Part shown: positions 1 to 32,383 of the stretch, piece by piece
Numbering within the stretch: the first letter of the stretch is position 1
How the letters are laid out: every line of letters begins with the position of its first letter
NCBI GenBank assembly: GCA_902789265.1
Contig: CADANR010000040.1
Location: forward strand, 1-32,383
Reading direction: 5' to 3'
Source: an uncultured Lachnospiraceae bacterium
GTDB lineage: Bacteria; Bacillota; Clostridia; Lachnospirales; Lachnospiraceae
Length of the DNA stretch: 32,383 nucleotides
The notes under the pieces: generated by a model
What the model saw: only the letters and a program-made list of their open reading frames with translations
Told to the model about the DNA's origin: nothing
The model's database searches: none
Program-made: the position numbers and the translations under genes

Positions 1-5
1 ACGCA

Positions 6-41
6 TAAAAACGGGGTCTGCACATTTAAGTTCGACCCCGT
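6..41 (-). terminator. Rho-independent terminator of the choline operon
   Basis: On the minus strand an 8-bp stem, ACGGGGTC pairing with GACCCCGT (plus positions 11-18 and 34-41), encloses a 15-nt loop and is followed by a short T run. It lies about 40 bases after the stop codon of the transporter's C-terminal reading frame, so it probably ends the leftward choline operon. Confidence 0.75.
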
Positions 42-80
42 CATAATTCTAAATATTTTTACGTTTTATGAAACAATTCA

Positions 81-341
81 CTATGCTTTCGCTGCAGCCT
101 CGACTGTTCCCACAGTCTCAGGCTTTTCAACAACCTCCACGGTTTCCGCAGCTTTCACCGTCTCCGCTGTTTCATCGGAAAGCGGTATTTCCTGCTCCTC
201 TGTTTCCCCTGCCAGTGCTACTTTTCCGGCTTTTAGTTCCTCCATATATTTCTTTGCATCCTTAAAGAAACTCCAAACCATGATAATCATGATGATACCA
301 ATCGGGAATGCCGAAATAATGCTGACACTCTGAATATTCAA
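81..341 (-). pseudogene. Out-of-frame C-terminal tail of the BCCT transporter
   Basis: This frame encodes NIQSVSIISAFPIGIIMIIM followed by WSFFKDAKKYMEE and an Ala/Glu/Thr/Val-rich tail. That is what is expected of the last transmembrane helix and cytoplasmic tail of a BCCT transporter. The larger upstream frame lacks this helix and ends in an unrelated tail (EYSECQHYFG...). The first codon of the open stretch is TTG with no ribosome binding site of its own, so I read it as the displaced 3' end of the transporter gene, not a separate gene. The break is near 335-345. BCCT proteins usually carry about ten residues between the LPI motif and NIQSVS that are absent here, so a small deletion is more likely than a one-base slip. 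Confidence 0.7.
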
Positions 342-1710
342 TCGGAAGAACGATTAATAACAGACACCATAAGAGTTCAATCAGTTTGTGAGGATCTTCA
401 TTTTCACCAAGTTTCTTGTAGCTGTAGCATGCTGCCGTATAAGCAATGGAATCGAAGCTTGTGGAATAGAACAGGATCATGGTAATCATGATTAAGATCA
501 AAATAAATGTGGATCCCGGCATTGTCTTTACGATGTTGATAATCAGTGCATATAAATCTCCGGTCTGCTCATACATTGCGATGAAATCTGCAGCGCCTGA
601 ATTCTGTAATCCGAGGGAGTAGTTTCCGAGAATAACGAAGCTAACGATGGTGGAACCTACACCGAATACATAACCACCGAGGATTGTCTGACGAATGGTA
701 CGTCCTCTGGAAATGTTTCCGATAAAGAACGGAGCCGCAATACACCATACCATCCAGTATGCCCAATAATATATGGTCCAGTCCTGAGGGAAGTTATTGG
801 CACGCTGAGGATCTACATATGTGGAAAGTTCGATAAAGTGCTGGAACATTTTTCCAAGGCACTGGAAACCGTATTCAATGATGAATCTTCCCTGTCCACC
901 GACTACAAGTACGATTACCAAAAGTCCGAAGAATAAGAAAATGCAGGCCTTTGAAAAGAAGTTAATTCCCTTAAATCCGTGAAGTACGGAAAAAGTATAT
1001 ACTGCACAGGTAAGAACCAAAATGATGATGGAAATAACCGTGTGGCTAATCTGAATTCCAAATAATGTTGCGACAATTTCCGCAAGTAACGGAGTTGCTA
1101 CACTGAAGGTGGTTGCAGTACCTGCAAGGAGTGCAAAAAGAGCAAACATATCAATGACACGACCTAAGAATCCGTCGGATAATTTGCCTAAAACCGGACG
1201 GCATGCTTCGGAATATCTCTGGCGTGTTCTCTTTCTTACATGAAGCATGAAACCAAATGCAACTGCAAGTACAAGATAGAATGCCCAGGGAATGAAGCTC
1301 CAATGGAAAAGAGGGAATACACCTGCCCAGTCTTCAACAGGTCCAAGCTCTGCAATATGATTATTCGTTGCATACATTACCCACTCTGCAAAGCTGTAGA
1401 AAAGGATATCTGCTGCAAGGCCGCAGCAGAACATCATTGCGCCCCAGGAAAAGAACGAATATTTCGGTTTTTCATTCGGAGAGCCAAGCACGATGTCACC
1501 ATACTTTGAAAACGCCAGAAAAACAGAAACCAAAAGTGTCAGGATACCGATTGCAAGATAGAAAATTCCGACCGTATCTCCGAAAAAGAAACGGATTTGA
1601 CCGATTACGGCGTTGGACTGCTCGGGAAAAACAAACAGAAGTCCTGCCACTGACATAATCAGGAAAAACGGAATCAGTGTGACCATCCAGTCGATTTGCC
1701 CTTTTTTCAT
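262..1710 (-). CDS. BCCT-family choline/betaine transporter, frameshifted near its C-terminus
   Basis: This is a secondary transporter of the betaine/choline/carnitine family in the cytoplasmic membrane. The sequence shows many hydrophobic helices, the family stretch FHWSFIPWAFYLVLAVAFG, and the signature DWTIYYWAYW followed by ISRGRTIRQT. The start at 1710 has a clear AAGGAGG site eight bases upstream. It is third in the choline operon, 56 bp after licC, which points to choline as substrate. It could therefore replace LicB, the choline importer of classical lic loci, which belongs to a different transporter family. The frame runs normally to LLLIVLPI and then shifts into about 20 unrelated residues, losing the final helix, which is encoded in another frame at 81-341. 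Whether the truncated protein works, or the shift is a sequencing error, cannot be told from here. Confidence 0.85.
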   Translation of the reverse strand: MKKGQIDWMVTLIPFFLIMSVAGLLFVFPEQSNAVIGQIRFFFGDTVGIFYLAIGILTLLVSVFLAFSKYGDIVLGSPNEKPKYSFFSWGAMMFCCGLAADILFYSFAEWVMYATNNHIAELGPVEDWAGVFPLFHWSFIPWAFYLVLAVAFGFMLHVRKRTRQRYSEACRPVLGKLSDGFLGRVIDMFALFALLAGTATTFSVATPLLAEIVATLFGIQISHTVISIIILVLTCAVYTFSVLHGFKGINFFSKACIFLFFGLLVIVLVVGGQGRFIIEYGFQCLGKMFQHFIELSTYVDPQRANNFPQDWTIYYWAYWMVWCIAAPFFIGNISRGRTIRQTILGGYVFGVGSTIVSFVILGNYSLGLQNSGAADFIAMYEQTGDLYALIINIVKTMPGSTFILILIMITMILFYSTSFDSIAYTAACYSYKKLGENEDPHKLIELLWCLLLIVLPIEYSECQHYFGIPDWYHHDYHGLEFL

Positions 1711-1766
1711 TGTTAAATTCCTCCTTTTTATAAAACAACTTATTAATTAACTTGGATAAACATTAC

Positions 1767-2477
1767 TTATAAATATTTCTTGTATGTATTATCGATTGCT
1801 GCCAGTTCCGTAAGATTGTCTATTTCTACAATATCCTCCGCCTTCATTTCGCGGATTCCGAGTTTATATTCCTCCGGATAACAGAACATTGCCACGTCAT
1901 CCCAGTAAATCTGCCTGTTTTTCTTTTCCATGAACTCGATTTCCAGGTGATTTCTTAATTTCTTTCCGTCCTCTTCAGACCACCGGCTGATGGAATATAA
2001 CTGCCATCCTTTCTTTCCGCCTGTTCTGGAACAACTTGTTACGATTCCGTCCTCAACCTGCATCAGCCATTCGTCTGTTTCACCCTCACACCAGACTGCA
2101 TTGTATCCTGATCTTTCAAACTCCGGTGTCAGAATGGAACGATTAAAAATCATCTGGTCACCGTCTAAAATGATGCAGTCCTCCAGGTAATTTCTTGCCG
2201 AATAAAGGGAACTGATATTGTTACATTCGCTGTAATACGGGTTTTCAATCAGGTGTACTTCCGGATACTCGGCTTTCAGAAAATCAAATTTCTCTTTCAT
2301 ATATCCGACTACGATGTAAATCTCCCGAATGTTATTCGCAAGTAACCCCTCTATTACACTTTCAATCATTCTGACTCCGTTTACCGGAATCAGCGGTTTC
2401 GGTATCTCCAGAGTTAATGGATGCATTCTTTCTCCCGATCCGGCCGCCATAATTATTGCTCTTTTTACCGTGTTCAA
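1767..2477 (-). CDS. licC: Phosphocholine cytidylyltransferase (LicC type)
   Basis: This cytoplasmic enzyme is predicted to convert phosphocholine and CTP into CDP-choline, the donor for decorating surface polymers. The 236 residues match the LicC length and layout. An N-terminal nucleotide-binding loop, AAGSGERMHPLTLEIPKPL, is followed by VVGYMKEKFDFL. The acidic and aromatic motifs DEWLM and YWDDV and the C-terminal VEIDNLTEL correspond to motifs I recall from pneumococcal LicC. The start is a TTG codon at 2477, supported by AGAGGA six bases upstream; no ATG lies nearby in frame. It is the middle gene of the choline operon, 46 bp after the kinase fusion and 56 bp before the transporter. Substrate choice among choline, ethanolamine and similar head groups is inferred from the context. 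Confidence 0.85.
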   Translation of the reverse strand: MNTVKRAIIMAAGSGERMHPLTLEIPKPLIPVNGVRMIESVIEGLLANNIREIYIVVGYMKEKFDFLKAEYPEVHLIENPYYSECNNISSLYSARNYLEDCIILDGDQMIFNRSILTPEFERSGYNAVWCEGETDEWLMQVEDGIVTSCSRTGGKKGWQLYSISRWSEEDGKKLRNHLEIEFMEKKNRQIYWDDVAMFCYPEEYKLGIREMKAEDIVEIDNLTELAAIDNTYKKYL

Positions 2478-2483
2478 TTTCGT

Positions 2484-2489
2484 TCCTCT
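2484..2489 (-). promoter_or_regulatory. Ribosome binding site that fixes the TTG start of licC
   Basis: AGAGGA on the minus strand lies six bases upstream of a TTG codon at 2477-2475. It supports a non-ATG start for licC, where the usual glycine-rich nucleotide loop begins only about ten residues later. Confidence 0.6.
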
Positions 2490-2523
2490 TTCATATCTAA
2501 AACTCTATAATTCACAATCCCCG

Positions 2524-4293
2524 TTACATCAGTTCTTTTGCATAATTATAATAATCTTTGGCAAAGCGGTACTGTCTTAAGGAGTACTCTCCGAATTCCA
2601 CACCGTATTTCCTTTTGTATTCACACCAGTTCGACCAAAGGAGCCCGGATGCGGCCATATAGCAGTAAATTTTAGCCTTGGTCTCGTTATCACATTTTCC
2701 TTCAAAATAGATATCAATCAAATGATCCGTCTCTTCCTTAGTGTACATACTGTAAATACAGAACATTGCGATATCCACGTGTGGATCCTGCATTCCCGCA
2801 TACTCTACGTCGGTAAGCTGCAGTTTCTCTACACCGTCTTCATAATAGAATAAAAAGTTATCACAGTTTGCATCAATATGAGTTAAGCAACGTTTCGGTT
2901 TTAAGGAATCAATATATTCTTTTAATTCAAAAACATGCTCTTTTGTCTTTTGATAATCCCGGTATATGGAAGGACTTCCTTCCCAAAGGGATTCGTAGAA
3001 ATCAATTTCTCCGAAAATATTGAATTCGTGATCTACTTTCAAATTCATATTATGGAACTCATGAAGCTTCTTCATGCATCTTTTAAGATCCTCTTCATTC
3101 CTGTCGTCACAGCATCTTACATCGTTTAGAAAACGAGTGATTTTATAACCGGTCTCGGGATTCAAATATACCGGATCATCACAAATGCCGAGACCTTTGA
3201 TTGCGTTATATACGGCCGCTTCCTGCTTTCTGTCAATCAACCTCTCGGTTCCTTCTCCGGGAATACGCATAATGTATTTCTCCCCGTTTACCATAAAGAG
3301 GAAGGACCGGTTCGTCATGCCCTTTTTCAGGATTTCAATATTTTTAACATCTTCATTTCTGCATCCGAAAATCTTTGTAATTACCTCAATGGCATCGGAT
3401 TTCAGATGATCGGAATCCGCATCAAATTCGCGAAGCTGTTCATAGGTATTGATTTCTGTTACTTCATCTTCCTTTATGGTCTTGGCAAAAACAATCATTT
3501 TGTTTCCGACAATTAAGGCATCTTCCCAGAAGGAATCCGCATATTCATCGTTTTGATTCATTTCACCCAGTCTTTTGCTTAAGCATTCTGCTTCTTCTCC
3601 GACCAGATAACTTAAACCGACCATGGCATTTCCGTCTTCCTGCTCAGAAACGGAAATCAACTCATTTTTACGGTTCACACGAACGGAACTTTCCGCGTCC
3701 ATCCCCTCGGAAACCATGTACCAGCTGTATAATTCATGCTTTTTAAACGGATTATTTTCAAACCAGACGTCAGCAGGAACAACATAGGTGTTTGCTATAC
3801 TTTTGCTGACAAGACTTAAAGAAGAAAGATTGTTTTTTACGGTGTATTCATCATTTACGGCAAGTTTAACACCGAAATCATCAATTAAATATTCGAAAGA
3901 TTCTTTCATGAAGCCAACCACTACAGTAATATCCTTTATTCCTGCTTCATGAAGCTGTCGGATTAAACGTTCAATCATGCACTCCCCTTTAATGATAAGA
4001 AGTGCTTTCGGGGAGGATAAATTAATCGGAACCATTCTCATTCCGATTCCTGCTGCCAGAATGATTGCGTTGTGCGGTTTTCTCTCTTCCAGCAGTTCTT
4101 TGGCCGCTTTGGTCAATTTGTAGTTTTCATTAAGAAGATCTGCATCGGAGAGATTTTTTAAGGCTTTGTTCACAGTTCCGATGGAATAACCGGAATTCTC
4201 GCTTAAAGACCTCTGATTTATATATTCATTTTCTGCTAAGGAAAGTAAAATATCAGATTCCTGTTTTCCAATTTGCAGTTTGTTCATTTTCAC
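2524..4293 (-). CDS. Winged-helix / LicC-like nucleotidyltransferase / LicA-like choline kinase fusion
   Basis: This three-module protein is the first gene of the choline operon. Residues about 6-68 form a winged helix (NQRSLSENSGYSIGTVNKAL is a plausible recognition region). Residues about 75-290 are a LicC-like nucleotidyltransferase with LAAGIGMRMVP, SPKALL, VVGFMKESFEYL and FWEDAL. Residues about 300-589 are a choline/ethanolamine kinase domain with the phosphotransferase motif H-x-D-x-x-x-x-N at His472, Asp474 and Asn479 (THIDANCDN), then DVEYAG for metal binding. It probably phosphorylates choline and may also activate it. The DNA-binding module suggests that it senses pathway state and controls its own or other promoters. 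A GGAGG site sits directly against the first ATG (4299) but six bases from a GTG at 4293, so I chose GTG. Enzyme assignments are firm at family level; regulation is inference. Confidence 0.85.
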   Translation of the reverse strand: MKMNKLQIGKQESDILLSLAENEYINQRSLSENSGYSIGTVNKALKNLSDADLLNENYKLTKAAKELLEERKPHNAIILAAGIGMRMVPINLSSPKALLIIKGECMIERLIRQLHEAGIKDITVVVGFMKESFEYLIDDFGVKLAVNDEYTVKNNLSSLSLVSKSIANTYVVPADVWFENNPFKKHELYSWYMVSEGMDAESSVRVNRKNELISVSEQEDGNAMVGLSYLVGEEAECLSKRLGEMNQNDEYADSFWEDALIVGNKMIVFAKTIKEDEVTEINTYEQLREFDADSDHLKSDAIEVITKIFGCRNEDVKNIEILKKGMTNRSFLFMVNGEKYIMRIPGEGTERLIDRKQEAAVYNAIKGLGICDDPVYLNPETGYKITRFLNDVRCCDDRNEEDLKRCMKKLHEFHNMNLKVDHEFNIFGEIDFYESLWEGSPSIYRDYQKTKEHVFELKEYIDSLKPKRCLTHIDANCDNFLFYYEDGVEKLQLTDVEYAGMQDPHVDIAMFCIYSMYTKEETDHLIDIYFEGKCDNETKAKIYCYMAASGLLWSNWCEYKRKYGVEFGEYSLRQYRFAKDYYNYAKELM

Positions 4294-4299
4294 GAACAT

Positions 4300-4304
4300 C
4301 CTCC
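4300..4304 (-). promoter_or_regulatory. Ribosome binding site favouring the GTG start at 4293
   Basis: GGAGG on the minus strand abuts the upstream ATG at 4299, leaving no spacer. It lies six bases from GTG at 4293 and twelve from ATG at 4287. Normal spacing favours GTG. Confidence 0.6.
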
Positions 4305-4335
4305 ATAAATATTTTCATGAACATCTACAATTGGA

Positions 4336-4364
4336 ATAATAAAACACCTACAATATCTTGTCAA
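4336..4364 (-). promoter_or_regulatory. Sigma-A type promoter of the choline operon
   Basis: On the minus strand a perfect -35 box, TTGACA (4364-4359), is followed by 17 bases and then TATTAT (4341-4336). The expected transcript start is near 4329, about 36 bases before the GTG start codon. This is the best consensus promoter in the window. The palindromic site at 4349-4362 lies across its -35 box and spacer, a position usual for a repressor. Confidence 0.75.
4349..4362. promoter_or_regulatory. Palindromic operator-like site, copy at the choline promoter
   Basis: TACAATATCTTGTC differs at one end base from the 14-bp palindrome TACAATATCTTGTA found twice at 30481-30512. The core inverted repeat ACAA-N4-TTGT is intact. 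It overlaps the -35 hexamer and spacer of the choline operon promoter, so a bound protein would compete with RNA polymerase. It also overlaps the last codons of the YfhO-like remnant, so part of the identity could be chance. Confidence 0.5.
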
Positions 4365-4543
4365 GTGTTTTTTTGCATATACCACTATTTGAGAGTCTGC
4401 TTAATACAATTATCCCTGCATAAAGCAGTAAACCAAAAAGACCTAAGAACAATCCTTCTTTAAGATAGGGCGTCATATATCTGAAATAGACATTATGATT
4501 TCCAGGCGGCAATATAATAAAGAAGTGGACTTTTTTTTTCCAA

Positions 4544-4572
4544 TTGACTATACTTTTAGCAGATTCAATAAT
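4544..4572 (+). promoter_or_regulatory. Promoter of the plus-strand lipoprotein gene
   Basis: TTGACT (4544-4549), a 17-base spacer and AATAAT (4567-4572) form a good sigma-A-type promoter, ending about 35 bases before the ATG at 4608. An AGGAG site at 4597-4601 gives normal spacing to that ATG. Confidence 0.6.
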
Positions 4573-4607
4573 CAATCCGTTCCATACGGATATTACAGGA
4601 GAAAACC

Positions 4608-5714
4608 ATGAAAAAGAAAATACTCTCGTTGATGTCAGTATTGCTGATATCAACATTATTAATTCCTTCTTTAAGTGCTTGTAAGAACAATACAACGCCC
4701 CCGTCTTCGGTCACTCCGAGCGAACCGGCAGGACCGGCGTCGCCTGTCGGACCGGACAGTTCCGAGGTTGTCAGTGCGCAGGGGTATGATGCTCCCATCC
4801 TTTCAGATACAATAGAAATCGACGTGAATAAGAATTCTTCTTTCACTCCCGTTGATGTAAAAACACTTCCGGAAGGTCTCGGGAACTTTCTTGCAGGCAT
4901 GGCCTGGACCTGGGCAGAATACAATCCCCAGAACATAGACATCGTTAAAAACGGTGTGGCACTTATGTTGGGAGCTCCTTACGTTGTATGTGATTTTTCC
5001 CTTTACAGTGATTATATTGATGTTCCGGAATATGATAAATGCTACGATGACCCCTCATTCTGTAATTCGGACGGATATTTCGTTTATGATGAGGAAGGCG
5101 TTGACTGGATTCTTACAAATATCTATAACGTTCCTGATACGATTCTTTCCAAATTAAAGGATAATTCAGACAATCAGTTCCTGAAATACGAAAACAATCA
5201 ATATCTGGCAGCCGGTGCCGGAATCGGCGGTGGATTCTTCATTTATCCGATTTATGCCGAAAAAGACGGTGATGTCTATAACATAATTTACCAGGAAGAA
5301 AATGTTTACACTCCGGGAGAACGTATCCCGAGATTTGCTGTTATGGAATATAAAACTATCGACGGAAAAGGTTACTGGACCATCAAGAGAAACAGCACAT
5401 CACCGATTTTTGAGCCGGCAGAAGATGTGGATCCCTACAAAGAACTTGAGGTAGAAGGATTTACCGATGACGAACTCCGTAAAATGACAAATGATTATAT
5501 TGAAAGTAAAGAAGGCGTTCCTGCACCTGAAATTGATATCTTCCCTTCAGGAGACGGAACCGTATCCATTCATGTATACGAAGAGGTTGAAGAGGAAGAT
5601 GATAACGGCGAGAAGGTCAGCCACATCGCTACCTGGGCATGGTACACAATCGACCGTAAAACCGGAAAGGGAAACGATGATGTGACCGGCGAAGAAGTTG
5701 ATCTGACAAAGTAA
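4608..5714 (+). CDS. Secreted lipoprotein of unknown function
   Basis: The protein has 368 residues. It begins MKKKILSLMSVLLISTLLIP and continues to a lipobox, LSAC, with the modified cysteine at about residue 25, so it should be anchored to the outer face of the membrane. A Pro/Ser/Gly/Ala linker follows (SEPAGPASPVGPDSSE). The body, about residues 60-340, is acidic and rich in Tyr and Asp and contains paired motifs such as WTWAEYNPQN and ATWAWYTIDRKTGKG, but no catalytic motif I recognise. The gene has its own promoter and ribosome binding site, is the only confident plus-strand gene here, and ends in a strong terminator shared with the converging gene. Its position between the choline operon and the repeat proteins hints at a cell-surface role, but I assign no function. 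Confidence 0.85.
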   Translation: MKKKILSLMSVLLISTLLIPSLSACKNNTTPPSSVTPSEPAGPASPVGPDSSEVVSAQGYDAPILSDTIEIDVNKNSSFTPVDVKTLPEGLGNFLAGMAWTWAEYNPQNIDIVKNGVALMLGAPYVVCDFSLYSDYIDVPEYDKCYDDPSFCNSDGYFVYDEEGVDWILTNIYNVPDTILSKLKDNSDNQFLKYENNQYLAAGAGIGGGFFIYPIYAEKDGDVYNIIYQEENVYTPGERIPRFAVMEYKTIDGKGYWTIKRNSTSPIFEPAEDVDPYKELEVEGFTDDELRKMTNDYIESKEGVPAPEIDIFPSGDGTVSIHVYEEVEEEDDNGEKVSHIATWAWYTIDRKTGKGNDDVTGEEVDLTK

Positions 5715-5732
5715 CTTGCATACTTATTTCAA

Positions 5733-5768
5733 AAAGAAATCGGGAGGCTGCCCTCCCGATTCTTTTTA
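5733..5768. terminator. Bidirectional terminator between converging genes
   Basis: A GC-rich stem, AATCGGGAGG pairing with CCTCCCGATT around a 4-base loop, is flanked by an A run on the left and a T run on the right. It can therefore end transcription in both directions. It separates the plus-strand lipoprotein gene from the minus-strand repeat protein that ends at 5822. Confidence 0.85.
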
Positions 5769-5821
5769 TTGCATGATTTCTTCTTTAATAACACTATTCT
5801 GAAAATGTTTTACTACCCTTA

Positions 5822-8800
5822 TTAATACTTATAATAATCATATCCTGCATAATCATATTCCGGATCTGTCAGGTAATAAACTTTTCCGTTAATCCTAAAG
5901 ATACCGATTAACGCTTCACCATTTGCATTAAAGTACATCTGTTTTCCGTGAATGGTTCTGAATCCGGCCTTTCTCTCAACCGCACCGTCAGATCCGATAT
6001 AGTATATTTTCTCCGGCCAGGAGCTGGCATCAAGGAATACACAGTTTTTCACTAAAATACCATCCGAGTTAAATGCATATAATTTACCGGATACATTAAC
6101 AATTCCTGTCTGGGCTTTGCCGTTTACGAAGAAGTAATAATCATCACCAAGTTTCAGCCAGCCGTTTGCCTTATAAACTTCATTGCTTAAGGAACCATTC
6201 TTATTGAATTTATAAAGAACCCCGTCAATCAGCTCATATTCACTTCTGTTCTTGCTTCCGCTTCCGCTGTATGCATGATACAGTTTACCGTTTACGGTAA
6301 TCCATCCGGTATTCGCACTGTGATCTTCACCGAAATAATATCCATCCTTCCATCCGGTTAATGTAAGATCAGCCTTACCATTTGCTCCGAAGTAATACTG
6401 TTTTCCGTAATAGACATTGAATCCAATGCCGTTTTTCCCATCTCTTATAAATGTCCATTCGTTTCCAATCTTATACCAGGTATTGTTCGCTACGCCCGTT
6501 GCCAATGTCTTAATTAATACTCCGTTTTCATCGAACTGATACAGATTTCCGTTGATTACTGCAAGAGGACAAAAACAATTATTAAATCCGTCTTCATCTG
6601 CATAATACCATTTTCCGTTTATCTTAACCCATTCATTCTTGGCAATTTTGCCGTCGGACTTAATAACAATATTATAATAAATCGTGTTCTTAAGATACTT
6701 TCCGTCTGCTCCGACAAAATATCCGTCCGGAGTTACATCGTTCGTCATCATTCTGCCATTATCACCAATATAGTATTGTCCAACCCATCTGCCACGAACT
6801 TTTACTCCGTTTTCATAATAGTAATACTGACCTCCGGAAAGTACCCAGCCATTCTTTGCAGGATCCACTTTTACAGCATGTCCGGATGCATCATAGTAAA
6901 CACCGTTAAAGACATTGTCTGCAATCATTCTGCCCTCATAATCAAACGCATACTCATATCCTTTTATTTCTTCCGTTTCATCATATAATACTTCGCCTAA
7001 ATACTCTTCACTTTCATCCGGATATATATAGTACCAGTCATTTCCAAGTTTATGCCATCCGGATTCTGTTACCATTTTGCCGTTAGCTGCAAAAATTCTA
7101 TGGTCATAAACTCTGTCGGTAACCATGATTCCATTTGAATCAAAGTAGTACCATGCATCTTCTATCTCTACTAATTGTTCCCGCAGTAATTCTCCTCCGA
7201 GAACATAGTACCAAATACCGCTTTCAGGAGAATTCCAACCTTCCGAAGCTTCCATCCAGTAAGATCCGTCCGGCCTTAAGAGATAAAGTTTGTCATCGTA
7301 AAATACCGAACCTCTGAACATCCGACCGGTTTCATCAAAATAATACCATTTGTTATCAATCTTCAGTTCCCCTGTAGCCAGTGTTCCGTCTGCAGTAGCA
7401 TAGTATTTATTATCACCGTAACCTTTTGCCCAGCTTCCGCATGCCATGGAACCATCCCTATTAAAGAAATAGTATTCGCCTTCTTCAACTTCGTATGCTC
7501 CATCGCAAAGTGCAAAACCGTTACTTCCGATATAGAACCATTTGTTATCAACCTGAATCCATTCATTCTGAACAAGAGATCCGTCAACATAATAAACCGG
7601 ATCCAGGGAACTGTAATCGCTGACATAGAATAATCCATTCGGATTTTCTACTTTCTTGACTACTCCTGCGGTATCTGCTCTGAAAAGAACTCCCTCGCTA
7701 TCCACAATGTAGCAACTTCTGACCATGGAGGGATTTAACAGATACGTATTTCCCTTATAATCGAAGAAACCGCTCACTCTCGCACCGTCAGCGCCAAAGT
7801 AATACCAATCCGAACCGCTTACGGAAAACACGGATGAATAACTGCCCGAGCGAACCAGTGCCCACTCTTCTTCATAAAGACTTCCATCCGGTCTTGCACA
7901 ATAATAATTGCCGGTATATGTTTCATAGTCATAAATCTCAAACATGCAATCCTGATATAAAGCGCCGTCATAATTGAATCCATAAAGCTTTCCTTTTATT
8001 TCATAAACACAGTTTGTAAGCAAATTTCCATCAATGGCATAATACCATTCACCGTCAATTAAAGTCCATTGCTCATTTGCAACTGCAGTGGCAACACCTT
8101 TTCCGTCCGAAACATATAAAACATTATCTACAATCAGAGAAGCGTTTTCATATAACCCGCCATTATATCGGAACAGATATTTGACGCCTTTTAATTCCAA
8201 CATGGTATCACGCGGAGCTATTCCTCCTTCTCCGTAATAATACCATTCGCCATACTCATCCTGATACCATTCATTCACGCAGAGTACACCATTCGATTTA
8301 GCTCTTATAAATACCCAATCTTCTAACTCAGAATCATAGTAACTATATTCATCATCAAGATAAATCCTTCCGTCATATGAGAAATAATAATAGTTATTGT
8401 TGACTTTCTCTATGCAATTCTCATAAACCGAACCATCCGCTTTAACATAGTACCAGTCTGATCCGACTAAAGTCCAAGCGCCTTTTTTCAGCAGAAATGC
8501 ATGCCCTTCTTCATCAGAAACATATCTGTCACCATCAATAATTAAATGTGCATCTGTTGCAAGCATACCACCATCCCAAAAAAGATAATCTGTACCTTTA
8601 ATGGTTAAAACGCAATCTTCCGTATTGGCTCTTCCGCCTTCACCGAAGTAATACCATTCATTAATTTCATACTCTTCATCTTTGTATAAAACCCACTCTT
8701 TAACATATAAAGGACCATCGGGACGAGCACAATAACAAACACTATCTCCTATTTCCGGATCATAGAGAGAAAAGAATTCATCATCATACATGAATCCGTC

Positions 8801-9373
8801 CCAGTCAAAACCAAACCAATTATTGCCAATCTTTTTAACACAATTTTCCAAAGGACTGCCATCAACATAATACTTCCATCCCATGGAACCACCGGATCTG
8901 GATTCCTGATGCCAGCCATCCTCAATAGCAAGTTCAACAGCTTCCTTTACTTCGGATCCATTTACAAGATCCGAAAGATCTTCCTCTGTAATTACTTCTG
9001 TTGCATTTTCTTCTGTTGCATTTTCTTCTGTTGCATTTTCTTCAACAATGTCTTCTACTACATCATCCGCTGCATCTTCTTCTGAAGTATCCTCTTCAGA
9101 TACTTCTTCAGATACATCTTCATCTTCCGTTGCGGCATCCTCTTCTGTAACATCTTCTTCCACAACGTCTTCCGCTGTCGCATCTTCTGCAATTTCTTCC
9201 GTATCAGCAATACTTTCTTCTTCCGTAAACTCTTCACTTGCTTCGATTACTATCGGATTACTTAAATCCTCCGCCTCTTTCGCAAATGCTACAGTACTGA
9301 AAGATGCCGAAACCATCGATACCGCTGATGCGCAGGCAACTGCCTTCATCAGATTCTTTTTCATTCTGTGCAT
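5822..9373 (-). CDS. Giant secreted choline/glycan-binding repeat protein 1
   Basis: A 1183-residue exported protein. A signal peptide (residues 1-31, cleavage likely after AFA) is followed by a very acidic linker at about 32-145, dominated by Glu, Asp, Ala and Thr. From about residue 150 to the end it consists of cell-wall-binding-type repeats of roughly 20-25 residues with W-Y-Y and DG/NG turns (for example NGKWYYADEDG, DNKWYYFDETG, NGKVYYL). No enzyme domain, LPxTG motif or final membrane anchor is seen. Such repeats bind phosphocholine in streptococcal surface proteins and glycans in clostridial toxins and glucosyltransferases. The ATG at 9373 has GGGGGAG six bases upstream; the next ATG (9364) would be too far. 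It is collinear with the two genes upstream, so the three are tandem paralogs. Ligand and role are inferred. Confidence 0.9.
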   Translation of the reverse strand: MHRMKKNLMKAVACASAVSMVSASFSTVAFAKEAEDLSNPIVIEASEEFTEEESIADTEEIAEDATAEDVVEEDVTEEDAATEDEDVSEEVSEEDTSEEDAADDVVEDIVEENATEENATEENATEVITEEDLSDLVNGSEVKEAVELAIEDGWHQESRSGGSMGWKYYVDGSPLENCVKKIGNNWFGFDWDGFMYDDEFFSLYDPEIGDSVCYCARPDGPLYVKEWVLYKDEEYEINEWYYFGEGGRANTEDCVLTIKGTDYLFWDGGMLATDAHLIIDGDRYVSDEEGHAFLLKKGAWTLVGSDWYYVKADGSVYENCIEKVNNNYYYFSYDGRIYLDDEYSYYDSELEDWVFIRAKSNGVLCVNEWYQDEYGEWYYYGEGGIAPRDTMLELKGVKYLFRYNGGLYENASLIVDNVLYVSDGKGVATAVANEQWTLIDGEWYYAIDGNLLTNCVYEIKGKLYGFNYDGALYQDCMFEIYDYETYTGNYYCARPDGSLYEEEWALVRSGSYSSVFSVSGSDWYYFGADGARVSGFFDYKGNTYLLNPSMVRSCYIVDSEGVLFRADTAGVVKKVENPNGLFYVSDYSSLDPVYYVDGSLVQNEWIQVDNKWFYIGSNGFALCDGAYEVEEGEYYFFNRDGSMACGSWAKGYGDNKYYATADGTLATGELKIDNKWYYFDETGRMFRGSVFYDDKLYLLRPDGSYWMEASEGWNSPESGIWYYVLGGELLREQLVEIEDAWYYFDSNGIMVTDRVYDHRIFAANGKMVTESGWHKLGNDWYYIYPDESEEYLGEVLYDETEEIKGYEYAFDYEGRMIADNVFNGVYYDASGHAVKVDPAKNGWVLSGGQYYYYENGVKVRGRWVGQYYIGDNGRMMTNDVTPDGYFVGADGKYLKNTIYYNIVIKSDGKIAKNEWVKINGKWYYADEDGFNNCFCPLAVINGNLYQFDENGVLIKTLATGVANNTWYKIGNEWTFIRDGKNGIGFNVYYGKQYYFGANGKADLTLTGWKDGYYFGEDHSANTGWITVNGKLYHAYSGSGSKNRSEYELIDGVLYKFNKNGSLSNEVYKANGWLKLGDDYYFFVNGKAQTGIVNVSGKLYAFNSDGILVKNCVFLDASSWPEKIYYIGSDGAVERKAGFRTIHGKQMYFNANGEALIGIFRINGKVYYLTDPEYDYAGYDYYKY
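8996..9040 (-). repeat. Three 15-bp in-frame tandem repeats in the acidic linker
   Basis: The unit TTCTGTTGCATTTTC (plus strand) occurs three times without change. It encodes the repeated pentapeptide E-N-A-T-E in the linker of repeat protein 1. Because the unit is a multiple of three, copy-number change would lengthen or shorten the linker without breaking the frame. Confidence 0.85.
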
Positions 9374-9423
9374 ATTTTTCTCCCCCTTTTTAATATTATG
9401 CCGATATAAAAAAGCACATATTT

Positions 9424-9453
9424 ATTATACCCCACCCGATTTTTTCAATTCAA
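9424..9453 (-). promoter_or_regulatory. Promoter of giant repeat protein 1
   Basis: On the minus strand TTGAAT (9453-9448), an 18-base spacer and a perfect TATAAT (9429-9424) lie about 50 bases upstream of the ATG at 9373. It is the only convincing promoter in the 148-base gap, and no strong terminator for the preceding gene was seen there. Confidence 0.65.
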
Positions 9454-9521
9454 CCATATCGAAAATTATATACAAAATGGACATATTATTTAACATAATC
9501 TAGTAAAATATGACTATTTTT

Positions 9522-12500
9522 CTAATAATAAAACGACGTTGTAACCGGAGTACCGAGATAATAAATTTTTCCGTTAATATACTGAATTCCGGTTAATGCT
9601 TTTCCCTTTGAATCAAAATAATACTGCCTTCCTTCTATAATTCGGAATCCGGCCTTTTCCTCGATATATCCGGCACCTCCGACAAAATAATATGACACCG
9701 GATAGGAAGATGAATCGGCAACCACGCTGTTCTTTAAAAGGATTCCCGTATTGCTGAACGCATATGTCTTATCCTTGATTCTTTGCAGTCCTGTTACTGC
9801 CTTTCCGTCTTTGAAATAATACCAGCGTTCATTGAGCTGAATCCATCCGCTTGTCTGATAAACTTCATTTCTTAACGATCCGTCAGAATTAAAACGATAC
9901 AGAATTCCGTCAAGCAGCTGATACTCAGTCCTGTGAAAAATTCCCGTGCCGCTGTATCCATGATATAACTTCCCGTTTACCTGTACCCAGCCAATAATAT
10001 CACTCTTATGATCCTGGCCGAAATAATATCCGTTCTTCCATGCATTGGTAATGGATGTATCCATTTTCCCGTCGGAACCGAAGTATGCACTCCGGTAAGT
10101 GGCAGAATCGGAATGATACATGTTGGTGGCCATAATACCATCGAAATTGATGTAATAAGTTGCACCGTTTACCGAAATCACCTGTCCATATGGAATCTTT
10201 CCGCTTAATACATATGTCCATCCCATGTCCGTCTTATACCAGGTATTACTCTGTGGGTTGTTTGTTACCGTTGCCTTATAGGAACCGTCATAATCGAATA
10301 AATAGATTCTTCCGTTTATCATTTCAACGCCGTAACCGGTATAGCCATACTCGTTTGCATAATAGGTTTTTTCATTAACGGTAACCCATTCATTCTTTGC
10401 AACTTTTCCGTTCTCTTTAATTACATACCCGTTATAAATCGTATTCTTTAAATATTTTCCGTCTTCTCCGACATAATAATCATCCGGAGTACGACGATTG
10501 GTATACATATATCCGCTTTCTCCGATATAGTATCCGTCAACCCATTTATTGTAAACCTGACTTCCGTTTTCGTAATAATAATACTTTCCACCAGTAAGAA
10601 CCCATCCGTTCTTTACGGTTTCCTTGTCCTTTCCGTGTCCGTATTCATCAAAGTAATAATTACCATACAACTCATTGGTAATCATTCTTCCGCTTGTATC
10701 AAATCCGTAAATGCATCCGTTGATATCCCTTGTGGTTCCGCAAACGATGTCGGAAGAGTTTGAAGAATCAACATAATACCAGTATTGTCCTATTCTGTAC
10801 CAGCCTGTTTGGGTAACCATTCTTCCGTCAGATCCGTAAATATGGCTATCACAAACCACGTCATGCTGCATAATTCCGTCCCGGTTGAAATAATAAGTCC
10901 CGTCGGAAAGCTGCAGGGTTGCATTTCGTACAAACTGTCCGTTCTTCACATAGTAATAGTATTGTTCTGAAGCCTTATTCCATCCTTCCCTTGCTGTCTT
11001 CCAATAGGAGCCGTCCGGATTTAAGATATAATTCATTCCGTTATAATTAACACATCCCCTCTGTAATTCGCCGGAAGAACTGAAATAATACCACTTGTCG
11101 TCAAGAAACTGTTCTCCGGTCAGTAATGCACCGCTATCCGTTGCATAATAAGTGGAACCATTATCATTCTTCGTCCAGCCGTTTGAATCCATGGTTCCGT
11201 CGTCACCGAAGTGATAGTATTTTCCGTTGATAAAGTAAGTAACATTTCTGCATGCAGAACCGTCCGCCTTAAAGAAAAACCATCTGCCGTTTAGCTTCAT
11301 CCATTCATTTTTAACCTGGGAACCGTTCCTATAGTAAACTGCAAAGCTTCCGTATGTATCGTTAAACAATCCGTTTGCATTGCTAATCTTGTTTGCCACA
11401 CCGTTTGATTCCAGACGGTAAACGGAACCGTTATCCGACAGATAACAGGATGTCTTCATTGCGGGTGCCAAATAATACCATGCATTGTTATGCTTAATCC
11501 AGCCGCGCTGCTCAGTTCCGTCAGATCCATAATAAAACCACTCTCCGGAATACGAAGATGCCCACCATTCGTTTTTTAATAGATGCCCTGTATTACCTGC
11601 TCTATAGGTCTTATTATTGATATTGAACTCTGTATCCTGATACATACGGCCGTCATAACCGAAACCGTAAAGGCATCCATTTATTTCCTTTACCTGATTT
11701 ATTAATAAGGCTCCGTTTATCGCATAATACCAGTAATTGTCAATCCGGGTCCATGTATTATTATTTACAGGATGCGCATATCCTTCCGAATCACTGACAT
11801 AAGGAACGTTATTATAAACGAGATTGGTATTCTTAAGAATGACTCCGCAATAACCGAAAATATAATAATTACTACCGACTTTCTGAACGGTTCCGTTTAA
11901 AGGTGCTCTTCCGTCACCTCCATACCAGTAGTAATCCCCATCTACCTCATGGAACCATTCGTTTACATATAATGAGCCGTCTTCTTTAGCCCTGTAGTAT
12001 CTGTTTATATCACCGACAATCAGAGAGAATTCCGTATTGCTGTACATAATTCCGGAAGGGCTGAATCCATAAAATCTGCCATTAATCTGTTTGACTGTGT
12101 TTTTTACAACAGACCCATTCTGATAATAATAGTATTTGCCGCTTTCATCCCTGTACCAGCCGTTTTGCGGAGTTGCAAGTTCCAGGGCATCTTTAATCTC
12201 TTTTTCTTCTGTCAGAATTTCTTCCGGATCTGTTAATTCTTCCTCCTCTGCATCTGTGATTATCTCATCCGCCATACTCATTTCATCGGAGATTTCCGTT
12301 TCGATTTCTTCCCCATTCACGCCATCAGTTTCTTCAGGCTTCTCTGTATCTTTCGATTCCATACTATTGCATTCGGAATCTTCCGGAACAGAATCTTCCG
12401 CATTGCTTTCTGCAAACTCTGTTACATCAGTCGAGTCATCTTCGGAATCTTCTGTGTCAAACGTATCTGTCACTTCTTCCACATCCAATATTTCTTTTGC

Positions 12501-12590
12501 AAATGAAATCGTGCTGAAAGATGTAAAAATCATTATAATTGTGAAAATAAGTACAACCGCCTTTATAAATTTCTGTTTTGCTTTAAGCAT
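9522..12590 (-). CDS. Giant secreted choline/glycan-binding repeat protein 2
   Basis: A 1022-residue paralog of its two neighbours. It has a signal peptide with the shared FSTISFAKE end, an acidic Ser/Asp/Glu linker to about residue 135, then about 880 residues of repeats such as NGRFYGFSPSG, DDKWYYFSSSG and NGKIYYLG. The start is set at 12590 because GGGAGG lies four bases upstream and the -10 box of the promoter (12646-12651) overlaps the alternative upstream ATG at 12647, which therefore cannot be in the transcript. No catalytic domain or sortase motif is present. It probably coats the cell surface by binding phosphocholine or another wall glycan. Collinearity with proteins 1 and 3, including the shared C-terminal GFRIIEGRQYYF block, points to old tandem duplication with much divergence. 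Confidence 0.9.
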   Translation of the reverse strand: MLKAKQKFIKAVVLIFTIIMIFTSFSTISFAKEILDVEEVTDTFDTEDSEDDSTDVTEFAESNAEDSVPEDSECNSMESKDTEKPEETDGVNGEEIETEISDEMSMADEIITDAEEEELTDPEEILTEEKEIKDALELATPQNGWYRDESGKYYYYQNGSVVKNTVKQINGRFYGFSPSGIMYSNTEFSLIVGDINRYYRAKEDGSLYVNEWFHEVDGDYYWYGGDGRAPLNGTVQKVGSNYYIFGYCGVILKNTNLVYNNVPYVSDSEGYAHPVNNNTWTRIDNYWYYAINGALLINQVKEINGCLYGFGYDGRMYQDTEFNINNKTYRAGNTGHLLKNEWWASSYSGEWFYYGSDGTEQRGWIKHNNAWYYLAPAMKTSCYLSDNGSVYRLESNGVANKISNANGLFNDTYGSFAVYYRNGSQVKNEWMKLNGRWFFFKADGSACRNVTYFINGKYYHFGDDGTMDSNGWTKNDNGSTYYATDSGALLTGEQFLDDKWYYFSSSGELQRGCVNYNGMNYILNPDGSYWKTAREGWNKASEQYYYYVKNGQFVRNATLQLSDGTYYFNRDGIMQHDVVCDSHIYGSDGRMVTQTGWYRIGQYWYYVDSSNSSDIVCGTTRDINGCIYGFDTSGRMITNELYGNYYFDEYGHGKDKETVKNGWVLTGGKYYYYENGSQVYNKWVDGYYIGESGYMYTNRRTPDDYYVGEDGKYLKNTIYNGYVIKENGKVAKNEWVTVNEKTYYANEYGYTGYGVEMINGRIYLFDYDGSYKATVTNNPQSNTWYKTDMGWTYVLSGKIPYGQVISVNGATYYINFDGIMATNMYHSDSATYRSAYFGSDGKMDTSITNAWKNGYYFGQDHKSDIIGWVQVNGKLYHGYSGTGIFHRTEYQLLDGILYRFNSDGSLRNEVYQTSGWIQLNERWYYFKDGKAVTGLQRIKDKTYAFSNTGILLKNSVVADSSSYPVSYYFVGGAGYIEEKAGFRIIEGRQYYFDSKGKALTGIQYINGKIYYLGTPVTTSFYY

Positions 12591-12645
12591 ATTGCCTCCC
12601 GAACCAAATATCTCTATGTTGAAATCATAAACCAACATCGTTTTC

Positions 12646-12675
12646 ATTATAATATGCCGGCATTTCCTGAATCAA
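12646..12675 (-). promoter_or_regulatory. Promoter of giant repeat protein 2
   Basis: TTGATT (12675-12670), 18 bases and TATAAT (12651-12646) on the minus strand form a good promoter. The expected transcript start is near 12639, about 50 bases before the chosen ATG at 12590. This placement excludes the longer open frame as the true coding start. Confidence 0.65.
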
Positions 12676-12707
12676 GTTAATAACAATAACTGAATAAGAA
12701 CAGAAAT

Positions 12708-12747
12708 GAAAAAGGTTCAAAGAGCATTGCTCTCTGAACCTTTTTTC
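12708..12747. terminator. Terminator of giant repeat protein 3, probably bidirectional
   Basis: AAAAAGGTTCA pairs with TGAACCTTTTT, and the stem continues with AGAGC/GCTCT around a short loop. A and T runs on the two sides let it work in both directions. It follows the stop codon of repeat protein 3 by about 55 bases and insulates the promoter of repeat protein 2. Confidence 0.8.
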
Positions 12748-12801
12748 CTTTGTGTTACAAAACGTCTGCTTTACAGACATTCCTGCATTTCAAAATTGAT
12801 T

Positions 12802-15800
12802 TTAGAAGTAATATACTTTTCCGTTAATCTTCTGAACACCGTATAGCGCCTTACCATTTGCATCAAAGTAATACTGTGTTCCGTCGATGGTCTTGAATCC
12901 TTTAGTCTTATCCAGACATCCGCTTGCATTGATATGATAACCATAAACAACAGACTCTGTTTTATAGAGTTTTCCGTCATAATTAAAAGCATATGTCTTT
13001 CCGTCTATCTCGTAAAGACCATCGTATAAAGCTTTACCATTCTTGAAATAATACCAGTCTACACCGAGCTTCTTCCAGCCGTTCTGAGTATTATCCTGTC
13101 CGCTTAAGGAACCGTCTTTGTTAAAGTTATAAATATTACCATTGATATACTGTGTTGTAGATCGGGTTGAACTACCTGAACCACTGTATCCGTAATAAAG
13201 CTTGCCATTTACAGTTACCCAGTCATAGCCAGACGTTCTGTTGTCTGCACCGTAATAATATCCATTTTTCCATCCGGTTGCAGTTTTATCTACTTTTCCT
13301 TTTTCCAGACAGTATGCTCGACCGGAACCATCATTTGGATAAGCGTAACTGCTATATTCTCCCATATACCCATTGCTGTAGAAATAATAGGTATCTCCAT
13401 TTGCAACATCTACTAAACCGGTACAAGTCTGGCCGTTTTTAATATAAGTCCATTGCGTTTCGCTATAAGTATGTCCATCATAAGTATATGCGTAGGTTGC
13501 CTGATACCAGGTATCGTTCTGTACATTAGTCGCAACGGTCTTCACATATACACCATCGTAATCAAACTGATACAGGTTTTTGTCTACGACATAGTAATTA
13601 CGGGTATTAACCGTACCATTATCATCTGTTACATAGTAACTCTTTCCGTTTAACTTAATCCATCCTTTGGAAGCAAGTTTACCGTCCGATTTTAAAGCAA
13701 CTCCGTTAATGACCTGATTCTTCACATACTTTCCGTCATTGCCGACATAGTATCCGTCCGGTGTAATGGTATTTCTCTCCATCTGCCCTGCGCTGTCCAG
13801 ATAATATCCGTCAATCCACTTATCAGTTACCTTAGCACCGTTCTTGTAGTAATAATAATATCCACCGTAAAGAACCCATCCGTCTTTCTTCTCCATATCG
13901 GTACGATGTCCGGATTCATCAAAATAGATACCGTTGTAATTTGCATTTCTTACCATCTTACATTCATAATCAAAGGCATACTGAACTCCGTTAATTGTCT
14001 CAATTGTTCCCTGATATGCTCTGTAATCCGAATCCAGATAATACCATTCGTTATTGAATGAATTCCACCCAGACTTCTTAATACGTGCTCCGTTGGAACC
14101 ATATAAAGAGCGGTTTCTTACTTCATTCTTAGCCATTGTGCCGTCAGAGTTGAAATAATAGGTATTTCCGTCAATATCAGCTACCTGACCCTTATAGAAA
14201 TTACCATTCTTAGCATAATAATAGGTTCCGTCCACATTGGTCCATGCATTGTTGTTTGCAGTCATTCTGTAAGTACCGTCCGGATTGGTAATATAAAGGT
14301 TTCCGTTATAAACTATAGCACCCTTTAGCATCGCACCGTAATTCGAGAAATAATAATATTTCCCACCAATTTTCTGTTCGCCGGTTAAGAGCTCTCCATT
14401 GGGTTGCGCATAGTATGTATCACTATAACTTTTGAACCACCCGCTCGTAGCCATTGTTCCGTCATCGGTAAAATAATACCGTTTTCCGTCAATAGATGCC
14501 GTTTGATCTCTGTACGCAGCACCATTCGAACCAAAATAGAACCACTTTCCGTTTATCTGCTTCCAGTCACTCTTAAGCGGTTTTCCGTTTTCAAGATAAA
14601 CCAGATATTCATATTTTACACCGGTAAAAAGCTTAGTACCGCTCACCGATGTTACGCGACCATTTCCGTCACACTGATACAGTTTATTGGAAATAAGTAC
14701 ATAACAACTCTTATACATTGAGTCGTTGAAATAATATTTGCTGCCATTAATGGTCTGAAGTCCGGATACACGAACACCATCGGAACCATAATAATACCAA
14801 TCCGAATCTGAATATCTGTATGTAGATTCAAACCATTCGCTTCTGTATAATTTTCCGCCCTTCTTTGCACGGTAAGATTTATAGTTTCCGCTATCGCTAT
14901 CATATATAGAGAATGAAGTATCATCGTACATTCTTCCGACATAATCGAAACCATATAAAGATCCGTTGATTTCCTTAACCTGATTCGTTAATTTCTTATT
15001 GCTGATCGCATAATAATAATACTTTCCAACCTGTGTCCATTTATTATTTTCAATCTTATATGCAACGCCATCCGAATCGGAAACATAAGGAGCATTACCC
15101 ACTGTCATGGAAGAATTCGTCATCAGTCTTCCGCCGGATGAAATCATATAATTCTTCGTATCAATTGTGTAAATACCAGGTGTAGTAGGTGCTTTTCCTT
15201 CATTTCCGTACCAGTACCAGTCACCCCATGTAGTCTGATACCATTCATTTACATAAAGTGTGGCATTTGAATGTGCACGGTAATAATTATTATTTAAAGA
15301 AAGACTTTCTGTCTCATCATTTGCTGCCTCTCCGTTATAACGGAAATAATAATAACTGTTGCCGAGTTTTTGAATACTGTAACCCGGAGGGAATGATCCG
15401 TCAGAATTCTGATAATACCATTTCTTTCCAACCTTTGTCCATCCGCCTTTGGTAAGCTTATGAGCAATTCCGTCTTCATCCGAAGCATAGGAATTACCGC
15501 CTTCAGTAATGAATGCATCTCTTTGCATCATACCGTCATAGCGGAAGATGTACTGAACGGAATTAACGGTTTTAAGTCCTGAATAACCCTTTCCGTCGGA
15601 TCCGTAATAATACCAGTCCGTGAGTCCTTCAGTGTAAAGATTCGGTGTACTAAACCACTTGTCCTTTATAAGGCTTCCACCCTTATTAACCTGAACACGA
15701 TAAAAGGATCCGTTACAATATTTTTCTTGTCCTTCCGTATCCCACATATATCCATCACTGTCGAATCCATAATATTCACCGTTAATTAACTGGACTGTGT

Positions 15801-16371
15801 CTTTGTAATACTTAGAAGTGGTGGTATAATATCTCCACTTTCCGTTATCCATCTTATTCCAGCCCACTTTAATGTTCGCTAATTCAGTAGCATTGATGAT
15901 TTCTTCTTCCAGAATTTCAAGAAGTTCTTCTTCATCCATATGTTCAATTATTTCTGAAGCAACTTCTTCGGAATCGATTTCTTCAGAACTGATTTCTTCA
16001 GAACTGATTTCTTCAGAGTCGATTTCTTCGGAATCCGTTACATCTGCGTCTGTTTCTTCGGCATCAGTCTCTTCATCCACTGCATCTGCCTCGGAATCTT
16101 CCGCTACGTCTTCGTCTGCTGTTTCATCTGCTTCATTTTCATCGATGATTACTACAGACTCATCTCCGCCCTGCTCTGCATCCAAAACTTCGCCTTCTTC
16201 AGAAACAATGTCATTATCTTCCACTGTTTCTTCCGCTTGGACGGTTTCTTCCGCAGAAACAATTGCAGTTGCATCATCTGCTTCTTTCGCAAACGAAACT
16301 GACTGGAAACTGAACGAAACCATCAGCACGGAGCAGAACAATGCAATAAATCTTGCAAGTTTCTTTTTCAT
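12802..16371 (-). CDS. Giant secreted choline/glycan-binding repeat protein 3
   Basis: A 1189-residue exported protein, first of the three tandem paralogs in transcription order. The signal peptide MKKKLARFIALFCSVL ends in FQSVSFAKE. An acidic linker to about residue 160 contains a SEEIS/SEEID repeat. The remainder is cell-wall-binding-type repeats (for example NGKWYYFGSNG, GGKYYYFSNYG, DGTQYYFDANG). Its last block, GFKTIDGTQYYFDANGKALY, resembles the short repeats at the C-termini of large clostridial toxins as well as choline-binding repeats, so the ligand may be a glycan. The start at 16371 has AAGGAGG seven bases upstream; the longer frame to 16407 has no such site. Separate promoters and a terminator on both sides suggest independent control from the neighbours. 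No enzyme domain is present. Confidence 0.9.
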   Translation of the reverse strand: MKKKLARFIALFCSVLMVSFSFQSVSFAKEADDATAIVSAEETVQAEETVEDNDIVSEEGEVLDAEQGGDESVVIIDENEADETADEDVAEDSEADAVDEETDAEETDADVTDSEEIDSEEISSEEISSEEIDSEEVASEIIEHMDEEELLEILEEEIINATELANIKVGWNKMDNGKWRYYTTTSKYYKDTVQLINGEYYGFDSDGYMWDTEGQEKYCNGSFYRVQVNKGGSLIKDKWFSTPNLYTEGLTDWYYYGSDGKGYSGLKTVNSVQYIFRYDGMMQRDAFITEGGNSYASDEDGIAHKLTKGGWTKVGKKWYYQNSDGSFPPGYSIQKLGNSYYYFRYNGEAANDETESLSLNNNYYRAHSNATLYVNEWYQTTWGDWYWYGNEGKAPTTPGIYTIDTKNYMISSGGRLMTNSSMTVGNAPYVSDSDGVAYKIENNKWTQVGKYYYYAISNKKLTNQVKEINGSLYGFDYVGRMYDDTSFSIYDSDSGNYKSYRAKKGGKLYRSEWFESTYRYSDSDWYYYGSDGVRVSGLQTINGSKYYFNDSMYKSCYVLISNKLYQCDGNGRVTSVSGTKLFTGVKYEYLVYLENGKPLKSDWKQINGKWFYFGSNGAAYRDQTASIDGKRYYFTDDGTMATSGWFKSYSDTYYAQPNGELLTGEQKIGGKYYYFSNYGAMLKGAIVYNGNLYITNPDGTYRMTANNNAWTNVDGTYYYAKNGNFYKGQVADIDGNTYYFNSDGTMAKNEVRNRSLYGSNGARIKKSGWNSFNNEWYYLDSDYRAYQGTIETINGVQYAFDYECKMVRNANYNGIYFDESGHRTDMEKKDGWVLYGGYYYYYKNGAKVTDKWIDGYYLDSAGQMERNTITPDGYYVGNDGKYVKNQVINGVALKSDGKLASKGWIKLNGKSYYVTDDNGTVNTRNYYVVDKNLYQFDYDGVYVKTVATNVQNDTWYQATYAYTYDGHTYSETQWTYIKNGQTCTGLVDVANGDTYYFYSNGYMGEYSSYAYPNDGSGRAYCLEKGKVDKTATGWKNGYYYGADNRTSGYDWVTVNGKLYYGYSGSGSSTRSTTQYINGNIYNFNKDGSLSGQDNTQNGWKKLGVDWYYFKNGKALYDGLYEIDGKTYAFNYDGKLYKTESVVYGYHINASGCLDKTKGFKTIDGTQYYFDANGKALYGVQKINGKVYYF
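15962..16036 (-). repeat. Five 15-bp in-frame tandem repeats in the acidic linker
   Basis: Five units of 15 bp, the middle two identical (ATTTCTTCAGAACTG on the plus strand), encode S-E-E-I-S/D in repeat protein 3. Two central identical copies with diverging outer copies suggest recent expansion. Changes in copy number would keep the frame. Confidence 0.85.
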
Positions 16372-16377
16372 AGGCAC

Positions 16378-16384
16378 CCTCCTT
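16378..16384 (-). promoter_or_regulatory. Ribosome binding site that fixes the start at 16371
   Basis: AAGGAGG lies six to seven bases upstream of the ATG at 16371. It shows that the twelve extra N-terminal residues of the longer open frame are not translated and that the protein begins with a normal signal peptide. Confidence 0.75.
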
Positions 16385-16432
16385 TTTAATTCTGACAAAC
16401 CTTCCATTTTGCCAGTTTTTTCTTGCTTTTAT

Positions 16433-16460
16433 ATTTTATCACTTTTTTATATGCGAACAA
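16433..16460 (-). promoter_or_regulatory. Possible promoter of giant repeat protein 3
   Basis: TTGTTC (16460-16455), 16 bases and TAAAAT (16438-16433) on the minus strand are a moderate match. An alternative TATAAT (near 16511-16516) lies further upstream with a poor -35 box. The gene follows a terminator, so a promoter must lie in this gap, but I cannot choose firmly. Confidence 0.35.
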
Positions 16461-16537
16461 GAAAATTGCTTTTAAAATAGTTCACAAAAAAAACACAGGT
16501 CCATTGTTTATTATAACGTATGACCGATTTAGTCAGT

Positions 16538-16576
16538 AAAAAAGCCTGACTCATAACTGTCGTTACAAATCAGGCA
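16538..16576 (-). terminator. Terminator after the transglutaminase-like gene
   Basis: On the minus strand GCCTGA (16575-16570) pairs with TCAGGC (16549-16544) across a 20-base loop and is followed by six T residues. It starts about ten bases after the stop codon at 16585 and probably ends the long polysaccharide operon transcript as well. Confidence 0.7.
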
Positions 16577-16584
16577 ATTCTTTC

Positions 16585-19500
16585 TCAGCGTCCGGTCCAT
16601 GCTCCGGAAGAATCCAGATAATACCATTTTCCGTTATCCTGTATCCAGCCCGTACACATCGATCCGGAAGAACTCAGATAATACCATTTCCCTTTCCATT
16701 TCAGCCATCCGGTCTGCATAATACCGGACTCATTCATGTAATACCACTTACTTTCTACTTTCACCCAGCCGGTCTGCATCTCACTGTTTAAATAATACCA
16801 ATTGTCCTTCCATTTCAGCCATCCGGTCTGCATTGCACCGGAGGAATCCATATAATACCATTTAGCGCCGTCCTTCACCCATCCGGTCTGCATTGCGCTG
16901 CTTAAGTAGTACCATTTATTCTTATACTTAAGCCACCCTCTTTGCATTACTCCGGAAGCATTCAAGTAATACCAGAGTCCGTTCGTCTTGACCCATCCGG
17001 TCAGACGCTTTCCGTCCATATCCATGTAATACCATTTCTCATCAACAAGCTTCCATCCAATAACCGGTGCACCGTCTTCATAGTAATAAACATATTTGTC
17101 TATTGTACGCCATCCGGAAAGTTTCGGAATCTGACGTTGTTCCTGAAATACCGTATGACATCTGTCACAGTGGCTTCCTTCCGTCAGTCCGTAATCATCG
17201 AATGTCGGCTCGATTCTTTCATCCACTACAATGGAATGCCCCAGTGCCGGAATTACTTCCTGCCTGGTAATTACAGCACCGCAAAGGGAACAGTGACTTC
17301 CATCGGAAAGTCCGGGGCTTACGCAGGTTGCGGCATATCCTTTATCCTCTGCAGGTATATGTTCCGTATGCGTTTCGTCATCATAAACAGAAACCGTGAA
17401 ATGTGCCTCTTTCCCGCCGTCAGTCGTTCTTGCGGTAATCGTTGTTGTTCCCTGTGCAATTCCCGTTACGCATCCGTCCTCATCAACGGAGGCAATCGCC
17501 GGGTCTTCGCTTTCCCAGGAAAGTGTACGAATACGTGCATTGTACGGCTCAAAAATCACCCTTAAGTTCATTTCGCTGCCGATCTTAAGGCCACTTAACG
17601 TTTCCTCAAAGGAAATGCTTTCCACTCTCACATCTGCAGAGAGTCTCCGGTTCGCCGGAGCATCCTTTAAATCCGTATAACACGTATCCAAAAGGTAGCC
17701 TTCCTCATCGGTTAAATACATCGTTTTCGGAAGCTCCATGCTGATGCCGTCAGGCAAATATGCCGGAGTCTCAATAATCTCAAGGTTACTGCAATATTTA
17801 ATCATTGCAACGGTTCCCTCAAGACTGTTGAAGCTGCAGCCCTTCAAACTGATAAATTCCAGATCGGAACAACCATAGAACATGCTGTTCGTACGGATGA
17901 CCTTAGTCATATCCGTATTGGATAAATCCGCATATTTTAAGGATGAACAATTTCTGAAAAGAGCTGTTGTAATTTCACCGAATTTAACACCGTCTTCTGC
18001 AATCACACTTTCCACCGGCGTATCGGAGAAAAGTCCCTTATACTGCCTTGTAATCTGGGAACTCGTTTTGGAAACCAGTTTCTTTCCGCGGATATTTGTT
18101 TCAAACCGCTCACCGCCAACATATCCGATTGCCGGAATTTCAATAACGGTTTCATCCGAGATAAAATCATCGAGATAAAGATATCTTGATTTTCCTTCGA
18201 AATCTTCCTCGTTCGTGTATTCATAGTCCTTCTGCCAGACTGAGTCGAAATTTACAATGCAAAGGTCTTTGGCTTCGCCACAGGATGCCGTAATCACCGT
18301 TCTTCCGTATCCGACAGCAGTCACTTTTCCGGTTTCATCCACTGTTGCCACCTTTTCATCAGAACTATTCCATGTAACCGTTCTTCCTGAGGGCACAACT
18401 TCCGCCGTAAGCACCCTGCTCTCTCCCGTCTCAGTAAACAGAATATAGTTGCAATCCAAAGATACTTCCGCATAATCGTCATCCATCTCGGAAGTTAAAT
18501 CGCAGTAATCACTTGCCTTATAGTCTGAAAGCTTCGCACCCGTTCCCATATCGTAACGGAGTCTGGCACCTTCAAACTGCATTCCGTATATTTTTCCATA
18601 TGAGGATTTCTGATTATCCGTTAATGTATATACTTCTTTCAGTTCACTCTTTTCGGAATCCAATCTGTAGATTGTATATTCGTTGCAGACATAAATCCGA
18701 TTCTCTATTGTAACGATACTGCCGTAAGAGAAATAGTATGTGCCGACAGCCGGTACCTGAATAACAAAATCCCCTGTCGGATTTGCTGCCGTGCACCGGT
18801 AGATTTCCGCTCCGCTACCGATAACGTAAATCCCGTCTTCTTCGGTAATCGTTACACCGGCCGCATCACTCCAGCAGGCGTTGTCATATTCCGTATTCTC
18901 ATACAGGTCGTATATCTCTTTTCCGTCCACTGCCCAGTCGGTCTCCCCGTGATTAAATTCCGACTGGCTCTTTAAGAAGAAATAGTGGCCGGCGTTCATC
19001 TTATACATAAAGCCCTGTTTGGTCTGTGCCGAATCCATCCATACCACGGGATCATCCCATGTCACGTCAACGTAATAGTATTTGCCATCCAGATTCACGA
19101 TATTCCAGGCATGCCTGAGAGCCTTACTGGTTACATATCCTGCTTCAATACCGACTCTGGACACAAGGTCTTCAAATGCCAGCGCATAGCCTGTGCAGAC
19201 AGCACTGTGACCGACCAGTGCATCGTAGGCACTCCGCTTTTCCAGTTCCAGATCGTAACAGCAGTTCGTTGCAATATAGTCGTGAATATAAAGCAATTTT
19301 TCGAGATCGCTCCAGGAGGGATTAATCCCTTTAAGCACAGCTGCAACTTCCTGCTCATATTCTTCTTCCATTGTTGCTGCTTCATCTTCATAGTCAATTA
19401 AAAGTCGCAGCACTTCACCGGAATTTTCATCCAGTTCTGCATGCATTTCGCTTAAATAGAAATACCGCGGATTATGATTGATAAACTCCGCTGCAATATC

Positions 19501-19863
19501 CGTGATTTCTTCCACGGTAAAATGATAGGCATCCAGTTCCACGTTTTCATCATAATTTGCAACTGCCGATGCAAGCATATCCTGTACTTCTTCAACGTAT
19601 TCGCTCTCTTTAATGCCATCACTGTTTACTCCTTCGATAGCGCCAAACTGATAGGTACCGGATGAAAGATCAAGCAGTTCCTCCGTAGGGGTATCCAGAC
19701 TGATCAGTCCGCTTTCTTCTTCCGTTCCGGTTGTTTCAGAATCCGAAGAAGGAAATTCAGATGCGGGTTCTGCATGAGAAATAAAGCGCATTGCAAAGCA
19801 AAGCGCTAAAATAATAATAAGAACAGCTGTCATTTTATTTACATTGCTGATTCTCTTCTTCAT
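16585..19863 (-). CDS. Secreted transglutaminase-like protein with Big_2, leucine-rich and choline-binding modules
   Basis: A 1092-residue exported protein with an N-terminal hydrophobic segment (about 9-31) and an acidic Ser/Thr linker. A transglutaminase-like fold at about 185-275 has a visible Cys-His-Asp triad: Cys223 (SAVCTGYA), His251 (RHAWNIV) and Asp266 (YYVDVTWDDP). A Big_2-like domain follows (about 470-540), then a BspA-type leucine-rich stretch (about 575-700) and a second Big_2 (about 745-825). Two SHC-x-x-C segments (about 855-905) precede nine canonical choline-binding repeats of the GW...WYY...G.MQTGW type (about 917-1092). The start at 19863 has GAAGG six bases upstream; a longer TTG-led frame was rejected. 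It lies 42 bp behind the last glycosyltransferase, with no clear promoter between, so it may be co-transcribed with the polymer genes. It may cleave or crosslink wall peptides while docked on phosphocholine; the substrate is unknown. Confidence 0.9.
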   Translation of the reverse strand: MKKRISNVNKMTAVLIIILALCFAMRFISHAEPASEFPSSDSETTGTEEESGLISLDTPTEELLDLSSGTYQFGAIEGVNSDGIKESEYVEEVQDMLASAVANYDENVELDAYHFTVEEITDIAAEFINHNPRYFYLSEMHAELDENSGEVLRLLIDYEDEAATMEEEYEQEVAAVLKGINPSWSDLEKLLYIHDYIATNCCYDLELEKRSAYDALVGHSAVCTGYALAFEDLVSRVGIEAGYVTSKALRHAWNIVNLDGKYYYVDVTWDDPVVWMDSAQTKQGFMYKMNAGHYFFLKSQSEFNHGETDWAVDGKEIYDLYENTEYDNACWSDAAGVTITEEDGIYVIGSGAEIYRCTAANPTGDFVIQVPAVGTYYFSYGSIVTIENRIYVCNEYTIYRLDSEKSELKEVYTLTDNQKSSYGKIYGMQFEGARLRYDMGTGAKLSDYKASDYCDLTSEMDDDYAEVSLDCNYILFTETGESRVLTAEVVPSGRTVTWNSSDEKVATVDETGKVTAVGYGRTVITASCGEAKDLCIVNFDSVWQKDYEYTNEEDFEGKSRYLYLDDFISDETVIEIPAIGYVGGERFETNIRGKKLVSKTSSQITRQYKGLFSDTPVESVIAEDGVKFGEITTALFRNCSSLKYADLSNTDMTKVIRTNSMFYGCSDLEFISLKGCSFNSLEGTVAMIKYCSNLEIIETPAYLPDGISMELPKTMYLTDEEGYLLDTCYTDLKDAPANRRLSADVRVESISFEETLSGLKIGSEMNLRVIFEPYNARIRTLSWESEDPAIASVDEDGCVTGIAQGTTTITARTTDGGKEAHFTVSVYDDETHTEHIPAEDKGYAATCVSPGLSDGSHCSLCGAVITRQEVIPALGHSIVVDERIEPTFDDYGLTEGSHCDRCHTVFQEQRQIPKLSGWRTIDKYVYYYEDGAPVIGWKLVDEKWYYMDMDGKRLTGWVKTNGLWYYLNASGVMQRGWLKYKNKWYYLSSAMQTGWVKDGAKWYYMDSSGAMQTGWLKWKDNWYYLNSEMQTGWVKVESKWYYMNESGIMQTGWLKWKGKWYYLSSSGSMCTGWIQDNGKWYYLDSSGAWTGR

Positions 19864-19869
19864 GTTTTT

Positions 19870-19874
19870 CCTTC
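19870..19874 (-). promoter_or_regulatory. Ribosome binding site that fixes the start at 19863
   Basis: GAAGG lies six bases upstream of the ATG at 19863. The open frame extends ten codons further to a TTG, but those codons contain this site and precede a normal export signal. Confidence 0.6.
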
Positions 19875-19905
19875 TTTCCCAATTATCACCCAAAGCAAAT
19901 ACGTA

Positions 19906-21225
19906 TTAATGATAACACCTCTCATCAATAGTCCTTGCAAACTCTGAGATTAAAGTAATGGTCTGTTTCTCTAAAATTGCATGATTCATTTCTTCTAATC
20001 CGGCAGCTGTCAGCCCGCTGAATGTCTCATATAATTCTTCTCCCGATAAGTCATTTACTATTATGCCGGCATTTTCAGCTATAATATCCTTTGCGCCTAC
20101 GTTACATGTCGTTATAACCGGAACACCAAAACTTAATGCCTCCAAAATAGTATATCCAAACGTTTCATACCACAAACTGGGAGCAACAAGAACATCGGTT
20201 TCATCAAATATATGTTCCAGTTCATCATATGAATATCTTTCATGCGATTGAATATAAACTGCTTCTTTATACTCAAAATGAACATCAAGACAAAAATTCT
20301 GTTTTTCAGAATACAGCTTATCCAATGCATTCTTCAGATAAAAAAATCCTTTGTGAGAACTGCAGGAACCAAGATACCGTATACGTATTAAATCATCAGA
20401 ATAAGATCGTTTCTTTCGACGGTCTTTAATATCTGAATGAGTAATCGTTATCACCTGATTGGGCAGTCTGCCAAAAAAGTTTTCGTAGACCTTCTTGGAA
20501 ACAGTGCTATTATACTGAATCACATCAACCATCTTCAGCATTGACTCATAATAAGAACGCAAAAGAAGATAATCCTCTTTAGAAGCAACTATAGGCACTT
20601 CATTCTTATGATTATCCGTTTCTTCACCAAGATATTCATCCCTGTGTTTTTTTCTCATTTTTTTTACAACTGAAGAATCTTTTACTGTCCTGTAAATCGG
20701 AGACTGTAAAATCTTAGAATTGCACATCGGGCATGATTCACAACCAAATGCATCAGAACAAATTGTTCCGTTTCTAAAAAGTGTCACTTTCGGACAAATG
20801 GGAAAAAAGTCATGCGTGGTAAAAACTAATCTTATGCCTTTCTCTTTTGCACTACTTATAAAACTTCTATGCAATCCCATAAATGTATGTAAATGAATTA
20901 CATCGGGTCTGTAGGTATCCAAAAAATCACTATATGCTTTTTTATCCCCGTCTTTTGTAAAAAGAGCAATATCGGAAATACCCTCGTCATAAGAAACCGG
21001 AATCGGGTTAATAACTTCAAAACTTCCAATTTGATATTGGTCTACTTGTTCGAATCCCCTATTCTTAACAATCGTTTTTTTATTTATCAACCGTATTTCA
21101 CCGGGCCACAAGAGTGAAACATCATGCCCCTCCCGGATTTGTTCTAACATAAGATCCATGCAGAACTTCGTCAGTCCACCGGTCCGAAACGGGGGAAATC
21201 CTAATGAATAATGTAAAATCCGCAT
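19906..21225 (-). CDS. Glycosyltransferase family 4 (GT-B fold)
   Basis: A 439-residue cytoplasmic glycosyltransferase. The N-terminal acceptor domain begins with LHYSLGFPPFRTGGLTKF, the glycine-rich loop typical of GT4 enzymes. The donor domain carries the E-x7-E motif (Glu354 and Glu362 in YETFGYTILEAL) followed by GVPVITT. A cysteine-rich insert, ICPKVTLF...CSDAFGCESCPMC, is seen in a subset of GT4 enzymes and may bind metal. It is the last glycosyltransferase of the operon, 17 bp after the glycerophosphotransferase. It should add one sugar to the lipid-linked repeat unit; the sugar cannot be predicted from sequence alone. An alternative role is glycosylating the finished polymer. Confidence 0.85.
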   Translation of the reverse strand: MRILHYSLGFPPFRTGGLTKFCMDLMLEQIREGHDVSLLWPGEIRLINKKTIVKNRGFEQVDQYQIGSFEVINPIPVSYDEGISDIALFTKDGDKKAYSDFLDTYRPDVIHLHTFMGLHRSFISSAKEKGIRLVFTTHDFFPICPKVTLFRNGTICSDAFGCESCPMCNSKILQSPIYRTVKDSSVVKKMRKKHRDEYLGEETDNHKNEVPIVASKEDYLLLRSYYESMLKMVDVIQYNSTVSKKVYENFFGRLPNQVITITHSDIKDRRKKRSYSDDLIRIRYLGSCSSHKGFFYLKNALDKLYSEKQNFCLDVHFEYKEAVYIQSHERYSYDELEHIFDETDVLVAPSLWYETFGYTILEALSFGVPVITTCNVGAKDIIAENAGIIVNDLSGEELYETFSGLTAAGLEEMNHAILEKQTITLISEFARTIDERCYH

Positions 21226-21242
21226 TTTCTCACCGCTCCGTA

Positions 21243-22424
21243 TTACTTACCTGTTACACCAGTTCTTCTGAATATTTCCTCTGCAATTATTCTACAGGAA
21301 TCTGCTGATTCATACTGCTGATATATTTTTCTTCGAGATTTCCTCAATTCACTTTCTTTAGATGGATTCTGTAAATTTTCTCTGATACAGGTCAACAAAT
21401 CCCGTTCATTAAAAATTGCATCTCCGCAAACTACGTCCTTGTAGTCGTAATACAGCCCTCTGTTTTTATCCCTGTAAAAATCATAGTCATAAATATAATG
21501 AATGATAGGTCTGTCGAGAAGCAAATAATCAAAAAAGCAGGAAGAATAGTCAGTAATTAATAAATCAGTAGCCGCTAATAATAATTGTGCTATAAGATTA
21601 TTGTTCGTGATAATATTGGAAAACGAATTGTTATCTTTTTTTGTTTCACTTCTTACAAAATGAGCCTTTTGTACTAATACCGCATTGGTATTCTTCAAGT
21701 AATCATTTAAATTAGTACTTTCACTATAATTTGCAAAATCAAATGCTTCCTCTAATCCATCTCTGAAAGTAGGCATGTACGTTATTATACTCGTTTCACT
21801 ATTAATGTCCGCATCAGAAATCGTTTTTAGTTGTTCAAGTATTCCAATTCTTGCGTTTTTTATCATTTTCGCATCATAAAAAATGGAGTTACGGGGTTGC
21901 CCTGCATTTACTATCTCATTTGGTTTGATTAAAAAAGCCCTTTTGAAAACATCCGTATATAAATCAGACGGTGATTCAAATAAATAATGTCGATTAAATC
22001 CGGTTTTTATACGGCCTTTAGTCTTTTTCCAGAATCCCGACTCGCTTGCCATATCATATCCCAATTTTTTCCACATTACTCCATGCCACAGATTAACCTT
22101 TAATGCATTTCCGCAATAATTGTATCCTCCCGTTGTAAATTCATCAATTCCCTGTATCATAATAACTACTGCTGCTTTACGCAGAATATCTATCGATTCA
22201 TCGGAATCTTTTTCTAATATAATAACTCCTGATTCCAGTAAAGATGTGTCTGCCTGTTTCTCACAAATCCAGTAAACTTTTATATTTGGGAAATGATTGA
22301 CAATATAATTCGCAAAAAAAGTACTGTTATCTCCGCACCTTTTTCCATACCATTCCGTAAAAACCCAGATATTATTATCTCTCTTATTATTGAAATTACT
22401 AAAATATACGGAAAGTTTATTCAT
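21243..22424 (-). CDS. CDP-glycerol glycerophosphotransferase family protein (TagB/TagF-like)
   Basis: A 393-residue enzyme of the family that moves glycerol phosphate (or a similar polyol phosphate) from its CDP carrier onto a glycan or teichoic acid chain. Family marks include NLWHGVMWKKLG, TYMPTFRD, QKAH (the conserved histidine) and ITDYSSCFFDYLLLDRPIIHY. The length fits a single catalytic domain like TagB and lacks the extra N-terminal region of TagF. Its start overlaps the preceding polymerase gene by 8 bp and has GAGGGG upstream, so it is translationally coupled. Its presence indicates that the product is probably a phosphopolysaccharide or teichoic-acid-like polymer. No tagD or other CDP-glycerol synthesis gene is in the window. 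Confidence 0.85.
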   Translation of the reverse strand: MNKLSVYFSNFNNKRDNNIWVFTEWYGKRCGDNSTFFANYIVNHFPNIKVYWICEKQADTSLLESGVIILEKDSDESIDILRKAAVVIMIQGIDEFTTGGYNYCGNALKVNLWHGVMWKKLGYDMASESGFWKKTKGRIKTGFNRHYLFESPSDLYTDVFKRAFLIKPNEIVNAGQPRNSIFYDAKMIKNARIGILEQLKTISDADINSETSIITYMPTFRDGLEEAFDFANYSESTNLNDYLKNTNAVLVQKAHFVRSETKKDNNSFSNIITNNNLIAQLLLAATDLLITDYSSCFFDYLLLDRPIIHYIYDYDFYRDKNRGLYYDYKDVVCGDAIFNERDLLTCIRENLQNPSKESELRKSRRKIYQQYESADSCRIIAEEIFRRTGVTGK

Positions 22425-23724
22425 TATTTTTTCCCCTCATCACACGGTTTCGTCGAACATAAGAAATAGAAATTCCTATCAGGAAATAAGCCAATGCCAT
22501 AGCTTCCATGTCATGAATATGGTTTGAAAAAAACATTACAATCATCAAATAAATTGCCGTCGTATAACCTGCAACACACAAACGGTTCCCTTTATAATCC
22601 CCTTCTCTTTTACATCTTCGGGAATAATCGAACAGATATAAGACGATTCCAATCAAAAAAGCTATATAACTTATTAAACCTCCCCAACCTGTTTCCAAGG
22701 CAATCGCCAGATATGAATTTTCTGCTGAAAAATATAACTCTTTACTTGAACCAAAACCGGCCACTCCGCCAACATGTCCAAATCCAATACCCAGAGGACT
22801 GATCTTGACCTGATTAAAAGCCTCTAACCAGATTCCGCCCCTGCCCGCCGCAGAAGTGTCTTTCGCCTGGAAACTATCTATAACCCATCTAAATATCCTA
22901 TACGCTATTCCGCCGCTTCCCTGAATAATACTTACAGCAACAAAGGCTAATGCAGCAAGCATTAACCCTAATAATATGTATTTTTTATATGGTATATACT
23001 TCCAAATCAGAAAAACAAGAACAAAAAATAATGCCAAAAAATTCGATCTGGAAAAAGTAAGCAAATACCCAAGAAGTATAATCAAATATAATAGTACTTT
23101 ATACTTTCTCTTTACAAAAACCTTATGGCAAACCAAAGAATAAACAAATACCAAACCAAGTATCAATCCGCAAATATTCGCACTGCTAAGCGTTGATACG
23201 ACTCGCTGTATCCCCAATCCTCCAAAATAGAAGGAATTTCCAAGAAAATTCCTTTTGTAGTACGGCGAATAGGACATCGGATAGCCCAGTTTTTCCAAAA
23301 AACTGTCTCCAAGAATATATACCTGAATAATACCAAACAGAGAAAGTAATGCGGTAAAAATAAGAAGAAACTTAAATATTTTTTCCTCCTTCCCATTAAC
23401 ATTCAGGTTTATAGCAAAAAAGAAAACTAATAATGGGAATAAATACCGACGGCCAACCACAATTATCTCCTTAACAGAATCTGTTTGGAGCACGCCAATC
23501 AAAAAGAAAAAACCAAAAAAAACCAATGCTACAACATACCATTGCCTGGTCATTTTGCACCGGATACTACCAATCACGCAACCAACCAAAACGAGGAGCA
23601 AAATATCCCGTATATATTTGAATGCGGACGAATCCTTCAAAATAATCGTAACAACCATATAATTTACCATTAAAAAAATTAATAATAAACCAATGATTAT
23701 TCTTTTTTTCCTAGTCATTTTCAT
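22417..23724 (-). CDS. Wzy/WaaL-like O-antigen polymerase or ligase, first copy
   Basis: A 435-residue protein with about ten to twelve predicted membrane helices. The large external loop ends in SAENSYLAIALETGWGGLISY, matching the conserved N-x-(Y/L)-x(5-6)-E-x-G pattern of Wzy_C proteins. It would polymerise lipid-linked repeat units on the outer membrane face or transfer finished chains to an acceptor. The start at 23724 has only a weak Shine-Dalgarno (TTTGG), so a start at the second Met (23718) is also possible. It lies 16 bp after the GT2 gene and overlaps the TagB-like gene by 8 bp. A second protein of this type is encoded at 25870-27435, so one may be the polymerase and the other a ligase or modifying transferase. 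Confidence 0.8.
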   Translation of the reverse strand: MKMTRKKRIIIGLLLIFLMVNYMVVTIILKDSSAFKYIRDILLLVLVGCVIGSIRCKMTRQWYVVALVFFGFFFLIGVLQTDSVKEIIVVGRRYLFPLLVFFFAINLNVNGKEEKIFKFLLIFTALLSLFGIIQVYILGDSFLEKLGYPMSYSPYYKRNFLGNSFYFGGLGIQRVVSTLSSANICGLILGLVFVYSLVCHKVFVKRKYKVLLYLIILLGYLLTFSRSNFLALFFVLVFLIWKYIPYKKYILLGLMLAALAFVAVSIIQGSGGIAYRIFRWVIDSFQAKDTSAAGRGGIWLEAFNQVKISPLGIGFGHVGGVAGFGSSKELYFSAENSYLAIALETGWGGLISYIAFLIGIVLYLFDYSRRCKREGDYKGNRLCVAGYTTAIYLMIVMFFSNHIHDMEAMALAYFLIGISISYVRRNRVMRGKNNE

Positions 23725-23740
23725 AAATTAATTACCAAAT

Positions 23741-24592
23741 TTAACAACAACTAATAATACCCATTTTTATCTTTTTTAAAATGTTGCAGCTTGCAATACT
23801 GCATTTATAATAAAATTGTCTTTTTTTAATACCTTTTCCATATGTCGCTCCTGTAGAAGAGCCCTCTTTATGGAACACCTCAAGGTCATCATAATATACC
23901 ATGGACATATTGGAACGCTTTATTCTTTCTTTAAGAATACACTCCTCTGCATACATAAATGTTCCATCATATAATCCATCAAATTGATCAATATAATTTT
24001 TCCCAAATATTAAGCACGCGCCAAATAATTGAAAATCCTCATCTTTCTTAGGATGATACTCTTCTATTTCTTTTGCCGCTATCTTTTGTAATACAACATC
24101 AAGATTAACAAAACTGAAAAACAGTAACACTCTGTATTTAAAGATTCTTTTTTTCAATTCCTTTAGTGTTGCATATTGTACAGGTACAGGATTTTGGTTT
24201 TTCCCGTCTACAAGCGACATTATCTTCGGGCCAGCAGAATCAAAGCCACCGGAAGTCGCATGCATTTCTAATTTTTCACAAAAATCTTCCTGTTTAAATA
24301 TTAAATCATTATTGCAAAGAACAATGATATCCGCATTCAATTCTTTTTTCGCAAAACAAAAACCTATATTATTACCTTTCGCAAAACCCAAATTCTCACT
24401 TGAATACAAAAAATATATATTTTTATTATTCTGATATATGGGTTCTAATTCATTCAGTTTTCCTTTTTGAGAGCCGTTATCCACTATGACTACATGTGCA
24501 TTATTGCGATTAATATAATTAACTAAGGAATCAACACATTCCTTTGTATCGTTTAAGCTTTCGTAATGCAACACTACAAATACAATATTCAT
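23741..24592 (-). CDS. Glycosyltransferase family 2, rhamnosyltransferase-like
   Basis: A 283-residue GT-A enzyme. It opens with the GT2 pattern NIVFVVLHYESLNDTKECVD, has VIVDNGS for nucleotide binding, the acceptor-loop motif NLGFAKGNNIG, and NNDL in place of the DxD metal site. These marks are common in WbbL-type rhamnosyltransferases. A late acidic motif, MYAEECILKERIKR, would hold the catalytic base. Its ATG overlaps the stop of the upstream GT4 gene by four bases (ATGA) and a GAGG site is present, so the pair is translationally coupled. The donor sugar is a guess from family resemblance; no dTDP-rhamnose synthesis genes are in the window. Confidence 0.85.
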   Translation of the reverse strand: MNIVFVVLHYESLNDTKECVDSLVNYINRNNAHVVIVDNGSQKGKLNELEPIYQNNKNIYFLYSSENLGFAKGNNIGFCFAKKELNADIIVLCNNDLIFKQEDFCEKLEMHATSGGFDSAGPKIMSLVDGKNQNPVPVQYATLKELKKRIFKYRVLLFFSFVNLDVVLQKIAAKEIEEYHPKKDEDFQLFGACLIFGKNYIDQFDGLYDGTFMYAEECILKERIKRSNMSMVYYDDLEVFHKEGSSTGATYGKGIKKRQFYYKCSIASCNILKKIKMGIISCC

Positions 24593-25866
24593 AACAAATC
24601 CTCATTGCCTGGAACATGATTAAAAATATTTTCGTATTTTAACCCGATAATCTCCCAACTATAGCAATCCGTTATTCTCTTCTTTGCCCGGTTCCCCATT
24701 TCATTAATTTGTTCCGTTGCTAACGCATCTGCGGATTCTATCAACGAAGCCAGATTACCGGGTTCTTTATTCCAATATAATGCCGAGTCTTCAGCTACTT
24801 CTCTGTTAAAACCAACGTCATAAAGGAGATTCAGCTTCGTAGTCGCAAGCGATTCCAATAAGGAAGGATTGGTTCCCCCGACTTCATGACCATGAAAATA
24901 ACCATAGGCACATTCTCTGATTTTCTTCAAAAGTTCCTTATCATATACTGTGCCGGCAAATTTAATCCGGGAATCCTGTTTCCAGTGAATGCTGTTTTCT
25001 AACTCCGATAAAAATTTATCATTCACATTCGTAACTAAAACAAAATCACGATTAGTCTTCGATTTCATGAATTCCCTAAGCATTGTCTCATAATTATTCT
25101 CAGGAACAAATCTTCCGACCACAAGATAATAATTACCGATTTCTAGTTTGTTCTTTTCCAGCCATTCACGGAAAATCGGACTGTCGTCAGCCAAAACAGA
25201 ATGAACTATTTCCGCCCCATATGCAATAAAAGTCGTGTTCTCTATATGATATTCTTCTTGTATATACCTCTCAATATTAACAGAATCACAGACAACAAGG
25301 TCTGCGCAATTCACCATTTTCTTTTCAGACCATTTCCAATATTTTCTAACTATCGGAGACCACTTTGCTCTTTTCCACTCATGTCCATCCGGATTTAAAT
25401 AGTATTTGCCACCGATTTTTTTAATTTTTTTCTGTAATCCGTTAATAAATAAACCGATACGACAGGTAAGAACATAAAAAACAGGGTTTTGAATATCATT
25501 TTCTATGCAGTAATTTATTGAATATTTCAATGCTGCCCGGTCATAATAAATCGCTACGGCCGGCCCAATAGACGGACATTTGATTTTAAAAACATGAGCA
25601 CCTTTATATTTAAACTCTGTAACAATTCCATCTGAATTTTTCTTTAATACTTCAATATCAGATAATTTCGTCTCAACCATGCAGCCGTCACCATTTGCTT
25701 TGCAGGCAACATGATACTGAATATTTCTTTTCCCTTCATGCTCATTAAGAAGACGATCAACAAATGTCTCATATCCTCCATATTGACCAATTGACTTCGC
25801 GCCAATAATAAACACGTGTTGAACATCATTCTCTATTGTATTCTCAACATTTCTTTCTTCAAGCAC
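24589..25866 (-). CDS. DUF1972 / GT4 glycosyltransferase, Cps2T-like
   Basis: A 425-residue GT-B enzyme. The N-terminal part fits the DUF1972 domain found in rhamnosyltransferases such as Cps2T/WchF: VFIIGAKSIGQYGGYETFVD at about 18-37, then YLNPDGHEWKRAKWS and YWKWSEK. The C-terminal half has the GT4 donor site (VVGRFVPENNYE and HEVGGTNPSLLESLA). In capsule loci these enzymes commonly add the second sugar of the repeat unit. The start is a GTG at 25866 with GGAGAG upstream, only three bases after the preceding stop, so coupling with the polymerase gene is expected. Rhamnose as donor is inferred by family. Confidence 0.85.
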   Translation of the reverse strand: MLEERNVENTIENDVQHVFIIGAKSIGQYGGYETFVDRLLNEHEGKRNIQYHVACKANGDGCMVETKLSDIEVLKKNSDGIVTEFKYKGAHVFKIKCPSIGPAVAIYYDRAALKYSINYCIENDIQNPVFYVLTCRIGLFINGLQKKIKKIGGKYYLNPDGHEWKRAKWSPIVRKYWKWSEKKMVNCADLVVCDSVNIERYIQEEYHIENTTFIAYGAEIVHSVLADDSPIFREWLEKNKLEIGNYYLVVGRFVPENNYETMLREFMKSKTNRDFVLVTNVNDKFLSELENSIHWKQDSRIKFAGTVYDKELLKKIRECAYGYFHGHEVGGTNPSLLESLATTKLNLLYDVGFNREVAEDSALYWNKEPGNLASLIESADALATEQINEMGNRAKKRITDCYSWEIIGLKYENIFNHVPGNEDLL

Positions 25867-25869
25867 CTT

Positions 25870-27435
25870 TTATTTCTCTCCTAATCCCTTATTCGATAAG
25901 GTATCAACTATAATTGGATAGGTAATAAAAATACCTGCAAATGTTAACGGATAATTAATCGTCGAACGCTCACCAAACCACATACCGAGCATCATAGTAA
26001 CAACAATCATTGTAATAAAAAAATGAGTATGCTTTATTTTTACGCTATTAATTAATGATATAATCCACGCAACTATTACAAAAAGAATATATACTCCACC
26101 GGCTAAGAACCCATATTCATAAATACTTTGAACATATTGATTATGCGCATTATAAGCAAAATACCAGCCATACTGAATACCGTCACTCTGTCCGCCATTC
26201 CAGGTACTTTTTGACAAAAATTCCAAGCAAATACCTATTCTGTTAGAAGATAACATATTGAAAAATCTCCAAATGGAGTCGGCAGGAAAAATATCCTTTC
26301 CATAATAGCCGGTCCCTTCTCCATTGTGGGTCTTCTCCAGAATCTCGATGGTATAGTTTACTCCTGCAGGCGCATATTTCAACGGAGTATTCATTACAAT
26401 TCCCGTAAGCTTATCTGAATCAAAAGCGGGAGACATCACGTATTTCCCTAAATAAACCAAGCCGACAATAACCAATGTTATCAGTAACAACACTATAGCG
26501 CTTCTGATACAAAAGGCTTTTGTTGACGACTTATGCCATCCAAAGACAAAAAGAACAACAAGCAAAAATCCCACACCCAACAGATAATTTCTTGTACCGT
26601 TAAATACAGCCAAAAATACACTGGCAAGTAACCAAATTACTGAGATAATTATTCCTGCTATTTTACCCTTGCCCTCTAAATCTTTACTTCTATAAATCCC
26701 GCAAATTGATAACGCAGTACTTAATCCAAGGAATTGCCCAAAAGCTCCAATATTCAGGAATGCACCATACCATCTGCCACCTTGATTGGGATTCTTTTCC
26801 ATAAAAGCATCTTTAGATACACCAAAAACAGGATTAACAATGAATGAGATAACTGCAATAATAATAAAAGAAACCAAGCCGGCAATTATAAAACCATCCA
26901 TTACCTCGTCCCAGTCTTTCCGGCACATTGGAATAAGACAAATCAGAAAAAGATAAAAAAATTTATCTATAAAAATCAAACGCGGAAACTGGACCAGAAA
27001 TACGATCATCGTACCAAAAAGGAAAAAAACAGACCAATGAATTTTCTTTACTGCCCGCACTCTTCCTGTTACAATCATATCCACAACAATCAGAAGCGCT
27101 ATCCATAAGGAGATGGAGTCAAAAATATTAGTTAATAACAAATCCTCCGATCCCTTATAAAAGGAACACTTCCAAATTGCAACCGGCGCATAAACAACTG
27201 TTAAAACGAGAGATTGCCAATTCAACAATTCTACCTTTTGCATTGCCATCATCGCAACCAGAAGAAACATAAAGGCAAAACAACTTTGGCGCATTCTCTC
27301 TGTTTCATATTCATAATTATCGTATCTGCTAAGAAAGTAAAAAACTCCCGTAAAACAAATAATATAAATCGCAAGTCTTAGCCATTTAAATGAAAGCGCA
27401 ACTCCTTTTATTCTTTCCTTTATTGCTATTGCCAT
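25870..27435 (-). CDS. Wzy/WaaL-like O-antigen polymerase or ligase, second copy
   Basis: A 521-residue integral membrane protein with a dozen or so predicted helices and a large external loop at about 335-430. The motif AYNAHNQYVQSIYEYGFLAG matches the H-N-x-x-x-x-x-x-x-E-x-G pattern of WaaL/Wzy ligases and polymerases. The ATG at 27435 has GAGG five bases upstream. It sits early in the operon, right after the Wzz-like protein, the usual place for a repeat-unit polymerase. It shares little obvious sequence with the protein at 22417-23724, so the two are unlikely to be recent duplicates. It may polymerise while the other ligates, or the reverse. Confidence 0.8.
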   Translation of the reverse strand: MAIAIKERIKGVALSFKWLRLAIYIICFTGVFYFLSRYDNYEYETERMRQSCFAFMFLLVAMMAMQKVELLNWQSLVLTVVYAPVAIWKCSFYKGSEDLLLTNIFDSISLWIALLIVVDMIVTGRVRAVKKIHWSVFFLFGTMIVFLVQFPRLIFIDKFFYLFLICLIPMCRKDWDEVMDGFIIAGLVSFIIIAVISFIVNPVFGVSKDAFMEKNPNQGGRWYGAFLNIGAFGQFLGLSTALSICGIYRSKDLEGKGKIAGIIISVIWLLASVFLAVFNGTRNYLLGVGFLLVVLFVFGWHKSSTKAFCIRSAIVLLLITLVIVGLVYLGKYVMSPAFDSDKLTGIVMNTPLKYAPAGVNYTIEILEKTHNGEGTGYYGKDIFPADSIWRFFNMLSSNRIGICLEFLSKSTWNGGQSDGIQYGWYFAYNAHNQYVQSIYEYGFLAGGVYILFVIVAWIISLINSVKIKHTHFFITMIVVTMMLGMWFGERSTINYPLTFAGIFITYPIIVDTLSNKGLGEK

Positions 27436-27458
27436 TTCAGCCTCGTTTAATATGATTT

Positions 27459-28919
27459 CTATTGTAATAACACGAAACCAAGAACAGAAACCTTGCTTTG
27501 CTCAGCAAGTTCAAGTTCCTTTATTACTTCTTCTGTTTTGGAATCACCAATATTCTCAACAAATATTACTGAATCAGATGCCGACATTTTTTTCAAGGAT
27601 TCCGGATCATATAATACAGATGTTCCACTTTCTACACTGCAGAATTCTTTTAATGAAGCCTCAATATCAGCTACAACTGATTTGTTTTTTTCTGAAGCAC
27701 CTGTAATATATACTTTTTTTAATTCTTCTTTTTCCATTCCTATTCGTATGCTGGCACAAATCATTTCTATTCTGTTAGCATACGAAAATAATCTTTCTTT
27801 ATTGTTAAATGCACGGATTATCCATTCATCTACAAATTTAAGAAATTTCTTCTTGTTTAACTCCATCCATAAAGTTCCTAAAACATTTTGATTCAGATCT
27901 AATGACACATTCTCTTTTACGCGAATCACCGGAGTAAGAAGATAATTCACAACCACAATCAGGCAAACCAGAAACGCGCCACCGATAAAGCCGGCCAAAA
28001 TGAGTTTTTTATGGATAAATGAAATATTCGACTCTGTATGTTCCACTTCTGCATCACTCACAGAATTCTCACTTTCAATAGCGTTTCTGTAGTTCAATTC
28101 TGCATCAAATAATGTTTTTTGTTCCGAAGACATACCTGATTGAATGTTTAAACAACTTGTACGATAAGAGTTTAAATCAGAATTCTTTTTCCATTGTTTC
28201 GTATAAACATCCTCATTAAACGCATAATAAAAGTCATCCGCAACAACATTCAAATCAAATGCGGGAAACAATCCATTCAGTTGTTTTTTTACCTCAGATA
28301 CTTTATTCAGGTAATAATCCTGAATGATTCCGCACTGCTCCTTATTTTCTCCCGTTATAATAATATCAATATAATTCCCTAAGGTAGTAACAGTGATTAA
28401 TTCTCTGATATATATTGAATCTACTCCAAGTAGTTCTTCAAGTTCTTCATATGTATTTTCATTATTCAGAATTTCAGCATACGCTATGGCTATATCCTCA
28501 CCATATTTTTGTTTCTCAATAACAGGATATTCTACTTCATAATGCTCATCAACAAAGAATTGCAACTCCCCTGTTGGAGTATGTGTATAATCTATGTGCG
28601 ATAAAATTGAATTATCGACATGTTCCTCCAGACGTTTATATATTGTATCGTATTTTTTATAAGTCTGAACCGCATTTATTGCATCTACTATTTCTTTTTC
28701 AGAAAGAGGTTTCTTTGCCGATTCAACCTGTGCTAACAGCTGATCGCTTTTCTTATCGCTGGCTACTATTTTTGAATTGCTTCTGTAGTCCTTATAAATC
28801 CCGTAACAATTAGCCAAAACAGCAAACAAAACGGCTGAAATGATAATCCATCTCCATTTTAACAAAACCCTAAAAAATATATCCTTGAAGCTAATTGTTA
28901 TTTCTTTTTCATCCATCAT
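27459..28919 (-). CDS. Wzz-like chain-length protein fused to a degenerate BY-kinase domain
   Basis: A 486-residue membrane protein. The N-terminal Wzz part has a first helix at about 20-40 (WRWIIISAVLFAVLAN), a long external coiled region, and a second helix at about 308-330 followed by the proline-containing end LLTPVIRVKE. After it comes a cytoplasmic domain that follows the layout of capsular tyrosine kinases: ANRIEMICASIRIGM, VYITGASEKNKSVV and SDSVIFVENIGDSKTEEVIKEL, ending VLGFVLLQ. The P-loop position (about 407-414) reads GASEKNKS, with Asn where the GK[ST] glycine should be. The Walker A'/B aspartates and a tyrosine cluster are also missing. It probably controls chain length but cannot act as a kinase in the usual way. 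It is the second gene of the operon, 15 bp after the sugar transferase. Confidence 0.8.
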   Translation of the reverse strand: MMDEKEITISFKDIFFRVLLKWRWIIISAVLFAVLANCYGIYKDYRSNSKIVASDKKSDQLLAQVESAKKPLSEKEIVDAINAVQTYKKYDTIYKRLEEHVDNSILSHIDYTHTPTGELQFFVDEHYEVEYPVIEKQKYGEDIAIAYAEILNNENTYEELEELLGVDSIYIRELITVTTLGNYIDIIITGENKEQCGIIQDYYLNKVSEVKKQLNGLFPAFDLNVVADDFYYAFNEDVYTKQWKKNSDLNSYRTSCLNIQSGMSSEQKTLFDAELNYRNAIESENSVSDAEVEHTESNISFIHKKLILAGFIGGAFLVCLIVVVNYLLTPVIRVKENVSLDLNQNVLGTLWMELNKKKFLKFVDEWIIRAFNNKERLFSYANRIEMICASIRIGMEKEELKKVYITGASEKNKSVVADIEASLKEFCSVESGTSVLYDPESLKKMSASDSVIFVENIGDSKTEEVIKELELAEQSKVSVLGFVLLQ

Positions 28920-28934
28920 AGCATTATTCCTTTC

Positions 28935-30389
28935 TTACTTGGCCCCGCTTCCCTTAAAAACTACCATTATTGTTTTGAACAAAATCTTAACATCCATCAT
29001 TAAAGACCAGTCAGTAATATACTTCAAATCCAATTTAACCACTTCTTCAAAATCCGTAATATCACTTCTTCCGCTTACCTGCCACATACCTGTAATACCG
29101 GGTTTGGTTGCCAGTCTCGCACGATGATGCAACTGATATTTTTCCCATTCATCAACAGTCGGTGGTCTGGTTCCTACCAATGACATTTGTCCCAACAAAA
29201 CATTAAAAAATTGTGGAAATTCATCAATACTGTGCTTTCTCATGAACTGTCCGATTCCGGTCTTCTGTGTGCCGTCCGGGAGAATTTTATTTCCGATAAT
29301 ACGCGGATCGAAATCCATCTTGAACATCATGCCGTCCTGAATGTTGTTCTGGCTCATCAATTCCTTTTTCCGCTCCTCTGCGTCCTTATACATGGTACGG
29401 AATTTAATGATTTTAAATTTTTTTCCGTTCATTCCGATTCTTTCCTGGGTAAAGAAAATACCACCCGGAGAGGAAAACATGATAATCGGTCCGAATATAA
29501 TCGCTAAAAGGATGGTAAAAATACTGCCCACCAGTCCGCCGATAATATCCGTTACACGTTTTGTAAAAAACTGCCTTGTGGTAGCGTATCCGATACTCGT
29601 CGTAATAACGTACTGATCGGCAATTTCTTCCATAATCTGCGGTCTGTCATCGATGTGGGTCAGTTCCGCAAGAGAAAGATGCATCGTAACACCTGTTTCC
29701 GAAATCTGTTTTACCACATTAATGACATCCGGATTCGTCAGTTTGGAAACAACATAAACCTCATCCACCCAGCTTTTGCATATGTATTCGGGAGCTGCCT
29801 TGAATGAAGATACTACCGGAACCCCCAGAATCTCCGTTCCGACAGAGTTTTCATCATCAATCACAACAGCGCCGGTGATTTTATAGAATTCATAATTGTG
29901 CTGCTGAATGGAACGTATGGACTCTTCAATGTGTTCCATGGTAGAAACAATAATCAGGGAACGGTCTCCCTTCTTTTTCATCTTCCTGGAAATACGGAAT
30001 TTACGAAGGAGTCTTAAAGAATACGAAAGGAAAAGATGAATTAATCCGCAATATAACATTGTAATACGTGAAATCTGCTCGCCCTGTTTCGTAAAGTACA
30101 AATAGAAAATCGCCAGAAGAATTACGGTTACCGTGTGGCGGAATGCGTAGACCAGCTCCTTATAGTAGCCGCGCTTTAAAATATTCTTGAATGTTTCAAG
30201 AAAGTAGATAACACAGATATCGTCTATCAACAGAAACAACGCCATGTTCCGATAGGAATCGTTATACCACATATCCCATCTTCCATGACGCAAAAAGAAA
30301 GCCAGGACAAAAGACACCTGAATACAAATCAGTTCAATCAGGATAAAATCCCAGTGCTTTAACCAGCCTTTCGGTGTTTTCTGATACAT
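28935..30389 (-). CDS. Polyprenyl-phosphate sugar phosphotransferase that starts repeat-unit synthesis
   Basis: A 484-residue initiating transferase of the WbaP/CpsE family. Four N-terminal helices (about 10-130) and a CoA-binding-like region (about 140-255) precede one more membrane segment at about 280-305. The catalytic C-terminus carries FKIIKFRTMYKDAEERK, SIDEFPQFFNVLLGQMSLVG, TRPPTVDEW and KPGITGMWQVSGRS, all family signatures. It moves a hexose-1-phosphate from a UDP-sugar to undecaprenyl phosphate in the membrane. The ATG at 30389 has AAAGG seven bases upstream. It is the first gene of the leftward operon that runs at least to 19906, and the 212-base gap before it holds the palindromic sites. 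Confidence 0.9.
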   Translation of the reverse strand: MYQKTPKGWLKHWDFILIELICIQVSFVLAFFLRHGRWDMWYNDSYRNMALFLLIDDICVIYFLETFKNILKRGYYKELVYAFRHTVTVILLAIFYLYFTKQGEQISRITMLYCGLIHLFLSYSLRLLRKFRISRKMKKKGDRSLIIVSTMEHIEESIRSIQQHNYEFYKITGAVVIDDENSVGTEILGVPVVSSFKAAPEYICKSWVDEVYVVSKLTNPDVINVVKQISETGVTMHLSLAELTHIDDRPQIMEEIADQYVITTSIGYATTRQFFTKRVTDIIGGLVGSIFTILLAIIFGPIIMFSSPGGIFFTQERIGMNGKKFKIIKFRTMYKDAEERKKELMSQNNIQDGMMFKMDFDPRIIGNKILPDGTQKTGIGQFMRKHSIDEFPQFFNVLLGQMSLVGTRPPTVDEWEKYQLHHRARLATKPGITGMWQVSGRSDITDFEEVVKLDLKYITDWSLMMDVKILFKTIMVVFKGSGAK

Positions 30390-30414
30390 AAATAAACCTT
30401 TCTAAGATTCCAAA

Positions 30415-30437
30415 ATTATACAATCATTGTAATTATA
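30415..30437 (-). promoter_or_regulatory. Two candidate -10 boxes of the polysaccharide operon, without a good -35
   Basis: TATAAT occurs on the minus strand at 30437-30432 and again at 30420-30415. Neither has a recognisable -35 box at 17-18 bases (TTTATT and ATTTAG). A promoter of this kind often needs an activator. A small palindrome, GGGTATTTACCC (30461-30472), and the two operator-like sites lie just upstream. Confidence 0.45.
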
Positions 30438-30480
30438 CTAAATTACCAATCAAAAATAAAGGGTATTTACCCAGAAAACA

Positions 30481-30512
30481 TACAATATCTTGTATATTTA
30501 CAATATCTTGTA
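30481..30512. promoter_or_regulatory. Two tandem 14-bp palindromes upstream of the polysaccharide operon
   Basis: TACAATATCTTGTA occurs at 30481-30494 and again, identical, at 30499-30512, with centres 18 bp apart. Each is an inverted repeat TACAA-N4-TTGTA. A near-identical copy lies at the choline promoter (4349-4362). An inverted half site, CAAGATA, follows at 30519-30525. The sites are about 45-80 bp upstream of the likely -10 boxes, a position more often used by activators than by repressors. The binding protein is unknown. Confidence 0.6.
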
Positions 30513-30601
30513 TATTTTCAAGATAAACACCCCAATAAATGCCTCAATTAATACTACTTTAGTTATAATTGCAGAATATATAAACCAACTCTCTGTATAT
30601 G

Positions 30602-31723
30602 CTATTCTTCAACAGCTGTTTTAACCCAGTCTGCTTCCTCCGTTATGTCGGTTTCATTGAATAAATCTGCTTCTTCATTTAAGCCTTCTTCTTTGTTTTC
30701 TTGCTCTCTCCTTCCGGAAGATTTGCTATGATTTCTCAAGGATTTCTTTCTCAATACAGCAACAATTATTCCCAGAATAATTGCGATTAAAAGCCAGGCC
30801 TGGGAGATTACCATAAAGAGCGCCAGTGTTCCCTTCACATAAGCCACTATGAATTCCTTGAAATATACCGGCGTAATACTCAAACGATTGAAAAATCCGT
30901 TCAAATATACGATAAACGGTGCAAGGAAGGTCATTAAAAAACCACCACTGAATGCGTAAACAAGGTAACGAAGTCCCCTATGTGGAAGTCTGTGAACCTT
31001 CATGCAGAAGAATCCGTTCAAAACACCGAATAAAACAGAAATAATCAAAAGCAACGGGAAATAATTGGAATACTCATTTCCATACTTCACGATGTAGTCA
31101 AGGGCAGTAATTTTAATCCGCTTCCGGTAAATGTCCATAATATCATTTACGTAATCATCTACTGCGGATTTCATCGTTTCCACCGCTTCATTGTAAGCAT
31201 TTACACTCTCTTCATCCAGCTCCACTTCGGAGTCTGCAGAATTGACCGTTTCGGTCGGTGTTCCTTCTGCTTCCAGGAAAGCCATTACCTTTTCCCTTAA
31301 TACCTCTTCCTGTGAGGATGTATTAATGGTATACTGGCGAATCTTGAACGTACTGCTTATATAGTTTTCCAAATCGAGCCTTATCATGGCCTCGTTAAAT
31401 AATCCCTCTGTCACGGACGGATCGATTCCGGTCGGAATGGTATAATCCCATGCATCCGTCTCAACATCCTCTTTCACTCCGGTATAATAGGAGTCCGTGA
31501 TGTAGGACTTAAGGAAGGATTCCGAGAGTACAATTCTCACGATGCATACCGTAGAAAGAAAAAATAAGGATAATGCCACCATAAAGGAGAAAACACAGCC
31601 GAGAATCGTTCTTACAACTCTCTTGGAACCGCCTTTCTCCGTGCCTTTACGGCTTCTGTTCTGATTCATATTTTCATCCCGGTTCAAATTCTCAGGGGTT
31701 GTCGCTTGATTACTCATCTTCAT
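30602..31723 (-). CDS. Four-helix membrane protein of unknown function, coupled to the sortase gene
   Basis: A 373-residue protein. A basic, Asn-rich cytoplasmic start precedes helix 1 (about 38-62). An external domain of about 150 residues follows, mostly helical and acidic (EEVLREKVMAFLEAEG, VNAYNEAVETMKSAVDDYVN). Three further helices lie at about 215-325, and the last 45 residues are a highly charged cytoplasmic tail. I do not recognise the family. The ATG at 31723 overlaps the end of the sortase gene by 14 bp and has GGAGG four bases upstream; ATG at 31717 is an alternative. Such tight coupling suggests that it works with the sortase, for example as a partner that positions it or its substrate, but nothing in the sequence proves this. 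Confidence 0.75.
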   Translation of the reverse strand: MKMSNQATTPENLNRDENMNQNRSRKGTEKGGSKRVVRTILGCVFSFMVALSLFFLSTVCIVRIVLSESFLKSYITDSYYTGVKEDVETDAWDYTIPTGIDPSVTEGLFNEAMIRLDLENYISSTFKIRQYTINTSSQEEVLREKVMAFLEAEGTPTETVNSADSEVELDEESVNAYNEAVETMKSAVDDYVNDIMDIYRKRIKITALDYIVKYGNEYSNYFPLLLIISVLFGVLNGFFCMKVHRLPHRGLRYLVYAFSGGFLMTFLAPFIVYLNGFFNRLSITPVYFKEFIVAYVKGTLALFMVISQAWLLIAIILGIIVAVLRKKSLRNHSKSSGRREQENKEEGLNEEADLFNETDITEEADWVKTAVEE

Positions 31724-32383
31724 ACAACCTCCATTTCACATCATATCCGGAAATACGTTTTGCTTTTACGGTCAATCGGTCTGTTTTTCTTCCCGCTTGG
31801 AATTCAAAAGGCCAACATGTGTACATAACTAGAACCTCTTCTTCATCCAGCAAATGATCCACTACCCAATTTTCCAGATCCATTTCGTTATAAACCTGTA
31901 TTTCCGTCACTTCATATTCGTATTTGCAATAATTAGTATTAAATTCAATAATATCTCCAACCTCTAAGTCACGAAGCGGACGGAAATGCGATGTATTATG
32001 AGCAGAAAGAAGAATCATCCTTCCAAAACCCGGCAAAAAACTACCGATATATTGTCCTGCCCCCTGTCTTAAAATAGCATAGGAGTCATCCCAATAAACC
32101 GGAGAATCCAATCCTGCTTTCTCATTGTAAAGCTGACCATAGTGAACACCCGAAGCAGGCAACTCTATATCACGTATATCAATATAGGTTTTTTCCGCCT
32201 CCCTTATTTCTACCGGTTTTGCATTTGGATCATATATCGGATGTTTTTCTTTTTCCTCTGCTACAATGCTCTGGCTTGTAGAAAAAATTGAAGCCGCAGA
32301 AACTACAGTATCCCAGTAGGGTTTTAATGCCACGTATAAAATTAAATAACCTAATACACTAAAAATTACTGGCATAAATACAT
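31710..32383 (-). CDS. Class D-like sortase, 5' end probably outside the window
   Basis: A membrane-anchored transpeptidase that links sorting-signal proteins to the wall. The visible part has one N-terminal hydrophobic segment (PVIFSVLGYLILYVAL) and a sortase barrel. Its triad, numbered from the ATG at 32375, is His126 (LSAHNTSHF), Cys187 (MYTCWPF) and Arg200 (TDRLTVKAK). The TC-x-PF sequence around the cysteine is typical of class D. The frame stays open to the window edge, no ribosome binding site can be seen for the ATG at 32375, and basic residues normally preceding the anchor are missing. The true start is therefore likely beyond 32383. No LPxTG-like substrate is encoded in this window; the repeat proteins lack sorting signals. 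Confidence 0.85.
   Translation of the reverse strand, partial: VFMPVIFSVLGYLILYVALKPYWDTVVSAASIFSTSQSIVAEEKEKHPIYDPNAKPVEIREAEKTYIDIRDIELPASGVHYGQLYNEKAGLDSPVYWDDSYAILRQGAGQYIGSFLPGFGRMILLSAHNTSHFRPLRDLEVGDIIEFNTNYCKYEYEVTEIQVYNEMDLENWVVDHLLDEEEVLVMYTCWPFEFQAGRKTDRLTVKAKRISGYDVKWRLYEDE

Follow-up and report, generated by a model that had tools for sequence, protein, structure and literature searches.

A rare palindrome upstream of a polysaccharide operon in an uncultured Lachnospiraceae bacterium resembles the NrdR boxes of nrdD promoters

The DNA analysed here, referred to as the window, is a stretch of 32,383 nucleotides from contig CADANR010000040.1 of an uncultured Lachnospiraceae bacterium (assembly GCA_902789265.1). 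It carries a polysaccharide operon, which opens with a sugar transferase gene, and a choline operon with a gene that fuses a winged helix to two enzyme domains. The exact 14-mer TACAATATCTTGTA, a palindrome, occurs at 30481-30494 and at 30499-30512, both times ahead of the polysaccharide operon, and a copy with one mismatch, TACAATATCTTGTC, lies at 4349-4362 in the choline -35 region. The features upstream of the polysaccharide operon are as follows.

28935-30389, minus strand: bacterial sugar transferase (PF02397), first gene of the polysaccharide operon
30432-30437, minus strand: polysaccharide promoter TATAAT, read by eye; the promoter scan gave no good -35 box
30481-30494, plus strand: NrdR-like box, proximal copy; exact 14-mer, matrix score 18.6, 43 bp before the TATAAT
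30499-30512, plus strand: NrdR-like box, distal copy; exact 14-mer, matrix score 16.5
30481-30516, plus strand: 18-bp direct repeat, two units
30499-30519, minus strand: 21-nt block GAAAATATACAAGATATTGTA, identical in genome G015 upstream of the matching operon

An 18-bp tandem repeat, TACAATATCTTGTATATT, contains one exact 14-mer in each of its two units. The palindrome is imperfect, with arms TACAA and TTGTA around a TATC centre, and across the pair the half-sites alternate every 9 bp (TACAA-4-TTGTA-4-TACAA-4-TTGTA). An earlier sequence-only reading had described two exact copies here, a one-mismatch copy over the choline -35 box and no others in the intergenic gaps, and all of this is borne out: the choline copy overlaps the -35 of a TTGACA-17-TATTAT promoter, and the window holds no further place at up to two mismatches. 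At up to three mismatches there are 11 window matches where 6.4 are expected. The same reading had placed the boxes upstream of a promoter lacking a -35 box, a fair description because the promoter scan gave only one weak 9/12 site, with 1.8 expected in shuffles.

Across the whole genome (2,567,539 bases in 220 contigs), a search proposed in that reading, the exact 14-mer occurs just at the two polysaccharide places. Seven further places differ from it by one base; five are intergenic (C17, C22, the choline promoter, C111 and C168) and two lie within open reading frames (C5 and C95). By script, the choline site also falls inside a doubtful 115-aa frame with a TTG start. The shorter core ACAANATNTTGT has 11 sites in the genome, against 5 for a reversed control: C17, C35, choline, the polysaccharide pair, C52, C87, C111, nrdD, C168 and C185. 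Apart from the choline site with its doubtful frame, all are outside open reading frames of at least 70 aa.

The closest match to this motif is the NrdR-type box of nrdD, which the earlier reading had left out of account. NrdR combines a zinc ribbon with an ATP cone and responds to dATP and ATP. The exact core ACAATATCTTGT occurs, on either strand, in the nrdD promoters of G004, G025, G010 and G019. The bacterium's own nrdD promoter carries the boxes CCACAACATCTTGTGT and TCATAATATCTTGTGT, 32 bp apart and just upstream of TTGACA, each one base off the window core. An ATP-cone search of 31 genus genomes led to 30 nrdD rows for scanning (one, G017b, is another ATP-cone gene), and in 23 of these the best box pair stands at 31-32 bp with both boxes scoring at least 0. 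The box matrix was built from 32 hand-picked nrdD boxes, some of them weak, and the scanned nrdD rows hold the same kind of boxes, so its scores lean toward nrdD boxes. On this matrix the polysaccharide boxes reach 18.6 and 16.5 and the choline copy 13.5, against a background in which 7 of 399,100 positions reach 12 and 3 reach 14. The window sites are palindromic boxes with the conserved C and G nine bases apart, the arrangement described for the NrdR box, in which conserved GC pairs matter (PMC9110341).

The genome itself encodes NrdR (TIGR00244, 199 bits against a cut-off of 124.65) and nrdD (NF006126, above cut-off); thus it has both the regulator and such boxes at an nrd gene. The same 16-mer stands upstream of nrdR in the family member G369, where NrdR was confirmed by TIGR00244, and no box was found within 840 bp upstream of the bacterium's own nrdR. 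The neighbours of the window sites are a sugar transferase and choline genes, not ribonucleotide reductase genes or nrdR. The window shares with ribonucleotide reductase promoters the core and the C and G nine bases apart, but its boxes are 18 bp apart instead of 31-32 bp and precede polysaccharide genes.

In spacing the window sites depart from known NrdR operators. The NrdR tetramer is described as suited to two boxes about three turns apart (PMC9110341), and the binding assays reported in PMC12051234 show strong binding of box pairs only when 14-17 or 24-27 bp lie between them, which places the boxes three or four helical turns from each other; within the 12-27 bp range assayed, binding at other spacers is weaker by about two orders of magnitude. 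At the polysaccharide operon the starts of the two boxes are offset by 18 bp, which leaves 2 bp between the 16-mers, a gap outside the range of that assay (PMC12051234). Because the window sites break the published pairing rule, we call them NrdR-like and not proven NrdR operators.

Elsewhere in the genome the motif does pair. The 8 remaining own-genome core sites, counted without those of nrdD and the polysaccharide operon, have better second boxes at 31-33 bp than shuffled flanks do (combined p 7e-8), while control distances of 21-23, 26-28, 36-38 and 41-43 bp give p 0.89, 0.98, 0.36 and 0.94. Three of these sites, C52, C87 and C168, have a common ACATATATTGAA partner; p is 2e-5 without the first two and 6e-4 when C168 is also removed. 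Taken singly, C22 gives p 0.002 and the G015 site 0.05, and a good partner at 31-33 bp is missing for the choline site (p 0.12) as well as for both polysaccharide boxes (p 0.10 and 0.17). For other genus sites the pairing is not significant (p 0.056; 19 sites from 20 self-chosen loci, most with a TATC-centred core, L317 being left out because its box is at a contig end). In its own genome the motif behaves like a paired NrdR-like box, but the window's sites stand without that pairing.

The same spacing is what speaks for another dimeric regulator with a TACAA half-site as the binder of the tandem pair, its likeness to the NrdR box being convergent: an 18-bp spacing misfits NrdR, and the half-sites alternate every 9 bp. 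Such a regulator would have to be reconciled with the motif's habit, elsewhere in the genome, of pairing at 31-33 bp in the manner of NrdR boxes, and no regulator gene was seen by eye beside the window sites, either among the window's reading frames or in the remaining 2.5 kb of the contig. We regard this explanation as somewhat unlikely. Sites of the WalR, CopY/BlaI, GntR and LytTR types presumably fit the palindrome poorly and were set aside.

Several paired or repeated sites lie elsewhere. At C22 (L091, about 7866-7914) the region between two divergent genes in a sugar/envelope cluster holds two NrdR-like boxes spaced by 32 bp; the box is kept in one of four orthologues (G025, but not G028, G018 or G015). 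The boxes at C52 (L268) and C87 (L269) lie in REP-like elements flanked by GGGACAGTCCC. In G027 (L312, position 1465) a box pair 31 bp apart precedes a recombinase-like gene (p 0.001), and G030 has a single strong box at the matching position.

We then turn to conservation at the polysaccharide operon, where the nearest named relatives are Lachnospiraceae MAGs, several of them rumen-derived by isolate name. In G015, a member of the same genus, the sugar transferase is 67 % identical and is preceded by a UDP-GlcNAc 2-epimerase gene (PF02350). The 14-mer stands upstream of this epimerase/transferase pair, as part of a 21-nt block that agrees at every base with the distal copy of the window, while the flanks are unlike. 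In G028 (transferase 71 %) a box, ACACAATATCTTGTGT, at -113 forms the tip of a strong terminator hairpin (-25.3, z -4.6) and therefore counts for less. Among 70 homologous loci from named genomes, with 192,614 bases of upstream DNA scanned and little or none at some loci, an upstream box with a score of at least 14 is confined to G028 and G015; a third, distant locus has one at 12.2. Control DNA from the same loci gave no boxes in gene bodies and two downstream, at 22.2 and 13.0, the former strong yet chance-like. Where identity is at least 60 % and upstream DNA is present, the box is found at two of four loci, the others being RUG781, where the gene is internal to an operon on a contig of 4.9 kb, and RGIG6068. 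Chance alone was dropped as an explanation here, given the 21-nt block common to G015. These results support the view that the repeat is not random: it is rare and mostly intergenic in its own genome, and conserved at the matching polysaccharide operon of G015. A conserved NrdR-like operator at this operon is, as judged from sequence, fairly well supported.

An alternative is that the element acts as RNA, forming a hairpin or terminator in the stretch between the polysaccharide operon and the gene before it. The minus strand at the polysaccharide site indeed folds to -17.1 kcal/mol (z -4.6), and by eye the exact 14-mer of G004 also sits in a hairpin tip. As with intrinsic terminators, there is an inverted repeat between two genes, and G028 has a terminator there; unlike them, the window lacks a G+C-rich stem and T run. 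Its stem is A-T only with no T run after it, and a scan of 30390-30610 for a G+C-containing stem followed by a T run found 0 terminators. The choline copy, whose position at a -35 box puts it before the start, forms a fold as well (-10.7, z -3.9). An RNA role thus appears quite improbable.

Beyond this operon the genus-wide case is weaker. Over 31 genus genomes ACAANATNTTGT occurs 169 times against 117 for the control (summed per-genome rows), and the case is weakened because this excess is modest, 12 of the 31 genomes show none, and some cores lie in coding DNA: many genomes have the core about 297 bases upstream of nrdD, which in G003 is, by translation, inside an open coding frame. The exact 14-mer occurs in 5 of the 31 genomes (control 0). 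Besides the window and G015, it lies, as judged by eye, in the G004 hairpin, at the start of a membrane-protein gene in G003 and upstream of a MurA-like gene in G012, and it therefore marks no consistent gene set. At up to three mismatches a genus search returns many unrelated places. The 16-mer is present in 139 of 397 family genomes, mostly in a multi-copy element of the G463/G326 type and otherwise scattered. In these two genomes (L173-L190) the element has GGGGCTGTCGCA-type ends, is often intergenic and holds the same palindrome inside. By eye no GGGGCTGTCGCA-type ends were seen beside the window sites, and a mobile-element copy was dropped as an explanation.

The choline side of the window carries the following features.

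2524-4299, minus strand: fusion gene of winged helix (HTH_24), NTP transferase and choline kinase
4289-4297, minus strand: GTTCGTGAA, element copy at the start of the choline fusion gene
4314-4322, minus strand: GTTCATGAA, upstream copy of the choline-promoter element
4336-4364, minus strand: choline operon promoter TTGACA-17-TATTAT
4349-4362, plus strand: one-mismatch 14-mer copy over the -35 region, of doubtful function; score 13.5, absent in G003

Among 30 same-genus genomes searched, only G003 has a full-length match to the fusion gene (71 %); three further relatives have none. The choline promoter of G003 has no box (best score 1.7), and across 12 relatives' choline loci (G003 and 11 more distant ones) no 14-mer within two mismatches was found near the start. 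Thus the conservation check in relatives split, with the polysaccharide site kept in G015 and the choline box absent in G003. What recurs instead is a TGTTCRY or TTCRYGAA-like element near the fusion gene start, in 12 of 13 loci including the window (L041 is the one without). Outside the window the element was noted at L027-L037 and L040; in five distant choline loci it takes the form of TGTTCAY and TGAAC half-sites with a spacing of 30-31 bp, and the first of these usually follows TATAAT directly. The window has GTTCRTGAA at positions 4289 and 4314, and the case for it rests on conservation because two matches are also reached by 19 of 100 shuffles.

These elements bear on the proposal that the fused winged-helix protein binds the palindrome. 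It is a poor candidate because choline promoters keep TTCRTGAA-like elements instead, and it was dropped as a binder of the 14-mer. TTCRTGAA, through which the fusion protein may regulate its own gene, is a likelier target of its winged-helix domain. A literature search on LicC and choline kinase found nothing.

More broadly, it had been proposed that a single regulator serves the two operons, as a repressor of choline uptake genes and an activator of polymer genes, and so balances choline against polymer. The two sites have 13 of 14 bases in common, and the choline copy overlaps the -35 box. On C168 (L090, 899-912), moreover, TACAACATCTTGTA stands in the spacer of what by eye is a TTGAAG-18-TATAAT promoter and precedes a gene with choline-binding-type repeats (family matches below cut-offs), and the other end of that contig shows an 89 % match to the start of the window, its choline-transporter end. 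However, neither the choline promoter of G003 nor any of the 11 more distant choline loci has the box, and the score of the window's choline copy is low against the background given above. The bases of this copy also code L-D-K-I-L-stop, the end of a possible YfhO C-terminal remnant (4348-4695, minus strand; E 0.042, below cut-off) that ends inside the choline promoter. The proposed balance is thus not supported. Shared control of choline and polymer is possible but unsupported; the C168 findings keep it alive at low odds, and a single regulator at both operons has, in our estimate, only a slim chance of being correct.

Our preferred, still tentative, reading is that the palindrome represents an NrdR-like box which serves as a genuine, conserved control site at the polysaccharide operon, with the bacterium's own NrdR as its likeliest binder. 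We infer that NrdR would bind boxes centred some 60 and 80 bp before a predicted start. It would perhaps activate the promoter lacking a good -35 box, as it is reported to do at Pseudomonas aeruginosa topA, which has a single NrdR box (PMC4409342). As in the window, the box there is unpaired and belongs to a gene that is not one of the nrd genes (PMC4409342); unlike topA with its single box, the window has two in tandem, and their putative target is polysaccharide synthesis. The tandem appears to derive from the single box seen in G015 by an 18-bp duplication, and the choline copy may be either a weak member of the same class or a coincidence.

NrdR has been described as a repressor specific to ribonucleotide reductase (PMC9110341). 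The literature searched, by titles and abstract openings, yielded no link between NrdR and control of polysaccharide genes. A wider reading, which we consider rather unlikely, extends the control exerted by NrdR or a close variant in this rumen Lachnospiraceae genus from ribonucleotide reductase to envelope genes, namely those for polysaccharide, for a choline-binding-type protein and perhaps for choline supply, with one target having a non-canonical 18-bp tandem. The question of how the choline operon is controlled shifts to another element, TTCRTGAA. If the polysaccharide site is bound, the spacing rule gains an exception and a nucleotide sensor reaches cell-surface synthesis. Were the wider reading true, cell-surface synthesis would follow the dATP/ATP balance, and thus DNA replication.
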